Shown: one piece after another, positions 1 through 64,000 of the stretch
Numbering within the stretch: the first letter of the stretch is position 1
How the letters are laid out: each line of letters opens with the position of its first letter
Source: Halogranum rubrum
Lineage (GTDB): Archaea > Halobacteriota > Halobacteria > Halobacteriales > Haloferacaceae
Direction: 5' to 3'
Length of the DNA stretch: 64,000 nt
Assembly (NCBI RefSeq): GCF_900114455.1
Contig: NZ_FOTC01000002.1
Location: forward strand, 777,012-841,011
Notes under the pieces: model-generated
What the model saw: the letters and a program-made list of their open reading frames with translations, nothing else
What the model was told of the DNA's origin: nothing
Database searches by the model: none
Program-made: the position numbers and the translations under genes

Positions 1-2
1 AC

Positions 3-209
3 TACGTCCGACTCTATCGCCAGGCGCTCGACCGGCCCATCGTCCTCACGGGTGGGATGGCCTGTGTTCCCGGTCTGGTCGAAGAGTTCGAGACACGCCT
101 GAGCGAAGAACTCGACCGGTCCATCGAGGCGACGGCCCCGGACCGTCCGGAACTCGCTGTCGCGACTGGCGCCCAGCGCATCGCCGAGCGCCTCGTCCGG
201 AGTTCGTAG
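3..209 (+). CDS. C-terminal end of an actin/MreB-like or Hsp70-type ATPase (5' truncated)
   Basis: The frame is open from the window edge to a TAG at 207-209, giving 68 residues. They contain the phrase VLTGGMACVPGLVEEF followed by ELAVATGAQRIAERL. A glycine-rich TGG turn followed by a helix, then an 'AxGAA/Q' helix, is how the second nucleotide-binding half of actin, MreB and Hsp70-fold ATPases ends. Haloarchaea have an actin homologue of this kind, but only the last fifth of the protein is visible, so the exact family is inferred. No neighbour lies close downstream. Confidence 0.55.
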   Translation, partial: YVRLYRQALDRPIVLTGGMACVPGLVEEFETRLSEELDRSIEATAPDRPELAVATGAQRIAERLVRSS

Positions 210-376
210 AACGTGGCCCAACACTCGACTGGACCGGGTGACCATTCGAGAGCCTCGTCGTCTGTGTCTACCACGCCCTCGCGCCACATCCGCGTCTCCC
301 GAGCGGTGGCTCTACGCCGGTGAGGAGGTCCTCGCACAGCGGTAGCGTCACAATCCGACCCCTCCGGCGAGGACGC

Positions 377-384
377 TTTTAGGC
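377..384 (+). promoter_or_regulatory. TATA box for the 407 gene
   Basis: CTTTTAGG lies about 23 bases before the ATG at 407, the spacing expected for a leaderless haloarchaeal transcript. Confidence 0.4.
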
Positions 385-406
385 ACCCGGACCGAACACT
401 CTGCAG

Positions 407-781
407 ATGGCAGAGATACGCGACCCACTCCACGCCTTCGACGACGCCGTCATCGAGGCGGTCGCCCGCGAGCGTGACTTCGAGGTGCAGACACTCCGTG
501 ACCTGGTTCGGAAACAACAGGAGGTCGTCCGCTCGCTCCCCGGCGTCGACGACATCGTCTACGAGTGGCGCAAGGCGTTCGCCACCGACCCACTCGTCGA
601 GTGCCGACCGGACGCCTACTATCTCTCCGTCCCCGGCCACGTCTGGCCGGAGTTCGCGTCGTCGCTGTCGGCGTCGAGCGAGGAACTGAACGCCGTCCGG
701 GCCGTCCACGACCGACAGTTCCGGGCCGTCCTCGGCGACGTCGGCGGCGACACCGACGCACTCGTTCTCACGAGGCCCTAA
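407..781 (+). CDS. Haloarchaeal hypothetical protein, 124 aa
   Basis: The protein is acidic, soluble and free of membrane segments. Residues 1-50 look helical (ending in LRDLVRKQQEVVRSLPGVDDIV). The middle contains an aromatic-rich strand pattern (YEWRK, PDAYYLSVPGHVWPEF). The ATG follows a TATA-like element at leaderless spacing, which supports this start. It stands alone between an actin-like gene end and a GNAT gene. I do not recognise the family and assign no function. Codon usage and acidity match the surrounding genes, so it looks native. Confidence 0.75.
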   Translation: MAEIRDPLHAFDDAVIEAVARERDFEVQTLRDLVRKQQEVVRSLPGVDDIVYEWRKAFATDPLVECRPDAYYLSVPGHVWPEFASSLSASSEELNAVRAVHDRQFRAVLGDVGGDTDALVLTRP

Positions 782-887
782 CTCGGCGTCGTCGTCTCAC
801 GAGCGAGAACCGAGAGACGACGGCTGGTTCGACAGTCGTTCTCACAGCACGGAACGATTGATTACACCCGCGAGTCTCTGCTCTCTC

Positions 888-1409
888 ATGCCCGGTTCAG
901 TGTTCCTCCGAGGGGAGGGTGTCGAACTCAGAACGGTCGAATCCGACGACCTAGCGTTCGTCAAAGACCAGATAAACGACCCCGACGTGTGGGGGACACT
1001 CGGTATGTCGGCGCCGAGAAACCAGCACAACGAGGAACAGTGGCTCGAACGGACGAGCGAAGACGACGATAGAGTCCACCTGCTCGTCTGCGACGACGGC
1101 GACCCGGTCGGTCTCATGGGTCTCCACGTCAACTCGACGTGGGGCGTCGGCGAACTCGGCTACTGGGTCGCACCTGAGTCGCAGGGGAACGGCTACTGCA
1201 CGGCGGCAGTGCGTCTCGTCTCACGGTACGCCTTCGAGGAACGGCGACTCCACAAGGTCGTCGCCGAAGCGTACGACCACAACCCCGGGTCACAACGCGT
1301 GCTGGAGAAGGTCGGATTCACACAGGAGGGCGTCCACCGCGAAGAGGCGTTCGTTGGCGGCGAGTATCGAGACCTGCTCCACTACGGACTGCTCGAAGAC
1401 GAACTGTAA
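888..1409 (+). CDS. GNAT-family N-acetyltransferase, RimJ/RimL-like
   Basis: This 173-residue protein spans one GNAT fold. It opens with the RimJ-type phrase VFLRGEGVELRTVESDD. It has a central strand GELGYWVAPESQGNGYCTAA carrying the acetyl-CoA-binding Q/R-x-x-G-x-G/A loop (Q99-G102). The C-terminal NPGSQRVLEKVGF motif is typical of ribosomal-protein or small-molecule acetyltransferases. A frame extension to 858 exists, but homologues of this type begin just before the VFLRG strand, so the ATG at 888 is preferred. The acceptor substrate cannot be told. It is convergent with the acyl-CoA dehydrogenase, with one base between the stops. Confidence 0.88.
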   Translation: MPGSVFLRGEGVELRTVESDDLAFVKDQINDPDVWGTLGMSAPRNQHNEEQWLERTSEDDDRVHLLVCDDGDPVGLMGLHVNSTWGVGELGYWVAPESQGNGYCTAAVRLVSRYAFEERRLHKVVAEAYDHNPGSQRVLEKVGFTQEGVHREEAFVGGEYRDLLHYGLLEDEL

Positions 1410-1410
1410 G

Positions 1411-2553
1411 TTACAGTCCGAGTTGGCGGCCGAGCACGAGATGCTGAATCTCGCTCGTCCCCTCGCCAATCTCCATCAGTTTGGCGTCGCGGTAGAACCG
1501 CTGCGGCGAGAAGTCCTCGGTGTAGCCGTAGCCGCCGAGTACCTGCACCGAGTCCTCGGCGACTTCTCTCGCTGCCTCGCTGGCGTCGAGTTTTGCGAGT
1601 GCCGATTCGGTCGAGACGCGTTCCCCGGCGTCGTAGCGACAGGCGGCTTTGTGCGTCAGGAGACGGGCGCGTTCGGTCTTGCGGTACATGTCGACGATTT
1701 TGTCACGAATCGCGTCGTACTTGGCGATGGGTTTGCCGAACTGCTCGCGCTCTTTCGCGTAGTCGTGAGCGGCGTCGTACGCGCCCTGTGCGAGTCCCGT
1801 CGAGAGGGCGGCGATGGAGATGCGGCCGCCGTCAAGCGTCTTCATCGTCTGTTTCCAGCCTTCGCCTTCTTCGCCGAGTAGGCGGTCTTCGGAGAGACGA
1901 ACGTCGTCGAGGGCGATTTCGCAGGTCGGCGAGCAGTTGAGCCCCATCTTGTCCCAGACGGTGGTGACTTCGAACCCGTCGTCGTTCTTCGGGTCGACGA
2001 TGAACGTGGAGATGCCGTCGTAGCCTTCGCCGGGGTCGGTGACAGCCTTCACGAGGACGCTGCCCGCGACAGAGGCGTTCGTGATGAACTGCTTCGTGCC
2101 GTTGAGGACGTACTCGTCGCCGTCTTTGACGGCCATCGTGTCCATGTCGCTGGCGTCGCTCCCGCTGCCCGGTTCGGTGAGCGCCCACGCACCCATCTCC
2201 TCACCCGTCGCGAGTGGGGTGAGCCAGCGTTCTTTCTGCTCGTCGGTGCCGAACAGTTCGATTGGCTTCGACCCGAGCGAGACGTGGGCGGCGTAGGAGA
2301 GACCGATACCGCCGGAGACACGTCCTAACTCTTCGGTGACGAGCGCGTACATCAACTGGTCGCCGCCGAGTCCGCCGTACTCCTCGGAGATGGGGACGCC
2401 CATCATGTCGAGGTCGGCCAGTTGTCCGAAGACGTCGGCGGGGAACTGGTGTTCGTCCTCGAACTCCTGGGCGACGGGGGCGATTTCCTCCTCACAGAAC
2501 TCACGGACGGTGTCGCGAATCATCCGGTGTTCTGCGGGTAGCTCGAAATCCAT
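1411..2553 (-). CDS. Acyl-CoA dehydrogenase
   Basis: The enzyme (380 aa) has the full acyl-CoA dehydrogenase architecture: an N-terminal helical domain starting MDFELPAEHRMIRDTV, a central beta domain with WALTEPGSGSDASDMDT and the FITNAS turn, and a C-terminal helical domain ending YRDAKLMEIGEGTSEIQ. The last segment holds the Glu-Gly-Thr region used for FAD and catalysis. It would oxidise acyl-CoA to enoyl-CoA, passing electrons to ETF. The ATG at 2553 is chosen over an upstream extension because CTTTATCA lies 23 bases before it. A paralogue of the same length is at 33615-34757. Chain-length specificity is unknown. Confidence 0.95.
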   Translation of the reverse strand: MDFELPAEHRMIRDTVREFCEEEIAPVAQEFEDEHQFPADVFGQLADLDMMGVPISEEYGGLGGDQLMYALVTEELGRVSGGIGLSYAAHVSLGSKPIELFGTDEQKERWLTPLATGEEMGAWALTEPGSGSDASDMDTMAVKDGDEYVLNGTKQFITNASVAGSVLVKAVTDPGEGYDGISTFIVDPKNDDGFEVTTVWDKMGLNCSPTCEIALDDVRLSEDRLLGEEGEGWKQTMKTLDGGRISIAALSTGLAQGAYDAAHDYAKEREQFGKPIAKYDAIRDKIVDMYRKTERARLLTHKAACRYDAGERVSTESALAKLDASEAAREVAEDSVQVLGGYGYTEDFSPQRFYRDAKLMEIGEGTSEIQHLVLGRQLGL

Positions 2554-2576
2554 AGGCAAAGCTTGCGAGGGGGATG

Positions 2577-2584
2577 TGATAAAG
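2577..2584 (-). promoter_or_regulatory. TATA box for acyl-CoA dehydrogenase
   Basis: On the minus strand CTTTATCA ends 23 bases before the ATG at 2553. This fixes the start codon and predicts a leaderless mRNA. Confidence 0.6.
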
Positions 2585-2634
2585 TCAGCGAACGACCGTG
2601 AAAGACTCTCAGTTCGGGGTTCTCTGCCCACGAT

Positions 2635-2642
2635 AATTATAC
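2635..2642 (+). promoter_or_regulatory. TATA box for the RIO/Bud32-like kinase
   Basis: AATTATAC lies 24 bases before the ATG at 2667, favouring that ATG over the in-frame GTG at 2661. The promoter is divergent from that of the acyl-CoA dehydrogenase. Confidence 0.55.
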
Positions 2643-2666
2643 GCCACCCCCTCATAGGGAGTGACA

Positions 2667-3464
2667 ATGGACTTTCGCAGTCTCGTCAGAGGCCGTGTCG
2701 GCTGGCCCCGACTCGAAACCGTTGTCCGCGAGTTGGCCGCGCGATACGGCCGCGACGAAGTCCACGTCAACTTTCTCACCGCCGACAACTGGCTCTCCAC
2801 CCCGATGGTCATCGACGACGAGTGGTTCGTGAAGGTCATCTCGCGGCAGAACTCGATGGTCCACGCGCTGTTCACCACCGGTCGGAACCTCGGCGCGTTC
2901 TCCAGCGGCACGGAGGGGTTCTTCGAACACTTCGGGACGCCGCTCCAGATGGCCGAACACGAACTGGAGGCCACCCGACAGATGCGTGATATCGGCATCA
3001 ACGCTCCCGAACCCATCGAGGCGCTCGAAATCGACGACCTCGGCGTCGTCGTCTTGGAGTTCCTCCCGTCGTTTCGGTCGCTCGACCAACTGGACCGCGA
3101 GGCCGAGGTGGCGCTCGCGCCGGACCTCTTTGCGAACCTCCACCGCATGCACGAACACGGCCTCGCACACGGCGACTTGCGCGCGGAGAACGTACTCATC
3201 CTCGACGACGAACTCTACTTCATCGACGCGACGAACGTCCGCGAAGACGGCCGTGAAGACGCCCGGTCGTACGACCTCGCGTGCGCGCTCGGGGCGCTCG
3301 AACCACTCATCGGCGTCCCCGCCAGTGTCGACGCCGCACTCTCCGCCTACACCATCGACGAACTCCTCGCTGCTCGGGAGTTCATGGACTTCGTCAACAT
3401 CAGACCGGACCACGACTTCGACGCGGCGGGATTAAAAGGCGAGATCGAAAAACGAGCGTCGTAA
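2667..3464 (+). CDS. RIO/Bud32-like atypical protein kinase
   Basis: The 265-residue protein carries kinase-fold landmarks. A candidate ATP-binding Lys lies in EWFVKVI (K56). The catalytic loop is AHGDLRAENVLI (H168-G-D170, N175), and a metal-binding Asp sits in FIDATN (D187). The H-G-D-x-x-x-x-N form without a classical activation segment fits the RIO/Bud32/ABC1 group of small archaeal kinases. The target is unknown. GTG at 2661 could also start the gene, but the TATA spacing supports ATG 2667. It is divergent from acyl-CoA dehydrogenase and convergent with the DUF4112 gene. Confidence 0.8.
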   Translation: MDFRSLVRGRVGWPRLETVVRELAARYGRDEVHVNFLTADNWLSTPMVIDDEWFVKVISRQNSMVHALFTTGRNLGAFSSGTEGFFEHFGTPLQMAEHELEATRQMRDIGINAPEPIEALEIDDLGVVVLEFLPSFRSLDQLDREAEVALAPDLFANLHRMHEHGLAHGDLRAENVLILDDELYFIDATNVREDGREDARSYDLACALGALEPLIGVPASVDAALSAYTIDELLAAREFMDFVNIRPDHDFDAAGLKGEIEKRAS

Positions 3465-3478
3465 CGAGTCGACTCTGT

Positions 3479-3886
3479 CTACTCTGTCTTCTCTGCGTCG
3501 AGATGCTCTTCGAGCAGGTTGACGTTCCGTCGGTTCGCTCGCCAGAAGATGTCGAAGAGCGTCCCGAGGACCGGAACCGATCCGACGGCGACGTCGACAC
3601 CGACGTTCCCCAGCATCTTCACGATCTTCGTCATCGGGACGCCGAGTCGAGCGGCCTCTAGCGGGATGTACAGCGAGAGTACGCCGCTGACGATGTCGCC
3701 GGAGACTGGGAGCAGTCCCAGTGCAGGGTCGAGTCCGACTTTCCCGACGATCGGGAGTTCGACACCGTCGTCGAGAAGCGACGCAAGTGCCCGTGCCCGG
3801 TCGAGCGCCGCGTCGTCTGCCGCATCGAAGAGTTCGGACGCATCGGAGAGGTCTGACTCGTCGAAGCGTTCTTCGTTGGTATTCAT
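3479..3886 (-). CDS. DUF4112 membrane-associated protein
   Basis: Residues 45-120 of this 135-residue protein show the DUF4112 pattern: LDPALGLLPVSGDIVSGVLS, then LGVPMTKIVKMLGNVGVDVAVG, then VPVLGTLFDIFWRANRRN. Two short hydrophobic hairpins flank conserved Gly/Pro turns. The basic WRANRRN tail is typical and suggests a protein sitting at the inner membrane face. The N-terminal 40 residues are acidic and probably disordered. The ATG at 3886 is preferred to an upstream extension that would add an arginine-rich, atypical N-terminus. Function is unknown for the whole family. Confidence 0.82.
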   Translation of the reverse strand: MNTNEERFDESDLSDASELFDAADDAALDRARALASLLDDGVELPIVGKVGLDPALGLLPVSGDIVSGVLSLYIPLEAARLGVPMTKIVKMLGNVGVDVAVGSVPVLGTLFDIFWRANRRNVNLLEEHLDAEKTE

Positions 3887-4023
3887 CGTGTCCCTACGTT
3901 TCCGCCGCCGACGGATGTACGTGGTGGCTGTATATCCCTGCTCGTGTGGGTCGTCGACAGGGGTGTCGTTGCCTCCCAATCTGGGGGATTTTTCACGACC
4001 GCTGGCGCAAATCTTACCACACC

Positions 4024-5556
4024 ATGAGCGACCAATCGACCGAGACGTACCGCCACTACATCGGTGGCGAGTGGACGGACGGCGACGGGACAGAGACGTT
4101 CGAGAGTACGAACCCAGCGACGGGCGACGTGCTCGGTGAGTTCCGCCGCGGCACCGAGAGCGACATCGACGCCGCCCTCGCCGAGGCCGACGACGCCGAA
4201 GAAGAGTGGCGCGAACTCTCGCATATCGACCGCGCAGAGTACCTCTGGGACATCTACCACGAACTCCGAGAGCGTACCGACGAACTCGCCGAAGTCGTCA
4301 CCAAGGAGTGCGGAAAGGAGATTTCGGAGGGTCGCGCCGACGTCATCGAAGCGTACCACATGGTCGAGTGGGCCGCTGCCGACGCCCGCCACCCGAAGGG
4401 CGACGTCGTCCCCTCCGAAATCCCCGCAAAGGACGCCTACATGCGCCGTAAGCCGCGCGGTGTCATCGGCTGTATCACCCCGTGGAACTTCCCGGTCGCC
4501 ATCCCCTTCTGGCACATGGCCGTCGCGCTCGTCGAGGGCAACACCGTCGTCTGGAAACCCGCCGAACAGACGCCGTGGTGCGGGCAGATCATCGCCGAGA
4601 TGTTCGAAGACGCTGGCATCCCGGACGGCGTGTTCAACATGGTCCAAGGCTTCGGCGACGCTGGTGCCTCCATCGTCGAGGACGAACGCGTCGACACCGT
4701 CCTCTTCACGGGCAGTGCCGAAGTCGGCCACGAAGTCGCCGAGAAAGTCGCCCAGCAACCAGGCAAACTCGCCGCCTGTGAGATGGGCGGGAAGAACAAC
4801 ATCGTCGTCACCGAGGAAGCAGACCTCGACATCGCGGTCCACTCGGCGCTCATGTCGTCGTTCAAGACGACCGGTCAGCGCTGTGTCTCCTCCGAACGCC
4901 TCGTCGTCCACGAGGACGTCTACGACGAGTTCAAAGAGCGTTTCGTCGAACTCGCACAGAGTGTCTCCGTCGGCAACCCGCTCGAAGAAGACACCTTCAT
5001 GGGACCGCTCATCGAGGCAGGCCACAAAGAGAAGGTCACGAAGTACAACCAACTTGCGAAAGACGAAGACGTGAACGTACTCGTCGACCGCACAGAGCTA
5101 GACGACGACGAGATTCCCGAGGGTCACGAGGAGGGTCACTGGGTCGGTCCGTTCGTCTACGAGGCAGAGGCGTGGGACGACCTGCGTTGTACCCACGAAG
5201 AGGTCTTCGGCCCGCACGTCGCGCTCTTGAAGTACTCCGGTGACATCGAGGAGGGCGTCGCCATCCAGAACGACACCGACTACGGCCTCGCCGGCGCCAT
5301 CATCTCCGAGAACTACCGTCAGATCAACTACTTCCGCGACAACGCGGAAGTCGGCCTCGCCTACGGGAACCTCCCGTGTATCGGTGCAGAGGTTCATCTG
5401 CCGTTCGGCGGCGTCAAGAAGTCCGGCAACGGCTACCCCTCCGCGCGTGAGATCATCGAAGCCGTGACCGAGCGCACCGCGTGGACGCTCAACAACTCGA
5501 AGGACATCCAGATGGCCCAGGGTCTCTCTGCGGACATCAAGACGAAAGACGACTGA
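4024..5556 (+). CDS. NAD(P)-dependent aldehyde dehydrogenase
   Basis: The 510-residue enzyme has all ALDH-superfamily marks: CITPWNFPVAIP with the catalytic Asn, FTGSAEVG at the cofactor turn, the general base in CEMGGKN (E253), the nucleophile in TTGQRCVSSER (C287), and EVFGPHVALL near the C-terminus. It oxidises an aldehyde to a carboxylate. The substrate is not evident, and the sequence is not close to the betaine- or succinate-semialdehyde types I know. The 5' extension in the same frame is rich in Arg and Trp, unlike haloarchaeal coding sequence, so the ATG at 4024 is chosen. It is monocistronic by position. Confidence 0.95.
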   Translation: MSDQSTETYRHYIGGEWTDGDGTETFESTNPATGDVLGEFRRGTESDIDAALAEADDAEEEWRELSHIDRAEYLWDIYHELRERTDELAEVVTKECGKEISEGRADVIEAYHMVEWAAADARHPKGDVVPSEIPAKDAYMRRKPRGVIGCITPWNFPVAIPFWHMAVALVEGNTVVWKPAEQTPWCGQIIAEMFEDAGIPDGVFNMVQGFGDAGASIVEDERVDTVLFTGSAEVGHEVAEKVAQQPGKLAACEMGGKNNIVVTEEADLDIAVHSALMSSFKTTGQRCVSSERLVVHEDVYDEFKERFVELAQSVSVGNPLEEDTFMGPLIEAGHKEKVTKYNQLAKDEDVNVLVDRTELDDDEIPEGHEEGHWVGPFVYEAEAWDDLRCTHEEVFGPHVALLKYSGDIEEGVAIQNDTDYGLAGAIISENYRQINYFRDNAEVGLAYGNLPCIGAEVHLPFGGVKKSGNGYPSAREIIEAVTERTAWTLNNSKDIQMAQGLSADIKTKDD

Positions 5557-5620
5557 GTCGACTGGCGACTCCCAGCGGATGGACTTATTTTCGTCGCGTC
5601 CGTAGTCACGGTCGATACTG

Positions 5621-6292
5621 ATGCTCCAGCAGACTCTGGTAGGACTCCAGCGACGCCTCTCCCCACAGACGAGGCGGCGCGTGACCGGTGTCACGGCAAT
5701 TCTCGGTGCCCTGCTGTTCGGGGCGGCGATTCTCTGGCAGGCTATCGTCGACCTCGGAGAAGGCGGCGACGAGATTCTCATCGACATCCGGACCGTCGTC
5801 GCCACCATCAGCGGTGGGACGCTCGTCGCGGCGATGGCACTGCTCTGTGTGGCTGCCCTCGGAACCGCACTAGCGTATCCGACGGCGACGGACCGTTACT
5901 GGCAGTTCGGCGTGCTCTCGACGGTCGGTGGGTTCGCGCTGAGCGTCGTCGCCGCACTCGTCCAACTCCTGTTCGTCGCCGTCGCACCGTCACTGGTCCC
6001 TGCGGCGGGAATCGTGTTCGGCCTCGGCGGCCTCGGAACCATCCTCGGGGCACTCCCGATGGGTATCGGTCTCTGGCGTATCGCCGACGACCCCATGATG
6101 AAGGGTGCCGCGTTCAACCTCGCTGCAGCGGGACCCTCTGTCGGCAACGGAGCAATCTTCTACGGCGTGTTCGCACCGTTGGGTGCGGCGATGTTCATCG
6201 GCCCGCCGGTCGTCGCGTGGCTTCTCGTCGGCGCGTACTTCCTGTTTCGAACGAGCAACACGGACGTCTCTGACACGCCAGACGTCGCGTAA
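5621..6292 (+). CDS. Multi-pass membrane protein, 223 aa, unknown function
   Basis: After a basic N-terminus (RRLSPQTRRRV) the protein has about five to six hydrophobic segments, near residues 22-42, 60-85, 95-120, 125-150, 160-185 and 190-213. It ends in a short acidic tail. A TATA-like CTTATTTT around 5583-5590 precedes the start. The pattern resembles uncharacterised haloarchaeal integral membrane proteins, and I see no catalytic or transporter motif. It stands alone between aldehyde dehydrogenase and a secreted deacetylase. Confidence 0.8.
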   Translation: MLQQTLVGLQRRLSPQTRRRVTGVTAILGALLFGAAILWQAIVDLGEGGDEILIDIRTVVATISGGTLVAAMALLCVAALGTALAYPTATDRYWQFGVLSTVGGFALSVVAALVQLLFVAVAPSLVPAAGIVFGLGGLGTILGALPMGIGLWRIADDPMMKGAAFNLAAAGPSVGNGAIFYGVFAPLGAAMFIGPPVVAWLLVGAYFLFRTSNTDVSDTPDVA

Positions 6293-6457
6293 CCGCTCTG
6301 CAGACAGACCGTCGGAACTGTCGAATTCGAGTGTTTAGGTGGGCCATATATGTGGTACACTGCCACGGTATCAGTTTTGAAATTCGGTGTTTAGGAGGTC
6401 AACACGCTGTTTAGTCGGACCATAGGAAAGGGCATCCTGTCCGAAGAGGGAGATAGC

Positions 6458-7759
6458 ATGACGAAGCGAAACTCGACCCGTCGGCGGTTCCTCGCGAGTA
6501 TCGGTGCAGTCGGTACAGTCGGTGTTGCCGGCTGTACCGGGGGCTCCGACACGTCGGCGCCGTCGAACACGACTACGACCGGAACACCGACTGCGACGTC
6601 GACAGCAAACGCGACGAGTACGCCCGAAGGGACGACAACGCCCTCCCAGTCCGATGCCGCCTTCTCTCGCGGCGAACTCGTCGAGGACTTCGAGAACTAC
6701 GAGGAGGCCCGCTGGGGGACGATTCGTGGCGACGTGAAGACCGACACTAACGAAGTGTACGCCGGCAGCCAATCGCTCCACCTTTCGAACAAGAACGGCG
6801 GCGCGGCGGGCATCTTCAAGGCGTTTCCGGACGGTCTCGACCTCTCGAAGCACGACCTGTCGCTCGCCGTCAAACTCGACAAACCCGCCAACGGGAAAAT
6901 CTCGATGGAGTTCATCGCTCCGGCACGGAGCGACATGCTCGTCAGTAAGCGGTTCATCCCGACGGAACTGAACGACTGGGTCCGCATCGACCTCGGCTAC
7001 ACGGGGAAGAAAGGCGAACCGGTGATGGAGGCAATTCAAGAGCTCCGTCTGCTCGTCCTCTCAGAAGACGGTACGCCCATCAACTTCTGGATCGACGACC
7101 TGCGGAAGATTCCGAAGCCCAAGAAGGGGAAGGTCATGATGGTCTTCGACGACGCCGTCACTTCCCAGTACGAAGTCGCGTTCGATATGCTTCAGGAGAA
7201 GGGTTGGGCCGGCGGTGTCGCCGTCATCCCGGACGCCATCAACAGCGAGGGGAACCTCACGACGGGCCAGATGCGCGAGATGCGCGACGCCGGTTGGGAC
7301 ATGATGGCCCACCCGCAGACGCCGAAACCGTTACCCGAGTACTCGGAGGCGAAACAGCGACAGATGATTCAGCAGACGTACAACTACCTCGACCTCAAAG
7401 GATTCCCGAAAGGGGCACGCCACTTCGTCGCCCCGTACCACCGCGTCGGTCCGAAGACGCTCGAAATCGTCAGTGAGTTCCACGAGACGGGTATGATGTT
7501 CGGTGCCTGTCCGAACAACGCCCAGCATCCGAGCAACATGTTCACGATGTCGCGTATCATGGGTCGCGACCCGCGCGGTACCCGCCGCGTGCTAAACCTC
7601 GCCGAGGAGTTCAACCAGATGGTCTCGATAGGCTGGCACGGTATCGGCGACGGACCGGACTACCGAGTGTCGACAGACGACTTCGAGAACGTCATCAACC
7701 ACATCGCCAAGAAGGATATGGACGTCGTGACGCCGTCGCAGTTCCTCGACGGCATCTAA
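6458..7759 (+). CDS. Tat-exported lipoprotein with polysaccharide deacetylase (NodB) domain
   Basis: The N-terminus has a twin-arginine motif (RRRF, residues 8-11) and a lipobox with Cys26 (VAGC), followed by a Thr/Ser/Asn-rich linker to about residue 65. Residues 70-215 look like a beta-sandwich (GRWGTIRGDV-type strands ending NFWIDDLRK). Residues 220-433 form a NodB-like domain with the metal Asp in VMMVFDDA and a metal His in MMAHPQT. The protein is predicted to be lipid-anchored outside the cell and to act on an acetylated glycan. The upstream 165 bases are AT-rich and include GGGAG close to the ATG. Confidence 0.88.
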   Translation: MTKRNSTRRRFLASIGAVGTVGVAGCTGGSDTSAPSNTTTTGTPTATSTANATSTPEGTTTPSQSDAAFSRGELVEDFENYEEARWGTIRGDVKTDTNEVYAGSQSLHLSNKNGGAAGIFKAFPDGLDLSKHDLSLAVKLDKPANGKISMEFIAPARSDMLVSKRFIPTELNDWVRIDLGYTGKKGEPVMEAIQELRLLVLSEDGTPINFWIDDLRKIPKPKKGKVMMVFDDAVTSQYEVAFDMLQEKGWAGGVAVIPDAINSEGNLTTGQMREMRDAGWDMMAHPQTPKPLPEYSEAKQRQMIQQTYNYLDLKGFPKGARHFVAPYHRVGPKTLEIVSEFHETGMMFGACPNNAQHPSNMFTMSRIMGRDPRGTRRVLNLAEEFNQMVSIGWHGIGDGPDYRVSTDDFENVINHIAKKDMDVVTPSQFLDGI

Positions 7760-7867
7760 CGAGACACGAGAGTTCGTCTCCGCTCTTCGACCTCTGAAAC
7801 TCTCGAACTCTGGAACGTTCTCTCTCTTCTACCTCCCGCACCTCCTTTCTCTCTCTTCTCGTCCTAC

Positions 7868-7887
7868 AGAGCGAGTGCTCTCGCTCT
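7868..7887 (+). terminator. Hairpin downstream of the deacetylase gene
   Basis: AGAGCGAG and CTCGCTCT form an 8-bp stem with a TGCT loop about 110 bases after the stop at 7759. The preceding 40 bases are T/C-rich, a type of sequence at which archaeal polymerase often terminates. Confidence 0.3.
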
Positions 7888-7999
7888 CTCGTCGAGACGA
7901 CTGGTCCGTCTCACGCTCAAGTACAACCGAAATTGGGGCACGTCGGACCGAGTTGCGTCACAGCGACTCGGTTGACTCGCGAGTGAGTGGGTGAAACTG

Positions 8000-8205
8000 A
8001 AACGAAGTGAAGTACGCCCCTGCCGGGATCAGGGGCGGATGTGCCATGGCCATGGCGTGTCACCGGTGCGGCGGATGAACCGTCCGGCGATGTGTGGCGG
8101 CTGGCGGAGCCGCCTCCGTGAATGCACTACAGTGGACCCCTGCACTGCAGTACGGTGCGGCGGTTGCTGCCGGCAGCGACGAGAAAAGCGTCGGCTTCCG
8201 GCAAT
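8000..8205 (-). ncRNA. Candidate structured small RNA (minus strand)
   Basis: Consecutive inverted repeats fill this stretch: 8015-8037 (8-bp stem CGCCCCTG/CAGGGGCG), 8043-8056 (palindrome of GCCATGGC type), 8096-8114 (7-bp GGCGGCT/AGCCGCC), 8130-8147 (CAGTG/CACTG), 8166-8177 (GCTGCCGGCAGC) and 8177-8193 (CGACG/CGTCG). On the minus strand GTTTTATCC at 8225-8233 is a good TATA box. The last hairpin is followed by a T-rich run reading TACTTCACTTCG, like a terminator. None of the signatures I know for SRP RNA, RNase P RNA or tRNA is present. Boundaries are estimates. Confidence 0.35.
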
Positions 8206-8224
8206 TTCGCTTTGTTCGGAGTAC

Positions 8225-8233
8225 GGATAAAAC
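8225..8233 (-). promoter_or_regulatory. TATA-like box for the candidate RNA
   Basis: GTTTTATCC on the minus strand predicts a transcript starting near 8200 and running into the hairpin series. No protein gene starts downstream of it on that strand within 400 bases. Confidence 0.35.
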
Positions 8234-8308
8234 CACCGGCATCGGCGACGGACCTCTGTCGGTACATTCGGAGCCGTGGTCGTCTCCGGTCGAAGGCCGC
8301 TCTCGCGA

Positions 8309-9124
8309 CTACAGCGAGTCGCGTCGGTCGGCCCACGCGGGAAACTCCGCTCGAACTTCGGCGACACGGTCCGCGTCTATCTCGGCCGTGACGAGCGTCG
8401 GTTCGTCACCGGCACTCGCGAGTGGCGTCCCCCACGGGTCGAAGACGGTCGACCGCCCGAGGAGTCGTGTCTCGTCGAACTCCGCCGCGCCGTTGATGCT
8501 CGCGACGTAACAGAGGTTCTCGATGGCCCGTGCACGCGTCAACGTCTGCCAGTGTTCGACGCGCGGGTAGGGCCACGCACTCGGGACCAACACGAGCGTC
8601 GCTCCCGCCTCCGCCAGCGAGCGATAGAGCTCCGGAAACCGAAGGTCGTAGCACGTCGTCATGCCGACTTCGAACCCTTCGAAGGGGACCGTCTCGAGCA
8701 CGTTACCCGGCGTCAACAGACGTGACTCGGCCGATTCGTAGCCGAACAAGTGGTGTTTCCGGTAGACGGCGGCCTGGTCACCGCTCCGGTCGAAGAAGAC
8801 AGCCGTGTTGGCGAGTCCGTCGTCGTCGGGGACGTCGTAGCCTGCATCGGCGCTCGCTTCCAAATCTTCGACGTGGCTACCGGCGAGGAGGCCGACGTTG
8901 TACTCGTCGGCCAACTCGCCGAGACGAGAGAACGTCGGGCCGTGCAACCCTTCGGCCTCTCGGGCGTACGAATCGAAGGCGAAGTAGCCGACGGTGAACA
9001 GTTCGGGGAGCGCAACGAGGTCAGCCCCACGCTCGGCAGCGTCGGCGACGGCACGTTCGGCACGTTTGAGGTTGCCGTCGACGTCGCCCGCCGTCTGGTC
9101 GAGTTGAGCTAGCGTCAGAATCAT
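8309..9124 (-). CDS. Carbon-nitrogen hydrolase (nitrilase superfamily amidase)
   Basis: The protein (271 aa) is a complete nitrilase-fold enzyme with the Glu-Lys-Cys triad: E41 in ALPELF, K123 in YRKHHLF and C158 in TTCYDLRFPEL. The sequence fits the omega-amidase/NIT-like branch, which cleaves small amides. The true substrate is not deducible. Its ATG overlaps the stop of the upstream SRPBCC gene by four bases, indicating a two-gene operon. TA- and GC-content match the region. Confidence 0.92.
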   Translation of the reverse strand: MILTLAQLDQTAGDVDGNLKRAERAVADAAERGADLVALPELFTVGYFAFDSYAREAEGLHGPTFSRLGELADEYNVGLLAGSHVEDLEASADAGYDVPDDDGLANTAVFFDRSGDQAAVYRKHHLFGYESAESRLLTPGNVLETVPFEGFEVGMTTCYDLRFPELYRSLAEAGATLVLVPSAWPYPRVEHWQTLTRARAIENLCYVASINGAAEFDETRLLGRSTVFDPWGTPLASAGDEPTLVTAEIDADRVAEVRAEFPAWADRRDSL

Positions 9125-9555
9125 ACCGTCAGTCCAAGGTCACGCCGGAGGGCATCTTCGAGGTTGTCGAGTTCGCGGTCGAGGTTACGCTTGAAGAACT
9201 TCTCGACGCCCGGCAGACGGCCGTCGACGACGAACTCGTTGTGGAGTTTACAGCCTCCCGCTACCTCCTCTATCGTGTGTTCACCCGTCACGCGGAGCGC
9301 ACGTGACTTCCCCGTGAACTTCACGTAGCGTGGCTCTTCACGTGTCACGTCTTCCGTCTCGACGCCGACAGTGGAGTTGAGAAGCGGAATCGGGAGTTTG
9401 ATGTGCCATTTTGCTTTCCGCTCGTTGTGCGGGTCGATCTCGTACTCTTCGACGACGCTGATTGCTTCCGCACGCTTTGCAGGGTCTGCGATGAACTCCC
9501 ACACGCGTTCGGGGTCGGCGTCGAACTCGAACGTCCGCTGCACCCGGACAGTCAT
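9121..9555 (-). CDS. SRPBCC (START/polyketide cyclase-like) family protein
   Basis: The 144 residues form a helix-grip pattern: an initial strand and helix TFEFDADPERVWEFIADPAKRAE, then repeated beta strands (KWHIKLPIPLL, YVKFTGKSRALRVTGEHTI, GCKLHNEFVV), and a long C-terminal helix (FFKRNLDRELDNLEDALRRDL). Such proteins bind hydrophobic ligands or act in membrane or lipid metabolism. The start is ATG 9555; upstream sequence in frame is not haloarchaeal-like. It is the first gene of an operon with the nitrilase gene through an ATGA overlap, so the two may act on a common small molecule. That is inference. Confidence 0.85.
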   Translation of the reverse strand: MTVRVQRTFEFDADPERVWEFIADPAKRAEAISVVEEYEIDPHNERKAKWHIKLPIPLLNSTVGVETEDVTREEPRYVKFTGKSRALRVTGEHTIEEVAGGCKLHNEFVVDGRLPGVEKFFKRNLDRELDNLEDALRRDLGLTV

Positions 9556-9593
9556 GGAAGGGACTTGGGGCGAGACGCTAAAAAAACGAGGTG

Positions 9594-9818
9594 TTAACTC
9601 GGGCTGACGCGCCACGTCGTCGAGCGGGCGCGACCCCACTTCTCGATTTCGACGTCCTCGGACTTCTCGGCGAGGCGCGGGAGACGTGACCCCACCTGTT
9701 TCGCGGAGAGACCGATGGCTTCGGCGATATTCTTCGCTCGGAAGTATTGCTCTCCGCCCGCGACGGCGTCGCTGAGGTACGCGACGATCCGTTGTTCTTC
9801 TTCAGTGTATTTCGTCAT
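9594..9818 (-). CDS. Small winged-helix protein (DUF7123-like)
   Basis: The 74-residue protein reads as a single winged helix. Helix 1 is YTEEEQRIVAYLSDAV, helix 2 is FRAKNIAEAIGL and the recognition helix is SAKQVGSRLPRLAEK. A wing follows, VEIEKWGRARSTTWRVS. Such one-domain proteins are common in haloarchaea and probably bind DNA. It lies 39 bases upstream of the SRPBCC gene on the same strand and may be co-transcribed with it. No target can be named. Confidence 0.82.
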   Translation of the reverse strand: MTKYTEEEQRIVAYLSDAVAGGEQYFRAKNIAEAIGLSAKQVGSRLPRLAEKSEDVEIEKWGRARSTTWRVSPS

Positions 9819-9857
9819 TCGCCACCTTCTAGGGACTGTAGATATTAACGATTGTCG

Positions 9858-10043
9858 CTATCCCCAGTAGAGGTGCGTGCCGACGATAGCGATGGAGGCG
9901 GCGACCATCGCGAGTGCGAATCCCCACGCCTTCGTGACTTGTCCCGGTGCCAAGAGAAGGACGGCAGCACCACCGATTGCGACGAGCGAGAACAGCACCG
10001 CAAACCCGATTCCTTTGTCCGATTGGACCGCGTGCACTTCCAT
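9858..10043 (-). CDS. Small two-TM membrane protein, 61 aa
   Basis: From ATG 10043 the protein reads as a short acidic start (MEVHAVQSDKG) followed by two hydrophobic helices (IGFAVLFSLVAIGGAAVLLL and WGFALAMVAASIAIVGTHLYW) joined by a short polar loop. Similar 60-70-residue membrane proteins recur in haloarchaeal genomes without known function (DUF7525-like, from memory). It is divergent from the LEA14-like gene. A TATA-like AACTAAGT lies about 22 bases upstream. Confidence 0.72.
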   Translation of the reverse strand: MEVHAVQSDKGIGFAVLFSLVAIGGAAVLLLAPGQVTKAWGFALAMVAASIAIVGTHLYWG

Positions 10044-10147
10044 ACCTCTGGGTTCGATGGCCAGCACTTAGTTCATTCGACACTCCCACACACACCCGAC
10101 AGTAGGGCCGAGACGCTCTCGTTCCGGTTCGATTTAGCCCAGTTTGG

Positions 10148-10201
10148 TTCACTTCGAGTTGCTTCACTTCGACCTGGTTCCCTCGATTCGCTCGATTCGC
10201 T
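10148..10201. repeat. Short direct repeats upstream of the LEA14-like gene
   Basis: TTCACTTCGA occurs at 10148-10157 and 10163-10172, a 15-base spacing. CTCGATTCG is tandemly duplicated at 10182-10199. They sit between two divergent promoters and could be a regulator-binding array, but might be simple repeats. Confidence 0.4.
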
Positions 10202-10222
10202 ATCGCTTGCACCGAGCGAACC

Positions 10223-10230
10223 GAATATAT
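10223..10230 (+). promoter_or_regulatory. TATA box for the LEA14-like gene
   Basis: GAATATAT ends 23 bases before ATG 10254 and decides that start over a 134-codon upstream extension. Confidence 0.6.
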
Positions 10231-10253
10231 GTGATGAACGGACACGGACTGGT

Positions 10254-11390
10254 ATGTTCGGAAAGTTGAAAGTCGGGGTAATCGTGGTAGTCTTGCTCGT
10301 CGGTACTCTCGGGGGCGCTGTCGCACTTGGCGCCGTCGGGACACCCTCCGTCTCGGGCGTCGAGAACCGCTTCGGTGGCGTCAACGAGACGTCGACGGTC
10401 ATCGAGAGCGACCTCCACGTCTCGAATCCGAACCCCCTCGGCGTCGCGCTCGGCGGTCTCTCGGCCGACTACGCCGTCTCGATGAACGGTGTCGAGATGG
10501 CACACGGCGTCAAATCCGGCGTCGACATCGACCGCGGAAACTCGACGCTACCGTTCTCGACGACGATGGACAACGAACGGATTCCCGCGTGGTGGGTGAG
10601 CCACATCCGAAACGGCGAGTCGACGACGCTCACCGTCGACGCGAGCGTCCACTCGTCGCTTCTGGACTACTCCTTCGGCGCACCGAAGGTCGAACGAACG
10701 GTCGAGACGGACCTCATCTCGGCGTTCAACTCCACTGAGACGCGGCCGGTGAACGCCGACGCACCCGTCGTCTCCGACCCGGTGCTCTACGTCAACGAGA
10801 CGAGCGCACAGTGGGGCGAGGTCAACGAGTCGGTGACGCCCATCGATATGGACTTCACGATGTACAATCCGAAGGCGTTCCCCGTTCCCGTCTCCGAAAT
10901 CGGGTACACCATCACGATGAACGACGTCACCGTCGGCAACGGAACGTCGGCACAGGGGTACGTCATCCCCGCAGGCGGACAGCGGACGGTCGAGACGCGT
11001 ACGCTCGTCGAGAACGAACGACTCGACGAGTGGTGGGTGACGCACTTAGAGCGAAACCAGCGAACCGACCTCGAAATCGACTTCTACGCGAAGGTTCGGG
11101 TCACGGGCGAGACTATCCGCATCCCACTCGACGAGATGACCTACACCGAGACCATCGAGACGGACATGTTCGGAACGAAAGTCGAGGCAACTGGACAGAC
11201 GAACGTGACCAGTGAGAGCAACGAGAGTGCGTCGACGCCGGAACCGACCGTAACTACGACGTCCACGGACGGTGGATCAGACTCGACGACGCCGACAGCG
11301 ACACCGACCGACACCGCGAGTGCGACGCCGACACCCGAGAGCGGTGAGACGACGACAGAAGACGACGGACTCCTCGCACTCGGTCGGTAG
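10254..11390 (+). CDS. Membrane-anchored protein with two LEA14-like (WHy) domains
   Basis: The 378-residue protein starts with an uncleaved signal or TM helix (residues 5-28, KLKVGVIVVVLLVGTLGG). Two related beta-sandwich units follow at about 45-165 and 175-310. Each has a 'NPNPLGV/YNPKAFPV' turn, a MNGVE/MNDVT strand and a 'WWVSHI/WWVTHL' segment, typical of LEA14/WHy domains. The C-terminal 65 residues are a Thr/Ser/Glu-rich tail. It probably sits outside the cell on a membrane anchor. Function in haloarchaea is unknown; desiccation or salt stress roles are known for plant relatives only. Confidence 0.85.
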   Translation: MFGKLKVGVIVVVLLVGTLGGAVALGAVGTPSVSGVENRFGGVNETSTVIESDLHVSNPNPLGVALGGLSADYAVSMNGVEMAHGVKSGVDIDRGNSTLPFSTTMDNERIPAWWVSHIRNGESTTLTVDASVHSSLLDYSFGAPKVERTVETDLISAFNSTETRPVNADAPVVSDPVLYVNETSAQWGEVNESVTPIDMDFTMYNPKAFPVPVSEIGYTITMNDVTVGNGTSAQGYVIPAGGQRTVETRTLVENERLDEWWVTHLERNQRTDLEIDFYAKVRVTGETIRIPLDEMTYTETIETDMFGTKVEATGQTNVTSESNESASTPEPTVTTTSTDGGSDSTTPTATPTDTASATPTPESGETTTEDDGLLALGR

Positions 11391-11433
11391 CGCGGACTGA
11401 CAAACGACCGAGAAATCCGACATCTGCCGACAA

Positions 11434-11442
11434 CGTTTTACC
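11434..11442 (+). promoter_or_regulatory. TATA box pointing at ATG 11465
   Basis: CGTTTTACC lies 22 bases before an ATG at 11465, whose frame stops at 11507. The next long frame (to 11951) is offset by one base. Confidence 0.45.
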
Positions 11443-11558
11443 AGCGTCGTGCATCACACCGAGTATGTCACGGAGTACCCAGTCTCCTGGTCGAGTTCTT
11501 CTCAGGTAATGAAACCGAAGTCACCGTCTCGAGCGACGACGAGTCCATCGTCGTCCAG

Positions 11559-11951
11559 ATGGGTGACCGCTCGTGCGAACTGTCTCGAACGGACGCCGCC
11601 GAGTTACAACGCGCCATCGGCACGGCGCTAACGGAGAAACGGGAGTTCTTCCGAACGGCCGGTGAGTACCGTGAAGATGGCAGTTACGTCGTCTCGCGGC
11701 GCGGTGCCGACTCGACGGGCAACGCGAAGGTGTTCGAGAACTTCGAGGCGTTGCGCCGTCTGTACGACCGGTTGCCCGACGCGTTCGACGCCGACGACGT
11801 CGGTCGAACCGGAATCACGGGATCGCGCCGACACATGCTGATTCGGCACTTCTGTGAACATCCTGCGTTCGACTGCGACATCGAGCGACGAAACCCGTTG
11901 CGAGCGACGAAAATCGTCGAGAAGGCAGTCGTCGAGATGACCGCCGACTGA
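11559..11951 (+). CDS. Haloarchaeal conserved hypothetical (DUF7528-like); true 5' end uncertain
   Basis: From ATG 11559 the protein has 130 residues. It contains CELSRTDAAELQRAIGTALTEK, then EDGSYVVSRRGADSTGNAKVFENF, and ends in a helical basic region. The coding character extends upstream in the same frame to about 11487 (LVEFFSGNETEVTV), but no ATG, GTG or TTG exists there. A TATA box instead points to ATG 11465 in another frame. Either the gene starts at 11559, uses CTG 11487, or has a one-base frameshift near 11486. Function unknown; the family name is from memory. Confidence 0.65.
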   Translation: MGDRSCELSRTDAAELQRAIGTALTEKREFFRTAGEYREDGSYVVSRRGADSTGNAKVFENFEALRRLYDRLPDAFDADDVGRTGITGSRRHMLIRHFCEHPAFDCDIERRNPLRATKIVEKAVVEMTAD

Positions 11952-11964
11952 GTGGTTGGGAGAT

Positions 11965-12231
11965 TCAGACGAACTGGAGAGCGACGCCGACGGCGAGGAT
12001 GAGAACGGCGAAGCCGTAGACCCAGAGTGCGGAATCGTTCTCGATGGCCCACGTCTCGAACTCACCGCGGATAGCGTTGCGCGCGGCGATACTGACGTAG
12101 AGGAGACCACCGAGAAGCACGAGTACCGCGCCCAGTGTCAGTCCTTCGCGCCTCGTTACTGCGAGACCGTACACGAGGAATGCGGTGCCAGCGAGTCCGG
12201 ACAGACCCGTGGCGAGTTTCGCGCGGTTCAT
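11965..12231 (-). CDS. Small membrane protein with three TM helices, 88 aa
   Basis: Translation from ATG 12231 gives a basic start (MNRAKLATG) and three hydrophobic stretches: LSGLAGTAFLVYGLAV, LTLGAVLVLLGGLLYVSIAA and SALWVYGFAVLILAVGVAL. An amphipathic link (RNAIRGEFETWAIEND) separates helices 2 and 3. No family is recognised. It is convergent with the DUF7528-like gene and lies 75 bases downstream of where phoU ends on the same strand. Confidence 0.7.
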   Translation of the reverse strand: MNRAKLATGLSGLAGTAFLVYGLAVTRREGLTLGAVLVLLGGLLYVSIAARNAIRGEFETWAIENDSALWVYGFAVLILAVGVALQFV

Positions 12232-12306
12232 ATCTCGTCGACGAATAGCGGTGAAAAGAATCTGTCGCCGAATCTGCACGACATCGGTCGTCGACAGCGC
12301 CAGCGT

Positions 12307-13338
12307 CTACGTAATCGTGACGTGTTCGTTCTCCTCGTTGAGCGCGAGGTTCGCCGCGATTTCGGCGTTTCGCATGGCGTACTGCGCGGTCTGTTGGAGA
12401 CTCACGAGCACTTCTCGCACGCGAAGGAGGTCTTTGTTGTCCATCTCCGGGAGGTCGTTGAGGATGTCCTGTTCGCGGTCGCTGATGTCGTGAAAGAGGC
12501 GGCGGACCTCGATGGTCTTGTCGTAGTTCCGTTCGACGACGGCTTCGACGGCCTTCACGGTAATTTCGTCCACTTGGTCGGTGTACTCCCGGATGCGCCG
12601 CATCGTCGACGGGTCGACGTCGAGAGTGTGGCCTTCGGTGTTCAGGACGATTTCGGCGATGTCTTCGGCGTTGTCTGCGGTGAGTTCGAGGTTCTTCGCG
12701 ACCGAGCGATAGCCGATGAGCGGGAAGCCCGATTCGAGGCCGACGGCGCGACAGAGATTCGGGTTCTGGTAGGCGGTGAAGATGAGCCGGAGCAGAAGGA
12801 CGAAGATCTTGTTCGCCTGTCGCTCGCGGTTGAGTGCGCGCTGTGCGAGGTCAGGGTTCCCGTGGGCGAGCGCTTTGACTGCCTCGCCGCGCATGGTACT
12901 GCCCGTGTTCTCCAGACGACTGAGGAGGTTGTCGAGCGTGAAGTCTTCCGGGTCGACAGAACACCGGATAGCGATGCGTTCGGGCGTCTCCTCGATGACA
13001 CCGAGACCCATCAACTGCGTCTCGGCTTTGTAGACGGCGTTGATGTGCTCGCTGTCGAGTGCGCCCTCGCGTTTCTCGACGTGGATAACTCGCCGTCCGA
13101 GGACGTACTGTGCGACGATGGCACGTTCGAGTGCGCCGGCGTCGAGGTTGTCGGCGTGGAGGACCGCCTCGGAGTCCTCGGTGTTCGCCGATTCGGGGAG
13201 GACGGTGAGCGTCCCCTTTCCGCCCATCCGAATCGACACTTCGTCGCCCTTGTTCACGCCGTGCTCCTTCGCCCATTCTGCCGGAAGCGTCATCGCCAGC
13301 GTCGACGGCCCGAGTCGCTGGACTTTCCGCGTTTCCAT
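12307..13338 (-). CDS. phoU: Phosphate uptake regulator PhoU with N-terminal AbrB/SpoVT domain
   Basis: Residues 1-50 (METRKVQRLGPSTLAMTLPAEW..., then GDEVSIRMGGKGTLTV) form a swapped-hairpin AbrB/SpoVT DNA-binding domain. Residues 90-343 hold two PhoU-type helical bundles (for example ERQANKIFVLLLRL and IREYTDQVDEITVKAVEAVVE). Archaeal PhoU proteins of this fused type are thought to repress phosphate transport genes directly. No pst genes are next to it here, so it is stand-alone. ATG 13338 is set by homology of the AbrB start and by a TATA box 23 bases upstream. Confidence 0.88.
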   Translation of the reverse strand: METRKVQRLGPSTLAMTLPAEWAKEHGVNKGDEVSIRMGGKGTLTVLPESANTEDSEAVLHADNLDAGALERAIVAQYVLGRRVIHVEKREGALDSEHINAVYKAETQLMGLGVIEETPERIAIRCSVDPEDFTLDNLLSRLENTGSTMRGEAVKALAHGNPDLAQRALNRERQANKIFVLLLRLIFTAYQNPNLCRAVGLESGFPLIGYRSVAKNLELTADNAEDIAEIVLNTEGHTLDVDPSTMRRIREYTDQVDEITVKAVEAVVERNYDKTIEVRRLFHDISDREQDILNDLPEMDNKDLLRVREVLVSLQQTAQYAMRNAEIAANLALNEENEHVTIT

Positions 13339-13361
13339 GCCACTGCATACCGCACCAGTGA

Positions 13362-13369
13362 CCTTAATC
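13362..13369 (-). promoter_or_regulatory. TATA box for phoU
   Basis: On the minus strand GATTAAGG ends 23 bases before ATG 13338. Confidence 0.55.
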
Positions 13370-13386
13370 TTGACTATATGCCCATT

Positions 13387-13397
13387 ATACGTCGTAT
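13387..13397. promoter_or_regulatory. Inverted repeat upstream of phoU, possible operator
   Basis: ATACG-T-CGTAT is a perfect interrupted palindrome 18 bases upstream of the phoU TATA box, in an AT-rich 120-base gap. Autoregulation by the AbrB domain is a guess. Confidence 0.3.
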
Positions 13398-13459
13398 GAT
13401 ATTCGTGTAAGATTGATACAGCGCTCAAATCCTAATATCCCTCCAAGGTAGTCGATAGA

Positions 13460-14524
13460 TCACACGATTTCCATCATCCGGCGCTCGAAGCGGCCCACGC
13501 GAACTTTCGTCCATCCTCGAAGCTCCTCGTCGAGGTCCGGGTCGTCGGTGTCGACACGAAGCACCCCGAGGTCGTCGAGTTTTGCGCGTGAAGCGACGAC
13601 TTCGACCTCGCACTGTCGGATAACGTCCGGTGAGAGTTGCGGGTTTCCGCGCCCAAAGACGAACCCCTGTCCGCCGATAGGCGTGACGACGATGACGTTT
13701 CGGTCGCCGAGGTTCGACAGAATCTCCTGTTCGGTGGCGTCGCGGACCAACACCTCGCCGTCGCGCCACACGTCGACACCGAGCGCCGACCCCTCGAATC
13801 CGAGAGCATCTTTGACTGCACCGACGGTACTGCCCGGTCCGAGGACGTACGTCACGCCCGATTCGATGCTGTCGGCGACGCCCGCGGCCAGTGCTTCGAC
13901 GGTTCCGCCGCCAAGTTGCTTCGAGGACTGCAGGTCGTCGGCGACGGGGACGAACGCGATGCCTCGAAGTTCCGGGTGAACTTCACCAGCGCGGTAGTCG
14001 TCCTCGTCGATGTCCATCACCTCGCGGCGCTCCGTCCGGTCGAACGTCGCCGCAATCTCGCCGGCGTCTTCGGGCGAGACGCCGAACACCGAGGAGTAGA
14101 CTTTCACACCAGCAGGAACGCCGAGCATCGGCGTGTCGGTGTCCGCATCGTCCAGTACCTCGGCGACGTCTGCGGCCGTGCCGTCGCCGCCGACGAAGAG
14201 TACGAGGTCCACGTCGGCGTCGAGGAAGGCTTCGACGGCCGCCTGCGTGTCGCCCACGCTCGTCTCCTCGTCTCCCGGTCGGCCGACGACGGTCGGGTCG
14301 AACCCTGCCTCGCGGACTTCGGACTCGCCCATCGGGTCGGCGTAGGTGAGTAGTTCGGTGTCGGGAGCCAGTGCTGCGAGTCGTTCGAGCGCACGTCGCG
14401 CACGCTCCGGTGCGCGGGGTTCTGCGCCTCGTTCGCGGGCCTCGGCAACCTTCCCGTCTGTCCCCTTCAGTCCGACTCGACCGCCCATGCCCGCGATGGG
14501 GTTGACGACGACACCGATACGCAT
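13460..14524 (-). CDS. ATP-NAD kinase family protein
   Basis: The 354-residue protein begins MRIGVVVNPIAGMGGRVGLKG and has the diacylglycerol/NAD-kinase phosphate-binding motif VGGDGTAADV (G112-G-D-G-T116). The following PMLGVPAGVKVYSSVFG segment and GGTVEALAAG match the archaeal-bacterial COG3199 group. These are annotated as ATP-NAD kinase-like, sometimes linked to AcoX of acetoin metabolism. No acetoin genes are near. The in vivo substrate (NAD, or a different small molecule) is unproven. It stands between phoU and the HExxH lipoprotein, all on the minus strand with gaps. Confidence 0.85.
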   Translation of the reverse strand: MRIGVVVNPIAGMGGRVGLKGTDGKVAEARERGAEPRAPERARRALERLAALAPDTELLTYADPMGESEVREAGFDPTVVGRPGDEETSVGDTQAAVEAFLDADVDLVLFVGGDGTAADVAEVLDDADTDTPMLGVPAGVKVYSSVFGVSPEDAGEIAATFDRTERREVMDIDEDDYRAGEVHPELRGIAFVPVADDLQSSKQLGGGTVEALAAGVADSIESGVTYVLGPGSTVGAVKDALGFEGSALGVDVWRDGEVLVRDATEQEILSNLGDRNVIVVTPIGGQGFVFGRGNPQLSPDVIRQCEVEVVASRAKLDDLGVLRVDTDDPDLDEELRGWTKVRVGRFERRMMEIV

Positions 14525-14573
14525 GTCTCGACACTCGAAAGCGACCGAGAAAAGCCGTCCGGAAGGAGTACTC

Positions 14574-16067
14574 TCACCGAGCGTACTCGCTGATGTCCGA
14601 GAGGTCGTCGACGGTCGGTCCGTTGACGACGATGACCTGCCTCCCGTCTCGGACGACGTAGAAGGCGTCGGCGAATCCGCCGTCTGCTATCACCCACGTC
14701 GACTCGCCAACCGACTCGGCTCCGTGGCCGTCGAGCACGCGGAGATACGCCTCGGAGAACTCGCGGGCGTCTTCCTCGGTGTCCCACGTCGACACCCAGA
14801 CGTAGCCGTCTTGTTCGCCCTTCTTGTAGGGGACAATCTTGTCGTTGCCCCACCCCTGCGAGGGCGGACTCGTGTAGTTGTACGTGTCGTATCGACCGCC
14901 GTCGCGCTCGACCACGGTCGAGCGGTCGACGACTTCGTTTCCGTACTGGTAGCCTTGGTACCAGAACATAACGTACATAGACGCTTCGCCGGCCGTGTCG
15001 GCACCGTCACCGTTGATATCGTAGCGTTCCCATCCGTTTCGGGCCGTGTCGGGGACGGTCAGTGTCGGAATCGCGTCGTCAGCGTGGTGTATGATGCGCT
15101 CCGTCGACTGCGGCAGGTTCTCGTGAGCGGCGTCGACGGCCTCCCATCCGTCCCGTTCGACGACCGAGTGGACGTAAGCCGTGCCGTCGCCGTAGGGTTG
15201 GACGACGACGAGCACGACACCGAGGTTGAGACGACTGTAGTCGGGCGTCGGCCTGTTCGACGCCGGCGTCGCGACACAGTCCCACTCGGTTACACACTGC
15301 TCGACGTAGCGGTCGGTGACGTACTCGGCTTCACCCTCCGTCAACCCGTTTCGTGCCAACTGGCCGTCCTGCGTCGGCGGGTCGTACCGCGGCGCGCTCA
15401 GGTTGTACTGCTGGTCTTGCAGCGCGTGGACGAGTTCGTGAATCAGCGTCGCGTTGTCGATGACGGGACGCTCGGGCGTGTCGGAGACGACGAGCAGTGC
15501 ATCTTCGCCGGGGAAGTACTGCCCGAGGACGAGCGACTCGCCGAGCGAATCGAACGCCGTCGAAATCTCGTCTCGCTCGTCGACGATGAACAGTGCCTCC
15601 CACACTTGCTCGTTCCAGCGGTCGTACTCTGGTCCGCCGTCGTCTTCGTCCGTACCGACAGGCTCGCGCGCGGCAAACTCCTCGCGGGTCAGCACCTCCA
15701 CCCGCACGTCTCGGACGAACTCCTGTCGCCGCAGTTCTTCGACGCGGGCTTTCGAACGTCCCACGTAGGCTCGTCGTTCGGCGTCGGTAAGGCCGTCCGA
15801 CTGGTCGACGTCGATAGGTTCGTCGTACCAGTAGCCGTCTTCCCATCCGATGGTGTCGCTCGTCGGGTCGGCGTAGGGGTCGTCGCTCGACCGGGTCACC
15901 GTCGTCGTCGTCGTCGAATTCGGCGTCAAATCGGGCGTCGGCGTCGGTGTCGATATCGGTTCCGGCGTCGGCGTCGGATCTGTGGCGGGTGCATCGCCAC
16001 CGAACGACGAACACCCAGCGACGAGGAGGGCGAACGCGACGGCGACTACCGTCAGCGTGCGAGTCAT
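14574..16067 (-). CDS. Hvo_1808-type surface lipoprotein with HExxH motif
   Basis: This 497-residue protein has a lipobox (LLVAGC) after a short hydrophobic helix and a Thr/Pro-rich linker (PTPTPEP repeats). A large extracellular domain follows. Near residue 210 it carries LIHELVHALQDQQ, a zinc-metalloprotease-style HExxH motif, within a family I recall as the Hvo_1808 surface proteins. C-terminal parts include SVGESTWVIADGGFADAFYVV. It is probably an anchored exoprotein, perhaps a peptidase. The third zinc ligand was not identified, so activity is unproven. Confidence 0.85.
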   Translation of the reverse strand: MTRTLTVVAVAFALLVAGCSSFGGDAPATDPTPTPEPISTPTPTPDLTPNSTTTTTVTRSSDDPYADPTSDTIGWEDGYWYDEPIDVDQSDGLTDAERRAYVGRSKARVEELRRQEFVRDVRVEVLTREEFAAREPVGTDEDDGGPEYDRWNEQVWEALFIVDERDEISTAFDSLGESLVLGQYFPGEDALLVVSDTPERPVIDNATLIHELVHALQDQQYNLSAPRYDPPTQDGQLARNGLTEGEAEYVTDRYVEQCVTEWDCVATPASNRPTPDYSRLNLGVVLVVVQPYGDGTAYVHSVVERDGWEAVDAAHENLPQSTERIIHHADDAIPTLTVPDTARNGWERYDINGDGADTAGEASMYVMFWYQGYQYGNEVVDRSTVVERDGGRYDTYNYTSPPSQGWGNDKIVPYKKGEQDGYVWVSTWDTEEDAREFSEAYLRVLDGHGAESVGESTWVIADGGFADAFYVVRDGRQVIVVNGPTVDDLSDISEYAR

Positions 16068-16178
16068 ACAGCAGCTACGTCGGCAAGAGCCATAAGACGA
16101 ATTCTGGACAGACAGGGGGTCTAACGTGTTGTCAGGTGCTCCATCGTCGTCGAACGTCGTGACTTCCCGGATGTCGAA

Positions 16179-16186
16179 TCTTTAAG
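16179..16186 (+). promoter_or_regulatory. TATA box for a 37-codon gene
   Basis: TCTTTAAG ends 24 bases before ATG 16211 and is a strong reason to believe the small gene is expressed. Confidence 0.6.
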
Positions 16187-16210
16187 CGGGCCCGACTGGA
16201 AGCCAGAGGT

Positions 16211-16324
16211 ATGATTCCGCTCGCAACTTCCGGAGAAGCGCTACCGATTGCAGAGACCGGTGCCGTCGTCTTGGTCGTCAGCCTCCTCGTCACTGTCGGC
16301 TGGCTAGCGTACCTGTACCGCTGA
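16211..16324 (+). CDS. 37-residue single-TM microprotein
   Basis: ATG 16211 to TGA 16322-16324 encodes a short polar start (MIPLATSGEALPIAE), one 21-residue hydrophobic helix (AVVLVVSLLVTVGWLAYLY) and a terminal Arg. It has its own TATA box at leaderless spacing and ends 10 bases before the convergent CinA-like gene. It would insert in the membrane with an extracellular N-terminus. No family name or function can be given. Confidence 0.55.
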   Translation: MIPLATSGEALPIAETGAVVLVVSLLVTVGWLAYLYR

Positions 16325-16334
16325 GAGCCTTCGG

Positions 16335-17027
16335 CTACTCCTCGACGAGGTCCACCCGTTCGCGGAGCCACGCGGCCGCCGACTTCGCCGTCTCCGGGTC
16401 CGTCGCGGTCACTTTCAGTCGAACGTTCTCGCCGGGGTAGCTCCCCAACTGGACGTCGAACTCGGCTTGGACACCGCGCATTCGGTCGAGGAGCGTGCTC
16501 TCGGGTTCCGACGTGGTCACCGTGGCCGTGTACGTCTGCTCGCCAGCGAACTCGTCGGCGACTTGGTCGAACATCGCCTTCATCTCGCTCGGGACGCCCG
16601 GGAGGACGTAGACGCTGTCGACGACGCATCCCGGTGCGACGCCCTCCTCGTTCGGGAGCATTCGAGACCCCGTCGGGAGATGTGTCGTCCCCTCGGCGAG
16701 GTCTGTTCCGGAGTAGCCGTCGTGGTCGTCGAACCACGCGACGACGTCCGGATGTTCCGCCACCCCACGTCCGAACGCCGCGGCGACGGCGTCCATCGTC
16801 AGGTCGTCGTGCGTCGGGCCGAGTCCACCGGTGACGAGGACGGCGTCGTACTCGGCGTTGTACTCGTTGACGACGCGCGCGATGTCCGCCAGTCGGTCGG
16901 GAACGGTCGTCACTCGCTCGACGCGGACGCCTCGCTCGGTCAACTGTTCACAGAGCCACGTCGCGTTCGTGTTTTCTGTGTCACCGGCCAGCAACTCGTC
17001 GCCGACGGTGACTACCGCTACTCGCAT
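16335..17027 (-). CDS. CinA-like molybdopterin-binding domain protein
   Basis: The 230-residue protein starts MRVAVVTVGDELLAGDTENTN and contains VTGGLGPTHDDLTMDAVA and YVLPGVPSEMKAMF. These are the core motifs of the MoCF-biosynthesis (MogA/MoeA-like) domain in CinA. It lacks the C-terminal nicotinamide-nucleotide deamidase half of bacterial CinA, as is usual in archaea. Relatives hydrolyse ADP-ribose or bind nucleotide cofactors, but the role in haloarchaea is not settled. It is monocistronic by spacing. Confidence 0.9.
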   Translation of the reverse strand: MRVAVVTVGDELLAGDTENTNATWLCEQLTERGVRVERVTTVPDRLADIARVVNEYNAEYDAVLVTGGLGPTHDDLTMDAVAAAFGRGVAEHPDVVAWFDDHDGYSGTDLAEGTTHLPTGSRMLPNEEGVAPGCVVDSVYVLPGVPSEMKAMFDQVADEFAGEQTYTATVTTSEPESTLLDRMRGVQAEFDVQLGSYPGENVRLKVTATDPETAKSAAAWLRERVDLVEE

Positions 17028-17088
17028 ACGTGGTCCACGAGCGTCGTGCGCAAAAGGTCGCTGGTCGCGGGCGATTTCGAGTCGCCGC

Positions 17089-17889
17089 TCAGCGCATGCC
17101 CGGCGGCGGGTCGTCGCCGTCGTCCTGTTCGATGTCGACGTTGAGCCCCAAGTCGCGGCGTTGCTCTTCGAGCGCCTCTATCTGGCGTTTGTAGTAGAAC
17201 AGGCCACCGAGTGCGACGAGGACGAGTCCGGCGGCGATACCACCGAAGATGGTCAGGTCACGCTGGAGATAGAACTGGACGAGCATCGAGTCGGTCTGGA
17301 TGTCGTCCCACACGATGTGCGTTCGACTCTGGTCGTCGACGCTCCGGTCGGTGTAGTTCGGGCGAACCTGCCCGAAGAGGAAGAAGTCGATGCGACGGTC
17401 CGGCGGCAACACGACTTCGTACGACCCCTTCACGAACGTCGGCAACGAGAACCGCTTGGGTGTCGACGTCGACGTGAACGCCAACTTTCCGGGTGCGGCG
17501 CTCGTCTCCTCGGGGAGAGTGACGGTGACCGCCTCGCGCGTCTGCTTGATGGTCCCGCCACGCGCCTTCAACTGCGTCGCGTTGATGACGGTGCCGTTGT
17601 CGTACTGGTACTGCAGGGCGCTGACACGGATGGCGTTCCGACCACCGAGTCCGTCCCGACGGAAGAGTTGGACCTCCGTCGAGTTGAGGTCGTAGACGGC
17701 CGAGAACGTCGCGTTCTCGACGACGGCGATGTGAGCGTCGCGGTCGCTGTCCCAGGTGTACTCGGCGGCCGGCGGTTCGTTCAACCGGTCGTTGGAGACG
17801 TCTTGCGGGCCCATGATGGCACCGAGACAGCCAGCCGAGAGGAGGAGAAAGACGAGCGACGCCGTTCCGAGGACCAGACGGGTGTTCAT
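17089..17889 (-). CDS. DUF5803 lipoprotein
   Basis: The protein (266 aa) has a lipobox with Cys21 (LLLSAGC), an extracytoplasmic beta-rich region, and a C-terminal TM helix (IFGGIAAGLVLVALGGLFYY, about residues 215-235). An acidic, proline-ending cytoplasmic tail follows. This matches the haloarchaeal DUF5803 family. Its ATG overlaps the stop of the DUF2110 gene by four bases, so it is the third gene of the tfe operon (tfe, DUF2110, DUF5803). Function unknown. Possessing both lipid and TM anchors is unusual. Confidence 0.85.
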   Translation of the reverse strand: MNTRLVLGTASLVFLLLSAGCLGAIMGPQDVSNDRLNEPPAAEYTWDSDRDAHIAVVENATFSAVYDLNSTEVQLFRRDGLGGRNAIRVSALQYQYDNGTVINATQLKARGGTIKQTREAVTVTLPEETSAAPGKLAFTSTSTPKRFSLPTFVKGSYEVVLPPDRRIDFFLFGQVRPNYTDRSVDDQSRTHIVWDDIQTDSMLVQFYLQRDLTIFGGIAAGLVLVALGGLFYYKRQIEALEEQRRDLGLNVDIEQDDGDDPPPGMR

Positions 17890-18557
17890 GTGATGACGCA
17901 ACGAATCTCTGCCGGGAGGTATTCTCCGATACTGGAGAGGAGACCCGGCGGGTCGGTCCCTTCGCGACACATGATGCTCTGCTCCAGTAGGCCGATTCGT
18001 TCGACGGTGACGATGTCGTGGGCGTGTCCTGCGCGGTTGACCGTCGCTCGTACCTCGCCACGGGTGGCGCTGTTGACGTTGACGCGGCCTTCGCCACGCG
18101 TCCAGTCGTAGAGCATGTCCCGTGTCTCGTCGGCCAACCGGGCCGGGTCGCCGGCGACGAACTTCAGCGGTGTGTGCTGGACGATGCCGAACCGTTCGCG
18201 AATCTGCGTCGGCGACCCTTGTCCGAGTCCCAGCTCCTCGGTCGGGATGAAGACGCGGTTGCCGTGGCCGACGTCGAGGTAGAAGCCGTCGTCGTCCCAC
18301 GCGTCGAGCGTTCCGACGTACGTCTCACCGTCTCGGTGTTGCGGGACGACTTCGCCCCACTCGCCGCGGAGGACGTTCCGGGCCACGTTGGCGTCCTCGC
18401 CAGTGACGGTGACGCTGATGAAGTCGTCGTCGCGGACGCCGATGTCGTACTCGACGTCGAGGTCACCGATGTCGTTCTGCACCATCGATCCGAGGCTGTC
18501 GAGCGCCCGACCACGAGCGTCGCCGCCGATGTAACATTTGGTTGCGAGTACGACCAT
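17886..18557 (-). CDS. DUF2110 family protein
   Basis: Translation from ATG 18557 gives 223 residues starting MVVLATKCYIGGDARGRALD. It contains GTLDAWDDDGFYLDVGHGN (a possible OB/RNA-binding strand pair), IPTEELGLGQG, and a C-terminal helix-hairpin segment VERIGLLEQSIMC. It matches the archaeal DUF2110 family and is translationally coupled on both sides (TAATG with tfe, ATGA with the DUF5803 gene). The association with TFE suggests a nucleic-acid role, which is inference only. Confidence 0.85.
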   Translation of the reverse strand: MVVLATKCYIGGDARGRALDSLGSMVQNDIGDLDVEYDIGVRDDDFISVTVTGEDANVARNVLRGEWGEVVPQHRDGETYVGTLDAWDDDGFYLDVGHGNRVFIPTEELGLGQGSPTQIRERFGIVQHTPLKFVAGDPARLADETRDMLYDWTRGEGRVNVNSATRGEVRATVNRAGHAHDIVTVERIGLLEQSIMCREGTDPPGLLSSIGEYLPAEIRCVIT

Positions 18558-19081
18558 TAGCTTGTAGCGTCCACGTTGAGTTCGTCTCGTAGGTTGTCGA
18601 CGCGTCGTGTCATCGCGTCGACGAGGTGGTTGTTCTCCATCGATTCGAGCGGCGAACCGCACTCGGGACACTCGAAGCCGAAGTCCATCGCCTCACCGAA
18701 CTCGAAGCGAATGGAACAGACTTCACAGAGGTAGAACTCGTGCGTCCGCTCGTACTCCTCGCGCTGTTCTATCGCTTCGAGCAGTCGGTGCATCTCCTCT
18801 TTGAGATTCTCCGGGATGTTCTCGTACTCGAAGGTCCACAGATAGGTGAGCCATCCGGAGTCCTCGTCGCGGACGCGGCGGTACGTCGCGAGGTCGTTCT
18901 CGTACAGGATGAAGAGTGCGCGACGCACGTCGTTCAGTTCGAGGTCCAGGTCCTCCGCCAGTTCCTCGTCGGTCACTTCGCCGTCCGGCGGCGCGGCGGC
19001 GACCGGCATCCCCGTGGGGCCAACCAACTCGTGGAGGTACTTCTGGATGACAGGGTCGTTCAGCAGGTCCTCAAAAGCCAT
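18557..19081 (-). CDS. tfe: Transcription initiation factor TFE
   Basis: The 174-residue protein is full-length archaeal TFE-alpha. It has an N-terminal extended winged helix (FEDLLNDPVIQKYLHELVG, then ELAEDLDLELNDVRRALFIL and YRRVRDEDSGWLTYLW). A coiled linker precedes a C-terminal zinc ribbon with C119/C122 and C138/C141. It stabilises promoter opening by RNA polymerase. ATG 19081 is fixed by CTTTTAAAC 24 bases upstream and by homology, excluding an upstream extension. It leads a three-gene operon. Confidence 0.96.
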   Translation of the reverse strand: MAFEDLLNDPVIQKYLHELVGPTGMPVAAAPPDGEVTDEELAEDLDLELNDVRRALFILYENDLATYRRVRDEDSGWLTYLWTFEYENIPENLKEEMHRLLEAIEQREEYERTHEFYLCEVCSIRFEFGEAMDFGFECPECGSPLESMENNHLVDAMTRRVDNLRDELNVDATS

Positions 19082-19105
19082 TACCTCTAGGTCCGCCGCA
19101 AAACA

Positions 19106-19114
19106 GTTTAAAAG
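19106..19114 (-). promoter_or_regulatory. TATA box for the tfe operon
   Basis: CTTTTAAAC on the minus strand, 24 bases before ATG 19081. Confidence 0.6.
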
Positions 19115-19248
19115 CACCGAATACGGTCACCGGGAGTGATGGTTCCGGAGAGTGACCGATTCACCGACAATTCGTTTCGAACAGTGTATACCGACGTCCC
19201 TCATCACCAAAATATTCCTCTCTGCTCATACTTGGGCCTAAAAATTTA

Positions 19249-19286
19249 CAAATGTACCAATTTGGGTGAGAATTAGGACACATTTG
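19249..19286. promoter_or_regulatory. AT-rich block with partial inverted repeat before the DUF7282 gene
   Basis: An AT-rich island within GC-rich DNA holds ACAAATGT and, about 20 bases on, ACATTTG. A further interrupted repeat GGTATCGG-TT-CCCATACC lies at about 19322-19339, just before the ATG. They could be regulator sites. Confidence 0.35.
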
Positions 19287-19351
19287 CCAAAATCCACTTT
19301 AGTCTCTCTCCCCTCGTTTCGGGTATCGGTTCCCATACCGGTGTCACCCCA

Positions 19352-20689
19352 ATGCCTGAAGACGAATTTGTAGACGAGACCGGCCGTACCGACGGAACAA
19401 CAACCAACTCGACGTTCGGCGCGTCGTCGCGGCGGCGGTTCCTGACCGTCGCCGCTGCGACCGGTGCCGCCGCGACGCTCGGCGGAACGGCAGTCGCCCA
19501 GCAGTCCTCGGACACGGCGACGGTCACGTTCGACGACCAGACTACCGGTGGAAAGACAGTCACCGTCCAGTCCACGACGCTCCCCGAGGGAGGCTACGTG
19601 GCGATTCACGACGCGCGCCTGCAGGAGGGGAAAGCCCTCGAAAGCGTCGTCGGTGTCTCGGCGTACCTCGATGCGGGCACACACGAGAACGTCGAAGTCA
19701 CCCTGTTCGACGTGGAGGGCGCGGAGTTCGAGATGGGGATGCTGGACGAAGACCAGCCACTCATCGCAATGCCGCACCGCGAGACCAACGGTAACGAGAC
19801 GTACGAGTTCGTCGCCTCCGGTGGGGAGGACGACGGACCGTACACCGCAGACGGCGGTGCCGTCGTCGACGACGCGGCGGTTACCGTCGAGTCCATGCCG
19901 ATGGCGTCCGTCACGTTCGACGACCAGACGACTGGCGGACAGATGGTCGACATCGCCTCGACGACACTCTCGGAAGGCGGGTTCGTCGCCATCCACGACA
20001 GTAGCCTCCTCGACGGGAAGGTACTGGAGAGCGTCGTCGGCGTCTCGCCGTACCTCGAAGCCGGCACGCACGAAGACGTCTCGGTCACGCTGTTCAACGT
20101 GAACGGTGCCGACTTCGACGCCGAGATGATGCTGGAAGAAGACCAGACGCTCATCGCGATGCCGCATCTCGACACGAACGACACCGACACCTACGACTTC
20201 GTCTCCTCCGGCGGGGAGGACGACGGACCGTACACCGCAGACGGGAAGGCTGTCGTCGACGACGCGGCGATTACCGTCGAAGCGACCGAACAGCCGATGG
20301 CCGACGTCTGTTTCCCGGACCAGAAATCCGACGGCATGTCGGTCATGCTCCCCGAGGCGACGCTCTCGGAGGGCGGGTTCGTCGCCATCCACGACAGTCG
20401 CCTGCAGGACGGCGAGGTGTTCGAGAGCGTCATCGGCGTCTCCGAGTACCTCGACGCTGGTACCCACGAGGACATCGAAGTCGACCTGTTCCAGGGCGTC
20501 CCCGGCGGCGACTTCGACAAGAACATGCTCGACGCCGACGAGACGCTCGTCGCCATGCCACACTTCGACAGCAACGACACCGACACCTACGACTTCATCA
20601 CGTCCGAGGGCCAGGAAGACGGCCCGTACACGATGGACGGCAAGCCCGTCGTGAACCCGGGCAAGATTACGGTCGAAGACGGCTGTTAG
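19352..20689 (+). CDS. Tat-exported protein with three DUF7282 repeats
   Basis: The 445-residue protein has a twin-arginine signal (RRRFL at 27-31) with a cleavable-looking AVAQ end near residue 50. Three homologous units of about 115-130 residues follow, beginning near 55, 182 and 313. Each contains a F-DDQTTGG/FPDQKSDG start, LPEGGYVAIHD/LSEGGFVAIHD, a VVGVS-YL-AGTHE segment, and a DDGPYTADG-type end. Repeats 1 and 2 are almost identical in DNA around GAGGACGACGGACCGTACAC, suggesting recent duplication. It is likely a secreted or surface beta-sandwich protein; function unknown. Confidence 0.88.
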   Translation: MPEDEFVDETGRTDGTTTNSTFGASSRRRFLTVAAATGAAATLGGTAVAQQSSDTATVTFDDQTTGGKTVTVQSTTLPEGGYVAIHDARLQEGKALESVVGVSAYLDAGTHENVEVTLFDVEGAEFEMGMLDEDQPLIAMPHRETNGNETYEFVASGGEDDGPYTADGGAVVDDAAVTVESMPMASVTFDDQTTGGQMVDIASTTLSEGGFVAIHDSSLLDGKVLESVVGVSPYLEAGTHEDVSVTLFNVNGADFDAEMMLEEDQTLIAMPHLDTNDTDTYDFVSSGGEDDGPYTADGKAVVDDAAITVEATEQPMADVCFPDQKSDGMSVMLPEATLSEGGFVAIHDSRLQDGEVFESVIGVSEYLDAGTHEDIEVDLFQGVPGGDFDKNMLDADETLVAMPHFDSNDTDTYDFITSEGQEDGPYTMDGKPVVNPGKITVEDGC

Positions 20690-20884
20690 AAGTCGAGAGC
20701 TCAGCAGCAGACGAACGGCACCCCCAACCCTCTCCCATCCCCCTCCGGCCGCTCTCCGCGCCGGAGCGGTGCTCATCCATCCCTCCACGCCCCCTTCGAT
20801 TTTTGTCGAGACACTCACCCCGTCAGCGACGTCACCAACGGGAGCAGCGCAACTGATATGACGGTTGCGTGACGAGACGTTCGT

Positions 20885-21586
20885 ATGCCCTCCCTCCCCG
20901 GTACGTTCGTCCGGACAGTTCGCGAACGGGCGACGGTGCAAGCGGTCGCCGCGTTGGTCCTCCTCGTCGTCTTCCTCCGGTTCGTCGGGGACGAACCGTG
21001 GTCCGTCGTCGGTCGCTTCGCCGCACTGCTCACCACGCTCGTCGCGTTCGGCGCACTCGCGGACGCGCCGAACGTGGACGACCGATACCTCGCCATCGTG
21101 TGTGGCTTCGTCATCGCGGCAGTCGCCGTGTTCGTCCCCGACGCCATCGTCGAAGGCGAGACGCTCGGTGTCACCGTCGTCGGTCTCGCCGTCGGCGGAT
21201 GGCTGGTCGCCGACGGCCTCGCCGCACTCGCGAGCGGTCGCTCCGCGTCGGAGAGGAGCGAAGAGTTCGACGACGTCGACTCCGACGAGTTCTTCTTCGA
21301 GATGCAGTTGTTCCGCGTCGTCGCCAACCAGTTGCGCGAGCGACCGCAGACTCGCGCGGAACTCGCGGCGGCGTGCGACCTCACCGAGTCGCGGGTCCAG
21401 ACGGCACTCGACCGCTTGGAGTCCACCGGGTCGGCGCATCCAGTCGCCGAGACTGTCGACGGCGAGACGCGCTGGGCGTTCGACGAGTCCAGCGTCGGCC
21501 CGCGGGCGTTCGTCGACGCGACTGCTGGCAGTGCGATTCGACGTCTCTCGCTTCCGTTCCGAGAGATTCTGGCACTGCGTCGATGA
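20885..21586 (+). CDS. Membrane protein with C-terminal winged-helix domain
   Basis: Residues 15-125 of this 233-residue protein hold four to five hydrophobic helices (VQAVAALVLLVVFLRF, LAIVCGFVIAAVAVFVPD and others). Residues 138-205 form a helix-turn-helix domain (FRVVANQLRERPQTRAELAAACDLTESRVQTALDRL, then a wing VAETVDGETRW). Haloarchaea often have such membrane-tethered HTH proteins. The stop overlaps the ATG of the next membrane gene by four bases. Sensing at the membrane coupled to DNA binding is an inference. Confidence 0.8.
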   Translation: MPSLPGTFVRTVRERATVQAVAALVLLVVFLRFVGDEPWSVVGRFAALLTTLVAFGALADAPNVDDRYLAIVCGFVIAAVAVFVPDAIVEGETLGVTVVGLAVGGWLVADGLAALASGRSASERSEEFDDVDSDEFFFEMQLFRVVANQLRERPQTRAELAAACDLTESRVQTALDRLESTGSAHPVAETVDGETRWAFDESSVGPRAFVDATAGSAIRRLSLPFREILALRR

Positions 21587-21948
21587 GTCCGTCGCCGAGC
21601 GACGACCAGTTCGATCCGCCAGACGTCAACGAGTCGGCGCGTGACCTCGTCGCGTACGTCGCTATTGGCTTGGTCATCACTGGTGTGGCCGTCGTTCTCG
21701 GCGCGTCGCTCGAAGACGTCGTGCCCGCTGTCGTCGCCTTTCCACTCATCGGCGCGGTCCGTCTCGGCGTCGCTGTCATCGGCCTCCCAGCACCGACCGT
21801 CGACTTCGTCACGGCCCTCGGACTGACCGCGTTCGCCGTCTACGGTGTGTACTTCGATTCGTCCCCGACCGTGGTTCTCGCAGCGCTCGTCGCTGGCTGG
21901 TTCTTCCGTGATTCCGTACCCGAACTGTGGCGATACTGGCGGCAGTAG
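21583..21948 (+). CDS. Four-TM membrane protein, 121 aa, coupled to the HTH membrane protein
   Basis: Starting at ATG 21583, which overlaps the previous stop, the protein has an acidic N-terminus (SPSPSDDQFDPPDVNESARD). Four hydrophobic segments follow: VAYVAIGLVITGVAVVLGA, VVPAVVAFPLIGAVRLGVAVIG, VDFVTALGLTAFAVYGVYF and VVLAALVAGWFFRD. No family is known to me. Translational coupling suggests it partners the HTH membrane protein. A longer in-frame extension over the previous gene has Arg-rich non-halophilic composition and is rejected. Confidence 0.75.
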   Translation: MSPSPSDDQFDPPDVNESARDLVAYVAIGLVITGVAVVLGASLEDVVPAVVAFPLIGAVRLGVAVIGLPAPTVDFVTALGLTAFAVYGVYFDSSPTVVLAALVAGWFFRDSVPELWRYWRQ

Positions 21949-22009
21949 GTGGATGTTCGAAGAAGAACGACAGAACGGAAAGTCGAACGCGTCGGTCGTC
22001 GCCGCTCTA

Positions 22010-22552
22010 CTACTCCGCGTCGGGGTCGACGACTTTCTTCCCCGTCGCCATCGGAATCACGTTCCGGTCTGCGTCCTCCCACTCTCGCTCCAACTCGCGG
22101 CCGTCGAACAGGCGGTCCAGAAAGACGGCGAGTCCGGCGACTTCCGAGTGCGGTTGGTTCGTGACGCCGACGTTCCAGTCTGCGCCTTCGTAGACCTCGA
22201 AAGGAACCTTCTCGCCGCCGACGACGACGAGGAGCGGTTCTGTCTGGTGGGCCTCGCGGATGTCGGCTTCGACGTCTTGGACGCGCTCACCGTACATCGT
22301 CAGGTGGACGACGACGCCGTCCCAGTCGCGAATCGTGGCGTTCAGCGCGCCGGTCAGTTCGACGTCGAACGGGCCACCGAAGCGACCCGTGATGTCTTCG
22401 ACCGTCTCCTCTGACTGTCCGGCGTTGTCGGGGAAGATGACTCGGTCGGCACCGAGTGCCCGGGCGGTCAGGCCGACGTGGGTGGTCATCCGGTCGTCGC
22501 GACCCGGCCGGTGACCGTACCGGAGGACCGCGACTTCGGGTTCGTCCTGCAT
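22010..22552 (-). CDS. trm56: tRNA (cytidine(56)-2'-O)-methyltransferase Trm56
   Basis: The 180-residue protein shows the archaeal SPOUT-class signature VLRYGHRPGRDDRMTTHVGL near the N-terminus, VHLTMYGERV, and the knotted cofactor-binding segment LLVVVGGEKVPFEVYEGADW. The NVGVTNQPHSEVAGLAVFLDRLF tail confirms aTrm56. It methylates C56 in the T-loop of tRNAs using SAM. It follows the DICT protein gene by 24 bases on the same strand and could be co-transcribed. Confidence 0.95.
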   Translation of the reverse strand: MQDEPEVAVLRYGHRPGRDDRMTTHVGLTARALGADRVIFPDNAGQSEETVEDITGRFGGPFDVELTGALNATIRDWDGVVVHLTMYGERVQDVEADIREAHQTEPLLVVVGGEKVPFEVYEGADWNVGVTNQPHSEVAGLAVFLDRLFDGRELEREWEDADRNVIPMATGKKVVDPDAE

Positions 22553-22576
22553 GGCCGATGCGAGACGCTCGGCGAC

Positions 22577-23344
22577 TTAGGGGGTTTCGTTTCCGTTGTC
22601 GGGGTGGTGGTCGACCTGTGCATCCGGCGTGTGCGTGAACGCGTTCTCGACGTGTTCGACGATTCTGTCGACCAGCGCCGGGTCGTACGTCCAGAAGCCG
22701 TAGAACTGGCCGGGAGAACGCTCCTCGGCGACGAGTGCACACTTCGAGAGGTCGTCACCGCCACCGTCGAAGACGACGAACCAGCAGTCTCTGACCTCGT
22801 CGTCGAGGAGCCTGTGGACGACGATACCGGAACTCGTCGGTGGCTCCCAATCGGGCTGGCCGTAGACGTGGATGTCGAGTCCGGGCGTCCGGTCGATATC
22901 GTGGTACGTCTCCAGTTGGTCGCGGAGTGCCGAGAGACGCTGGAACCCCGCGTAGAGCGTTCCGCGCCCCGCTCTGATGGCTCTGTCTTCGATTTCACGA
23001 GACGTCGCTACCATCTGTCGGCGGTCGAACGACGAGAAGAGAGTGTCGTCGAGTAGGCTGAACAGATAGCGGAGGTCCGCCGAGACGAGTTCGTCGGACC
23101 CCGGTTCGTGGATACGCGGCTCGTCGAGTGCACGAAGCGAACTGAGTGCGACGCTTCCGAGGAAGTCGTCGCCGGCGCTGACGGTGACGAACTCGTCTGT
23201 GTCCGCTGTCGGGAGGCGTTCGTACTCGACGGAGACGTGGCGCGCGCCGAAGTAGCTACCCACGCCGAACTGCGGTTCGTGTGCGAAGACGGTTATCGTC
23301 TTCCGCCTGTCTTCCATCTCGTGGATGAGCGCTTTCAGAGACAT
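22577..23344 (-). CDS. DICT-domain sensory protein
   Basis: From ATG 23344 the protein has 255 residues starting MSLKALIHEMEDRRKTITVFA, followed by EPRIHEPGSDELVSADLRYLFSLLDDTLF. The C-terminal half has IVVHRLLDDEVRDCWFVVFDGGGDDLSKCALVAEE, typical of the DICT domain. DICT domains are predicted small-molecule or light/redox sensors found with two-component and cyclic-nucleotide enzymes. Here it is free-standing. A TATA-like CAGTTATCT about 22 bases upstream supports this ATG. Its signal and partner are unknown. Confidence 0.85.
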   Translation of the reverse strand: MSLKALIHEMEDRRKTITVFAHEPQFGVGSYFGARHVSVEYERLPTADTDEFVTVSAGDDFLGSVALSSLRALDEPRIHEPGSDELVSADLRYLFSLLDDTLFSSFDRRQMVATSREIEDRAIRAGRGTLYAGFQRLSALRDQLETYHDIDRTPGLDIHVYGQPDWEPPTSSGIVVHRLLDDEVRDCWFVVFDGGGDDLSKCALVAEERSPGQFYGFWTYDPALVDRIVEHVENAFTHTPDAQVDHHPDNGNETP

Positions 23345-23475
23345 CGTATGTCCGGACACGTCCGTCCAGATAACTGAGATAGGTGCGAGAGCCATATCAA
23401 CGTTTTCTGGTTACAGAGGCGGCGACCGTCGGAAGAACCAGAATACACTTACTTACGCCTGTCGCAGTCGCTGAC

Positions 23476-24408
23476 ATGAACCTCACCGACAAGCGAGTCG
23501 TCGTGACGGGTGGTGCGGGTCTCGTCGGGTCGCATCTCGCGAAGCGTCTCGCGGCCGACAACGACGTCGTCGTCGCCGACGACCTCTCGAAAGGCGACCG
23601 AGAGCGCGTCCCCGACGGCGTCGAGTTCGTCGAGGCCGACATGACCGACGCCGAGGACGTGGCCGACGCCATCACCGCCGACGTAGACGTCGTCTTCCAC
23701 TTCGCTGCCTACACAGACACCAACTACGCCAACCCCCGCCAACTGTTCGAGGAGAACACCGAGATGACGTACAACGTCCTCGAACGGATGGACGAGGTCG
23801 ATGTGCACAACGTCGCGTTCACCTCGTCGTCGACCATCTACGGCGAAGCGCCGATGCCGACGCCCGAAGACTACGCCCCCCTCGAACCCATCAGCGTCTA
23901 CGGAGCTTCGAAACTCGCAGACGAGGGTCTCATCTCCACCTACGCCCACGCTGACGAGTTCACCGCGTGGGTGTTCCGCTTCGCCAACATCGTCGGCCCG
24001 CACCAGCGCGGTAACGTCGTCCCCGACTTCATCGAGAAACTCGTCGAGAACCCCGAGGAGTTGGAGATTCTCGGCGACGGCCGACAGGAGAAGTCCTACC
24101 TCCACGTCTCCGACTGCGTCGACGCGATGTGTCACGTCGTCGAACACGGCCAGAAGGACCTCAACACGTACAACCTCGGCACGCGGACGACTACCTCGGT
24201 GACGACCATCGCCGACATCGTCGCAGACGAGATGGACCTCGACCCCGAGTACAGTTACACCGGCGGCGACCGCGGGTGGAAGGGCGACGTGCCGAAGATG
24301 CGTCTCTCCATCGAGAAACTCTCGGCGCTCGGGTGGGAACCGACCACGTCTTCGGACGACGCTGTCCGGAAGGCGGCCCATGACCTCATCGACGAGTTGA
24401 CCGCTTAG
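23476..24408 (+). CDS. NAD-dependent epimerase/dehydratase (UDP-sugar type SDR)
   Basis: The 310-residue enzyme has the Rossmann motif TGGAGLVG (residues 11-18), the SSSTIYG segment with the catalytic Ser/Thr, and Y142-x3-K146 in VYGASKLADE. HQRGNVVPDFIEKL and DGRQEKSYLHVSDC further match UDP-glucose 4-epimerase/dTDP-glucose 4,6-dehydratase-like extended SDRs. It is likely to modify a nucleotide sugar. The start ATG 23476 is preceded by an AT-rich CTTACTTA element. Its stop overlaps the convergent BsuPI-like gene by four bases. Confidence 0.93.
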   Translation: MNLTDKRVVVTGGAGLVGSHLAKRLAADNDVVVADDLSKGDRERVPDGVEFVEADMTDAEDVADAITADVDVVFHFAAYTDTNYANPRQLFEENTEMTYNVLERMDEVDVHNVAFTSSSTIYGEAPMPTPEDYAPLEPISVYGASKLADEGLISTYAHADEFTAWVFRFANIVGPHQRGNVVPDFIEKLVENPEELEILGDGRQEKSYLHVSDCVDAMCHVVEHGQKDLNTYNLGTRTTTSVTTIADIVADEMDLDPEYSYTGGDRGWKGDVPKMRLSIEKLSALGWEPTTSSDDAVRKAAHDLIDELTA

Positions 24409-24734
24409 ACAGAGACCGTCGTCTCGGCGGCGATACCGTGGCCTTCGGCGACGACTTCGCCGCGACAGTCGTAGGTTCCCGGTTTCGGGCCCTCCCAGAC
24501 ACCTTCGTACGTGGCCGTCCCGCCGGGTTCGATAGTCTCCGACCCGAGCATCTGCATGAACATCTGGTCGTCACTCCACCGCCAGACCGTCTCGCCGTCG
24601 GCCTGTGCGAGGAACTCCGCGCGCTGCCCGTCGGGAAAGGAGAGTTCGAGCGGTTCGTCGCCGTCGTTCTCGACGGTGAGTGTGAACTGGACCGCCCCTT
24701 CGCCAGCGTCGGCGTCGAGTGTCGCTGTAACCAT
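24405..24734 (-). CDS. BsuPI-related proteinase-inhibitor-like beta-sandwich protein
   Basis: The protein (109 aa) is all-beta: AVQFTLTVENDGDEPLELSFPDGQRAEFLAQ, then GETVWRWSDDQMFMQML, IEPGGTATYEGVWEG and GTYDCRGEVVA. This order matches the intracellular proteinase inhibitor (BsuPI) domain in bacteria and haloarchaea. There is no signal peptide, so it is probably cytoplasmic. ATG 24734 is chosen because upstream in-frame residues do not fit the domain start. Inhibitory activity is untested, although a subtilase gene lies 360 bases away. Confidence 0.8.
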   Translation of the reverse strand: MVTATLDADAGEGAVQFTLTVENDGDEPLELSFPDGQRAEFLAQADGETVWRWSDDQMFMQMLGSETIEPGGTATYEGVWEGPKPGTYDCRGEVVAEGHGIAAETTVSV

Positions 24735-24829
24735 ACCGTATCCACTCGCGAGTGGTCCAAAAGAACTCGGGACGCTGTGGCCCAAAGACTAAAACCTTCC
24801 ATCGGTAACCGCCGTCGAGGTGACTACTG

Positions 24830-25030
24830 ATGGGACTGCTCAGTGCAGTCACGTCACGACTCGAACTGACGCGGCCAGACGAACCGAGCCGTAAGTACAC
24901 GAGCGAGGAGTCGTTCGCGTACGAGTGCGGTCGCTGTGAGACGACGTTCGAACGGCCGAAGTCGCGGATGACGCGCATCCGATGTCCGGACTGCGGGTCG
25001 TGCGACGTCTACGCTGCCGACGACGCGTAG
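24830..25030 (+). CDS. Small zinc-ribbon protein, 66 aa
   Basis: Cysteines at C33/C36 (YECGRC) and C52/C55 (RCPDC), with an extra C58, form a rubredoxin-like zinc ribbon. The N-terminal 25 residues are helical. Many haloarchaeal zinc microproteins look like this, and a few affect biofilm or motility in Haloferax, but this one is not identified. It is divergent from the BsuPI-like gene. Confidence 0.8.
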   Translation: MGLLSAVTSRLELTRPDEPSRKYTSEESFAYECGRCETTFERPKSRMTRIRCPDCGSCDVYAADDA

Positions 25031-25091
25031 AACGGAGCGACGCGAGGCGGCGTCGAGGCGACGACAGCGCCGCCGAATTCTGTTCTTTTCT

Positions 25092-26282
25092 TCAGTTGTC
25101 GCTGGAGTCGACGCCGACAGCGGCGGCCGCGTCGAGGAGACCGGACCCGCTCTCGTTGCTGGCGAGGCCGATGTCTTCGGCCGTCGACGTGAGTTGGCTC
25201 CGAATCTGCGTGTTCGACGACCCGGTGGCCGCGAGGAGACCGGCCGCACCGGCGACGTGCGGCGTCGCCATCGACGTGCCGGAGAACGTGTCATAGCTAC
25301 CGCCCGGAATCGTCGAGTAGATGTTGCTCCCGGGAGCGGCGATTTCGACTTCCGGTCCGGTCGAGGAGAACGACGAGAGACCGTCGCTGCTGGTCGTCGA
25401 GCCGACGGCCATCACCGTGTCGTAGGCAGCGGGATAGCCGACGCAGTCGGTACACGGCCCGGAGTTACCCGCCGCACCGACGAGGAAGGTTCCCTTGTCG
25501 ACGGCGTACTGACAGGCGTCTGCGAGCGTCTGTGAACCGGAACTGGCACCGAGGCTCATCGAGCCGACGTCGTAGCCCTGGTCGGCGGTCCACTCGACAC
25601 CGGCGGCGATATCGGAGAAGCTCCCACTCCCGCGCTTGCCGAGAACCTTCACGGCGTGGAGCGTCGCTTCGGTAGAGACACCGACGACACCCTCACCGTT
25701 GTTGACTGCGCCCGCACTTCCGGCGCAGTGCGTGCCGTGGTCGTTGTCGTCGTCCCAGTTCTCGGCGAAGTTCCCCTTCGCTTTCGTGAACGCCTTGCCC
25801 GTGCCGAGGTTGTCGACGAGGTCCGGGTGGTTCGAGTCGATACCCGTATCGAGGATGGCGATGTCGGCGCCGGCACCCGTGTATCCGTTCGCGTGTGCCA
25901 CCTCCGCGTCGACCCGGTCGACGCCCCACGGGAGTTGTTGGGCGGCCATCGTGCCGCCACTGCCGCCGTTACCGCCCTTCGGCGCGAGCGCGTGCATCGT
26001 GCCGTTCGCTTCGACGTAGCGTACGTCACCGCGTCTCTGTAGCCCCTGAATCGCGTTCTCGTTGACTTCGATTGTCATCGCGTCGAACGCGAACTCGCGT
26101 GTGACGTTCGCGGCCGCACTCGCCGCCGCGCGGCGACCGCTCTTGCCCGTGAACCCGACGTTGACTTCGACGGTGTTGCCCTCCGATGCGGAGGCCATCC
26201 CCATCAGCCCGGTCGTCGCCGCAGCAGTGCCTGCAGCTTTGAGTATGTCACGTCGAGACGTACCTTTGGTATTGTGCACCAT
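25092..26282 (-). CDS. Tat-exported halolysin-like subtilisin protease (S8)
   Basis: The 396-residue preproprotein has a Tat signal (SRRDILKAAG, residues 9-18) and an I9-type propeptide (about 38-100, ending VRYVEANGTMHAL). Its catalytic domain carries D145 (AILDTGID), H182 (NDHGTHCAGS) and S337 (FSGTSMATPHVAG). The oxyanion Asn lies in GAAGNSGP. Two Cys in GPCTDCVG may form a disulfide. Unlike classic halolysins it lacks a long C-terminal extension. ATG 26282 is set by GATTTAATC 26 bases upstream. It is presumably an extracellular protease. Confidence 0.95.
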   Translation of the reverse strand: MVHNTKGTSRRDILKAAGTAAATTGLMGMASASEGNTVEVNVGFTGKSGRRAAASAAANVTREFAFDAMTIEVNENAIQGLQRRGDVRYVEANGTMHALAPKGGNGGSGGTMAAQQLPWGVDRVDAEVAHANGYTGAGADIAILDTGIDSNHPDLVDNLGTGKAFTKAKGNFAENWDDDNDHGTHCAGSAGAVNNGEGVVGVSTEATLHAVKVLGKRGSGSFSDIAAGVEWTADQGYDVGSMSLGASSGSQTLADACQYAVDKGTFLVGAAGNSGPCTDCVGYPAAYDTVMAVGSTTSSDGLSSFSSTGPEVEIAAPGSNIYSTIPGGSYDTFSGTSMATPHVAGAAGLLAATGSSNTQIRSQLTSTAEDIGLASNESGSGLLDAAAAVGVDSSDN

Positions 26283-26308
26283 AGCACAAGTGTCAATCCT
26301 CCTCTCTC

Positions 26309-26317
26309 GATTAAATC
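26309..26317 (-). promoter_or_regulatory. TATA box for the subtilase
   Basis: GATTTAATC on the minus strand, 26 bases before ATG 26282, at the edge of an AT-rich gap (26283-26375). Confidence 0.55.
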
Positions 26318-26439
26318 TTTCTAAACGTTCGTTCATTTAACATAATTTATATCTAAATTGATATTAGCAGTTCGGGGCCTGTGCGAGCGAGTCGAGAGGG
26401 AGAGACACATCTTTACCTCGCGAGAGTCACCCTCAGGTC

Positions 26440-27195
26440 GTGCAGATCGTCGGGTACGACACGAGTGCCGAGGCAGGACTGCTCTTGAGCGACGGCGACG
26501 AACTCGACTACGTGTCGCTCGACGCCGGAACCGAACTCGCGTACACGCTCGGCGAGCGCTACTGCGCGGGGACGATTCACGAGGACACGCATCTCGCGTG
26601 TGACGCCGACCGTGCGCCGTACTGTGCAGACCACCAGTACACGTGGGTCTGTGCGCGGTGTACCGGTACCTGTCTCAAAGACGAGATGGACTGCTACGAC
26701 GACCACGCGGTCTATCTCGCCGCGTTCGCCCCCGACGTGTTCAAAGTGGGCGTGACCAAACAGTGGCGACTCGACACCCGCCTGCGCGAGCAGGGCGCAG
26801 ACCGAGCTGCTCACATCAGGACGGTAGAGAACGGCCGCGTCGCCCGTGAAATCGAGGCGGGTATCGCCGACGCCGACGACGTGACCGACCGCGTTCGCGT
26901 TCCGACGAAACGACGGGGACTCCACCAGCACGTCGACGACGAGGCGTGGACCGACTTCCTCGCCGAGTTCGACCCCATCGAGACGTTCACGTTCGACTAC
27001 GACCTGAATCTCACCGACCGACCGATGGCCGAGACCATCGCGACGGGGACAGTGAGAGGGACGAAGGGGAGACTCCTCGTCCTCGACCACGCGGGAAGCA
27101 CCTACGCCGTCGACGTGCGTGACCTCGTCGGTTACGAGATCACAGAAGGGAGAACCGAGCGCGACGTCCAGTCGAGTCTCGGCGCGTTCGGCTGA
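26440..27195 (+). CDS. DUF2797 family protein
   Basis: The 251-residue protein has a cysteine-bearing N-terminal half (YCAGTIHEDTHLACD, APYCADHQY, WVCARCTGTC, MDCYDDH) that could bind zinc. It then has YLAAFAPDVFKVGVTKQWRLDTRLREQGA, a GIY-YIG-like beta-alpha segment characteristic of DUF2797. The family is uncharacterised; the fold suggests a nuclease-like or RNA-related function. The start codon is GTG 26440, because no ATG precedes the first conserved strand. It is convergent with the next gene. Confidence 0.85.
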   Translation: MQIVGYDTSAEAGLLLSDGDELDYVSLDAGTELAYTLGERYCAGTIHEDTHLACDADRAPYCADHQYTWVCARCTGTCLKDEMDCYDDHAVYLAAFAPDVFKVGVTKQWRLDTRLREQGADRAAHIRTVENGRVAREIEAGIADADDVTDRVRVPTKRRGLHQHVDDEAWTDFLAEFDPIETFTFDYDLNLTDRPMAETIATGTVRGTKGRLLVLDHAGSTYAVDVRDLVGYEITEGRTERDVQSSLGAFG

Positions 27196-27199
27196 GATA

Positions 27200-27727
27200 T
27201 CACTCCTTCTCGACGGTAATCGTCCGGTCCGGTAGCGGGAACGTCCGCTCGCCGAATCGGAAGCGCCGGTCACGGAGAGTAAAGGAGTACTCGAAGACGA
27301 GATTACCGTCGAGGTGGATGGTCGTCCCGTCGTCGATGGCGGCCCCAGCGAGGTACTCGAAGTTGACGGCGGTGGTGCCTTCGCTCGGGAGGGGGTCGGC
27401 GGCGATGTTCCGCGGTCGCTCCTGAAACGCGGGCGTCCAGACGGCGTTGTGGACGGTTCCGCCGCTCTCACGGAGACCGACGCGAACGTTCATCCCCGCG
27501 AGTCCGAGGTCGACCCAACTCTCGTTTTCGAGGTCGTACTCCACGACGAGACTCGGTGGGTCGTCGACGAGCGTCGCCTGGACGTCGGTGACTGAGACCT
27601 CTTCGACGATTGGACGGAAGACACGGTCTTCGTAGGCACCCGAGAGTTTCGCACCGACGATGGGAACGTACCGAAGTATCCAGAAAACGAGCCAGAGAAC
27701 GAGTTTCGCGACCCAAAAGTAGAGCAT
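27200..27727 (-). CDS. Membrane-anchored LEA14-like protein, 175 aa
   Basis: An N-terminal hydrophobic helix (LVLWLVFWILRYVPIVGAKL) anchors a beta-sandwich: VSVTDVQATLVDDPPSLVVEYDL, DLGLAGMNVRVGL, TAVNFEYLAGAA and GNLVFEYSFTLRDRRF. The strand pattern resembles a single LEA14/WHy domain like those at 10254-11390, but sequence support is weaker. Function unknown. It is divergent from the Gly/Met-rich gene. Confidence 0.72.
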   Translation of the reverse strand: MLYFWVAKLVLWLVFWILRYVPIVGAKLSGAYEDRVFRPIVEEVSVTDVQATLVDDPPSLVVEYDLENESWVDLGLAGMNVRVGLRESGGTVHNAVWTPAFQERPRNIAADPLPSEGTTAVNFEYLAGAAIDDGTTIHLDGNLVFEYSFTLRDRRFRFGERTFPLPDRTITVEKE

Positions 27728-27825
27728 CTACTCCATGCCGACGCCGAGAGTCGCCAAGAGCGCTGTGGCCACGTGGCAGTCGAATAAACAACAATCATTT
27801 CCCGTTGGCTCGTCAAGTGGCGAGC

Positions 27826-28272
27826 ATGGCCGAAGACGAACCTACCGACGAAGCGACGGAACCGGAGGCAGAACCGGAGACCGAGTCTGCGAGCGACGAG
27901 GAGAAGTCCTTCCGCGAGCGCGTCGAGGAGATTCGTGAACGACGTGCCCAAGAGCGAGAGGAGGGCGACGGTGAGCGACCGAGCCCCGAAGAGATGATGG
28001 GTGGCGGCGGCCCCGGCGGTATGGGCGGCGGCGGCAACCCCTTCGCACAGATGATGAGCGGCATGATGGGCGGCGGCGGCCCCGGCGCGGGCGGCATGGG
28101 CGGCGGTCCCGGTGGTCCGGGCGGTGCCGATCCGCGTGGTCCCGGTGGACGCGAAGAGAGCGGCGCCGGCAACGAAGAACTCGTCCGCGAAGTTCGCCAA
28201 CTGCGAGACGAAGTCCGCGACGCGACGCGACAGCTTCAGCGTATCGCGCAGGCGCTCGAAGACGACAACTGA
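27826..28272 (+). CDS. Gly/Met-rich low-complexity protein with terminal coiled coils
   Basis: The 148-residue protein has three parts. An acidic N-terminus runs into a charged helix (ERVEEIRERRAQEREE). A glycine/methionine/proline-rich block occupies about residues 55-110 (GGGGPGGMGGGGNPFAQMM and similar). A C-terminal coiled coil follows (EELVREVRQLRDEVRDATRQLQRIAQALEDD). Such GGM-rich chaperone-like or phase-separating linkers are seen in haloarchaea, for example in thermosome tails, but no function is assigned. ATG 27826 follows an AT-rich leader. Confidence 0.75.
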   Translation: MAEDEPTDEATEPEAEPETESASDEEKSFRERVEEIRERRAQEREEGDGERPSPEEMMGGGGPGGMGGGGNPFAQMMSGMMGGGGPGAGGMGGGPGGPGGADPRGPGGREESGAGNEELVREVRQLRDEVRDATRQLQRIAQALEDDN

Positions 28273-28384
28273 ACGTCCGCTGACTGCTATCTCCCTTCTT
28301 TTCGGCGGCGCTCCGACGACCAGACGACGTCGAGCGCACAGTATTCGAGTCGAACTTATGACATAGGGGACCGTACTCTCGACG

Positions 28385-28597
28385 ATGCCCTCCTCTGAAC
28401 CCAACTGGTCACACCGGCACGCGATGGCTCCGATTTACCTGCTCTTCGTCGCCTTCGCAGGTGTCGCGTTGTTCGTCCTCGTGACGGCGTTCCCACCGCT
28501 GGCGTTGCTCCTCGTACTGTTGCTCTTCCTCCGATTCAGAAAGGTGACGCTGGACCGACTCGACCGACTGGAGTCCGACTCGGAGCGCGAGCGCTGA
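28385..28597 (+). CDS. Small membrane protein, 70 aa
   Basis: Two adjacent hydrophobic helices (APIYLLFVAFAGVALFVLV and PPLALLLVLLLFLRF) are followed by a charged amphipathic tail (KVTLDRLDRLESDSERE). A CTTATGAC element around 28356-28363 precedes the ATG at leaderless spacing. No known family. It ends seven bases before the convergent glycosyltransferase gene. Confidence 0.68.
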   Translation: MPSSEPNWSHRHAMAPIYLLFVAFAGVALFVLVTAFPPLALLLVLLLFLRFRKVTLDRLDRLESDSERER

Positions 28598-28603
28598 CTG
28601 CCG

Positions 28604-29707
28604 TCAGCGAACCCGCTCGTAGATGTCGGCGAGTTCGTCCACGGCGTGGTCGACACTAATCTGCTCGCGGCGGTCCAGACAGTTCGCTCGCAGTCGCTCG
28701 CGTTCGGCGAGTGTGCGGCGGAGTGCCGCTGCGAACCCCTCGACGTCGCCAGCGGCGAAGTGGTAGCCGGTGACGCCGTCGTCGACGGTGTCGGCGAGTG
28801 CACCGCTGTCGACGCCGACGACGGGTGTTCCACAGGCGTTCGCTTCGAGCGCGACGAGTCCCTGCGTCTCGACCGGACTCGGAAAGAGAAAAGCGTCGAG
28901 CGAGGAGTAGAACGCCGAGAGCTCCTCCCGTGGCAGAAATCCGAGGAACCGGGCGTCGACACCGCGGTTCTCCGCTCGCTGTTCGAGGCTCTCGCGGGCG
29001 GGGCCGTCGCCACCGAAGACGAGCGTCGCGTCGATATCCGCCTCAGCGACGGCGTCGACGACGTCGCCGAGACACTTCTCGAAGCCGTGGCGACCGGTGT
29101 AGCCGACGAGCGGCCCGGAGAGGTCGTACTTCTCGCGGAACGACACCGCGTCTACCGGCGAGAAGCGGTCGATATCGACGCCGTTCGAGATGACCGTCAC
29201 GTCGGCGTCGACGCCGACGGTGTCGAGCAGATACCGCTTCGACACCGCACTCGGGGTGATGATGGTGTCGGCGTGGTCGAAGAACCACCGTTCGTAGCGC
29301 TCACTGAGCCCTTCGAGACGGTCTTCCACCGAGGTGATGGAGGTGAGGTAGGCCGCGTACTCGCCGGTCGGTGTGTGATACGACGTGACGAACGGGAGGT
29401 CTTCCCGTCGCGCGAGTCGCAGACCACTGAGACCGAGTGCGAAGGGGGTGTGTGCGTGGACGACGTCGACGTTCTCGACGTCGTCAGGGATACGCGGCAT
29501 CCCGAGACGAAACCCCTCGTAGAACGGAAAGGGGAGACTGCGAACGGGGAACTCGCCGTCGTCCGGGCCGTAGTCGTCCGACCCGGGATAGACCACGTCC
29601 ATCCGACCGCCGCGAGCGAGCCACGTGTCCCGCCACGTCTTCACCGTGTAGGTGACACCGTTGACCGTCGGCAGGTACGTGTCCGTGAAGGCTGCCACCG
29701 CGTCCAT
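28604..29707 (-). CDS. GT4 glycosyltransferase
   Basis: The 367-residue protein has the GT-B fold: FTDTYLPTVNGVTYTVKTW at the acceptor side, HAHTPFALG, then the donor-binding half with VGYTGRHGFEKCLGDVV and FPSPVETQGLVALEANACGTPVV (E-x7-E motif). This resembles archaeal GT4 enzymes acting on lipids or surface glycans. ATG 29707 is preferred to GTG 29722 because GATTAAGTA lies 22 bases before it. It is located 25 bases after another GT4 gene on the same strand, so the two may build one glycan or glycolipid. Confidence 0.9.
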   Translation of the reverse strand: MDAVAAFTDTYLPTVNGVTYTVKTWRDTWLARGGRMDVVYPGSDDYGPDDGEFPVRSLPFPFYEGFRLGMPRIPDDVENVDVVHAHTPFALGLSGLRLARREDLPFVTSYHTPTGEYAAYLTSITSVEDRLEGLSERYERWFFDHADTIITPSAVSKRYLLDTVGVDADVTVISNGVDIDRFSPVDAVSFREKYDLSGPLVGYTGRHGFEKCLGDVVDAVAEADIDATLVFGGDGPARESLEQRAENRGVDARFLGFLPREELSAFYSSLDAFLFPSPVETQGLVALEANACGTPVVGVDSGALADTVDDGVTGYHFAAGDVEGFAAALRRTLAERERLRANCLDRREQISVDHAVDELADIYERVR

Positions 29708-29729
29708 TGCTCCGAATTTCACCGACCGG

Positions 29730-29738
29730 TACTTAATC
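29730..29738 (-). promoter_or_regulatory. TATA box for the second GT4 gene
   Basis: GATTAAGTA (minus strand) overlaps the end of the upstream GT4 gene and lies 22 bases before ATG 29707. The second gene can therefore be transcribed on its own. Confidence 0.45.
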
Positions 29739-30806
29739 GCTTGTGACTTCGTTCTCTACGCTCACCGACACGTCCTCGTACGCCTCGACCAGCCGTTCGC
29801 CGACACGCTCTAGACTGTGCTCGGCGGCCGTCTCCTGAGCGTTCTCTCCGAGTCGCTTCCGCAGGTCGGGGTCGGCAGCGAGTCGGTCGACCGCCTCGCG
29901 GAACTCCTCGTGCGTCGAGCACATCAGGCAGTCCTCGCCGTCAGTGTAGAACTCCCGGAAGACGGGGATGTCGCGGAGGACGACGGCCTTCCCGCAGGCC
30001 ATCGCTTCCAAGACGGCAATTCCCTGGTTCTCGACTTTCGCCGGAAACAGGTAGACGTCGCCCGCGCCGAATGCGGCCCGTTTGTCGTCCATCCATCCGG
30101 TGAAGGTGACGTTCGCCGGCGGGTTCTCCGTCCACTGCTTGACCGTGGTCGACGCCTGCGGCCCCTCCTCGTAACTCCCGAACCACGCGAAGTCGTAGTC
30201 GGTCTCCTGTGCCAACTCACAGAACATCGTGAGACCCTTCCGCTCGAACACCTCGCCGACGGCGAAGACGACGACGCCGTCGAGGTCGAACCGTTCGCGC
30301 GTCTCCTCGCGGAACGTCTCGTACCCCGCCAGCGACCCGGTGTCGACGCCGTTCGAGACGGGACGAACCGGCGCGTCGACGGGGTAGGAGTCGAGGACGC
30401 CCTTCGTGTACTCACTGGGACAGAGCACCAGGTCGGCCTGTGAGTAGAACCACTTCAGATACTGCTTGAGCGGCCCGGCGATGTAGTTCGACCCGCGGAA
30501 GCTCTCGGCGAAGTCTTCTCCGGTGACGTGGGCGTGGAGGACGAGCGGGATGTCGTTGCGCTTCGCGTGCCGGGCGACGGCGAGTGACCCCGGACCGACG
30601 AGGTTGCAGTGGGCGACGTCGTACTCGCGGAACCCGCCTCGTCCACGGAGTTCGTACTCCACGGCCGCAATCGGGTGGTCCCCTTTCCACGGCGACGTGA
30701 CGACTTCGACGTCGGTCTTAGCGAGGGCCGCTCGCTGCTGTTTCGTCGCCGTGACCATCCCGCCACGGAGTCGAGACGACAGTTCGAGATAGTTGAGAAC
30801 CCGCAT
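29733..30806 (-). CDS. GT4 glycosyltransferase
   Basis: The 357-residue enzyme starts MRVLNYLELSSRLRGGMVTATKQQ and has HCNLVGPGSLAVAR, HAHVTGEDFAESF, the donor half VFAVGEVFERKGLTMFCELA, and FPAKVENQGIAVLEAMACGKAVV with the GT4 E-x7-E motif. It is paralogous to the neighbour at 28604-29707. No polymerase, flippase or oligosaccharyltransferase gene is adjacent, so the product could be a glycolipid. An in-frame extension upstream of ATG 30806 is rejected for composition. Confidence 0.9.
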   Translation of the reverse strand: MRVLNYLELSSRLRGGMVTATKQQRAALAKTDVEVVTSPWKGDHPIAAVEYELRGRGGFREYDVAHCNLVGPGSLAVARHAKRNDIPLVLHAHVTGEDFAESFRGSNYIAGPLKQYLKWFYSQADLVLCPSEYTKGVLDSYPVDAPVRPVSNGVDTGSLAGYETFREETRERFDLDGVVVFAVGEVFERKGLTMFCELAQETDYDFAWFGSYEEGPQASTTVKQWTENPPANVTFTGWMDDKRAAFGAGDVYLFPAKVENQGIAVLEAMACGKAVVLRDIPVFREFYTDGEDCLMCSTHEEFREAVDRLAADPDLRKRLGENAQETAAEHSLERVGERLVEAYEDVSVSVENEVTSD

Positions 30807-30890
30807 TAGTCGGGGCTTCTCGGGTGGTTTTCTTGAGCGTGTCGGCACGGGTGTAGAGAGTTCAGTCACACAGCCGAGTGGCTCGACACC

Positions 30891-30947
30891 CAGATGTGTG
30901 GGTAGATATACAGACATATGTCTAGGTATCTGTCCAGATGGATATGG
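30891..30947. promoter_or_regulatory. Palindromic motif cluster similar to the parA iterons
   Basis: This 57-base AT-rich patch in a 235-base gap contains the perfect 12-bp palindrome AGACATATGTCT (30912-30923), flanked by AGATATAC and GGTATCT. TATCTGTCCA at 30927-30936 is identical to 48785-48794 in front of parA. It lies between the GT4 operon and the RNase P subunit gene and could bind the same factor as the parA site. Confidence 0.45.
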
Positions 30948-31041
30948 AGCAGTACGAAGCAGCACGAACCAGCGTCCATCGCGTCGTCCAGTTCGGAACG
31001 ACTATCACCGCTCGTCGCACCCATCGACGTAGACGAAACCA

Positions 31042-31320
31042 ATGAGCATCGCCGAGGAGCGCATCGACCGGTTGCACACGCTGGCGAAGCAGGCCGTCGC
31101 GGCGCGAGAGTTCGACCGCTCGCGGGAGTACGTCCGTCTCGCCCGTCGAATCGCCGAGCGCAACCGCTGTGGACTGCCTCGGGAGTTCAAACGGTTTTCG
31201 TGTCCGCGCTGTGACGTCTATCTCCGCCCCGGCGTCAACGCTCGCGTCCGCACACAGGACGGCCACGTCGTCGTCACCTGCGACTGCGGCGAGTTGAAAC
31301 GATATCCGTATCAGTCGTAA
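31042..31320 (+). CDS. rnp4: RNase P protein subunit Rpp21/Rnp4
   Basis: The 92-residue protein has the N-terminal helical pair of Rpp21 (ERIDRLHTLAKQAVAAREFDR, REYVRLARRIAERNRC), the hallmark GLPREFKRFSCPRC, and a zinc ribbon with C54/C57 and C80/C82 (TCDCG). It binds the specificity domain of RNase P RNA with Rpp29 and helps mature tRNA 5' ends. The YhbY-type gene follows 78 bases later on the same strand, as in many archaea. Confidence 0.93.
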   Translation: MSIAEERIDRLHTLAKQAVAAREFDRSREYVRLARRIAERNRCGLPREFKRFSCPRCDVYLRPGVNARVRTQDGHVVVTCDCGELKRYPYQS

Positions 31321-31398
31321 CGCCGTGAGACGGCGGCACATAGCCGACGCCTCGTAATCTCAAGCTTGAAACCGCCGCACTCCCAAGCGCGGGTATAC

Positions 31399-31650
31399 AT
31401 GGACGTAAACGAACTCCGCAAGGAGGCCCACGACCTCGACGTGACGGTGTGGGTCGGCAAGAGCGGACTCAGTGCAGTGACGGACGAACTGTTCGACCAA
31501 CTCAAAGAGCGAAAGCTGGTCAAAGTGAAGTTCCACCGCGCGGCGCGTGCGGAGGGGACGGTCGAAGAACTGACCGAGCAGTTGGCTGAAGACGTCAACG
31601 CGACGGTCGTCGAGACGCGCGGTAACACGGCGGTGCTGCACAAGCGATGA
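31399..31650 (+). CDS. YhbY/CRM-domain RNA-binding protein
   Basis: The 83-residue protein is a single CRM (YhbY) domain: MDVNELRKEAHDLDVTVWVGKSGLS, ELFDQLKERKLVKVKFHRAA and ATVVETRGNTAVLHK. The GKSG turn corresponds to the GxxG loop that contacts RNA. It is linked to ribosome assembly in bacteria. It follows rnp4 and overlaps the MscS gene start (ATGA), forming a likely operon. The upstream in-frame ATG at 31366 adds residues before the conserved domain and is not used. Confidence 0.9.
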   Translation: MDVNELRKEAHDLDVTVWVGKSGLSAVTDELFDQLKERKLVKVKFHRAARAEGTVEELTEQLAEDVNATVVETRGNTAVLHKR

Positions 31651-32555
31651 TGCTGTTGCAGACGTTGCAGGCGTCAGGAGCCGACCCGATTACGCAGTGG
31701 TTGATCGATTTCGGCGTCGGAGAGAGCATGGCGGGCGTCATCGGTCCCGCATTCTCGTTCCTCGTCGCGTTCGCGGTCGTCTACATCGCCGGGCGTGCGG
31801 TTATCGTCCCACTCGTCGACCGCGTCCTCGACTCTCGCGGCCTCGACGAACACGGCAAGAAGCCGATTCGGAAGATTACCGGCGTCTTGGTCGTCTTCGT
31901 CGCCATCTCTGCTGCATTTGCCTTCGCCGGGTTCGGAAACATCTTGACCGCGCTGGCGACGGTGGCCGCCGCCGCGACGCTCGCTATCGGTTTCGCGATG
32001 CAGGACGTCATCGCCAACTTCGTCGCGGGCGTGTTCATCTTCACCGACCGGCCGTTCCGCATCGGCGATTGGATCGAGTGGGACGGCAACTCCGGCATCG
32101 TCGAGGACATCAGCTTCCGCGTCACCCGCGTCCGGACGTTCGACAACGAACTGCTGACGGTGCCGAACTCCCAACTCACCGACGGCGTCGTCAAGAACCC
32201 GGTCGCCAAGAACAAACTGCGACTCAAGTTCGTCTTCGGTATCGGCTACGGCGACGACATCGACAAAGCGACCGACATCATCGTCGAGGAGGCCGAGCGA
32301 CATCCGGACATCCTCGACGAACCCGAACCGTCGGTCCGACTGAACGAACTCGCCGACTCCTACGTCGGCCTCCAGTCGCGCTTCTGGATCTCGAACCCCA
32401 GTCGCGCCGACTTCGTCAAGACGCGCGCGGAGTACGTCAAGAGTGTCAAAGAGCGGTTCGACGCCGAAGACATCGAGATTCCGTTCCCGCAGCGCGACCT
32501 CTCGGGACAGGTCGAGTTCGCCGGCGACGCGCTCCGAACGGCGCAGTCGAACTGA
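31647..32555 (+). CDS. MscS-family mechanosensitive channel
   Basis: The 302-residue protein has an N-terminal polar stretch and three TM helices (about 27-48, 70-88 and the pore helix 90-115, ALATVAAAATLAIGFAMQDVIANFVAG). It continues with the conserved beta domain FTDRPFRIGDWIEWDG, VTRVRTFDNELLTVPNSQL, and the mixed C-terminal domain. It gates in response to membrane tension, releasing solutes on osmotic downshift, which is relevant to a halophile. It is translationally coupled to the YhbY gene by ATGA. Confidence 0.95.
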   Translation: MMLLQTLQASGADPITQWLIDFGVGESMAGVIGPAFSFLVAFAVVYIAGRAVIVPLVDRVLDSRGLDEHGKKPIRKITGVLVVFVAISAAFAFAGFGNILTALATVAAAATLAIGFAMQDVIANFVAGVFIFTDRPFRIGDWIEWDGNSGIVEDISFRVTRVRTFDNELLTVPNSQLTDGVVKNPVAKNKLRLKFVFGIGYGDDIDKATDIIVEEAERHPDILDEPEPSVRLNELADSYVGLQSRFWISNPSRADFVKTRAEYVKSVKERFDAEDIEIPFPQRDLSGQVEFAGDALRTAQSN

Positions 32556-32654
32556 CACGACCTCGCCGTCGTGTCGCTGAGACGTCGTTTTTCGCAGACA
32601 GCATCCGACAGTCTATTTTTCTCCGCGTGAGAAGCCCCGAAACGAGACTCCCCA

Positions 32655-33611
32655 ATGAACAGACGGACACTCCTCCAGACGCTCGGTGCGACAGCAGCAG
32701 GAACACTCGTCGCTGGCTGTGCCGGCAGCGACGGCGAGACGACGCAGAACGCGTCCAGCGACGCGGCGAACGAATCGGGAACGACGACAGCGACGCCGGA
32801 AGCGACCGAGACGGCGACTGCGACACCGACGCAGACGGTCACGACGTCGACGCTCCGAGAAGGGACGGCGGAGGCGACGGACCTGTACGTCATCGACGCG
32901 CCGAAAGCGGGCCCGACGTTCTTCCTCGTCGGCGGCGTCCACGGCGACGAGGTCAGCGGGTGGAAGACGGCCACCGCCGCCACCGAGTGGGATATCGACG
33001 CCGGGACACTCGTAGTCCTGCCGAAGGCCAATATCCAGGGTGTCGAGAACCGAAGCCGCGAGTATCCGGAAGGGACAGACCTGAACCGCCAGTTCGAACG
33101 CGGGAAGCCGCCGAAGAACGAACTCGCCACCGCCATCTGGGACGCCATCGTCGAGCACGACCCGGACGTGCTCGTCGACCTCCACAGTTCGAAGGGGTTC
33201 CAAGCCGACGACACGGGCTACGTCGGACAGAACGTCTTTCACTCCCAGCAAGGGACGATGGGCCCGGACGCCGAACAGGCGACGGCGTTCCTCAACGAGA
33301 ACTACGTCCCCGCCTCTCGGAAACCGAAGTACGAGTTCGTCACGACGACGATGAGCAAGAACCTCGCGATGATTGCCGACAAAGCGCGGGCGGATTTGGA
33401 GATTCCGACGGCCATCTTCGAGGTGACGGAGGCCGACCTGCCGGAGGAGACACGAATCGAGTGGACGACGGCGTACACACGATGGATGCTCGACCACTGG
33501 GGCGTAAGGGCGATGGAAGGCGAACAGACGGCACAGTCGACGAGTGCGACGAATACGACGAGTACGGCGAATGCGACGAGTACGACGAAAACAACAGAGA
33601 CGAACAGCTAG
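32655..33611 (+). CDS. Lipoprotein with M14 / succinylglutamate-desuccinylase-like zinc domain
   Basis: A Tat-like start (NRRTLLQ) leads to a lipobox with C22 (LVAGC) and a Thr/Ala-rich linker to about residue 65. The catalytic domain shows zinc ligands H96 and E99 (GGVHGDEVSG) and H177 (VDLHSSKGF), plus GTDLNRQF. These are M14 carboxypeptidase or AstE/AspA deacylase features. The C-terminal 20 residues are a Thr/Ser/Asn tail. It would act on the cell surface on peptides or acyl-amino acids. A TATA-like CTATTTTT precedes it. Confidence 0.85.
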   Translation: MNRRTLLQTLGATAAGTLVAGCAGSDGETTQNASSDAANESGTTTATPEATETATATPTQTVTTSTLREGTAEATDLYVIDAPKAGPTFFLVGGVHGDEVSGWKTATAATEWDIDAGTLVVLPKANIQGVENRSREYPEGTDLNRQFERGKPPKNELATAIWDAIVEHDPDVLVDLHSSKGFQADDTGYVGQNVFHSQQGTMGPDAEQATAFLNENYVPASRKPKYEFVTTTMSKNLAMIADKARADLEIPTAIFEVTEADLPEETRIEWTTAYTRWMLDHWGVRAMEGEQTAQSTSATNTTSTANATSTTKTTETNS

Positions 33612-33614
33612 TCG

Positions 33615-34757
33615 TCAGTCCAGCAACTGCGCGGCGATGGTGTTGCGCAGAATCTCCGACGTTCCCTCGTAGATCTCGTTCAGTTTCGCGTCGCGGTAGT
33701 AGCGCTCGACGGGGAAGTCTTTCGTGTAGCCGTAGCCACCGTGAATCTGGATGCCCTCGTTGGCGACTTCGCGCGAGATCTCCGAGGCGTAGAGTTTCGC
33801 CTGTGCGGCCTCCTTGATGAATTTCTCGCCGCGAATCTTCTTGTCTGCGGCCTGGTGCATGAGGAGTTTGGCGCACTGGACCTTCGTATCCATGTCAGCC
33901 AACTTGTGCTGGATGGCCTGGAACCCCGAGATGGGCTGGTCGAACTGCTCGCGGTCCTGCGAGTACTGGAGCGAATCTTCGAGTGCGGCGCGAGCGATAC
34001 CGATAGAGCGGGCGGCGATGGTGATGCGGCCACCGTTGAGCGTCTTCAGCGCGTGGACGAAGCCGTCGCCCTCCTCGCCGAGCAGGCGGTCCTCAGGGAT
34101 GCGCATGTCGTCGAAGCGGAGTTCGGCCGTCGGACAGCCTTTGTCGCCGAGTTTGTGCTCCGTCCCCTCGACGATGAACCCGTCGTCCTCCTCGGGGCGG
34201 ACGATGAGCGAGGAGATTCCTTTGTTTCCTGCCTCGGGGTCTGTCTTGGCGAAGAGCGTCACCGTGTCGGCGACGGAGCCGTTCGAAATCCAGAGTTTGC
34301 CGCCGTTGACGACGTACTCGTCGCCGTCTTTCTCCGCCGTCGTCGTCATCGCGGGCACGTCGCTGCCCGCACCGGCCTCCGAGAGGGCGAACGCGCCGAT
34401 GTCGGTGCCTTCGTTGACCGGCGTGAGATACTCCTGTTTCTGTTCCTCGTTCCCGAACTCGTAGAGCATGTTTCCCGCCAAACTCGTGTGGGCGGCGACG
34501 ATGGTGCCAAGCCCTCCAGAACCACGCGAAATCTCTTCGAGACCGATGGCGTAGGAGTGGTAGTCGAGACCTGCACCGCCGTACTCCTCGGGGAAAGGCA
34601 TCCCCATCAGTCCGAGCTTCGACATCTCGTCGACGAGGTCCTGCGGGAACTCGTCGTTCGCGTCGATGTCGGCGGCGACGGGTTTTATCTCCTCGTCGAC
34701 GAACTCCGAGACCATGTCTCGAATCTGCTTCTGTTCGGTGGAGAGACTGAAGTCCAT
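33615..34757 (-). CDS. Acyl-CoA dehydrogenase
   Basis: This second ACAD (380 aa) starts [20 protein letters not shown]. It has [33 protein letters not shown], the C-terminal [22 protein letters not shown] and GGYGYTKDF. It contains the family's usual Glu region in EGTSE. The sequence is clearly distinct from the paralogue at 1411-2553, suggesting a different acyl-CoA. ATG 34757 is supported by a TAAAG-containing element about 25 bases upstream. It would feed electrons to ETF. Confidence 0.94.
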
Positions 34758-34869
34758 GGCCCAACCTTCGAGCCTCACCGCTTTAGGCTTTCTACATGGT
34801 TCATGGTGATTGACAGCGTCCTTGGGCACGACACTTTTTAGTCCCCGATTCTAATGGCCCTGTACTTGA

Positions 34870-35940
34870 ATGTCTGGAGACACACTTGACCGACCGCCCG
34901 GCGACGACACTGACCTCGCATGGTGCCACGAGGCAGTGCAGGGCGTCTCACGCACGTTTGCACTGACCGTCGACGTCCTCGACGAGCCGATGTCGTCGTA
35001 CATCTGTATCGGCTACCTCGTCTGTCGAATAGCCGACACGGTCGAGGATGCAGGCCACATCCCGCCGGCCGAACAGGCGCGCGTCCTCCGACTGTACGAC
35101 GCGGCACTCGACCCCGACGACGACACCGACATCGACGAGTTCGCTACCGCCGTCGCCCCCTTCGTTCCCGAAGAGCAGACGGCCGACTGGGACGTCGTCG
35201 TCAACGCCCCCCGAGTCGTTCGCACGTTCGAAGCCCTCCCCGACGACGTCCGTGAAGCGGTCACGCCGCCCGCCCGTGAACTCGTCCAAGGGATGGCGAT
35301 GTTCGTCGAGCGCTACGCCGACACCGACGGACTTCGTATCCAGTCTCGCGAGGAACTGGAGGAGTACTGTTACTACGCCGCGGGCACGGTCGGAAACCTC
35401 ATCACCAACCTCGTCACGCGCGGCGACATCGACGACGAGCGCCAGCGTCTCCTCTACGACACCGCCGAAGAGTTCGGTCTCCTCCTCCAACTCGTCAACG
35501 TCGCGAAAGACGTTCACAGCGACTACGAAGACGAGAACAACGTCTACCTCCCCGCCGACTGGTTGGCCGACGAAGGTGTCCCACAGGACGAGATCATCGA
35601 CCCGCGACACGAAACGAAGGCGGCGAACGTCGTCGCGCGGACGGCCACGCACGCGCGGTCGTTCCTCGACGACGCACAGACCTACCTCGAAACCGTCCCC
35701 CTCACGGACGGAAACACCATCGCGGCGTGGGGGATTCCGTACCTCCTCGCCGTCGGGACGCTCCGTGAACTCCTCGCCAATCCGGAAGCTGCTCTCTCCG
35801 AGCGCAGCGTCAAGGTGTCTCGTCAAGAGGTGTTCGCCGTCGTCTCGACGATGACCGACGGGAGTCGCGACTCGCTCGACGAACTTCGCGAGTCTATCCA
35901 ACGCGCACCCTATCACCGCGCTCAGACGCAGGCAGACTGA
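34870..35940 (+). CDS. Squalene/phytoene synthase family protein, probably squalene synthase
   Basis: The 356-residue enzyme has both aspartate-rich motifs of trans-isoprenyl diphosphate head-to-head synthases, D56-TVE-D60 and D214-VHS-D218 (VNVAKDVHSDYEDENNVYLP). It also has the CIGYLVCRIADT segment. The long C-terminal part and the ENNVYLP phrase favour squalene synthase over carotenoid CrtB. It would condense two farnesyl diphosphates to squalene, abundant in haloarchaeal membranes. No carotenoid genes are adjacent. It is divergent from acyl-CoA dehydrogenase. Confidence 0.88.
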   Translation: MSGDTLDRPPGDDTDLAWCHEAVQGVSRTFALTVDVLDEPMSSYICIGYLVCRIADTVEDAGHIPPAEQARVLRLYDAALDPDDDTDIDEFATAVAPFVPEEQTADWDVVVNAPRVVRTFEALPDDVREAVTPPARELVQGMAMFVERYADTDGLRIQSREELEEYCYYAAGTVGNLITNLVTRGDIDDERQRLLYDTAEEFGLLLQLVNVAKDVHSDYEDENNVYLPADWLADEGVPQDEIIDPRHETKAANVVARTATHARSFLDDAQTYLETVPLTDGNTIAAWGIPYLLAVGTLRELLANPEAALSERSVKVSRQEVFAVVSTMTDGSRDSLDELRESIQRAPYHRAQTQAD

Positions 35941-35949
35941 GGTATCTCC

Positions 35950-36144
35950 TCAGGGCTCTCGGGCCGGACCGTGAATCACCGGAAACGACGTCTCGCAGGC
36001 GTCACACGTCGCGGTCGCTTCAGACAAATCTTCACGTCCGTCGTCTCCTTCTCCTGGTTCTGCGGTCACGAACCGTCGACCCGTCGGCAGTGAGAGATAC
36101 GTCGACGCGCCACAGGCCGGACAGGAGACACTGATGAGTCCCAT
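35950..36144 (-). CDS. Small zinc-ribbon protein, 64 aa
   Basis: Two CxxC knuckles (SCPACG near residue 8 and TCDACE near residue 47) are separated by 38 residues of acidic linker, consistent with one zinc ribbon. It ends ten bases after the convergent squalene synthase gene. No functional hint from neighbours. Confidence 0.75.
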   Translation of the reverse strand: MGLISVSCPACGASTYLSLPTGRRFVTAEPGEGDDGREDLSEATATCDACETSFPVIHGPAREP

Positions 36145-36172
36145 ACGTTCGACAGCGCCGCCGCCCGTTTAG

Positions 36173-36733
36173 CTACAACGACCGCTGGCGACGCCACTCG
36201 ACGAGGTCAGCCCGGTCACGGGTGTCCGGCGGTAAGTCGGTGAACCACCGCGCGTCCGATATCTCCTCGTCGGGGTCGTCGATGTGTGGTTCGTAGGTCA
36301 GCGCACGGGCTTCGAACACCGGGAGGACGCCCCACGTGCGATAGCCGTCACACTCGATGTGGACGCGGGTCGCCATCGCCAACCCATCGTACTCGGCGTC
36401 GACACCCGCCTCCTCGGCGAGTTCGCGCTCGGCAGCCTCGCGGAACGTCTCGTCGCCGTCGACGCCGCCACCCGGAAGCACCCACTTGTCGACACCGTCG
36501 TGGCGGACCAAGAGGAGTGCTCCCGAGTCACGGTAGACGATGGTGTGTGCGCCGAACGGTGCCCCGCTCTGTCGGACCCGTGTAGCGAGCGTCCGAAACC
36601 GACGGCGCGAGACGCGCTTGGTCCGGTCGTGTTGGAGGAAGTCGTCGTGACGCTCGTCGAGCGTGTGATACGCTTGCTCGGCCTGTTGGTCCGCTTCGTC
36701 TGCGAGGAACCAGAGTTCGTCGAACGTCGTCAT
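36173..36733 (-). CDS. Nudix hydrolase
   Basis: The 186-residue protein has an N-terminal helical extension (WFLADEADQQAEQAYHTLDERHDDFLQ) of the type called NUDIX_N or 'hydrolase of X-linked moieties' helper. It then has a standard Nudix box GGGVDGDETFREAAERELAEEAG at about 88-110, with the metal-binding Glu residues. The LLLVRHDGVDKWVLPGG strand precedes it. It would hydrolyse a nucleoside diphosphate derivative; the substrate is unknown. The zinc-ribbon gene lies 28 bases downstream on the same strand. Confidence 0.9.
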   Translation of the reverse strand: MTTFDELWFLADEADQQAEQAYHTLDERHDDFLQHDRTKRVSRRRFRTLATRVRQSGAPFGAHTIVYRDSGALLLVRHDGVDKWVLPGGGVDGDETFREAAERELAEEAGVDAEYDGLAMATRVHIECDGYRTWGVLPVFEARALTYEPHIDDPDEEISDARWFTDLPPDTRDRADLVEWRRQRSL

Positions 36734-36849
36734 TGCCCGTCGTCGTCAGGCGGTCGAGAGCGATACAGACGAGAGATAACCGACATACACTGCAGTAGAG
36801 AGCCAGGGAAAAAGAGGGCTTCGACGCTATCCGCAGGCGAATCATCGGC

Positions 36850-36858
36850 CTTTTATCC
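36850..36858 (+). promoter_or_regulatory. TATA box for the 71-aa protein gene
   Basis: CTTTTATCC lies about 20 bases before ATG 36879. Confidence 0.45.
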
Positions 36859-36878
36859 GGAGCGATGGAAGCGCTGGT

Positions 36879-37094
36879 ATGAGCTTCGAGAAAGACGACA
36901 AGGTCGTCCTGAACGACAAGCACAGCGAGTTCGACGGCGAGACGGGAACCGTCACGCAAGTGATGGAGTCGATGTTCGGCGAAGCGACGTACACGGTCAG
37001 CTTCGACGACGGACAGGAAGTCGGCATCGCCGCCGACCAGCTGGAGGCCGCCGCTGACGACGCCGACGCTGACGCTGACGACGACGAAGAGTAA
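36879..37094 (+). CDS. Small SH3/KOW-like (DUF1918-type) acidic protein, 71 aa
   Basis: Residues 1-50 form a small beta barrel: DKVVLNDKHSEFDGETGTVTQVMES, then ATYTVSFDDGQEVGIAADQLE. This resembles DUF1918/KOW-type domains. The last 20 residues are a pure Asp/Glu/Ala tail. A TATA box at leaderless spacing supports expression. It may bind nucleic acid or protein; no function is known. Confidence 0.75.
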   Translation: MSFEKDDKVVLNDKHSEFDGETGTVTQVMESMFGEATYTVSFDDGQEVGIAADQLEAAADDADADADDDEE

Positions 37095-37170
37095 TCGAGT
37101 CGATTCGTCTCGACCGGTCTCCGAGGAACGAGCAGTAGCCCTTTTTCGTTGCGCTCTCGTAGCCACCCTC

Positions 37171-37611
37171 ATGGCTAGCGTTCCGTTTCACTATATCGAC
37201 CTCCGTGCGTTCTGCTACGCGACCGAAGACGAGAAACGCGTCACCGAGGCGCTTCGGACGTTCCTCCCCGAGGAGGCCGAAATCGACCGGGTAGAGAACG
37301 CCGGCCACCACGGGGACCGTATCGTCGTCCTCTCCTCGCGCGTCGAACGCGCAGACGAGGTGCGACACATCCTCAGTCGACTCAGTGAACTCCCAGACAT
37401 CGAGACGGTAAAGTCCGAACTCGACCACCGCGTCGACGACAACTGTGCGTTCTTCTTGACGCTCGACAAGCAGGCCGCGTTCAAAGGCGAGGTCAAACGA
37501 GGCGCGGGTCTCACGCTCCGGGCGAAGGTCGAAGCCTATCCCGCGAAGCGCGAGGCGGCCATCGAGAACGCCCGAAGCGCGCTCGAAGACGTGCAGGCGA
37601 CTGCCGAGTGA
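37171..37611 (+). CDS. COG1325-type RNA-binding protein (predicted exosome-associated)
   Basis: The 146-residue protein starts VPFHYIDLRAFCYATEDEKRVTEALRTFLP and includes a GHHGDRIVVLSSRV segment and CAFFLTLDKQAAFKGEV. This matches the archaeal RNA-binding family COG1325, proposed to work with the exosome and ribosomal RNA maturation. No exosome genes are in this window. It is convergent with the thioredoxin-like gene. Confidence 0.85.
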   Translation: MASVPFHYIDLRAFCYATEDEKRVTEALRTFLPEEAEIDRVENAGHHGDRIVVLSSRVERADEVRHILSRLSELPDIETVKSELDHRVDDNCAFFLTLDKQAAFKGEVKRGAGLTLRAKVEAYPAKREAAIENARSALEDVQATAE

Positions 37612-37623
37612 GAGGGTCGAACG

Positions 37624-38190
37624 TCAGTTCTCGTCTTTCCACTTGATAGAGCACCCACGAGAGGGGACGTCGTCGAGTGAGACGTCGTCACCGGCGAGAA
37701 CGGCGTCGATGGCCTGTCGGACGTAGAACTCCGAAGGCTCGTCGTCGGGGTTGGGCGCGTCGTCCAGCCGACCGTGATACGCGAGGACGAACTCGTCGCC
37801 GTCGCGGACGAACAAGAAGGGGTCTGGCGTACAGACCGCGCCGTACTCGCGGGCGACCGCTTGTGACTCGTCCCGCAGGTACGCGTCGTACTGGATTCGG
37901 CCGTCTCGAACCCACTCCTGCATCGCCTCGAACGAGTCGTCGGGGTACTCCTCGGCGTCGTTGGAGTTGATGCCGACGACGCCGACGTCGTCGTACTCGA
38001 CGGCGATGTCGTTCAGGAGGGGAATCTTCGCCTTCGCGTAGGGGCAGTGGTTACAGGTGAAGACGACGAGGAGCGCCTCGTTGTCCGCAAAGGAGTCGAG
38101 CGAGTACGTCTCACCGTCCGTCCCGGGGAGGTCGAACGTCGGTGCGGCGTCGCCACGCGACAGTTCCGAATCGGATTCCATCATCACCAT
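37624..38190 (-). CDS. Thioredoxin-fold peroxiredoxin/TlpA-like protein
   Basis: The 188-residue protein has an AhpC/TSA-type core: APTFDLPGTDGETYSLDSF, LLVVFTCNHCPYAKAKIP with a C46-x2-C49 pair, VVGINSNDAEEYPDDSFEAMQEW and a cis-Pro region CTPDPFLFV. It belongs to the cytosolic thioredoxin-family group with CNHCPY. Its role is probably reduction of disulfides or peroxides. Three Met codons (38190, 38184, 38181) could start it. Confidence 0.88.
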   Translation of the reverse strand: MVMMESDSELSRGDAAPTFDLPGTDGETYSLDSFADNEALLVVFTCNHCPYAKAKIPLLNDIAVEYDDVGVVGINSNDAEEYPDDSFEAMQEWVRDGRIQYDAYLRDESQAVAREYGAVCTPDPFLFVRDGDEFVLAYHGRLDDAPNPDDEPSEFYVRQAIDAVLAGDDVSLDDVPSRGCSIKWKDEN

Positions 38191-38274
38191 GGTCGTCTCA
38201 CTGTTGGGTCGTCACGAACTAATTCGTTCTGGAGAGTGGGCGAGACAACAGGGCCTCGTTACCGATGAATCAGC

Positions 38275-38282
38275 CTTTATGC
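38275..38282 (+). promoter_or_regulatory. TATA box for the J-domain/ferredoxin gene
   Basis: CTTTATGC lies 22 bases before GTG 38305, arguing that GTG is the true leaderless start. Confidence 0.6.
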
Positions 38283-38304
38283 CTCCCGTCTCCTAACCTC
38301 GCGT

Positions 38305-39021
38305 GTGGCTTCTCCGTTCGAGATTCTCGGTATCGACGCCGACGCGGACGACGACGAAATCGTCCGCGCGTACAGAGAGCGAGTGAAAGCGGTCCATCCC
38401 GACCAAGGCGGGTCGACACGCGAGTTCTTGGCCGTCCAACGCGCCTACGAACTGCTACAGAACGGGAACGGAGACGCGTCTCTCGATGTCGGAGACGACG
38501 CCGAGCGTGCGACCGAGACGGGCGACGAAGAACCCGCTTCTTCGTCTGAGGCGACCAACGGGGCTGGCCAGGACCCCGAACCGGAGGACGTGGCGGAAGG
38601 CTACCGAGTCGAGTACCTCAACTACGAGACGCTCTCGGACCACGGGTGGGACCTCGGTGACGACGACTTGTTCGAGAAGGCTGCCGACGCGGACCTCTCA
38701 CCCGAAGACTACGGAGTGCTGTCGTTCACCGACGACCGGAATCTGCTCGCTGCCGCCGAGAAGTCGGGCTACGCGTGGCCCTTCGCCTGCCGCGGCGGAG
38801 CCTGTGCGAACTGTGCTATCGCCGTCGTCGAGGGCGAAGTCGAGATGCCCTCGAACCACATCCTCTCACAGGAGATGGTCGACCGCGGCTTGCGACTCTC
38901 CTGTATCAGCGTCCCGAAGACGGAGGAGTTGAAGATTCTCTACAACGTGAAGTCGCTACCCGGTCTCGACGAACTGCGACTCCCGGCCCAGCAGTTCGAC
39001 AAGGCACGCTCGAACGACTGA
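38305..39021 (+). CDS. J-domain / 2Fe-2S ferredoxin fusion protein
   Basis: Residues 1-55 form a DnaJ J-domain (FEILGIDADADDDEIVRAYRERV with HPD at 31-33). A 40-residue acidic linker follows. Residues 95-238 are a haloarchaeal plant-type ferredoxin with cluster ligands C162-x4-C167-x2-C170-x29-C200 (ACRGGACANC, then LSCISV) and a hydrophilic insertion (DLFEKAADADLSPEDYG). It may deliver electrons to a client recruited through Hsp70, or use the J-domain for cluster insertion. The GTG start is supported by the TATA spacing. Confidence 0.9.
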   Translation: MASPFEILGIDADADDDEIVRAYRERVKAVHPDQGGSTREFLAVQRAYELLQNGNGDASLDVGDDAERATETGDEEPASSSEATNGAGQDPEPEDVAEGYRVEYLNYETLSDHGWDLGDDDLFEKAADADLSPEDYGVLSFTDDRNLLAAAEKSGYAWPFACRGGACANCAIAVVEGEVEMPSNHILSQEMVDRGLRLSCISVPKTEELKILYNVKSLPGLDELRLPAQQFDKARSND

Positions 39022-39118
39022 GGGCAGAACGCTAAAACCCGACTGCTACGTACGTACGGGTTCTGATGAACTGGAACATCTGTTGTGAGGCCCCGACCGA
39101 CGCCGACCGCGGGGTTCT

Positions 39119-40531
39119 ATGAGTCGGCGTTCTCGACGTCGCCTTCGAATCGTCTTCGCGTCGCTGCTCGCCATCTCGGTGGTCGCCGTCGGTTACGGGT
39201 TCGCGCAGTCGTCGTCGGAGACGACCTTCGAATCGCATCTGACCGGGGACGGCGACGTCGACAGAGACGCTCGCATCGCCCCCGAAGCAGAGGGTATCAC
39301 TGTCGTCGCGACCGACTCGAACTCGTGGCGCGGCGAACGCAGCGAAGGGCCGCGTGCGCTCGCCGAACTCGTCGCGTTCGACTCCGACGGGCGCGTTCTC
39401 TACTACAACGATTCGCACACTCGATACTGGGACGTCGACCCCGTCGAGGGAACACAGACGACTGTCGAGTACTCCTACGCCGACCACCTCGAACCGGAAG
39501 CGTGCCCGACGACGTGGAACCCCCGTGAGTACGGCGTCGACCAAGAGACGTGGGACACGTACTACGACGTCCACAGCCAAACCGGTGCCTGCACCTTCAA
39601 CGGCGTCGAGCGAGTGAACCTCTCGACCGGTGACGTCGAACAGGTCTGGGGTCACGCGACTCCGGGCAAAGAGGCGACCCGATACCACGACGTCGACCGA
39701 CTCAACGAGACGCACCTCGTCGTCGCCGACATCTACTTCGACGGCGTGTTCGTCGTGAACACCGAGACCGACGAAGTCGAGTGGCGCTGGAACGCGTCAG
39801 AGTCGTTCCCGACCGACGAGACGGGTGACGAGTTCCCGAAAGACTGGTCGCACATCAACGACGTCGAGGTACTCGACGACGGTCGTATCATGGTCAGTCC
39901 CCGGAACATGGACCGCGTCATCTTCGTCGTTCCCCAGTCGAAGACGGTCGACACCGAGTGGACGCTCGGCGAGGAGGACGACTACGACGTCCTCTACGAG
40001 CAGCACAACCCCGACTTCATCAACGAGAGCAACGGTGGCCCGGCGGTCATCGTCGCGGACAGCGAGAACAACCGCGTCCTCGAGTATCAGCGGACCGACG
40101 GCGGCGAGTGGGAACAGACGTGGATCTGGCGCGACGGCCGGATGCAGTGGCCCCGCGACGCCGACCGACTGCCCAACGGTCACACGTTGATCGCAGATTC
40201 GAACGGCAACCGCGTCTTCGAAGTCGACGAGAACGGGACGGTCGTCTGGGACCTCAACATCGCGTTCCCCTACGAAGCCGAGCGATTAGAGACGGGCGAC
40301 GAGTCGACGAACGGCCCGAGCGCACAGTCCGGCAACGTCGCGTCTCGTACCGGGACTGTCGGCGACCGGTTTTGGATCAGCGTCAAGAACTTCCTCCCGG
40401 GTCGGTATCTGAACGGGCTGATGTACATCACACCGGTCTGGATGGGTCTTCCCGAACTGATCGCAATCCTGCTGGGTGTGCTCACCCTCGTGACGTGGGG
40501 TGGCGTCGAAGCGCGGTGGCGACTTCGCTGA
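39119..40531 (+). CDS. Membrane-bound arylsulfotransferase-like beta-propeller protein
   Basis: The 470-residue protein has an N-terminal TM helix (IVFASLLAISVVAVGYGF, 10-28), and a C-terminal TM helix (about 445-463, LIAILLGVLTLVTWGG). Between them is a repeated WD/PQQ-like propeller: AELVAFDSDGRVLYYND, DVDRLNETHLVVADIY, HINDVEVLDDGRIMVSPRN, DADRLPNGHTLIADSNGNRV. The H-D-x-x-x-L-x-x-G pattern matches arylsulfotransferase (ASST) family proteins of haloarchaea. The active-site His was not confirmed. Likely extracellular, possibly acting on glycans. Confidence 0.85.
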   Translation: MSRRSRRRLRIVFASLLAISVVAVGYGFAQSSSETTFESHLTGDGDVDRDARIAPEAEGITVVATDSNSWRGERSEGPRALAELVAFDSDGRVLYYNDSHTRYWDVDPVEGTQTTVEYSYADHLEPEACPTTWNPREYGVDQETWDTYYDVHSQTGACTFNGVERVNLSTGDVEQVWGHATPGKEATRYHDVDRLNETHLVVADIYFDGVFVVNTETDEVEWRWNASESFPTDETGDEFPKDWSHINDVEVLDDGRIMVSPRNMDRVIFVVPQSKTVDTEWTLGEEDDYDVLYEQHNPDFINESNGGPAVIVADSENNRVLEYQRTDGGEWEQTWIWRDGRMQWPRDADRLPNGHTLIADSNGNRVFEVDENGTVVWDLNIAFPYEAERLETGDESTNGPSAQSGNVASRTGTVGDRFWISVKNFLPGRYLNGLMYITPVWMGLPELIAILLGVLTLVTWGGVEARWRLR

Positions 40532-40665
40532 GGCTCACACCCTCGGGGGACCGACTCGATGCGTGGTTCTCTTTCGTCGCCGATTTCGACGATGCCGGAG
40601 AGCTCTCTTCTCCGCTATGAGTCAAATTCGGCATAGTAAACTGCCAGTGTGATTCAGTTGCCACA

Positions 40666-41274
40666 ATGGACGCTCAACTCGGCTCTCTACTCGAATGGTT
40701 CGATTTGAAGGACGAACGCCGGACGGGGTGGGAACTGCGGAAGGTCCGCTCACCGGAGTCTGTTGCGGACCACTCTTGGGGGACAGCAGCGCTTTGTCTG
40801 CTCTATGCCGAGGAAGCACAGGTCGACCGTCAGAAGGCAGTGACGATGGCACTCATCCACGATCTCGGAGAGGCCCGAACGGGAGACATCCCGACACGTG
40901 CGGAAGACGGACGCCAAACCACTAGCGGGCCGGAGAAGGAAGCTGCTGAACGGAGTGCGGTGACCGATCTTGTCGGGCCTTTTGAGGAGGGCGAACTGCT
41001 ACCACTGTGGGAAGAGTACGAGGCCCGTGACACCGAGACCGCTCACTTCGTGAAGGATATGGATCTGATCGAGAACTGTCTTCAAGCACTCAAGTACGAG
41101 ACGCAGAGCCGGTACGACGAAACCGAGCCAAACGAGCATTTCTCTGCGTTCGACAACCTCGACGAGTTCTTTGCAACGGCTGCCCCACGCCTGCAGACGG
41201 AACTGGGCGAGAATCTGTTCGAGCAAATCAAAACAGCGTACGAACGAGAAATCGGTCGGCCCTGCCAGATTTGA
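40666..41274 (+). CDS. HD-domain phosphohydrolase (YfbR-like)
   Basis: The 202-residue protein has the HD-domain metal residues: H in PESVADHSWGTA, the HD pair in ALIHDLGEARTGDIPT, and a downstream Asp in HFVKDMDLIENC. The order and YfbR-like phrase suggest a nucleotide or 5'-deoxynucleotide phosphohydrolase (HDDC2/YfbR group). Codons are slightly less GC-biased than in neighbours (more AAG, TTT, GAT). It stands alone with a CATAGTAAA-type element upstream. Confidence 0.88.
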   Translation: MDAQLGSLLEWFDLKDERRTGWELRKVRSPESVADHSWGTAALCLLYAEEAQVDRQKAVTMALIHDLGEARTGDIPTRAEDGRQTTSGPEKEAAERSAVTDLVGPFEEGELLPLWEEYEARDTETAHFVKDMDLIENCLQALKYETQSRYDETEPNEHFSAFDNLDEFFATAAPRLQTELGENLFEQIKTAYEREIGRPCQI

Positions 41275-41328
41275 ATCTCCAACAGCCTCGTAACGTCGCT
41301 CTTTGGGAACACACACTCTCTAGAAGCT

Positions 41329-41347
41329 GCGTCGGTTTGACCGACGC
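41329..41347. promoter_or_regulatory. Perfect 8-bp hairpin between HD and Lrp genes
   Basis: GCGTCGGT-TTG-ACCGACGC is a perfect inverted repeat, bounded by AGCT on each side. It could be a terminator for the HD gene, an operator for the Lrp operon, or an RNA element. No T-run follows. Confidence 0.4.
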
Positions 41348-41455
41348 TGTAAGCTAGGACTCGAACAGCGATGAAGGCGGGTTATCCTCTGAAACTACGC
41401 CCAGGTTCTTCAATTCTGTATCGTAGTATATCGTGTATTGCGTCGGTGGCAAACC

Positions 41456-41463
41456 CTTTTATT
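41456..41463 (+). promoter_or_regulatory. TATA box for the lrp-aminotransferase operon
   Basis: CTTTTATT lies 21 bases before ATG 41485 and decides that start over a longer frame. Confidence 0.6.
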
Positions 41464-41484
41464 CGTGACGGATACGGAGTCTAC

Positions 41485-41973
41485 ATGGACGCGAAACGGG
41501 AACTCCTCGACCTCTTGCTCTCGAACGCCCGCGAAGACACCACCGACCTCGCACGACAGACCGGGCTCGACGCCGCAGAAGTCGAGAGTCTCATCGCGGA
41601 ACTGGAAGCCGACGGGACGGTACTTGGCTATCAGGCCGTCGTCGACTGGGACCGCGTCGACGGCGAACACGTGCAAGCGGAAGTGGAACTGAACGTCGAA
41701 CTCGACCGTGAAACGGGCTACGAAGAGATTGCCCGGCGCATCACGAAGTTCCCGCAGGTCGCCTCGTTGCGACTCATCAGCGGTGACTACGACTTCGCCA
41801 TCGACGTCGAAGGCGAGTCGATGCACGACGTCTCGAACTTCGTCTCCGAGCAGATTGCCCCGATTCCGGAAGTCACCCAGACAGTGACGCACTTCGTCAT
41901 GGAGACCTACAAGGAACGGGGCATCGAGTTCGGTGACCGCGACGACGACGATAGACTCTCGGTCTCACCATGA
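41485..41973 (+). CDS. Lrp/AsnC family regulator
   Basis: The 162-residue protein has an N-terminal HTH (ELLDLLLSNAREDTTDLARQTGLDAAEVESLIAEL), a short linker and an alpha-beta RAM effector domain (VQAEVELNVELDRETGYEEIARRI, VASLRLISGDYDFAIDVEGESM). It overlaps the aminotransferase gene by four bases (ATGA). In haloarchaea such pairs couple amino-acid sensing to the adjacent transaminase, so it probably controls this operon. The effector is not known. Confidence 0.93.
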   Translation: MDAKRELLDLLLSNAREDTTDLARQTGLDAAEVESLIAELEADGTVLGYQAVVDWDRVDGEHVQAEVELNVELDRETGYEEIARRITKFPQVASLRLISGDYDFAIDVEGESMHDVSNFVSEQIAPIPEVTQTVTHFVMETYKERGIEFGDRDDDDRLSVSP

Positions 41974-43103
41974 AACTCGCAGACAGAGTGAATCAGGTCC
42001 CGCCCTCGGGTATCCGGCGATTCTTCGAACTCGCCGAAGAGAAAGACGACGTCATCTCGCTCGGCGTGGGCGAACCGGACTTCAGCGCGCCGTGGGCCGC
42101 CCGAACGGCCGCTATCGACTCGCTCGAACGCGGCAAGACCTCCTACACTGCCAACCGCGGCCGACGTGACCTCCGGCAGGCTATCGCCGACCACGTCACC
42201 CGATACGACCAGTCGTACGACCCCGACGAGGAGATACTCGTCACGACCGGTGCGAGTGAAGCCGTCGACGTCGCCATGCGCGCACTCGTCGACCCCGGTG
42301 ACACCGTCGCCGTCCACCAACCCTCGTACATCTCTTACGCGCCGGGTATCATCTTCGCAGGCGGCGAACCGCTCGCGGTGCCCACGCGGATGGAGAACGA
42401 CTTCAAACTCACGTACGCGGACCTCGAAGCGTCGGGTGCGGCCGACGCCGACGTGCTCGTCCTCTGTTACCCGAACAACCCGACGGGTGCGACGATGAGT
42501 CGAGACGACCTCACCGAAGTCGCCGAGTTCGCCCGCGAACACGACTTGGTCGTCCTCGCCGACGAAATCTACGCGGCGCTCACCTACGACGGAGACCACA
42601 CCTCTATCGCGACGCTCCCGGGCATGCGCGAGCGAACCGTCGTCTTCAACGGCTTCTCGAAAGCCTACGCGATGACGGGACTCCGACTCGGCTACGCGCT
42701 CGGTCCAGCGGACGCCATCGGCGCGATGAACCGTATCCACCAGTACTCGATGCTCTCCGCGCCGACGACGGCGCAGTTCGCGGCACTGGAGGCGCTCCGT
42801 AGCTGTGAGGGCGACGTCGTCGAGATGCGTACTCAGTACAATCGCCGTCGTCGCTTCGTCCTCTCGCGGTTCAACGAGATGGGGCTGGACTGCTTCGAAG
42901 CAAAAGGAGCGTTCTACGCCTTCCCGCACTGTGGCGGCGACGACGAGGCGTTCGCCGAGGCACTCCTCCAAGAGCAGAACGTCGCCGTCGTCCCCGGCCG
43001 TATCTTCGGCGAAGGGGGTGAAGGACACCTCCGCGTCTCCTACGCGACGGGGATGAACGACCTCAGAGAGGCATTGGATCGTATCGAGACGTTCGTCTCC
43101 TAA
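41970..43103 (+). CDS. Class I/II PLP-dependent aminotransferase
   Basis: The 377-residue enzyme contains GVGEPDFSAPWAAR, TGASEAVDVAMRAL, CYPNNPTGATMS, VVLADEIYAALTYDG and the PLP lysine K231 in FNGFSKAYAMTGLRLGYA. It belongs to the fold-type I aspartate/aromatic aminotransferase group. The amino donor and acceptor are unknown. Translational coupling with the Lrp gene argues for an amino-acid-regulated role. Confidence 0.94.
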   Translation: MKLADRVNQVPPSGIRRFFELAEEKDDVISLGVGEPDFSAPWAARTAAIDSLERGKTSYTANRGRRDLRQAIADHVTRYDQSYDPDEEILVTTGASEAVDVAMRALVDPGDTVAVHQPSYISYAPGIIFAGGEPLAVPTRMENDFKLTYADLEASGAADADVLVLCYPNNPTGATMSRDDLTEVAEFAREHDLVVLADEIYAALTYDGDHTSIATLPGMRERTVVFNGFSKAYAMTGLRLGYALGPADAIGAMNRIHQYSMLSAPTTAQFAALEALRSCEGDVVEMRTQYNRRRRFVLSRFNEMGLDCFEAKGAFYAFPHCGGDDEAFAEALLQEQNVAVVPGRIFGEGGEGHLRVSYATGMNDLREALDRIETFVS

Positions 43104-43278
43104 AGCCCCGTCTCCTCTCGACGCTCTTCTTCGATGGCGTCGCTGTAGTTGGTAAACTACACTCTGCGATACGCTTTTGGACTCTCCGTCTGTGACGGCT
43201 CACACCGTCTACGACGCTGGAGGCGTGCCGTACCGTTGGAGGGTTGAGGCGTGACCTCGTCTCGCTGCTCTTCGCCTC

Positions 43279-44979
43279 TCACGCACGTTGGAGGCGGACG
43301 ACGAACGTCGCGCCGGTCGGGTCGTTGTCTTCGACCCAGACGTCGCCGCCGTAGCTCCCGACGACGGTATCGACGAGGTACAGACCGAGTCCCGTTCCGG
43401 GGCTTTCGAGCCCTTTCTCACCACGACCGAAGACGTCCTCTTTCCGGTCGTCGGGGATGCCCGGCCCGTTGTCCGAGACGCGGACGAGGACGTCGTCCGG
43501 TCGTGTCTCGACCGAGACGGAGACCTTCGGGTCATCGCCGCGATTGTGCCGCACCGCGTTCGTGAGGAGGTTCCGAAAGACCGCCCTGAGCAAGCCGTCG
43601 GCGACGACGTCGATGTTGGGTACACTGTCGGGAACGTCGACGACTGCAGTCCGGTTGTCCACCTGCAACGTCTCTGTCTCTGCATTGAGCACGTCGCGAA
43701 GAGAGACTGGTTTGGTCGTGTCCTCACTGGTGACCATCGTCGCCATGAGTGTCCGGATAGTCTCGGTGAGTTCGGACGCGTGCTCGCCGTTTCTGACGAT
43801 GGTCTCCAGTCGCTCGGTGGCTGTCTCGTCGTCGAGCGTCTCCAGCAAGAGGTTGGCGTTGCCGAGGATGACCATCATGTCGTTACGAATGTCGTGACGG
43901 AGAATCTCGTTCAGGAGTGTGAGTTTCTCGTTTCGTTCGACTATCGTCCGTTGCTGCTCTCGCAGTTCGGTGATGTCGCGGAGTACGACGACCCAGCCGA
44001 TAATCCGTCCTTGACGTTCGAGTACTTGTGTCCGAGCGCTCAGGTAGATGGACTCGGGAGCATCGACGTGGATGTACGCTTCGGACGGTGTTTCGACGTC
44101 GAACGAGGCGTGTTCGCCCGTCACGGTGTCGCCGATGTCCACGTCGAGTCGGGTCAAGAGCGCCGCGCCTCGCTCGTTCGTGTGGACGACTCGTTTCTCG
44201 GCGTCCAACACGAGCACACCGTCGGGAGACGCTTCCATCGCCGTCGTGTACGCGAGAGGCGGGAGGTCGAGAAATCGATAGCGAGCGATGGCGAGGCCGA
44301 GAGCCAGAGAAGTCACACCAGCCGATGCCGGGACGAAGTTGACGGTGTCGGAGACGAACGGGGGGATGCGGGCGACGCTGAGGCCGACAAAGACGAACGG
44401 AGCGGCGACACCGCTCGTGACCACCAACGCTTGCGGGATGTACGACCGGCCGAGCCGAAACGCCTCTGAGAGCGTCAACCCCACGGCGACCAGCGAGACG
44501 AGTGCGTTGTAGAGTAACTGCAAGACGAAGTGAGCGGGGCCCGTCTCGACGCGGAGGATGACTAATCCGCCACGCTCGACGACCCGAGTCGACTCGATAG
44601 CGAGTCCATACGGATTGGTGAACAGGACGAGGAGATAGGTCGCTGGTACGGCCAACAGTGCAGCGACGACTGGGACACGAATCTCACTCTCACGGTCGGT
44701 GTGGACGAGTACGAAGAGCAGTGCAAACGCACCCAGCGGTGCCACACCGAAATAGAGCAGTCGGTAGAACAGGAGTTTCATCGCGGGGTCCGTGTGGAGG
44801 AGTTTGAGTACCGAGAAGAGCGTCCACGTCACGAGTCCGACGTTCACGGCGAAGAACGCTTCGAGCAGTGGGGTCACACCGTTGCTCCGCATATACTGGA
44901 AGCTGTACCCACCGAGTAACACGGCGACGAGCATCGCCGTCACCGTCGGCAGTGCGAGTGGTGTAAACTGCCAACTCAT
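43279..44979 (-). CDS. 7TM-PAS sensor histidine kinase
   Basis: The 566-residue protein has seven hydrophobic helices in residues 8-225 (the histidine-kinase N-terminal 7TM domain). A PAS domain covers about 235-335 (MEASPDGVLVLDAEKRVVHTN). A HisKA-type dimerisation helix carries the phosphoacceptor H362 (EILRHDIRND). An intact ATPase domain follows with NLLTNAVRHN (N-box), SDNGPGIP (G1) and SPGTGLGLYLV (G2). No response regulator is adjacent. A TATA-like element near 45062-45071 suggests a leader of about 60 bases. Confidence 0.92.
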   Translation of the reverse strand: MSWQFTPLALPTVTAMLVAVLLGGYSFQYMRSNGVTPLLEAFFAVNVGLVTWTLFSVLKLLHTDPAMKLLFYRLLYFGVAPLGAFALLFVLVHTDRESEIRVPVVAALLAVPATYLLVLFTNPYGLAIESTRVVERGGLVILRVETGPAHFVLQLLYNALVSLVAVGLTLSEAFRLGRSYIPQALVVTSGVAAPFVFVGLSVARIPPFVSDTVNFVPASAGVTSLALGLAIARYRFLDLPPLAYTTAMEASPDGVLVLDAEKRVVHTNERGAALLTRLDVDIGDTVTGEHASFDVETPSEAYIHVDAPESIYLSARTQVLERQGRIIGWVVVLRDITELREQQRTIVERNEKLTLLNEILRHDIRNDMMVILGNANLLLETLDDETATERLETIVRNGEHASELTETIRTLMATMVTSEDTTKPVSLRDVLNAETETLQVDNRTAVVDVPDSVPNIDVVADGLLRAVFRNLLTNAVRHNRGDDPKVSVSVETRPDDVLVRVSDNGPGIPDDRKEDVFGRGEKGLESPGTGLGLYLVDTVVGSYGGDVWVEDNDPTGATFVVRLQRA

Positions 44980-45317
44980 CGCTCGAAGGCGAACGGGCAG
45001 AAGCCGACGAGCGTTGACAGAGCGACCAATCTGACGTTCATGAGTAGCCGTGTGGTCCGATAGTGTGTAAAAATATCTGTCGACAGGGGATAGCAAACCA
45101 CCACCGGAAGTAGCGTTCGCCCAGCAATCGTTCAGCTAGTTGTCATCAGACGCCGACTGTATCGAGAGAGTCAAACGCGACACGTTCACGAGAGATATCG
45201 AACTACCGGCCACGACGGACTGTAAGTCAGTGCACCGGACCTCTCGTCTTTAGTTTTAGCGCAATCAGGACGGTTCGGTCACCCGGTCACACCCCGACTA
45301 TCGGTCCGAGACAGCGT
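44980..45317. other. 338-base gene-free stretch
   Basis: No open frame with haloarchaeal character. It holds the likely promoter of the 7TM kinase (TTTTTACACAC on the minus strand near 45062-45072) and a plus-strand AT patch TCTTTAGTTTTAGCG at about 45249-45262. No gene or hairpin of note follows that patch. Confidence 0.6.
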
Positions 45318-46403
45318 CTAAGCGTCTATCGCGAGAGGGAGCGTGAGGACGACCTGTGGACGGCCACGAGCGTCGTGTTCGACGCTCATCTCACCGGCGT
45401 ACGTGTCCACCGCCAGTTCGGCGAAGAGACAGCCGAACGCGACGTTTTCTACCGGTCTCGACGTCTGTGATAGCCGAGAGCCCGACTTAGCTTCCGGAGA
45501 CCGTTCGGCGTCGTCGGATGAGGGTGAAACGGAGGAGTCGTGCGTCGCGTCGACGACGATTGTCGCAGTCTGTTCGTCGGTTTCGACGGAGACGTGTACC
45601 GCCGGGGCCGGGTCGTACGATTCCGCGACAGCGTCGGTGACGAGTGCCTCGACGACGTCGGTGAGGAGGTCGTCGGCGACGACGGTGACGTCCTCCGGGA
45701 CGATTCCCGTGATTGTCGTCTCGGGAAACGCCGCTTGTGTGCGAGTCAGTGCGTCGATGACGGCGTCGTCTAGTCGTACCGAGTGTGGTTCGACGTCGTC
45801 GACGCCGGTGAGCACGTCCAACAGCGGCCAGACTTCGTCGACCAGTGCGAGTACGTCGTCACCCCATTCGACGATGGTCTCGACGTCGCCGCGCGTCGTC
45901 TCGTCGGCCAGTTCGGTCACGAGGAGGTCTGCTGTTCCTCGAATCTCGACCATCGCGTTACGAACGTCGTTGACGAGGAGGCCTTCGAGGACGTTCACTT
46001 GTTGCTGTGAGCGTTTCAGCGCGACTTCCGTCTCCGTGAGTGCTCTCGTCGTCGTCTCCAGTGCCGCCTGGTCGTCTCGAACCTCGTGCAGAAACACACC
46101 GAGACAGTCGCCGTCGGGAACGAGTCGAGGTGACACCCACTGTCCGAACAGGTACGTCGGGTCGGCCGAGTGTGGATGTTCGCCGTCGAAGGCCCGTCGG
46201 TGGGCCGCGTCGAACTCTGCGTCGACGTCGGGGAGTACGTCCCAGAGGACGACTCCACAGGCATCGTCGCGGGCAACACCACTCAGGAGTTCCATCGCGT
46301 GGTTCCAGTAGACGATAGACCAGTCAGACTCGACTGCATAGTAGGCGTCCGTCACGTGCTCCAAAATCTCCTCACTTCGATGAGCGACACGAGAGCGGTT
46401 CAT
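45318..46403 (-). CDS. PAS protein with degenerate histidine-kinase module (pseudokinase)
   Basis: The 361-residue protein has a PAS domain (about 10-110, AYYAVESDWSIVYWNHAMELL). A coiled region follows that aligns with the neighbouring 7TM kinase's HisKA helix. The phosphoacceptor is replaced: LLVNDVRNAM has N145 where the neighbour has RHDIRND. The ATPase region lacks a readable N-box (ALVTDAVAES) and G-boxes. It should not autophosphorylate. ATG 46403 is used because TATTTATTAC lies 23 bases upstream; the ATG at 46424 would fall before the transcription start. Confidence 0.8.
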   Translation of the reverse strand: MNRSRVAHRSEEILEHVTDAYYAVESDWSIVYWNHAMELLSGVARDDACGVVLWDVLPDVDAEFDAAHRRAFDGEHPHSADPTYLFGQWVSPRLVPDGDCLGVFLHEVRDDQAALETTTRALTETEVALKRSQQQVNVLEGLLVNDVRNAMVEIRGTADLLVTELADETTRGDVETIVEWGDDVLALVDEVWPLLDVLTGVDDVEPHSVRLDDAVIDALTRTQAAFPETTITGIVPEDVTVVADDLLTDVVEALVTDAVAESYDPAPAVHVSVETDEQTATIVVDATHDSSVSPSSDDAERSPEAKSGSRLSQTSRPVENVAFGCLFAELAVDTYAGEMSVEHDARGRPQVVLTLPLAIDA

Positions 46404-46426
46404 CACGTCCCGTGACACACTCATGT

Positions 46427-46436
46427 GTAATAAATA
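46427..46436 (-). promoter_or_regulatory. TATA box deciding the pseudokinase start
   Basis: TATTTATTAC (minus strand) is only a few bases before ATG 46424 but 23 bases before ATG 46403, so transcription should begin near 46403. Confidence 0.6.
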
Positions 46437-46464
46437 CAGACTGTCGCGAGCGTGGGTGTGTGTG

Positions 46465-47622
46465 TCAGGCCACGTTTCGTTCGATTAGCCCAGTGCCGCC
46501 GTCGAAGCGGTCGCTTCCGAGTGTGTCGATGTCGACGAGTGACGCTCGACCGTCACAGACGAGTTCGGCGACGAGTTGGCCCGTCGCGGGGGCGTGTTGG
46601 AACCCGTGGCCCGAGAAGCCAGCGGCGGTGACGAACCCTGGGACCGTCTCCTCGACGATTGGGTGGTGGTCGGGTGTGACGGCGTAGAGTCCGGCCCACC
46701 CCCGACGAAGCCGCGTGTCGGGACCGAAGTAGCCCGCGCAGTCGGCCGCGCGTTCGAGCGCCGTCGCCGCCCAGTCGAGGTCCAGCGACTTCGAGTACCG
46801 GTCGGGGTTCTGGTCGGGGTCGGTAGATGCGAAATGTCCACCGGCGATGGCAGCACCCTCCCGTTCGGGCCGAAAGTACGACCCCGTATCGAGGTCGATG
46901 GTGAGCGGCACGTCTTCGGGAACTGGCGTGTCCGGGTCGACGACGAGCGCCTGCCGACGACGCGGTGCGATGGGAAGGTCGACGCCTGCGAGCGTCGCGA
47001 GACGACTGGCCCACGCACCGGCAGCGTTCACGACGTGCGACGCTTCGATTTCCTCGCCGCCCGCGACGACGCCAGTGACGCGCCCAGCCTCGCCGTCTTC
47101 GCGTCGAACCGACGTTACGGGCGTCTTCGTCCGCACGTCAGCACCAGCCTCGCGGGCCGCGTTCGCGAACCCTTGGAGGGCGAGATACGGGTCGGCGAAG
47201 CCGTCCGTCGGCGAGTACGTCGCCGCCCGAAACGCGTCGACGTGGAGTTCGAGACAGTGTCTGCCCGCCTCCTCGGGAGTGAGAAGTTCGCTCGGCACGC
47301 CGTGTGCTCGTTGCATCGAAACCGCCTCCTCGAACGCGTCGGCCGTGGCCTCCGTCCGCGCGAGAAAGAGATAGCCCACCTGTCGGTAACCGATGTCGAC
47401 GCCGAACGCCGCCTCGAAGTCGTCCCAGACACGCATGCTCTGGACGGAGAGGTCGACGTTCACGGCCGTCGAGAACTGTGCGCGGATTCCGCCTGCCGAG
47501 CGTTCGGTGCTCCCATTGCCGAGCGTCCCCTTCTCGCAGACGACGACGTCCACTCCGCGTGCTGCGAGGTAGTAGGCGCTCGCGAGTCCGACGATGCCAC
47601 CGCCCACGACGACGACAGTCAT
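46465..47622 (-). CDS. FAD-dependent oxidoreductase of the DAO/glycine-sarcosine oxidase type
   Basis: The 385-residue enzyme starts with the FAD-binding Rossmann motif VVVVGGGIVGLASAYYLAARG. It has RSAGGIRAQFS (flavin contact), the substrate half YLFLARTEA, HVVNAAGAWASRLA and a C-terminal GLYAVTPDHHPIVEE plus GFSGHGFQHAPATG. It belongs to the D-amino acid/sarcosine oxidase superfamily. The divergent ornithine-cyclodeaminase-like gene suggests imino-acid or hydroxyproline chemistry, which is inference. ATG 47622 begins the Rossmann strand; the upstream extension is not used. Confidence 0.9.
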   Translation of the reverse strand: MTVVVVGGGIVGLASAYYLAARGVDVVVCEKGTLGNGSTERSAGGIRAQFSTAVNVDLSVQSMRVWDDFEAAFGVDIGYRQVGYLFLARTEATADAFEEAVSMQRAHGVPSELLTPEEAGRHCLELHVDAFRAATYSPTDGFADPYLALQGFANAAREAGADVRTKTPVTSVRREDGEAGRVTGVVAGGEEIEASHVVNAAGAWASRLATLAGVDLPIAPRRRQALVVDPDTPVPEDVPLTIDLDTGSYFRPEREGAAIAGGHFASTDPDQNPDRYSKSLDLDWAATALERAADCAGYFGPDTRLRRGWAGLYAVTPDHHPIVEETVPGFVTAAGFSGHGFQHAPATGQLVAELVCDGRASLVDIDTLGSDRFDGGTGLIERNVA

Positions 47623-47697
47623 AGGGTTGCTACCACCGTCTGTTTGATAAGCGTTGGCAGGCACCAACCTCTATCCGGCGGCGGCCGTACGGACGGT

Positions 47698-48678
47698 ATG
47701 CTTCGACTCCTCTCCGACGACGATATCTCGGCGCTCCTCGACCTCGAATCGCTCCTCCCGGTCGTCGAAAGCGCGTTCGTCGAACAGGGCCGTGGTGCGG
47801 TCGAACGCCCCGACCGGCCACACTATCCGGTCGGGGCCGGACTCGACGGCGACGACCCACTCGGGACGGCGCTGGCGATGCCCGCGTACATCCACGGCGC
47901 GGCGTACTTCGCGACGAAACTCGCCAGCGTCCACGAGGGTAACGTCGACTGCGGGTTACCGACCGTGAACGCGACGATTGCGCTGATGGACGCCGCGACT
48001 GGACTCCCTGCGGCCTACATGGCAGGGACACGCATCACCAACGCCCGGACGGGATGCATCGGCGGCCTCGCGGCGAAGTACTTGGCGAACGAACCGGTTA
48101 CGCTCGGGGTCGTCGGTGCGGGTACACAAGCCCGGTGGCAAGCACGCGCAATCGCCGCGGCGACGACCGTCGAGCAGGTCCGCGTCTATTCGCCCAGTGA
48201 CTCGCGGAAGTCGTGTGCGGCGGCACTCCGTGAGGAGGGACTGGATGCGGTGGCAGTCGACTCTCCGGCCGAGGCCGTCTCCGAGGCATCGGTCGTCGTC
48301 ACGGCGACGACGAGTACCGACCCCGTCTTCGACGGTGAAGCGTTGCAACCGGGGACGCTCGTCGTCGCCGTCGGGGCGTACACTCCGGCGATGCGCGAAC
48401 TCGACACGACGACGGTCGAACGGGCGGCACGCGTCTTCGCCGACGTTCCCGAGGAGGCGGCCACTGTCGGTGACCTCGCTCACGGTTCGCTCGATTCGGT
48501 CGACGCCGACGACCTCCTCCCGCTCTCCGAGGTGTTCGAAGGCCGAGTTGGCCGCGAGAGGTCGGAGGAGATACTCGTCGTCGAGTCGGTCGGTTCGGCC
48601 GTCCTCGACGCGGCGGCGGCGGAGTATCTCCTCGAACGGGCAGTGGACGCAGACGTCGGCACGACGGCGTCGCTCTGA
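47698..48678 (+). CDS. Ornithine cyclodeaminase / mu-crystallin family dehydrogenase
   Basis: The 326-residue protein has FATKLASVHEGN, AAYMAGTRITNARTGC, and the NAD-binding GVVGAGTQARWQARAI. The C-terminal half contains VVTATTSTDPVFDGEAL and VGAYTPAMRELD. This is the OCD/mu-crystallin/alanine-dehydrogenase family, which covers ornithine cyclodeaminase, ketimine reductase and pyrroline-2-carboxylate reductase. The substrate is not resolved. It diverges from the FAD oxidase over 75 bases, so both are probably controlled together. Confidence 0.9.
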   Translation: MLRLLSDDDISALLDLESLLPVVESAFVEQGRGAVERPDRPHYPVGAGLDGDDPLGTALAMPAYIHGAAYFATKLASVHEGNVDCGLPTVNATIALMDAATGLPAAYMAGTRITNARTGCIGGLAAKYLANEPVTLGVVGAGTQARWQARAIAAATTVEQVRVYSPSDSRKSCAAALREEGLDAVAVDSPAEAVSEASVVVTATTSTDPVFDGEALQPGTLVVAVGAYTPAMRELDTTTVERAARVFADVPEEAATVGDLAHGSLDSVDADDLLPLSEVFEGRVGRERSEEILVVESVGSAVLDAAAAEYLLERAVDADVGTTASL

Positions 48679-48747
48679 CCACGCGATTGTTCGATCACTC
48701 GCCGCTCTCTCTGCGGCCTGAATGGCTCAGCGTGTGCGCATTTCTGC

Positions 48748-48810
48748 ACAGATATCTGTACACCTATCTAGAAATCTTTGTAGATATCTGTCCATACAGC
48801 TATCTGTCAG
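48748..48810. repeat. Iteron-like TATCTGT repeats upstream of parA
   Basis: The perfect palindrome ACAGATATCTGT (48748-48759), a second AGATATCTGT (48782-48791) and TATCTGTCAG (48801-48810) put TATCTGT at 48753, 48785 and 48801. These spacings are 32 and 16 bases. The array lies 30-90 bases upstream of the parA TATA box. It may be a centromere-like site, an operator, or both. The 10-mer TATCTGTCCA recurs at 30927-30936. Confidence 0.55.
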
Positions 48811-48838
48811 TAGTGTCTAGTGCGAATGTCTGACGGAA

Positions 48839-48846
48839 CTTTATGT
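48839..48846 (+). promoter_or_regulatory. TATA box for the parA-like operon
   Basis: CTTTATGT ends 24 bases before ATG 48871, so the mRNA should be leaderless and the earlier in-frame Met is excluded. Confidence 0.65.
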
Positions 48847-48870
48847 ACGGGTCAACGGTACACCCCCGGT

Positions 48871-49725
48871 ATGAAACGGGCAGTCACTTTGTGGAGCGAG
48901 TCCGGTGGTGTCGGCAAGACGACGCTGGCGACGAACACCGCCGCGGCGCTCGGTCGACGCGGTGCCGACGTGTTGGTGGTCGACCTCGACCCGCAACTCG
49001 GGAGTCTCACCGACCACGTCGGCTACGGCGAGTTGAAGACCGGTGACCGCGACCACCTCGGTGACCTGTTGCTCGCGGAGGACCGCGACGCGAGTCACCT
49101 CATCGTCGACGCGGGCGCGTTCGACCTCATCCCCTCCCACGAGGGGTTGGCGAACATCGAGAGCGAGATGGCCGCCCGCGGGACGAACCTCCGAGAGTTC
49201 CGCCTTCGGTCGGCGTTGACGCCGCTCGCAGGCGAGTACGACTACTTCCTCATCGACCCACCGGCGACGCTGAACGTCCTCGTGGACAACGCACTCGTCG
49301 CCGCGCGCGACGTGGTCATCCCCATCGAGTTGACCCGAAAGGGAAGCGTCTCCATCGACGGCTTGGAGGACACGCTCGACAGTATGCAACGCGGCTTCCA
49401 AACGTTCGACGAGGACTTCCGACTGGGTATCCTCGCTGTCGTCCCCAACGAAGTCGGCGACTCGAACATCTACCGAGAGGTACGCGAACAACTGGAGACC
49501 GACGGCAAACCGGTCACGCCGTTCGGTATCCGCAAGCGCGACGTCCTGAAACAGGCGTGGCAGGCGCAGATGGACCTGTTCACCTTCGCCGATTCGCCGG
49601 ACACACGTGACCTGCGTGACTACGAGAAAGACCTGCTCGACCAGTTCGAGGCCGTCGCACGCATCATCGAGGAAGGGTCTGTCGACGCCGCAACACTGTC
49701 CGAGGTAGAGGAGGTGGCCCGATGA
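48871..49725 (+). CDS. ParA/MinD-like ATPase lacking the signature lysine
   Basis: The 284-residue protein is a ParA-type ATPase: Walker A in residues 11-18 (SGGVGKTT), VVDLDPQLGSL (A'), and YFLIDPPATLNVLV (Walker B). A C-terminal PFGIRKRDVLKQAWQ segment follows. The deviant Walker A normally reads KGGVGKTT; here S11 replaces the signature Lys, as reported for McdA-type cargo-positioning ATPases. The stop overlaps the partner gene by four bases. No ParB is adjacent. It probably partitions a replicon or positions a cellular cargo. Confidence 0.88.
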   Translation: MKRAVTLWSESGGVGKTTLATNTAAALGRRGADVLVVDLDPQLGSLTDHVGYGELKTGDRDHLGDLLLAEDRDASHLIVDAGAFDLIPSHEGLANIESEMAARGTNLREFRLRSALTPLAGEYDYFLIDPPATLNVLVDNALVAARDVVIPIELTRKGSVSIDGLEDTLDSMQRGFQTFDEDFRLGILAVVPNEVGDSNIYREVREQLETDGKPVTPFGIRKRDVLKQAWQAQMDLFTFADSPDTRDLRDYEKDLLDQFEAVARIIEEGSVDAATLSEVEEVAR

Positions 49726-50123
49726 CGAAAGACGACCGGTACGGTGCGGCCGGTGACACGTACGGGTCGAGCGGTGACCAGTACGACGACGCCCCGAGTC
49801 AGAACGGAACTGGTGCAGAGACGGCTGGCGCTGCCGCGGACGACGCCGAGACGGAGACGGACGACTCGGCGAACGACGGCGTCGCCGACCTGCCGTTCAT
49901 CTTCGCGCGACGCACGGTGAAGGCGGACCGCGACGCGCTTCCAGTCTACGTCCGTGCGTCGACTGCCGACCAGATCGGCGAACTCGAACGAGAACTCGAC
50001 GACCGGTTCGACGGCGACGACGTGATGTCGCTCGACGTGCGCGAAGCGGTGGTAAAAGCAGGCTTGCGAAACGTCGAGGACGTCGTCGACGTGATGGAGA
50101 CGTGGGGATACGGCCGCCGATGA
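49722..50123 (+). CDS. ParA-partner protein with disordered N-terminus, 133 aa
   Basis: Residues 1-55 are low-complexity Gly/Ala/Asp/Thr/Gln, probably disordered. Residues 58-133 form a compact helical domain: FIFARRTVKADRDALPVYV, ADQIGELERELDDRF, SLDVREAVVKAGLRNVEDVVDVMETWGYG. A similar 'RR-V-K-x-x-R ... DVREA ... WGYG' arrangement follows ParA genes on haloarchaeal plasmids, from memory. It has neither a ParB nuclease fold nor an obvious HTH. Translational coupling to parA (ATGA) argues that it is the adaptor linking ParA to its cargo or centromere. Confidence 0.78.
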   Translation: MTKDDRYGAAGDTYGSSGDQYDDAPSQNGTGAETAGAAADDAETETDDSANDGVADLPFIFARRTVKADRDALPVYVRASTADQIGELERELDDRFDGDDVMSLDVREAVVKAGLRNVEDVVDVMETWGYGRR

Positions 50124-50180
50124 CTCGATAGTTCGAATTCCCGGGTCTCGATACCGCAGCGAGTCGCCGGGCCGAGATGG

Positions 50181-50765
50181 TCAGTCTTCCGACGAGTTCC
50201 GGTCGAGGTCCTGATAGAACCCGACGAACGAGTCGTGGTCGTCGACACCGCCGACGGTTTCGTCGAGTTCCGACTGGAGTTTCTCGATACGTGCGGTCAG
50301 TTCTGCATACTCCTCGCTGTCCTCCAGTTCGGTACTACTCTTCTCGGCTTCTAGGAGTGCCTTCTTCGACGCCAACGAGAAGAGTTCTTGGACACCCTCG
50401 TCGTATACGTTTCGCGTACATAGCGTCGAGACGGTCTCACGAAGCGCGTCCTTCGTGACAGGCTTGACGAGATAGTCGTCGAAGCCCATGGCGACGATGT
50501 CGAAATCCGGTTCGACGGCCGTCACCATCGCGACTCGACAGTCGATACCGCGGTCACGAACGGCTGCAAGCACTTCGTCGCCGGATAACCCAGGCATTCG
50601 GCGGTCGAGGAGGATGACGTCGACGTCGTCGTCGAGTGCATCGAGGGCCTCGTGTCCGCCGTAGGCGGTCCGAACTCGGTAGTCACTACTCAGCCACGTC
50701 GCGTACAAATCGGCGAGGTCAGGCTCGTCTTCGACCACGAGGACGAGCGGGGATGCGTCACTCAT
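50181..50765 (-). CDS. Response regulator with HalX domain
   Basis: The 194-residue protein has a receiver domain with the phosphoacceptor D54 (DVILLDRRMPG), E12/D13 acidic pocket (VEDEPD) and K101 (YLVKPVT). A HalX domain follows at about 125-185 (EGVQELFSLASKKALLEAEKS, YAELTARIEKLQSELDET). HalX response regulators are haloarchaeal signalling outputs without DNA-binding domains. No kinase is next to it; intact kinases in the window are at 43279 and 57407. The TATA-like GATATAGCC near 50815 implies a leader of about 25 bases. Confidence 0.92.
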   Translation of the reverse strand: MSDASPLVLVVEDEPDLADLYATWLSSDYRVRTAYGGHEALDALDDDVDVILLDRRMPGLSGDEVLAAVRDRGIDCRVAMVTAVEPDFDIVAMGFDDYLVKPVTKDALRETVSTLCTRNVYDEGVQELFSLASKKALLEAEKSSTELEDSEEYAELTARIEKLQSELDETVGGVDDHDSFVGFYQDLDRNSSED

Positions 50766-50857
50766 TTATCGGTCAGTGGTGCCGTGTCAACACTCACGCA
50801 CTGCAATGCTATGTGCGGCTATATCAAAATACCCCTTGGTGCTCAATTAAACGTTTC

Positions 50858-51955
50858 TCACCGCTCGACGATACGACGGTCCCCGTCGACCGCTTCGATT
50901 GTGACGCGTGTCGCCTCCACGGCTTCGAGAACGGACCCCCAGCCCCCCACGGTGACGACGCCGTCGCCCGTCTCGACGTAGATAGCTACCTGTCCGGCCA
51001 ACTGCGACAGCGGCGGCGGTCCCTCCGTCGACCGCATCCCCTCGTAGAGGACGTCGACGACGGTTCCCGAGAGTGAGACGTTCTCGCCCGTCTCTGTCGC
51101 GAACCCTTCGACCGAGACAGTGAGTTCGACACCGTCGTTGAGCAGCGGTTCGATGTCGCGTACACACCGGCGAATGTCCGCGTAAGACATCGGCGGCATG
51201 TCCGCTCGCCCGTCGTAGATGACGTCCCACACCTCCCAGAGACACGTCTGGAAGTACCAGTGGAACACGTAGGTCAGCGTGTAGTCGTTCACCAGTACGC
51301 CGTACTGATTCAGCGACTCTGCGTGTGGCGCGAAACACGTCTCGGTCCGGTCGACGAGCGCGACGAACGGCGTCGGAAGCTCGCGATGTCGGACCTCCGT
51401 CGTAGCGCCCTCGAACATCGACGACGGTGGGAGGTCTGGACCACCAGTCGGCGGCGTGTGAATCGAGAGTTTCACGATGGCTCCGTTTCGAGAGGCCGCT
51501 TCGAGTGCAGGCTTCAACTCTCGATACTGTTCCAGCGTCGCCGACACCTGTACTTCGTACTTGGCGTCGCGAATCGCCGCTGTCGCGTGGTCGAACACCG
51601 TGTCGAAACGCTTGACGATGCTCACCTTGTGGCGGTCGACTTCCGGCTCTTCCCACCGCTCTTCGATTTCGTCTGCGGCGTCGACGAGCAGTTCTGCTCG
51701 CCCACGGAGGTCTGTGAGAACGTCTTTCGGGTCGCGTGCACGCGCATGAAGACTCTCTTGTTCGTACGTCTCAATGTATCCCTTCGACTCCAAGTCACGA
51801 AGCACGTCGTAGATTCGTGCGGTCGGCACGGAACACGCGTCGGCGAGTTCCGTCGCGCTCGCCGCTCCTAACTGCAGCAGTGTATTGTACGCCTCGGCTT
51901 GGTACTGCGAGAGCCCCGCGTCTTCCAGAGCGCCTCGTAACTCCGCAGAGTCCAT
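50858..51955 (-). CDS. TrmB family transcriptional regulator
   Basis: The 365-residue protein has an N-terminal winged helix (LSQYQAEAYNTLLQLGAASATELADACSVPTARIYDVLRDL) and the TrmB C-terminal sugar-binding region with VSIVKRFDTVFDHATAAI, TPFVALVDRTETCFAPH and TYVFHWYFQTCLWEVWDV. TrmB controls sugar metabolism in haloarchaea and Thermococcus, being released from DNA by sugars. No sugar genes adjoin it. ATTAATAT 25 bases upstream confirms ATG 51955. Confidence 0.9.
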   Translation of the reverse strand: MDSAELRGALEDAGLSQYQAEAYNTLLQLGAASATELADACSVPTARIYDVLRDLESKGYIETYEQESLHARARDPKDVLTDLRGRAELLVDAADEIEERWEEPEVDRHKVSIVKRFDTVFDHATAAIRDAKYEVQVSATLEQYRELKPALEAASRNGAIVKLSIHTPPTGGPDLPPSSMFEGATTEVRHRELPTPFVALVDRTETCFAPHAESLNQYGVLVNDYTLTYVFHWYFQTCLWEVWDVIYDGRADMPPMSYADIRRCVRDIEPLLNDGVELTVSVEGFATETGENVSLSGTVVDVLYEGMRSTEGPPPLSQLAGQVAIYVETGDGVVTVGGWGSVLEAVEATRVTIEAVDGDRRIVER

Positions 51956-51980
51956 TATTACGGTTCCACGACCTACACGG

Positions 51981-51988
51981 ATATTAAT
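51981..51988 (-). promoter_or_regulatory. TATA box for trmB-like gene
   Basis: ATTAATAT (minus strand) lies 25 bases before ATG 51955. Confidence 0.55.
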
Positions 51989-51997
51989 GCGTCCCCT

Positions 51998-52022
51998 CGA
52001 CCCGAGAAGTTTTCACGGGTCG
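51998..52022 (-). terminator. Hairpin between guaB and the TrmB gene
   Basis: CGACCCG and CGGGTCG form a 7-bp stem with an 11-base loop, 140 bases downstream of the guaB stop on the minus strand. It may end guaB transcription. No T-run follows immediately. Confidence 0.3.
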
Positions 52023-52161
52023 CTTCGCTCCGCTGGGCCGAGTCTACGCCATCGACTCCTGCGCCGTCGGTGGCGGTGACTACTGTCTGGTCTGAGCGTC
52101 GAGAGAGAAAGAGAACGAGAGTCGAGCGGGGGAGAACAGCGAGACTGGCGCGCGAACGAGA

Positions 52162-53670
52162 CTACTCGTTCGGACTGTAGTTCGGCGCTTCGTCGGTAAT
52201 CATCACGTCGTGCGGGTGGCCTTCGGTCTGGCCGGCCGCAGAGACGCGGACGAACTTGGACTTCTCCTTGAAGTGCGGAATCGTCTCGGCACCGACGTAG
52301 CCCATGCCGGACTGCATCCCGCCGACGAGTTGGTGGAGTTCCGAGGCGAGACTGCCCTTGTACGGCGTCGCGGCTTCGACACCTTCGGGGACGTAGTCTT
52401 CCTCTTCGTCGGGTTCGTCCTTGAGGTAGCGGTCACCACCGCCGGACTTCATCGCACCGACACTCCCCATGCCACGGTACTGTTTGTACTTCTTGCCGTT
52501 CATCGTGATGACACGGCCGGGAGCCTCGTCGGTGCCGGCGAAGAACGACCCGAGCATCACGGCGTCGGCACCGGCGGCGACGGCCTTGATGGCGTCGCCG
52601 GAGTAGCGAATCCCACCGTCGGCGATGACGGGAACGTCCTGGGGGCCAGCGACGTCGGCGACTTCGGCGACGGCCGAAATCTGTGGCATACCGGACCCGG
52701 AGACGACGCGCGTGGTACAGATGGAGCCTGGACCGATACCGACCTTGACGCCGTCTGCGAAGTCGACGACTTCCTCGGCCGCTTCGCGGGTCCCGATGTT
52801 GCCGACGACGACGTCGGCGGCGACGTTCTCGGCGATGGCGCGGGCGGCGTCGATGACGTTCAGGTTGTGCGCGTGCGCGCAGTCGATAAAGATGACGTCC
52901 GCGCCAGCCTCGTCGGCGGCGACAGCGCGCTCTTCGTCGAACGGACCGACAGCGACACCGCAGAGGAGTGCACCGTCGTCGTCGCGGGCGGCGTTCTCGT
53001 GTTCGCGGCGCTGGAGGATGCCCTGCATCGTGACCAGACCGACGAGGTGGTCTTCGGCGTCGACGATGGGAACACGCTCTATCTTGTAGTCGTACATCAG
53101 TTCGAGCGCCTCGCGCGCGGTCACGTCCTCACCGGCGGTGATGACCTCGTCGGTCATCGCTTCGCGGACGGCGTCGGTCTCGCCGACTTCGAGGTACGGG
53201 CGGATGTCGGTGCCAGAGATGATACCCAACACGGTGTCCTCGTCGTCGACGACGGGTGCGCCGGAGACGCCCGCGTGTTCCATCATCGCGTCGACGTCGC
53301 TCACGGTCTGTTCGGGACTCGCGGTGACGACGTCGTCGCGGGGGATGACGAGTTCGTCGGCGCGCTTGATGTGACTGATCTCGTCGACCATCTGCTCGAT
53401 GGTCATGTTACGGTGGAGGACGCCGAGTCCACCCTCGCGGGCCATCCCGATGGCCATGCCGCTCTCGGTGACGGTGTCCATCGCCGCCGAGAGGATGGGG
53501 ATGTTGAGTTCGACGTTCGTGGAGACGCGTGTCGACACGTCTGCGTCGTCGGGTTCGACGCGACTCTCCATCGGGCGGAGCAGCACGTCGTCGAACGTCA
53601 GTGACTCGGGTACACGCAGTTTCTCCGAAAAGGGTTCTCGCTCGTCTCGTTCGGGAACGTCGTTCGCCAT
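52162..53670 (-). CDS. guaB: Inosine-5'-monophosphate dehydrogenase
   Basis: The 502-residue enzyme has the IMPDH barrel: LTFDDVLLRPMESRV, IPILSAAMDTVTESGMA, a two-CBS insert at about 110-225, GIGPGSICTTRVVSG with the active-site Cys at 318, DGGIRYSGDAIKA, and the flap with GMGSVGAM and YVPEGVEA. It oxidises IMP to XMP for GMP synthesis. ATG 53670 is preferred to an upstream frame extension. The long gap upstream (53671-53991) and TATA elements downstream do not serve it. Single-gene transcript expected. Confidence 0.96.
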   Translation of the reverse strand: MANDVPERDEREPFSEKLRVPESLTFDDVLLRPMESRVEPDDADVSTRVSTNVELNIPILSAAMDTVTESGMAIGMAREGGLGVLHRNMTIEQMVDEISHIKRADELVIPRDDVVTASPEQTVSDVDAMMEHAGVSGAPVVDDEDTVLGIISGTDIRPYLEVGETDAVREAMTDEVITAGEDVTAREALELMYDYKIERVPIVDAEDHLVGLVTMQGILQRREHENAARDDDGALLCGVAVGPFDEERAVAADEAGADVIFIDCAHAHNLNVIDAARAIAENVAADVVVGNIGTREAAEEVVDFADGVKVGIGPGSICTTRVVSGSGMPQISAVAEVADVAGPQDVPVIADGGIRYSGDAIKAVAAGADAVMLGSFFAGTDEAPGRVITMNGKKYKQYRGMGSVGAMKSGGGDRYLKDEPDEEEDYVPEGVEAATPYKGSLASELHQLVGGMQSGMGYVGAETIPHFKEKSKFVRVSAAGQTEGHPHDVMITDEAPNYSPNE

Positions 53671-53905
53671 ATAAATCGTGAACTCTCGCAGGTCAAAAAC
53701 GTTGCGAGTCAGCACGTCTATGCGTCCAACTCACAGACACGAGCAAGCATCTATGCACGGTTGCGTATACTTTCGTGAGTGTCACTCGAAGTAGCGACGA
53801 CTTGCCGCGCCATCGTCAAATCCTGCAGGAATAATCACCCTAGTCACTCTCTCACAATGACGTTCTCTCGGTGTTGTCTATCAATAGCCTATACTTCCGA
53901 ACCAC

Positions 53906-53914
53906 CTTTAAATA
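53906..53914 (+). promoter_or_regulatory. Strong TATA box (CTTTAAATA)
   Basis: A near-ideal archaeal TATA sequence. Its transcript would start near 53938, where an ATG at 53939 opens only a 32-codon frame. Confidence 0.45.
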
Positions 53915-53960
53915 CGAAAGCACAGAATCTGTTGGCACATGCGGCCATGCCCCACACAAC

Positions 53961-53968
53961 GTTTATTA
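53961..53968 (+). promoter_or_regulatory. TATA box for the 53992 reading frame / DUF5794 operon
   Basis: GTTTATTA lies 23 bases before ATG 53992. Confidence 0.5.
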
Positions 53969-53991
53969 CTTCTCTCCAACACAGTTGTACT

Positions 53992-54186
53992 ATGGACTCC
54001 GACAGTTTCGCCGCATCGCGTATTGCCGGTCAGATGACCCCCGTATCCGGCTTTACCTTTACAGCGATGTGGCGAACACTCAAACCGGAGTCGAATCTCG
54101 GACTCACCGGATTCTCCGGGTCCAACGACGCAGGTTTGGGGGAGTTGCGTTCGTATCGCCGTTTGGCCGATGGTGACGGCCGCTAG
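53992..54186 (+). CDS. Possible 64-residue leader protein gene
   Basis: An ATG at 53992, exactly at leaderless distance from GTTTATTA, opens a 64-codon frame ending six bases before the DUF5794 gene. The product (MDSDSFAASRIAGQMTPVSG...) is neither strongly acidic nor rich in haloarchaeal codon bias, and no family is recognised. It may be real, or the TATA box may serve a 200-base 5' leader of the downstream gene. Confidence 0.3.
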   Translation: MDSDSFAASRIAGQMTPVSGFTFTAMWRTLKPESNLGLTGFSGSNDAGLGELRSYRRLADGDGR

Positions 54187-54192
54187 TCCCGA

Positions 54193-55143
54193 ATGAGTGT
54201 CTCACAACATCCGGTCGCCCTCCGCCTCGAACAGCAAGTCGGCGGCGCGACGAAGCTCCTCGCGACGGTCATGGGGCTTCCACTCGTCGACGGCATACTG
54301 CCTGCGCTCATCATCGCGGGCGCACTCCAGTCGCCGACGGACATCGTCGAGGCTGGCCTCCTCATCTTCGGTGGCTCGGCCACGATGGCCGTCATCCTCG
54401 CCGAGATGGACGGCACGCGCCGCGAGCAGGTGCTCTCCATCCTACTCTTGGCCGCCATCCTGCTGCCCGTCGCGGCGCTAGAAGCGGCGTTCGTCATGAC
54501 GCTCGAAGGCGTGTTGAACTTCGACATGTTCCACCGCTTCGCGGGCATCGTCATCCTCGCCATCGCGGCGAAGACGGCCTCTTCGAAGGTCGGTGAGTAC
54601 CTCCCGAGTCCCGGGGCCATCATCGCTCTCGGACTGGTCGCGAGTCTGAAGAAGCCCTCGAACATGGAACTCGTGGTGACCCCCGACCTGACCAACGTCC
54701 CGAACGCCGTCGCCGCCGTCGGCGTCGGTATCGCGTTCGCCCTCGCGGTGGCACTGCTCGCTCCGCGACTGCGCGGTGCAGTCGACATCGACCTGTTCCG
54801 CTTCGGCAGTTCGGTCGCTCTCGGCATGCTCGCACTCTCGGTGCTGGGCGTGCCTGGCGTCCCGAAGGACGCACCCATCGCCCTCGTCACGCTCGGTGTG
54901 ACGGCGCTGTTCGCGTTCGACCCGGCGTCGGACTCGACGCTCGTCGCCGACGCGACTGACGTGAGCGAACGGTCCGACGCGGACGCCGCTGCCGCCGTCA
55001 CCGACGGTGGTGGCGACGCCGAGCACTCCCAGAACGACGAGAGCTCCGACGCGGCAGTCGACTTCGACGAGGCAGACGACTCGGCTACCGAGGACGACTA
55101 CCTCTACCCCGAGGACGAAGACGCGCGCGCACCGTGGCTCTGA
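54193..55143 (+). CDS. DUF5794 multi-pass membrane protein
   Basis: The 316-residue protein has about six to seven TM helices in residues 20-260: TKLLATVMGLPLVDGILPALIIAG, AGLLIFGGSATMAVILAEMDG, VLSILLLAAILLPVAAL and others. A final 55-residue acidic tail ends in YPEDEDARAPW. The start (VSQHPVALRLEQQVGGATKLL) matches the haloarchaeal DUF5794 family as I recall it. Function unknown. It is downstream of guaB on the opposite strand and upstream of a DUF5795 gene. Confidence 0.85.
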   Translation: MSVSQHPVALRLEQQVGGATKLLATVMGLPLVDGILPALIIAGALQSPTDIVEAGLLIFGGSATMAVILAEMDGTRREQVLSILLLAAILLPVAALEAAFVMTLEGVLNFDMFHRFAGIVILAIAAKTASSKVGEYLPSPGAIIALGLVASLKKPSNMELVVTPDLTNVPNAVAAVGVGIAFALAVALLAPRLRGAVDIDLFRFGSSVALGMLALSVLGVPGVPKDAPIALVTLGVTALFAFDPASDSTLVADATDVSERSDADAAAAVTDGGGDAEHSQNDESSDAAVDFDEADDSATEDDYLYPEDEDARAPWL

Positions 55144-55303
55144 CCACGAGAACCGCGCAGTGAGCCGCTGACTGCTCGGCCCTTCTCTCAGCTTTCCACT
55201 CCAACACGCGACGAGCGCCCGCCATGGGGAGTGACTGAGACACTTCGTTTGGCTGTCGTCACGCTGACGGAGGGCTTAGGTGGCTGGCGAAACTCGTCCC
55301 CGT

Positions 55304-55525
55304 ATGAGTAATCGCGTCGTGCAGGGGCGGATGGTCACGCCGAAGCGACTCGCAGAGCTAATCGAAGGAGAGCGACCGATGGAAGCCGAACCCATCGAAG
55401 ACGCCGACCGAGACTGCCCGGAGTGCGGTGGTAACGTCCTCACGGTCGGCTACATGCCGAGCGTGACGGAGTTCGTCACGGGCTACAAATGCCAAGACTG
55501 CGACTGGGCCGACGACGACCGATAA
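55304..55525 (+). CDS. DUF5795 small zinc-ribbon-like protein
   Basis: The 73-residue protein reads MSNRVVQGRMVTPKRLAELIEGERPME and carries two CxxC knuckles (DCPECGG and KCQDCDW) for one zinc. It resembles haloarchaeal DUF5795. It is 42 bases upstream of tRNA-Trp. An element GGCTTAGG near 55273-55280 at leaderless spacing supports ATG 55304 over an upstream Met. Confidence 0.85.
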   Translation: MSNRVVQGRMVTPKRLAELIEGERPMEAEPIEDADRDCPECGGNVLTVGYMPSVTEFVTGYKCQDCDWADDDR

Positions 55526-55534
55526 CCGAAACCC

Positions 55535-55542
55535 CTTTTAGG
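55535..55542 (+). promoter_or_regulatory. TATA box for tRNA-Trp
   Basis: CTTTTAGG lies 25 bases before the first nucleotide of the tRNA gene. Confidence 0.6.
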
Positions 55543-55567
55543 CAATTCGCCATACGTGGAGATGCAA

Positions 55568-55742
55568 GGGGTCGTGGCCAAGCCCGGCATGGCGACTGAC
55601 TCCAGAGGTAACGCCCGGTGACGAACTCCAGACTGATATTCCGAGCGACCGACTGATCATCGGTTCGCGTTGACGACCCTCTGGAGTACCGAGGCAAACC
55701 GGAGATATCAGTCGATCGGGGGTTCAAATCCCTCCGACCCCA
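55568..55742 (+). tRNA. tRNA-Trp(CCA), intron-containing
   Basis: Acceptor stem GGGGTCG (55568-55574) pairs with CGACCCC (55735-55741), with discriminator A at 55742. D-arm GCC...GGC, anticodon stem ACTGA (55595-55599) with TCAGT (55708-55712), anticodon CCA at 55602-55604, and T-arm GGGGG-TTCAAAT-CCCTCC are all readable. The intron begins after G37 (55605) and ends before A38 (55707), the position used in haloarchaeal tRNA-Trp genes. Mature length is 74 nt without CCA, which is not encoded. Confidence 0.96.
55606..55706 (+). ncRNA. tRNA-Trp intron resembling a C/D-box 2'-O-methylation guide RNA
   Basis: The 101-nt intron contains box-C-like GTGACGA (55618-55624), C'-like TTGACGA (about 55670-55676) and a box-D-like CCGA (55689-55692). 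TCTGGAGTA just before CCGA is complementary to the anticodon loop, and the fifth base from the box pairs with C34. CGACTGAT is complementary to the 3' exon at 38-45. Such introns are known in haloarchaea to guide Cm34 and Um39 in the same pre-tRNA. Boundaries of the mature sRNA are inferred. Confidence 0.7.
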
Positions 55743-56368
55743 CTTCCTTGCGTGAACTCACACGGTGAGCATCAGGTGTGTTCGCTTCTTTCGTTGTTCT
55801 TTGCGTGTAGTCTGATTAAATTCGAGACAGAAGGTTCGTCTCCATCGACGAACTGCTCGAATCCTGTGTCGCCCGATTTGAATGGTACTGCTAGGGTATC
55901 GTTGACCACGACGGCGAGAAACACGCCCGAACAGTGACGCCATCGACACAAACCTCACGTCGCACGAAGAGTCGCGAGAGTCGGCGGCGGCGAGTCTACG
56001 TCTTCGACAGACGCGGGGGAAAACAGACCAACTTCACAAAATTCTGAACTCCACCTCGTGTACTCACGAGGGAGGGTGCCTCTGACATAACGACACGACG
56101 CCCCTCTCAGAAGGACACGTGTCGTATCTCAACGCTTGAACCTGAATCGTATCAATTTTCCCATCTATTTGTTTTCCGTGTGCGTTTCTTGAACTTGGGG
56201 TGGTGCGGGCTCTATCAACGAAATCCGTGGTTTGGTGTAACGTAGAACTCGCCTGCGTCGTCGGATTTTCTGCATCTCCGATAGAGCTGTCACTATCGAT
56301 AAAAAGAGGGTCCGAATATACTATACTATTGACAATTACTATGCTCTCTCGTGATGTACTGTAAGAGT
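55743..56368. other. 626-base AT-richer region after tRNA-Trp, no gene
   Basis: Both strands have only Arg-rich or short frames. GC falls visibly below the flanks, especially at 56130-56340. An inverted repeat ACGACACG (about 56092-56099) and CGTGTCGT (about 56119-56126) is present. No duplicate of the tRNA 3' end (an att site) was found in this window. It looks like decayed accessory DNA at a tRNA gene. Confidence 0.5.
56315..56330 (+). promoter_or_regulatory. TATA region for the PadR gene
   Basis: AATATACTATACTATT contains overlapping TATA boxes 24-40 bases before the possible starts of the PadR gene at 56354 and 56369. Confidence 0.45.
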
Positions 56369-56659
56369 ATGCTGTTCGACCTTACAGGGTTCCAGCGTGA
56401 CCTAATGTACGTCATCAGTGGACTCGACCATCCATCGGGGCAGAGTATCAAAGAGCGATTCGAGCGAGACTTCGGTCAACAGATCAAACACGGTCGGCTG
56501 TATCCGAATCTCGACCACCTCGTCGAAAGTGGCTTCGTCGAGAAAGGACAGATCGACCGGCGGACGAACTACTACGAGTTGACGTCACTCGGCCGCCAGA
56601 AGTTGGAGCAGCGGCGCGAGTGGGAGAACCAAGTTCAGACGGGAATGACGACGAGTTAA
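56369..56659 (+). CDS. PadR family regulator
   Basis: The 96-residue protein is a lone PadR winged helix: LTGFQRDLMYVISGLDHPSG, SIKERFERDFGQQIKHGRLYPNLDHLVESGFVEK, and IDRRTNYYELTSLGRQKLE. Homologues begin at '...DLTGFQRD', so ATG 56369 is used; 56351 (GTG) and 56354 (ATG) are alternatives. It lies in AT-richer DNA without an obvious target operon, suggesting acquisition. It may repress itself. Confidence 0.88.
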   Translation: MLFDLTGFQRDLMYVISGLDHPSGQSIKERFERDFGQQIKHGRLYPNLDHLVESGFVEKGQIDRRTNYYELTSLGRQKLEQRREWENQVQTGMTTS

Positions 56660-56729
56660 GTACAGTCTCCAACGAACGCGATTATTTGGGGTACTGCCAC
56701 GGTGATCTACTGACACGATTGTCGAGTGA

Positions 56730-56831
56730 CTTCTATCCCACACCAGCGCGTGGGCCGAATTCGACGCGACGGCGAACACCGTCAGCGCAGACGACGGCGG
56801 CACTCTGAACGAGCAGGAGAACATCTCGTAA
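56730..56831 (+). pseudogene. C-terminal remnant of an unknown gene
   Basis: A frame free of stops runs from a TGA at 56727 to TAA 56829-56831. It reads ...AWAEFDATANTVSADDGGTLNEQENIS, acidic and haloarchaeal in style, but has no start. It looks like the tail of a gene whose front was lost. The family is not recognised. Confidence 0.35.
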
Positions 56832-56914
56832 TGTGTCAGCTCTCGGCGTGACTATGTTGACCACGGTAAACTCTGACCAGAACCGCTTTGACGTGGACAC
56901 ACTCATCGCCAGGC

Positions 56915-57343
56915 ATGAAGTTCGCATTCGTGTGTGTGCAGAATGCCGGTCGTAGTCAGATGGCGACGGCATTCGCCGAGCGAGAACGGTCGGCCCGCAG
57001 TGTCGACGACGAAGTCGACATCGTCACGGGCGGAACCCAACCCGCAGACCACGTCCACGAAGAAGTCGTCGACGTGATGCGAGAAGTGGGCATCGACCTG
57101 TCGTCGCGGACACCGCGCGAAGTCACACCTGCTGAACTCGACGATGCCGACTACGTCATCACGATGGGCTGTTCGGCCAGTGACGTCTGCCCCGCGACGT
57201 TCTCCGGAGAGAATCGCGACTGGGGACTGGACGATCCCGACGGCGAAGGACTCGACGCCGTCCGGGCGATTCGCGACGAAATCGAAGAACGGGTAGTCGC
57301 GCTATTCGACGAAGTCGGTGCGGAGACGAGAGCGAACGAGTAA
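56915..57343 (+). CDS. Low-molecular-weight phosphatase / arsenate-reductase-like protein
   Basis: The 142-residue protein starts MKFAFVCVQNAGRSQMATAF with the C7-x5-R13 P-loop of low-molecular-weight protein tyrosine phosphatases and ArsC. VITMGCSASDVCPA and the DPDGEGLDAVRAIRDEI segment support the arsenate reductase branch (EWGLDDP-type). No other ars genes are near, so protein-tyrosine phosphatase activity is equally possible. ATG 56915 is at the first strand; an upstream Met is not used. Confidence 0.85.
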   Translation: MKFAFVCVQNAGRSQMATAFAERERSARSVDDEVDIVTGGTQPADHVHEEVVDVMREVGIDLSSRTPREVTPAELDDADYVITMGCSASDVCPATFSGENRDWGLDDPDGEGLDAVRAIRDEIEERVVALFDEVGAETRANE

Positions 57344-57406
57344 GTCACGAGACGAACGAGTAAGCCACGAGGATTCACCACCCGGAGACGAAAGCGGGAC
57401 GGCGCG

Positions 57407-59209
57407 TCACTTGGGTAGCGTGAAGTAGAACGTCGACCCCTCACCCGGCGCCGACTCCACCCAGATGTGACCGCCGTGGAGTTCGACGATTTTCTGACAG
57501 ACTGCCAGTCCGATTCCGCTCCCCTCGGTGCTGTTTCCGTAGAACAGTCCGAACACGCGAGATAGCTCTTCGACTGCGATACCGACCCCCTCGTCACGGA
57601 CGGCAAACAGCCAGTGGTCGTCGACTTGTTCTGCGGAGACGTGGATTCGAGGCGTTCCTTCGGAGTACCGAATAGCGTTCCCGAGGAGATTCTGCATCAG
57701 TTGGACGAGGACCGTCTCGCTACCGTCCACGACTGGGAGCGACTCGGTCGTGATTTCGGCGTCCGTCTGTTCGATAGCGAGCGCGAGATTCTGCTGTGCC
57801 CGTTCGACGACGTCCGCGAAGTCGACAGCCCCGACGTCCTCGAGTTGTCGTGCGACCCGCGAGTACGCGAGAAGGGCGTGTACCATCTGTTGGAGGCGAC
57901 GCGACCCGTCGCGGGCGAACTGGAGGAACTCGACTCCCTCTTCGTCGAGTGTCTCTCCGTACCGCCTGTCGAGGAGGTCGAGGTAGCTCGACACCATTCG
58001 AAGCGGTTCACGAAGGTCGTGCGAGGCGATGTAGGCGAACTGTTCGAGTTCGTCGTTCGACCGTTCGAGTTCTTTCTGCTGTTTTTGTAACTGGAACTCG
58101 CTCAACTTGAGTTCGGTGATGTCCTCGGAGGTGACGACCATCCGCACGACGTCTCCCTCGTCGTCGACGATTGGCGCAAAACTCGACGAGAGCCAGCGGA
58201 ACGTCCCGTCCGCCAGTTCGATGCCGTGTCTGAACCCGAGTATCGTCTTGCCGTCGGCCAACACCTCACCGACGGGATACTCGTCGAGTGGCAGTGGAGC
58301 GTGTTCTTCGTCGTACAGCATCCCCTCCGTACTCTCCAGGTTCCGACCCATGAGCGGCCGTCCGTCCTCTTCGAACAGTTCCTCGGCCCGTGTGTTGTGC
58401 TGAACGACCGTCCCGGTGTCGTCGAGAACTGTGATGGCGACCGGACTCGTCTCGAGGATCTGCTCGACGAGTTCTTTCTCTTCGGAGAGGCGCTTCGTCT
58501 GTCGTCGCTGTTCGGTGATGTCTTTGAAGAACACCGAGAGGCCAGCCTCGTCCGGATACACCCGTACTTCCAGCCACCCTTCTGTGACCTGCGAGTAGAA
58601 CTCGAACGTAGTCTGCCGTTGCGTCTCTAGAGCGCGGTGGAGTTCGGTGTACGACCGCGAGTGTTTCGTCTCGGGGAACACGCTCGTCATCGACCGACCG
58701 AGCAGTTCGTCTTTGGGCCGTCCGAGCAACTCCGCGGCCTGTTCGTTCACGTAGGTGTACCGCAGTTGCTCGTCTAGTGCGGCGAACGAGTCGGAGACTC
58801 GGTCGAGAATCTCGTTTGTCCGTCCGTGTTCTCTCAGATCGTGTGTCACCTTCGCGAACCCGAGAAGTTCGTCGTCGTCGTCCCACACTGATGTGATGAC
58901 TACGTGAGCCCAGAATCTCGACCCGTCTTTTCGGACGCGCCACCCGTAGTCTTCGCTTCGTCCTTCGTCGATTGCCGTCGCCAACTGTCGCTCTGGTATG
59001 CCTCTCTCTCTGGCACTCTCGGGATAGAATCGCGAGAAGTGTTCCCCCTGTATCTCTTCTTCGGTGTACCCCTTGATTCGCTCTGCACCCTGGTTCCACG
59101 TGATGACTCGGCCCTCGACGTCGAGAAGGAAGATAGCGTAGTCCGTAATCTGGTCGACGAGGTTCCGGAAGCTTGCCTCCTCCACTAGTTCCGGGCCCGT
59201 CCGCTTCAT
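57407..59209 (-). CDS. Multi-PAS sensor histidine kinase
   Basis: The 600-residue cytoplasmic kinase has three PAS domains: about 15-125 (DQITDYAIFLLDVEGRVITWN), 128-245 (ILDRVSDSFAALDEQLRYTYVN) and 255-375 (ILETSPVAITVLDDTGTVVQHN). A coiled linker precedes a HisKA-like helix with H397 (YIASHDLREPLRM) and an ATPase domain with LLGNAIRYSE and GSGIGLAVCQKIVELHGG. There are no TM helices, so it senses internal signals such as redox or light. ATTATTACT 22 bases upstream fixes ATG 59209. No adjacent regulator gene. Confidence 0.92.
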   Translation of the reverse strand: MKRTGPELVEEASFRNLVDQITDYAIFLLDVEGRVITWNQGAERIKGYTEEEIQGEHFSRFYPESARERGIPERQLATAIDEGRSEDYGWRVRKDGSRFWAHVVITSVWDDDDELLGFAKVTHDLREHGRTNEILDRVSDSFAALDEQLRYTYVNEQAAELLGRPKDELLGRSMTSVFPETKHSRSYTELHRALETQRQTTFEFYSQVTEGWLEVRVYPDEAGLSVFFKDITEQRRQTKRLSEEKELVEQILETSPVAITVLDDTGTVVQHNTRAEELFEEDGRPLMGRNLESTEGMLYDEEHAPLPLDEYPVGEVLADGKTILGFRHGIELADGTFRWLSSSFAPIVDDEGDVVRMVVTSEDITELKLSEFQLQKQQKELERSNDELEQFAYIASHDLREPLRMVSSYLDLLDRRYGETLDEEGVEFLQFARDGSRRLQQMVHALLAYSRVARQLEDVGAVDFADVVERAQQNLALAIEQTDAEITTESLPVVDGSETVLVQLMQNLLGNAIRYSEGTPRIHVSAEQVDDHWLFAVRDEGVGIAVEELSRVFGLFYGNSTEGSGIGLAVCQKIVELHGGHIWVESAPGEGSTFYFTLPK

Positions 59210-59231
59210 AGTACACCGGTTATCATCCAGA

Positions 59232-59240
59232 AGTAATAAT
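59232..59240 (-). promoter_or_regulatory. TATA box for the PAS kinase
   Basis: ATTATTACT (minus strand) is 22 bases before ATG 59209. Confidence 0.55.
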
Positions 59241-59289
59241 CTATCGGCGAACAAGAAATAGATTTAAGACAGAATTTTCGGGGTGGAAT

Positions 59290-60396
59290 CTAACCTTCGA
59301 AGTCTCGGCTATCGGTACTTCGACCACGGTCGTTCGGAGAGAGCGTCCGGAGGAACCCCCGAACCACTTCCGTCGTCTCCGCCCACGTCGGATGGGCGTG
59401 ATAGCGTTCCAGCGCCGCCAGACTCATCGCGACGAGTCGCTCGCGGTTCCGACACAGGGGTGCGACGGCGTCGGTGAGTGCGCTGGCGTCGTCGGGGTCG
59501 ACGAGTAGTCCGTTCACCCGGTCGGAGACCAGTTCTGCCGCGCCACCGCTCGTCGTCGCAACCGCTGGGAGGCCGAACGCCATCCCTTCGAGGTAGGCGA
59601 TGCCGAACCCCTCGTACGTCGACGGCATCGCGAGTAGGTGGCTTCGAGCGAGCACGTCGGCGAGTTCGTCGTCGGGCAGTCGCCCAGTGAGTGTGACCGA
59701 CCCCGCGACGCCGAGCGTCTCGATTCGTTGCCGGAGGAACCGCGTGTACGCGGGGTTCGTCTCGTCGTCGCCGACGACGCTGAGTTGCCAGTCTGCTCGG
59801 ATGCGCTCTAACCCTTCGATGAGCGTATGAAGCCCTTTTCGCGGCGTGACATTGCCGAGGGCGACGATGCGGAGCGGTCGCTCCCGAGCGCGGTCACGAA
59901 TCTCGTCCGGGGTGAGCGTCCGGCCGAACCGGTCGCCTGCGGGGTAGGCGACGACGCCGGGGTCGGGGTCGGTGAGCGCGGCGACCGTCTCGCGTGTCGT
60001 CTCGCTGTTGAAGACGTAGCCGTCGACGCTTCGGAGGTACTGCTGTTCGAGTCCGCGATAGAAGTCGTTCTGCCACGCGCGTCGACGTTCGACCGACCGG
60101 AGGTGATGAACGAGTGCGACCACCGGAACGTCGAGGTTCAGTCGGCGGTTCGTCCACACGAGCGAAGGATGACACAGTTCGTCTTGGAGGAGGACGTCGA
60201 GGTCGGCCGCACGGAGTCGGCGGCGAAGCGACCGGCCGGCGTTGTGTGCAAGCGAGCGACCGTACCCAACCTCGGGGAGTGAGAACAGTTCGACCTCGTC
60301 GCCCGTCTGTCGAAGGTGGTCGACGAGTTCGGAGTCGTAGACGTATCCGCCGGAGCGCGTATCGAGGTCACCGTAGACGACCAGACCGATACGCAT
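59290..60396 (-). CDS. GT4 glycosyltransferase of the arfA cluster
   Basis: The 368-residue protein starts MRIGLVVYGDLDTRSGGYVYD. It has a donor half with VALGNVTPRKGLHTLIEGLERI, SVVGDDETNPAYTRFL and the E-x7-E motif in MPSTYEGFGIAYLEGMAFGLPAV. It is GT4-type. It follows the PTPS-like gene by 17 bases in an apparent operon with the dehydrogenase and arfA genes, so its acceptor might be a pterin or flavin-related product. That link is inferred only. ATG 60396 is used; an upstream extension overlaps the previous gene. Confidence 0.88.
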   Translation of the reverse strand: MRIGLVVYGDLDTRSGGYVYDSELVDHLRQTGDEVELFSLPEVGYGRSLAHNAGRSLRRRLRAADLDVLLQDELCHPSLVWTNRRLNLDVPVVALVHHLRSVERRRAWQNDFYRGLEQQYLRSVDGYVFNSETTRETVAALTDPDPGVVAYPAGDRFGRTLTPDEIRDRARERPLRIVALGNVTPRKGLHTLIEGLERIRADWQLSVVGDDETNPAYTRFLRQRIETLGVAGSVTLTGRLPDDELADVLARSHLLAMPSTYEGFGIAYLEGMAFGLPAVATTSGGAAELVSDRVNGLLVDPDDASALTDAVAPLCRNRERLVAMSLAALERYHAHPTWAETTEVVRGFLRTLSPNDRGRSTDSRDFEG

Positions 60397-60413
60397 GGGG
60401 TCGCTCACAGCGT

Positions 60414-60791
60414 TCACAGGGCCGTCTCGTAACTCGCCCACGCCTCGTCGTCCTCCCAGAGCGTCACTCGTGCTCGCTCGGGGACGTCGGAGTCGACGGC
60501 GGCAATAACCTCCTCACAGAAGACCCGTGCGAACCGTTCGACACTCGGATTCTCTCCCGCGAAGGCGTCGTGGTCGTTGAGCGTCGTGTCGCGGTAGCGG
60601 TCGACGACCGTCGCCATCGCCGCTTTTACCGCGTCGATGTCGACCAAGTAGCCGTACTCGTCGAGGTCAGGTCCCTCGAAGCCGACTTCAGCCGTGAACT
60701 GGTGGGAGTGGACCTCGCCTTCCGGACCGGGATTCGGGACCGTCAGGAAGTGCTGTGCGACGAACGACCGCTGGACGGTCACACGGAACAT
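60414..60791 (-). CDS. PTPS/QueD-fold protein with Glu in place of the catalytic Cys (PTPS-III/VI type)
   Basis: The 125-residue protein is a 6-pyruvoyltetrahydropterin synthase fold: zinc ligands H14, H28 and H30 (VAQHFL, VHSHQF), a ANPSVERFARVFC helix and the terminal VTLWEDDEAWASYE. The residue four before H28, Cys in QueD and PTPS-II, is E24. In PTPS-III/VI enzymes that Glu allows 6-hydroxymethyl-dihydropterin formation, supplying folate. I infer that activity here. It lies seven bases after the MDR dehydrogenase gene. Confidence 0.85.
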   Translation of the reverse strand: MFRVTVQRSFVAQHFLTVPNPGPEGEVHSHQFTAEVGFEGPDLDEYGYLVDIDAVKAAMATVVDRYRDTTLNDHDAFAGENPSVERFARVFCEEVIAAVDSDVPERARVTLWEDDEAWASYETAL

Positions 60792-60798
60792 AAGCCGC

Positions 60799-61845
60799 TC
60801 ATCTCTCCCCGTAGGTAAAGAGGATTTGCACGGTCTCCTCGCGGTCGGTGTCGAGACGGTGGTACGCGTCGGGTGCCTGTTCGAGCGGCACGCGGTGGGT
60901 GACGAGCGGGTCGGTGTCGACCCGTGCGAGCCAGTCCCACGCGCGGGCGAACCGTCGCTCGGGCGTCCACCGGCCGCGGAGAGTCGGGTCGATGGTGCTG
61001 ACCTGACTGCTCTGGAGGTCGATTCGGCTCCGGTGAAATCGCCCGCCGAGTGCGAGGTCGGACCGTTTCTCGCCGTACCACGACCCGATGACGACGCGGC
61101 CGTCGTAGCCGGTGACGCCGATAGCGGCGTCCAGTGCGTCGGGGTTCCCCGAGAGTTCGTAGCTGAGGTCGATGCCCGTCGGCACGTCGGTGTCGTCTGC
61201 GCTCTGCGCTCGCCCCGACACCGGATTCAGTTCGGCACGTGCATCGGCCGGCGTCAAACTCTCGTCGGCCCCGAGCGAGCGCGAGAGGTCGCGACGCCGG
61301 GAGACGGTGTCGACGGTGACCAGTCGCTCCAGCGGGAACCGAGCCAACAGCGCCGTCGTGAGCAGGCCGACGACGCCCTGTCCGAAGACGGCGACGCGTT
61401 CGCCGACGACGGGACGACCGTCCATGACGAAGTTCAGTGCCGTCTCGACGTTCGGCAGGAGTGTGGCTGTCTCCGACGAGCAGTCGTCGGGGACGACGTG
61501 GAGGTCTGCAGGGTCGGCGAGAAAGTGACTCTCGTGGGGGTTGAACGCGAACACCCGCCGGTCGAGCCACTCGTCGCCGACATCGTCGCCGACGGCAGCC
61601 ACCGTGCCGACAGCGGCGTAGCCGTACTGCAACGGGTAGTCGAGCGTCCCGGCGAGCGCCGGGATAGAGGGGTCTGCCGAGAGGTCACGGGGTGCCTCGC
61701 CGCGGTAGATGAGTCGTTCGGTCCCCGGGCTGACCGCCGAGACGCTGGTTTCGACGAGTACCTCGTCGCCGTCGGGGTCGGGGACCGGTCGCTCACGGAC
61801 GCTCACCGCTCGCGGGCCGACGAAGTAGAGCGACCGAGCGGGCAT
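60799..61845 (-). CDS. MDR-type zinc-independent dehydrogenase
   Basis: The 348-residue protein has a GroES-like start (VLVETSVSAVSPGTERLIYRG) and a Rossmann motif VAVFGQGVVGLL. The usual first zinc ligand Cys of medium-chain dehydrogenases (CGICGSD) is absent, as the segment reads SAVSPGTE. The group resembles BchC and other non-zinc MDR reductases. Its stop leads closely into the PTPS-like gene and its ATG is two bases after the arfA stop, suggesting an operon. Substrate unknown; a pterin or sugar-linked reductase would fit the neighbourhood. Confidence 0.85.
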   Translation of the reverse strand: MPARSLYFVGPRAVSVRERPVPDPDGDEVLVETSVSAVSPGTERLIYRGEAPRDLSADPSIPALAGTLDYPLQYGYAAVGTVAAVGDDVGDEWLDRRVFAFNPHESHFLADPADLHVVPDDCSSETATLLPNVETALNFVMDGRPVVGERVAVFGQGVVGLLTTALLARFPLERLVTVDTVSRRRDLSRSLGADESLTPADARAELNPVSGRAQSADDTDVPTGIDLSYELSGNPDALDAAIGVTGYDGRVVIGSWYGEKRSDLALGGRFHRSRIDLQSSQVSTIDPTLRGRWTPERRFARAWDWLARVDTDPLVTHRVPLEQAPDAYHRLDTDREETVQILFTYGER

Positions 61846-61847
61846 CG

Positions 61848-62633
61848 TCAGTCGGTGTCTGGAATCGGGTGGTCTGTCGTCCCCGCGAACTCGACGGGCG
61901 TCCCGCGGTGACGACAGTCTTCGAGGGCGTGCTTCGCGGCGAACCCGGCCTCGTGGGGTGTCGCAGCGGTGCCGACGCCGACTTTCAGTTCGACGCCGAC
62001 GCGTTCCTCGACGGCGTCGATGGCCGCGGCGTATTGCACCTTCGAGAGGTCCGGACAGACGGCGATGATGTTGTCGCCGCCGACGAAGAAAGAGAGCGCG
62101 CCGTGTTCTTCGCGCATGTAACGCATCAGTGCCGCGTAGCCCTGTTCGATTTGGATGAACGTGTCGAACTCGTTGAGGCGGTCGGTGTACTTGCCGGTGG
62201 CGTCGTCGACGTCGAAGTGTGCGATATGCAAGTCGTCGTCTGCGCGCCCGGCGTGGAAGTCGCCCGCGAGCACCTCGCGGCGTTCGCTGTCCTGTGCGCT
62301 TCCCGCGGCTTGGACGTAGGCCGTCGCGGTTTCGAGTGCCTCGACGGGGACGTCGTCGACGCCGACGCCGAGACTCAGCGTGACCGGGTACCGGTTGCCG
62401 ACCGACTCCTGCAGGAGTTCGTGGTCCGTCTGGTCGAGGCCGTTCGTGACGGCGACCATGTTGTCGAAGCGGGTGAAGAAGACGTACCCGCCGCGGCCGC
62501 CGACGAACTGCGCGAGGTCCGCGAAGAGTCGCGACTGGAGCGTCTGGAGGTCCATCTCTCTCCGTGGCTCCGGCGTGACCGTCCACGGGCCGTAGTTGTC
62601 GATTTGGATGTGCGTCAGCTGCGTGTTCGTCAC
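61848..62633 (-). CDS. arfA: GTP cyclohydrolase III (ArfA)
   Basis: The 261-residue protein starts with THIQIDNYGPWTVTPEPRREMDLQTLQ and has GGRGGYVFFTRFDNMVAVTNG and GALSFFVGGDNIIAVCPDLS, the archaeal GTP cyclohydrolase III motifs. It opens the GTP ring to the formylaminopyrimidine nucleotide, the first committed step to riboflavin and F420 in archaea. The start is GTG 62633 (then TNTQ), with ATG alternatives downstream not matching the conserved beginning. It is first in a string with MDR, PTPS and GT4 genes and diverges from a HAD phosphatase. Confidence 0.95.
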   Translation of the reverse strand: MTNTQLTHIQIDNYGPWTVTPEPRREMDLQTLQSRLFADLAQFVGGRGGYVFFTRFDNMVAVTNGLDQTDHELLQESVGNRYPVTLSLGVGVDDVPVEALETATAYVQAAGSAQDSERREVLAGDFHAGRADDDLHIAHFDVDDATGKYTDRLNEFDTFIQIEQGYAALMRYMREEHGALSFFVGGDNIIAVCPDLSKVQYAAAIDAVEERVGVELKVGVGTAATPHEAGFAAKHALEDCRHRGTPVEFAGTTDHPIPDTD

Positions 62634-62718
62634 TACAACCCCCTCAGGGTCGTGGGATATTCGTTCTTTGGTTCGTCGGACCGAGCGTTTCAACTCACCG
62701 CGCTCCCTACCCCCGGCA

Positions 62719-63504
62719 ATGACCTACCGTGGTGCAGTGTTGGATGTCGACGGCACAGTCGTCCGCGGTGACACGCCGATTCCCGGCGCGCGAGACGCTC
62801 TCGACGCGCTCGACGACGCCGGTATCAGGCGGCTCTTCCTCTCGAACAACCCGACGAAAGCGCCCCGGGCCTACGTCGACCGGTTCGAGCGGGCGGGGTT
62901 CGCCGTCGACGCCGACGAGGTGATGACATCCGGGACGGTCACGGTGTCGTACCTCGCCGAACACCACGCCACTGACGACCTGTTCGTCGTCGGCGAGTCG
63001 GGATTCTGCACTCAACTCGACGAGGAAGGGCTGACCGTCGTCGACGACCCGAACGACGCCGAGACAGTCGTCGTCTCCATCGACCGGGAGTTCACCTACG
63101 ACCGTCTGACGCAAGCGCTCCACGCACTCGACGGCGACGTGCCCTTCGTCGGCACCGACCCAGACGTGACCATCCCAACCGACGAGGGGTTGGTCCCCGG
63201 GTCGGGGGCCATCATCCGCGCCGTCGCGGGCGTCGCCGAACGCGACCCGAACCGAATTCTCGGTAAGCCAGACGAGTACGCCCAACAACTCGCACTCGAC
63301 TATCTCGGCGTCCCCGCCGAGGACTGTCTCGTCGTCGGTGACCGCTTGAACACGGATATCGCACTCGGCGCTCGTGCGGGGATGACGACGGTCCTCGTCC
63401 GAACGGGCGTCACCGACCAAGACACGCTGAACGACTCGGACGTCGAACCCGACTACGTGCTGGACTCCATCGCCGACATCGGTCGAGTGTTGAACGACTC
63501 CTGA
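62719..63504 (+). CDS. HAD-IIA phosphatase (NagD/p-nitrophenyl phosphatase-like)
   Basis: The 261-residue protein has HAD motif 1 (LDVDGTVVRGD, D9/D11), motif 2 (LFLSNNPTKAPRAY), a C2 cap with DVTIPTDEGLVPGSGA, and motifs 3/4 in LGKPDEYA and VVGDRLNTDIALGARAGM. This is HAD-IIA, which includes NagD and phosphoglycolate or pyridoxal phosphatases. It diverges from arfA across 85 bases, so it may dephosphorylate a pathway intermediate. The substrate is unknown. ATG 62719 begins the first strand. Confidence 0.92.
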   Translation: MTYRGAVLDVDGTVVRGDTPIPGARDALDALDDAGIRRLFLSNNPTKAPRAYVDRFERAGFAVDADEVMTSGTVTVSYLAEHHATDDLFVVGESGFCTQLDEEGLTVVDDPNDAETVVVSIDREFTYDRLTQALHALDGDVPFVGTDPDVTIPTDEGLVPGSGAIIRAVAGVAERDPNRILGKPDEYAQQLALDYLGVPAEDCLVVGDRLNTDIALGARAGMTTVLVRTGVTDQDTLNDSDVEPDYVLDSIADIGRVLNDS

Positions 63505-63510
63505 CGAACC

Positions 63511-63518
63511 GTTATAGT
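63511..63518 (+). promoter_or_regulatory. TATA box for the DJ-1/PfpI gene
   Basis: GTTATAGT is 25 bases before ATG 63544. Confidence 0.5.
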
Positions 63519-63543
63519 CTCTGAGCGAGACGTAGTAGCTGCT

Positions 63544-64000
63544 ATGCCCGGAAAGAAGATTCTCATGATCGTCGGCGACTTCGGTGAAGACTACGAGATT
63601 ATGGTGCCGTTCCAAGCGCTCCAGATGGTCGGCCACGAGGTTCACGCCGTCTGTCCCGAGCGCGAGGAGGGTGACGTGGTGAAGACGGCTATCCACGACT
63701 TCCGCGGCGACCAGACCTATCTCGAAACACGCGGCCACAACTTCGAACTCACGGCGACGTTCGACGACGTAGACCCCGCTGACTACGACGCGCTGGTCGT
63801 CCCCGGTGGCCGCGCCCCGGAGTACCTCCGTACGTACGACGCCGTTCTCGACGCTGTCCGGCACTTCTTCGACGAAGGGAAGCCGGTCGCGTCCATCTGT
63901 CACGGACCACAGATTCTCGCCGCTGCGGGCGTCCTCGACGGCTACGAGATGACCGCCTATCCGGCCGTGCAGGCCGAAGTCGAAGCCGCTGGCTGTTCGT
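63544..64000 (+). CDS. DJ-1/PfpI family protein (3' truncated by window end)
   Basis: The visible 152 residues read [36 protein letters not shown] and the nucleophile elbow [13 protein letters not shown] with C119, the DJ-1/PfpI hallmark. Such proteins act as intracellular proteases, glyoxalases or protein chaperones. The C-terminus lies beyond the window, so length and branch cannot be judged. It follows the HAD phosphatase gene but has its own TATA box. Confidence 0.88.

Follow-up and report, generated by a model that had tools for sequence, protein, structure and literature searches.

A probable type I-like DNA-partition module of haloarchaea pairing a ParA-family ATPase with a relocated lysine and an apparently undescribed adaptor

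Organization of the locus

The window, a 64,000-nucleotide stretch of contig C8 in the Halogranum rubrum assembly (genome G000; 4.57 Mb in 17 contigs), carries a ParA-family ATPase gene immediately followed by a gene for a small acidic partner protein, with short repeats and a promoter element upstream of the pair (Table 1). The N-terminus of the ATPase reads MKRAVTLWSES11GGVGKTTL; as the first-pass annotation of this DNA had claimed, its Walker A motif carries Ser11 in place of the Lys of ParA/MinD proteins. The protein is a deviant Walker ATPase with a ParA fold, matching the AAA_31 (E = 1.2e-30) and CbiA (E = 3.3e-17) families, and its relatives in PDB searches were Soj/ParA and McdA. It scored below the cut-offs of the archaeal MinD model (TIGR01969; 40.5 bits vs 201.75) and of the NCBIfam ParA_partition model (NF041546; 76.1 vs 180). 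The best named relative is a Halogranum amylolyticum locus, whose ParA is 93% identical.

The overlap of the two genes was also read correctly in the first pass, the ATG of the partner lying inside an ATGA and its product being 133 residues long. From haloarchaea, 94 distinct parA–partner loci were collected, mostly through partner similarity. The adjacency that the first-pass annotation had singled out for checking is constant in this collection: the partner comes directly after parA in every locus, overlapping or abutting it with an offset of -4 (81 loci), -1 (9) or 0 (4).

Table 1. Features of the parA–partner locus, in window coordinates
Feature	Position	Strand	Basis
Putative centromere (parS-like), five degenerate 12-bp iterons	48737..48808	+	Motif fit, 13 orthologues
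Promoter element GTCTGACG-N4-TTTAT (TATA-like box)	48828..48844	+	About 42 bp upstream of the parA ATG
ParA-family ATPase gene	48871..49725	+	284 aa, ATG at 48871, Ser11 instead of the signature lysine
Walker A, S11GGVGKTT	48901..48924	+	Read from the sequence
K157-G158, displaced lysine at the McdA K151 position	49339..49344	+	94/94 loci and McdA alignment
Adaptor (partner) gene, 133 aa, proposed centromere-binding protein	49722..50123	+	ATGA overlap, adjacency in 94/94 loci
N-terminal K3-D-D-R-Y7 motif, proposed ParA-activating peptide	49728..49742	+	KxDRY in 15 partners
C-terminal folded domain, proposed DNA-binding	49890..50120	+	AlphaFold, invariant residues

Upstream iterons and promoter element

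Three TATCTGT elements had been noticed upstream of the promoter; they are present at 48753, 48785 and 48801, spaced by 32 and 16 bases, and all lie 5' of the TATA-like TTTAT at 48840. These copies are part of a five-site array of 12-bp iterons starting at 48737, 48749, 48761, 48781 and 48797 (consensus tAGATATCTGgA); the 32/16 spacing reflects a partial view of this array. The perfect palindrome ACAGATATCTGT lies at 48748 within this putative centromere. Among 13 orthologues of the window locus the 12-bp period is pronounced, with self-match z values, measured against dinucleotide shuffles, of 12.5 at lag 12, 8.4 at lag 24 and 6.4 at lag 36. In the largest plasmid subgroup the period is 13 bp (z = 25.8); further subgroups show 13/26 periodicity. 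Repeated 7-mers exceeding z > 2 against shuffles occur upstream of parA in 61% of loci; the figure is 3% within parA itself and 7% in the region after the partner. An iterated site near the operon, one of the hallmarks of type I ParABS systems, is thus present as 12-/13-bp arrays that can be regarded as a putative centromere. Elsewhere in the host genome no second iteron array was detected, only scattered single matches.

In 33 of 95 regions upstream of parA, the exact GTCTGACG occupies -41 to -45; the window contains one match, where 0.04 are expected. Either GTCTGACG or GTCTGACT stands in this interval, just before the TATA-like box, upstream of most of the parA genes fetched; the position is kept across subfamilies and recurs before the Lys-11 parA genes of PhiCh1, ChaoS9 and phiH1. 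The element is possibly a shared regulator site or an extended BRE. CdrS, which regulates sojA/B/E (PMC7439475), was considered for the GTCTGAC element; its binding motif is absent from the text of that article.

Distribution on plasmids and chromosomes

Partner homologues were identified in 114 of 194 haloarchaeal genomes by a single-sequence search and, using a profile of the C-terminal domain, in 254 of 392 genomes representing 66 of 86 genera; in a whole-phylum sample, matches were confined to the same order. Where the partner is annotated on plasmids it is labelled 'hypothetical protein', and a literature search, conducted largely outside subscription journals, returned no publication describing this adaptor. 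The family is widespread, haloarchaea-specific and unnamed, and it is apparently undescribed.

The partner is encoded on at least 110 plasmid records and the ParA on 262, among them Halobacterium salinarum pHS2, Haloferax mediterranei pHME132 and H. gibbonsii pHG3. Plasmid copies often lie 1–5 kb from an orc1/cdc6 gene, and in five genomes (G056, G100, G022, G019 and G091) the distance is 1–3 kb. Haladaptatus megaplasmids carry orthologues of the window pair (ParA 78%, partner 57% identical), and a direct orthologue on a 540-kb Haladaptatus salinisoli plasmid has orc1/cdc6 4 kb away. Multiple copies in one genome, counted by eye, are nearly always on different contigs. The host genome itself contains at least 13 orc1/cdc6 genes and 16 CbiA/ParA-family matches over cut-off, which is consistent with many replicons.

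Among viral contigs, Ala-type pairs turned up in just three cases (L121–L123). The haloviruses PhiCh1, ChaoS9 and phiH1 were considered as members of the family and set aside because their ParAs are of the Lys-11 type and have other adaptors; directly after each of these parA genes (L186, L187, L188), an overlapping gene encodes a small acidic protein annotated as 'uncharacterized' or 'hypothetical'.

The window pair is chromosomal, and the order parA–partner–HalX regulator–TrmB–guaB is kept in Halogranum, Halegenticoccus and Haloprofundus, with dN/dS values of 0.09 for ParA and 0.14 for the partner C-terminus that indicate purifying selection. The orc1/cdc6 gene nearest to a chromosomal copy is 190–300 kb away, and only a few genera have close orthologues on the chromosome; the locus is therefore no general system of haloarchaeal chromosome segregation. 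In four of the genomes (G100:C1, G056:C1, G022:C1 and G019:C1) the distance to one particular orc1/cdc6 is fairly constant, at 190–230 kb. A block of FAD oxidoreductase, ornithine cyclodeaminase (OCD), parA and partner, at 46465–50123 in the window, is common to a Halomicrococcus plasmid (L051, NZ_CP100466) and to Halogranum and Halegenticoccus chromosomes, which is evidence that the locus has been exchanged between chromosome and plasmid.

The chromosomal copy probably still works on the iteron-carrying chromosome segment. A less probable but serious alternative is that it derives from a plasmid par locus, was domesticated and has stopped segregating the chromosome. It would then persist as an autoregulated remnant, or as an incompatibility or anti-plasmid element that acts on incoming plasmids with a matching par type by titration or competition. 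The distance from orc1, the block common to the Halomicrococcus plasmid and the chromosomes, and the plasmid-borne direct orthologues in Haladaptatus and Halomicrococcus all accord with domestication, whereas the constraint on ParA, partner domain and iterons across at least three genera with kept chromosomal synteny favors a copy that is still at work.

Relocation of the signature lysine

Residue 11 of the 94 partner-linked ParAs is Ala in 77, Ser in 17 and Lys in none, and residues 157–158 are Lys-Gly in all of them, an invariance that is conditional on the mostly partner-based collection. The signature lysine of the KGGxxK(S/T) motif, by which type I ParABS ATPases are recognized, is absent from all 94. 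The first-pass annotation had allowed that most close homologues might carry Lys at this position, which is not the case, and had entertained the idea that plasmid ParA copies keep it, which was wrong because these copies lack the Lys too. The comparison of residues 11 and 157 also took in other ParA/MinD proteins of haloarchaeal, viral and bacterial origin: K157 occurs in every Ala/Ser-11 protein examined (about 100) and in 0 of 52 Lys-11 proteins.

The best PDB match for a profile of the K157 segment was McdA of known structure, with McdA LLIPAEASTKGVNS aligned to VVIPIELTRKGSVS of the ParA family. K157 falls exactly in the column of the displaced McdA lysine (segment IPAEASTKG); the McdA P-loop reads SLSGGQGKTT, so that S11 aligns with SGGQGKT and K157 with STKG. 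The aligned lysine is residue 171 of the 6noo chain, which, after subtraction of a presumed 20-residue tag, we take to be McdA K151. In 2019, Schumacher et al. reportedly found that K151, which is distant from the P-loop, enables McdA dimerization; the signature lysine at position 11 normally reaches across the ParA dimer. McdA is an active ATPase despite having no signature lysine (PMC6328274, PMC9178275). The McdA analogy drawn in the first pass therefore extends to individual residues, S11/K157 corresponding to Ser/K151.

These alignments suggest that K157 functionally replaces the signature lysine, as K151 does in McdA. K157 could in principle have another role, such as a DNA contact, in a weak or non-sandwich ATPase and be unrelated to the missing lysine; we consider this improbable, given the perfect anticorrelation between K157 and Lys-11 and the placement of K157 in the McdA lysine column.

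In the phylogenetic tree, Ala/Ser ParAs form a single clade (support 96/80). McdA falls outside it on a long branch in the free tree, and a joint clade of McdA and Ala/Ser ParAs is not rejected (AU p = 0.35); the lysine may have moved once, in a common ancestor with McdA, or twice independently. The McdA lysine relocation would in this light be no carboxysome oddity, as it marks a large archaeal clade proposed to act in DNA partition, and the relocated-lysine clade bears on how ParA-type ATPases dimerize.

The partner protein

The earlier description of a low-complexity first half and a helical second half agrees with the AlphaFold model, in which residues 1–57 are unstructured and a strand/helix domain follows; the hydrophobic content is 9% in residues 1–56 and 35% in residues 57–133. 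The C-terminal domain was modeled as a monomer with two short strands and three helices (pLDDT 72, pTM 0.63) and contains the invariant residues P58, R63, V66 and R70. At the N-terminus, the 94 partners fall into two motif classes, KxDRY (15, the window's subclade) and MKxG (79), and every one has Lys or Arg within residues 2–8; the linker after the motif consists of 92% disorder-promoting residues. ParA partners are known to activate the ATPase through basic N-terminal peptides, and by analogy the N-terminal basic motif of this partner may activate ParA. For one McdB, the first 20 residues are enough for McdA binding (PMC12204374).

Searches of Pfam, NCBIfam and PHROGs gave no match to the partner above chance, and neither a fold search nor a comparison of its profile with PDB sequences found a fold match for the C-terminal domain. 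No homology to the ParB CTPase, HTH or RHH families was detected in the Pfam, NCBIfam, PHROG and PDB searches. An RHH fold appeared suggestive by eye; it is not claimed, since hhalign gave 0.1% against one RHH-like adaptor from the data and Foldseek returned only weak UBA-like bundles. The earlier remark that the locus has no ParB is best taken to mean that the partner itself is the probable ParB analogue.

Another S-type ParA that has K157 is encoded elsewhere in this genome (G000:C8:656165-657540; L120:2166-3544). Its 178-aa partner has the same N-terminal motif (MSKKDRY) and an unrelated C-terminus that ends in a hydrophobic segment followed by RRFRRRD, and this pair was seen in only this genome among 194. 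The 178-aa protein may be an adaptor for a membrane or other cargo.

Cargo and proposed mechanism

Linkage, lysine swap, plasmid/orc1 association, iterons and purifying selection are directly established for the locus, and we propose that the two genes form, with good probability, a type I-like DNA-partition (par) module. It belongs to a haloarchaea-specific family and would bind its centromere through an undescribed adaptor; DNA binding, ATPase activity and segregation are predicted for it. DNA is almost certainly the cargo, since more than 100 haloarchaeal plasmids carry the family, in many cases beside orc1/cdc6, and its loci have centromere-like iterons; the scattering of several copies per genome over different contigs points the same way. 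Of the first-pass proposal of a positioning or partition module with an unstudied adaptor, the module, the adaptor and the missing signature lysine are retained and the cargo is narrowed to DNA, the storage granule that it also listed finding no support. A McdAB-like role, in which the pair would position such a granule or a protein assembly and the small protein would serve as cargo adaptor, is very unlikely: the McdA lysine arrangement, a first half disordered as McdB proteins are (PMC8262871) and the second S-type pair, with its shared motif and different hydrophobic C-terminus, would fit, but the plasmid location beside replication genes, the iteron array upstream of parA and the lack of a conserved neighboring cargo gene speak against it.

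In the proposed DNA-partition mechanism, the small second protein would act as the ParB analogue, its C-terminal domain binding the periodic iterons upstream of parA as both centromere and operator. ParA would dimerize on ATP, with K157 taking over the cross-dimer role of the position-11 lysine, and bind the nucleoid non-specifically; the short basic motif in the disordered N-terminus of the partner would touch ParA-ATP and stimulate hydrolysis. ParA could then move the iteron-bound DNA by a diffusion-ratchet cycle of the kind known from ParA and McdA. Plasmids and megaplasmids would be what the module segregates in most species, with one diverged copy per replicon; in Halogranum and its relatives the module lies on the chromosome, next to guaB.

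As a speculative extension, which we hold only tentatively, haloarchaeal replicons, in some genera including the main chromosome, could be segregated by a one-pair-per-replicon family in which the lysine relocated independently of McdA, the adaptor fold is new, specificity derives from diverged 12–13 bp iterons and the cargo domain of the adaptor is swappable, as in the second S-type pair. How polyploid, multi-megaplasmid haloarchaea share out their replicons is a listed outstanding question (PMC5120986). The locus offers a candidate partition system for about two thirds of haloarchaeal genomes, comprising a gene pair, a site and testable residues, and its carriers include the genetically tractable Haloferax mediterranei and Halobacterium salinarum.

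Comparison with known systems

The module resembles type I partition systems (ParA/ParB/parS and the small ParF/ParG- and delta/omega-like variants) in its ParA-fold ATPase, its small adaptor, encoded downstream, whose disordered N-terminus is basic, the iterated, here putative, centromere upstream of the operon and the plasmid location beside replication genes. It differs from them in having invariant K157 instead of the position-11 signature lysine, in an adaptor with no detectable ParB, HTH or RHH homology, and in its restriction to haloarchaea. With McdAB (beta-McdA type 1) it shares the Ser in place of the signature lysine, a lysine that occupies the same alternative site within a PxExxxKG motif (6noo/6nop) and a partner with a disordered region. 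Unlike McdAB, it is associated with plasmids, chromosomes, iterons and orc1 rather than carboxysomes: the neighbors of the loci are replication or metabolic genes, and the partner profile had no McdB match among PDB sequences.

SegAB, which acts in chromosome segregation in Sulfolobales, is likewise an archaeal two-gene system; it pairs a ParA with an archaea-specific DNA-binding adaptor, a function proposed for the present partner, and has upstream sites. The ParA active-site variant differs, and neither the profile search against all PDB sequences nor the fold search matched the partner to SegB. The haloarchaeal Lys-11 ParA and adaptor pairs (contig C5 of the host genome; PhiCh1, ChaoS9 and phiH1) have the same operon organization and an acidic-linker adaptor but a canonical KGG Walker A and no K157. 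Comparison of the C-terminal domain of the C5-type adaptor with that of the partner gave 90.7% in hhalign, and the partner is likely a distant relative of the adaptor that serves Lys-11 haloarchaeal ParAs.
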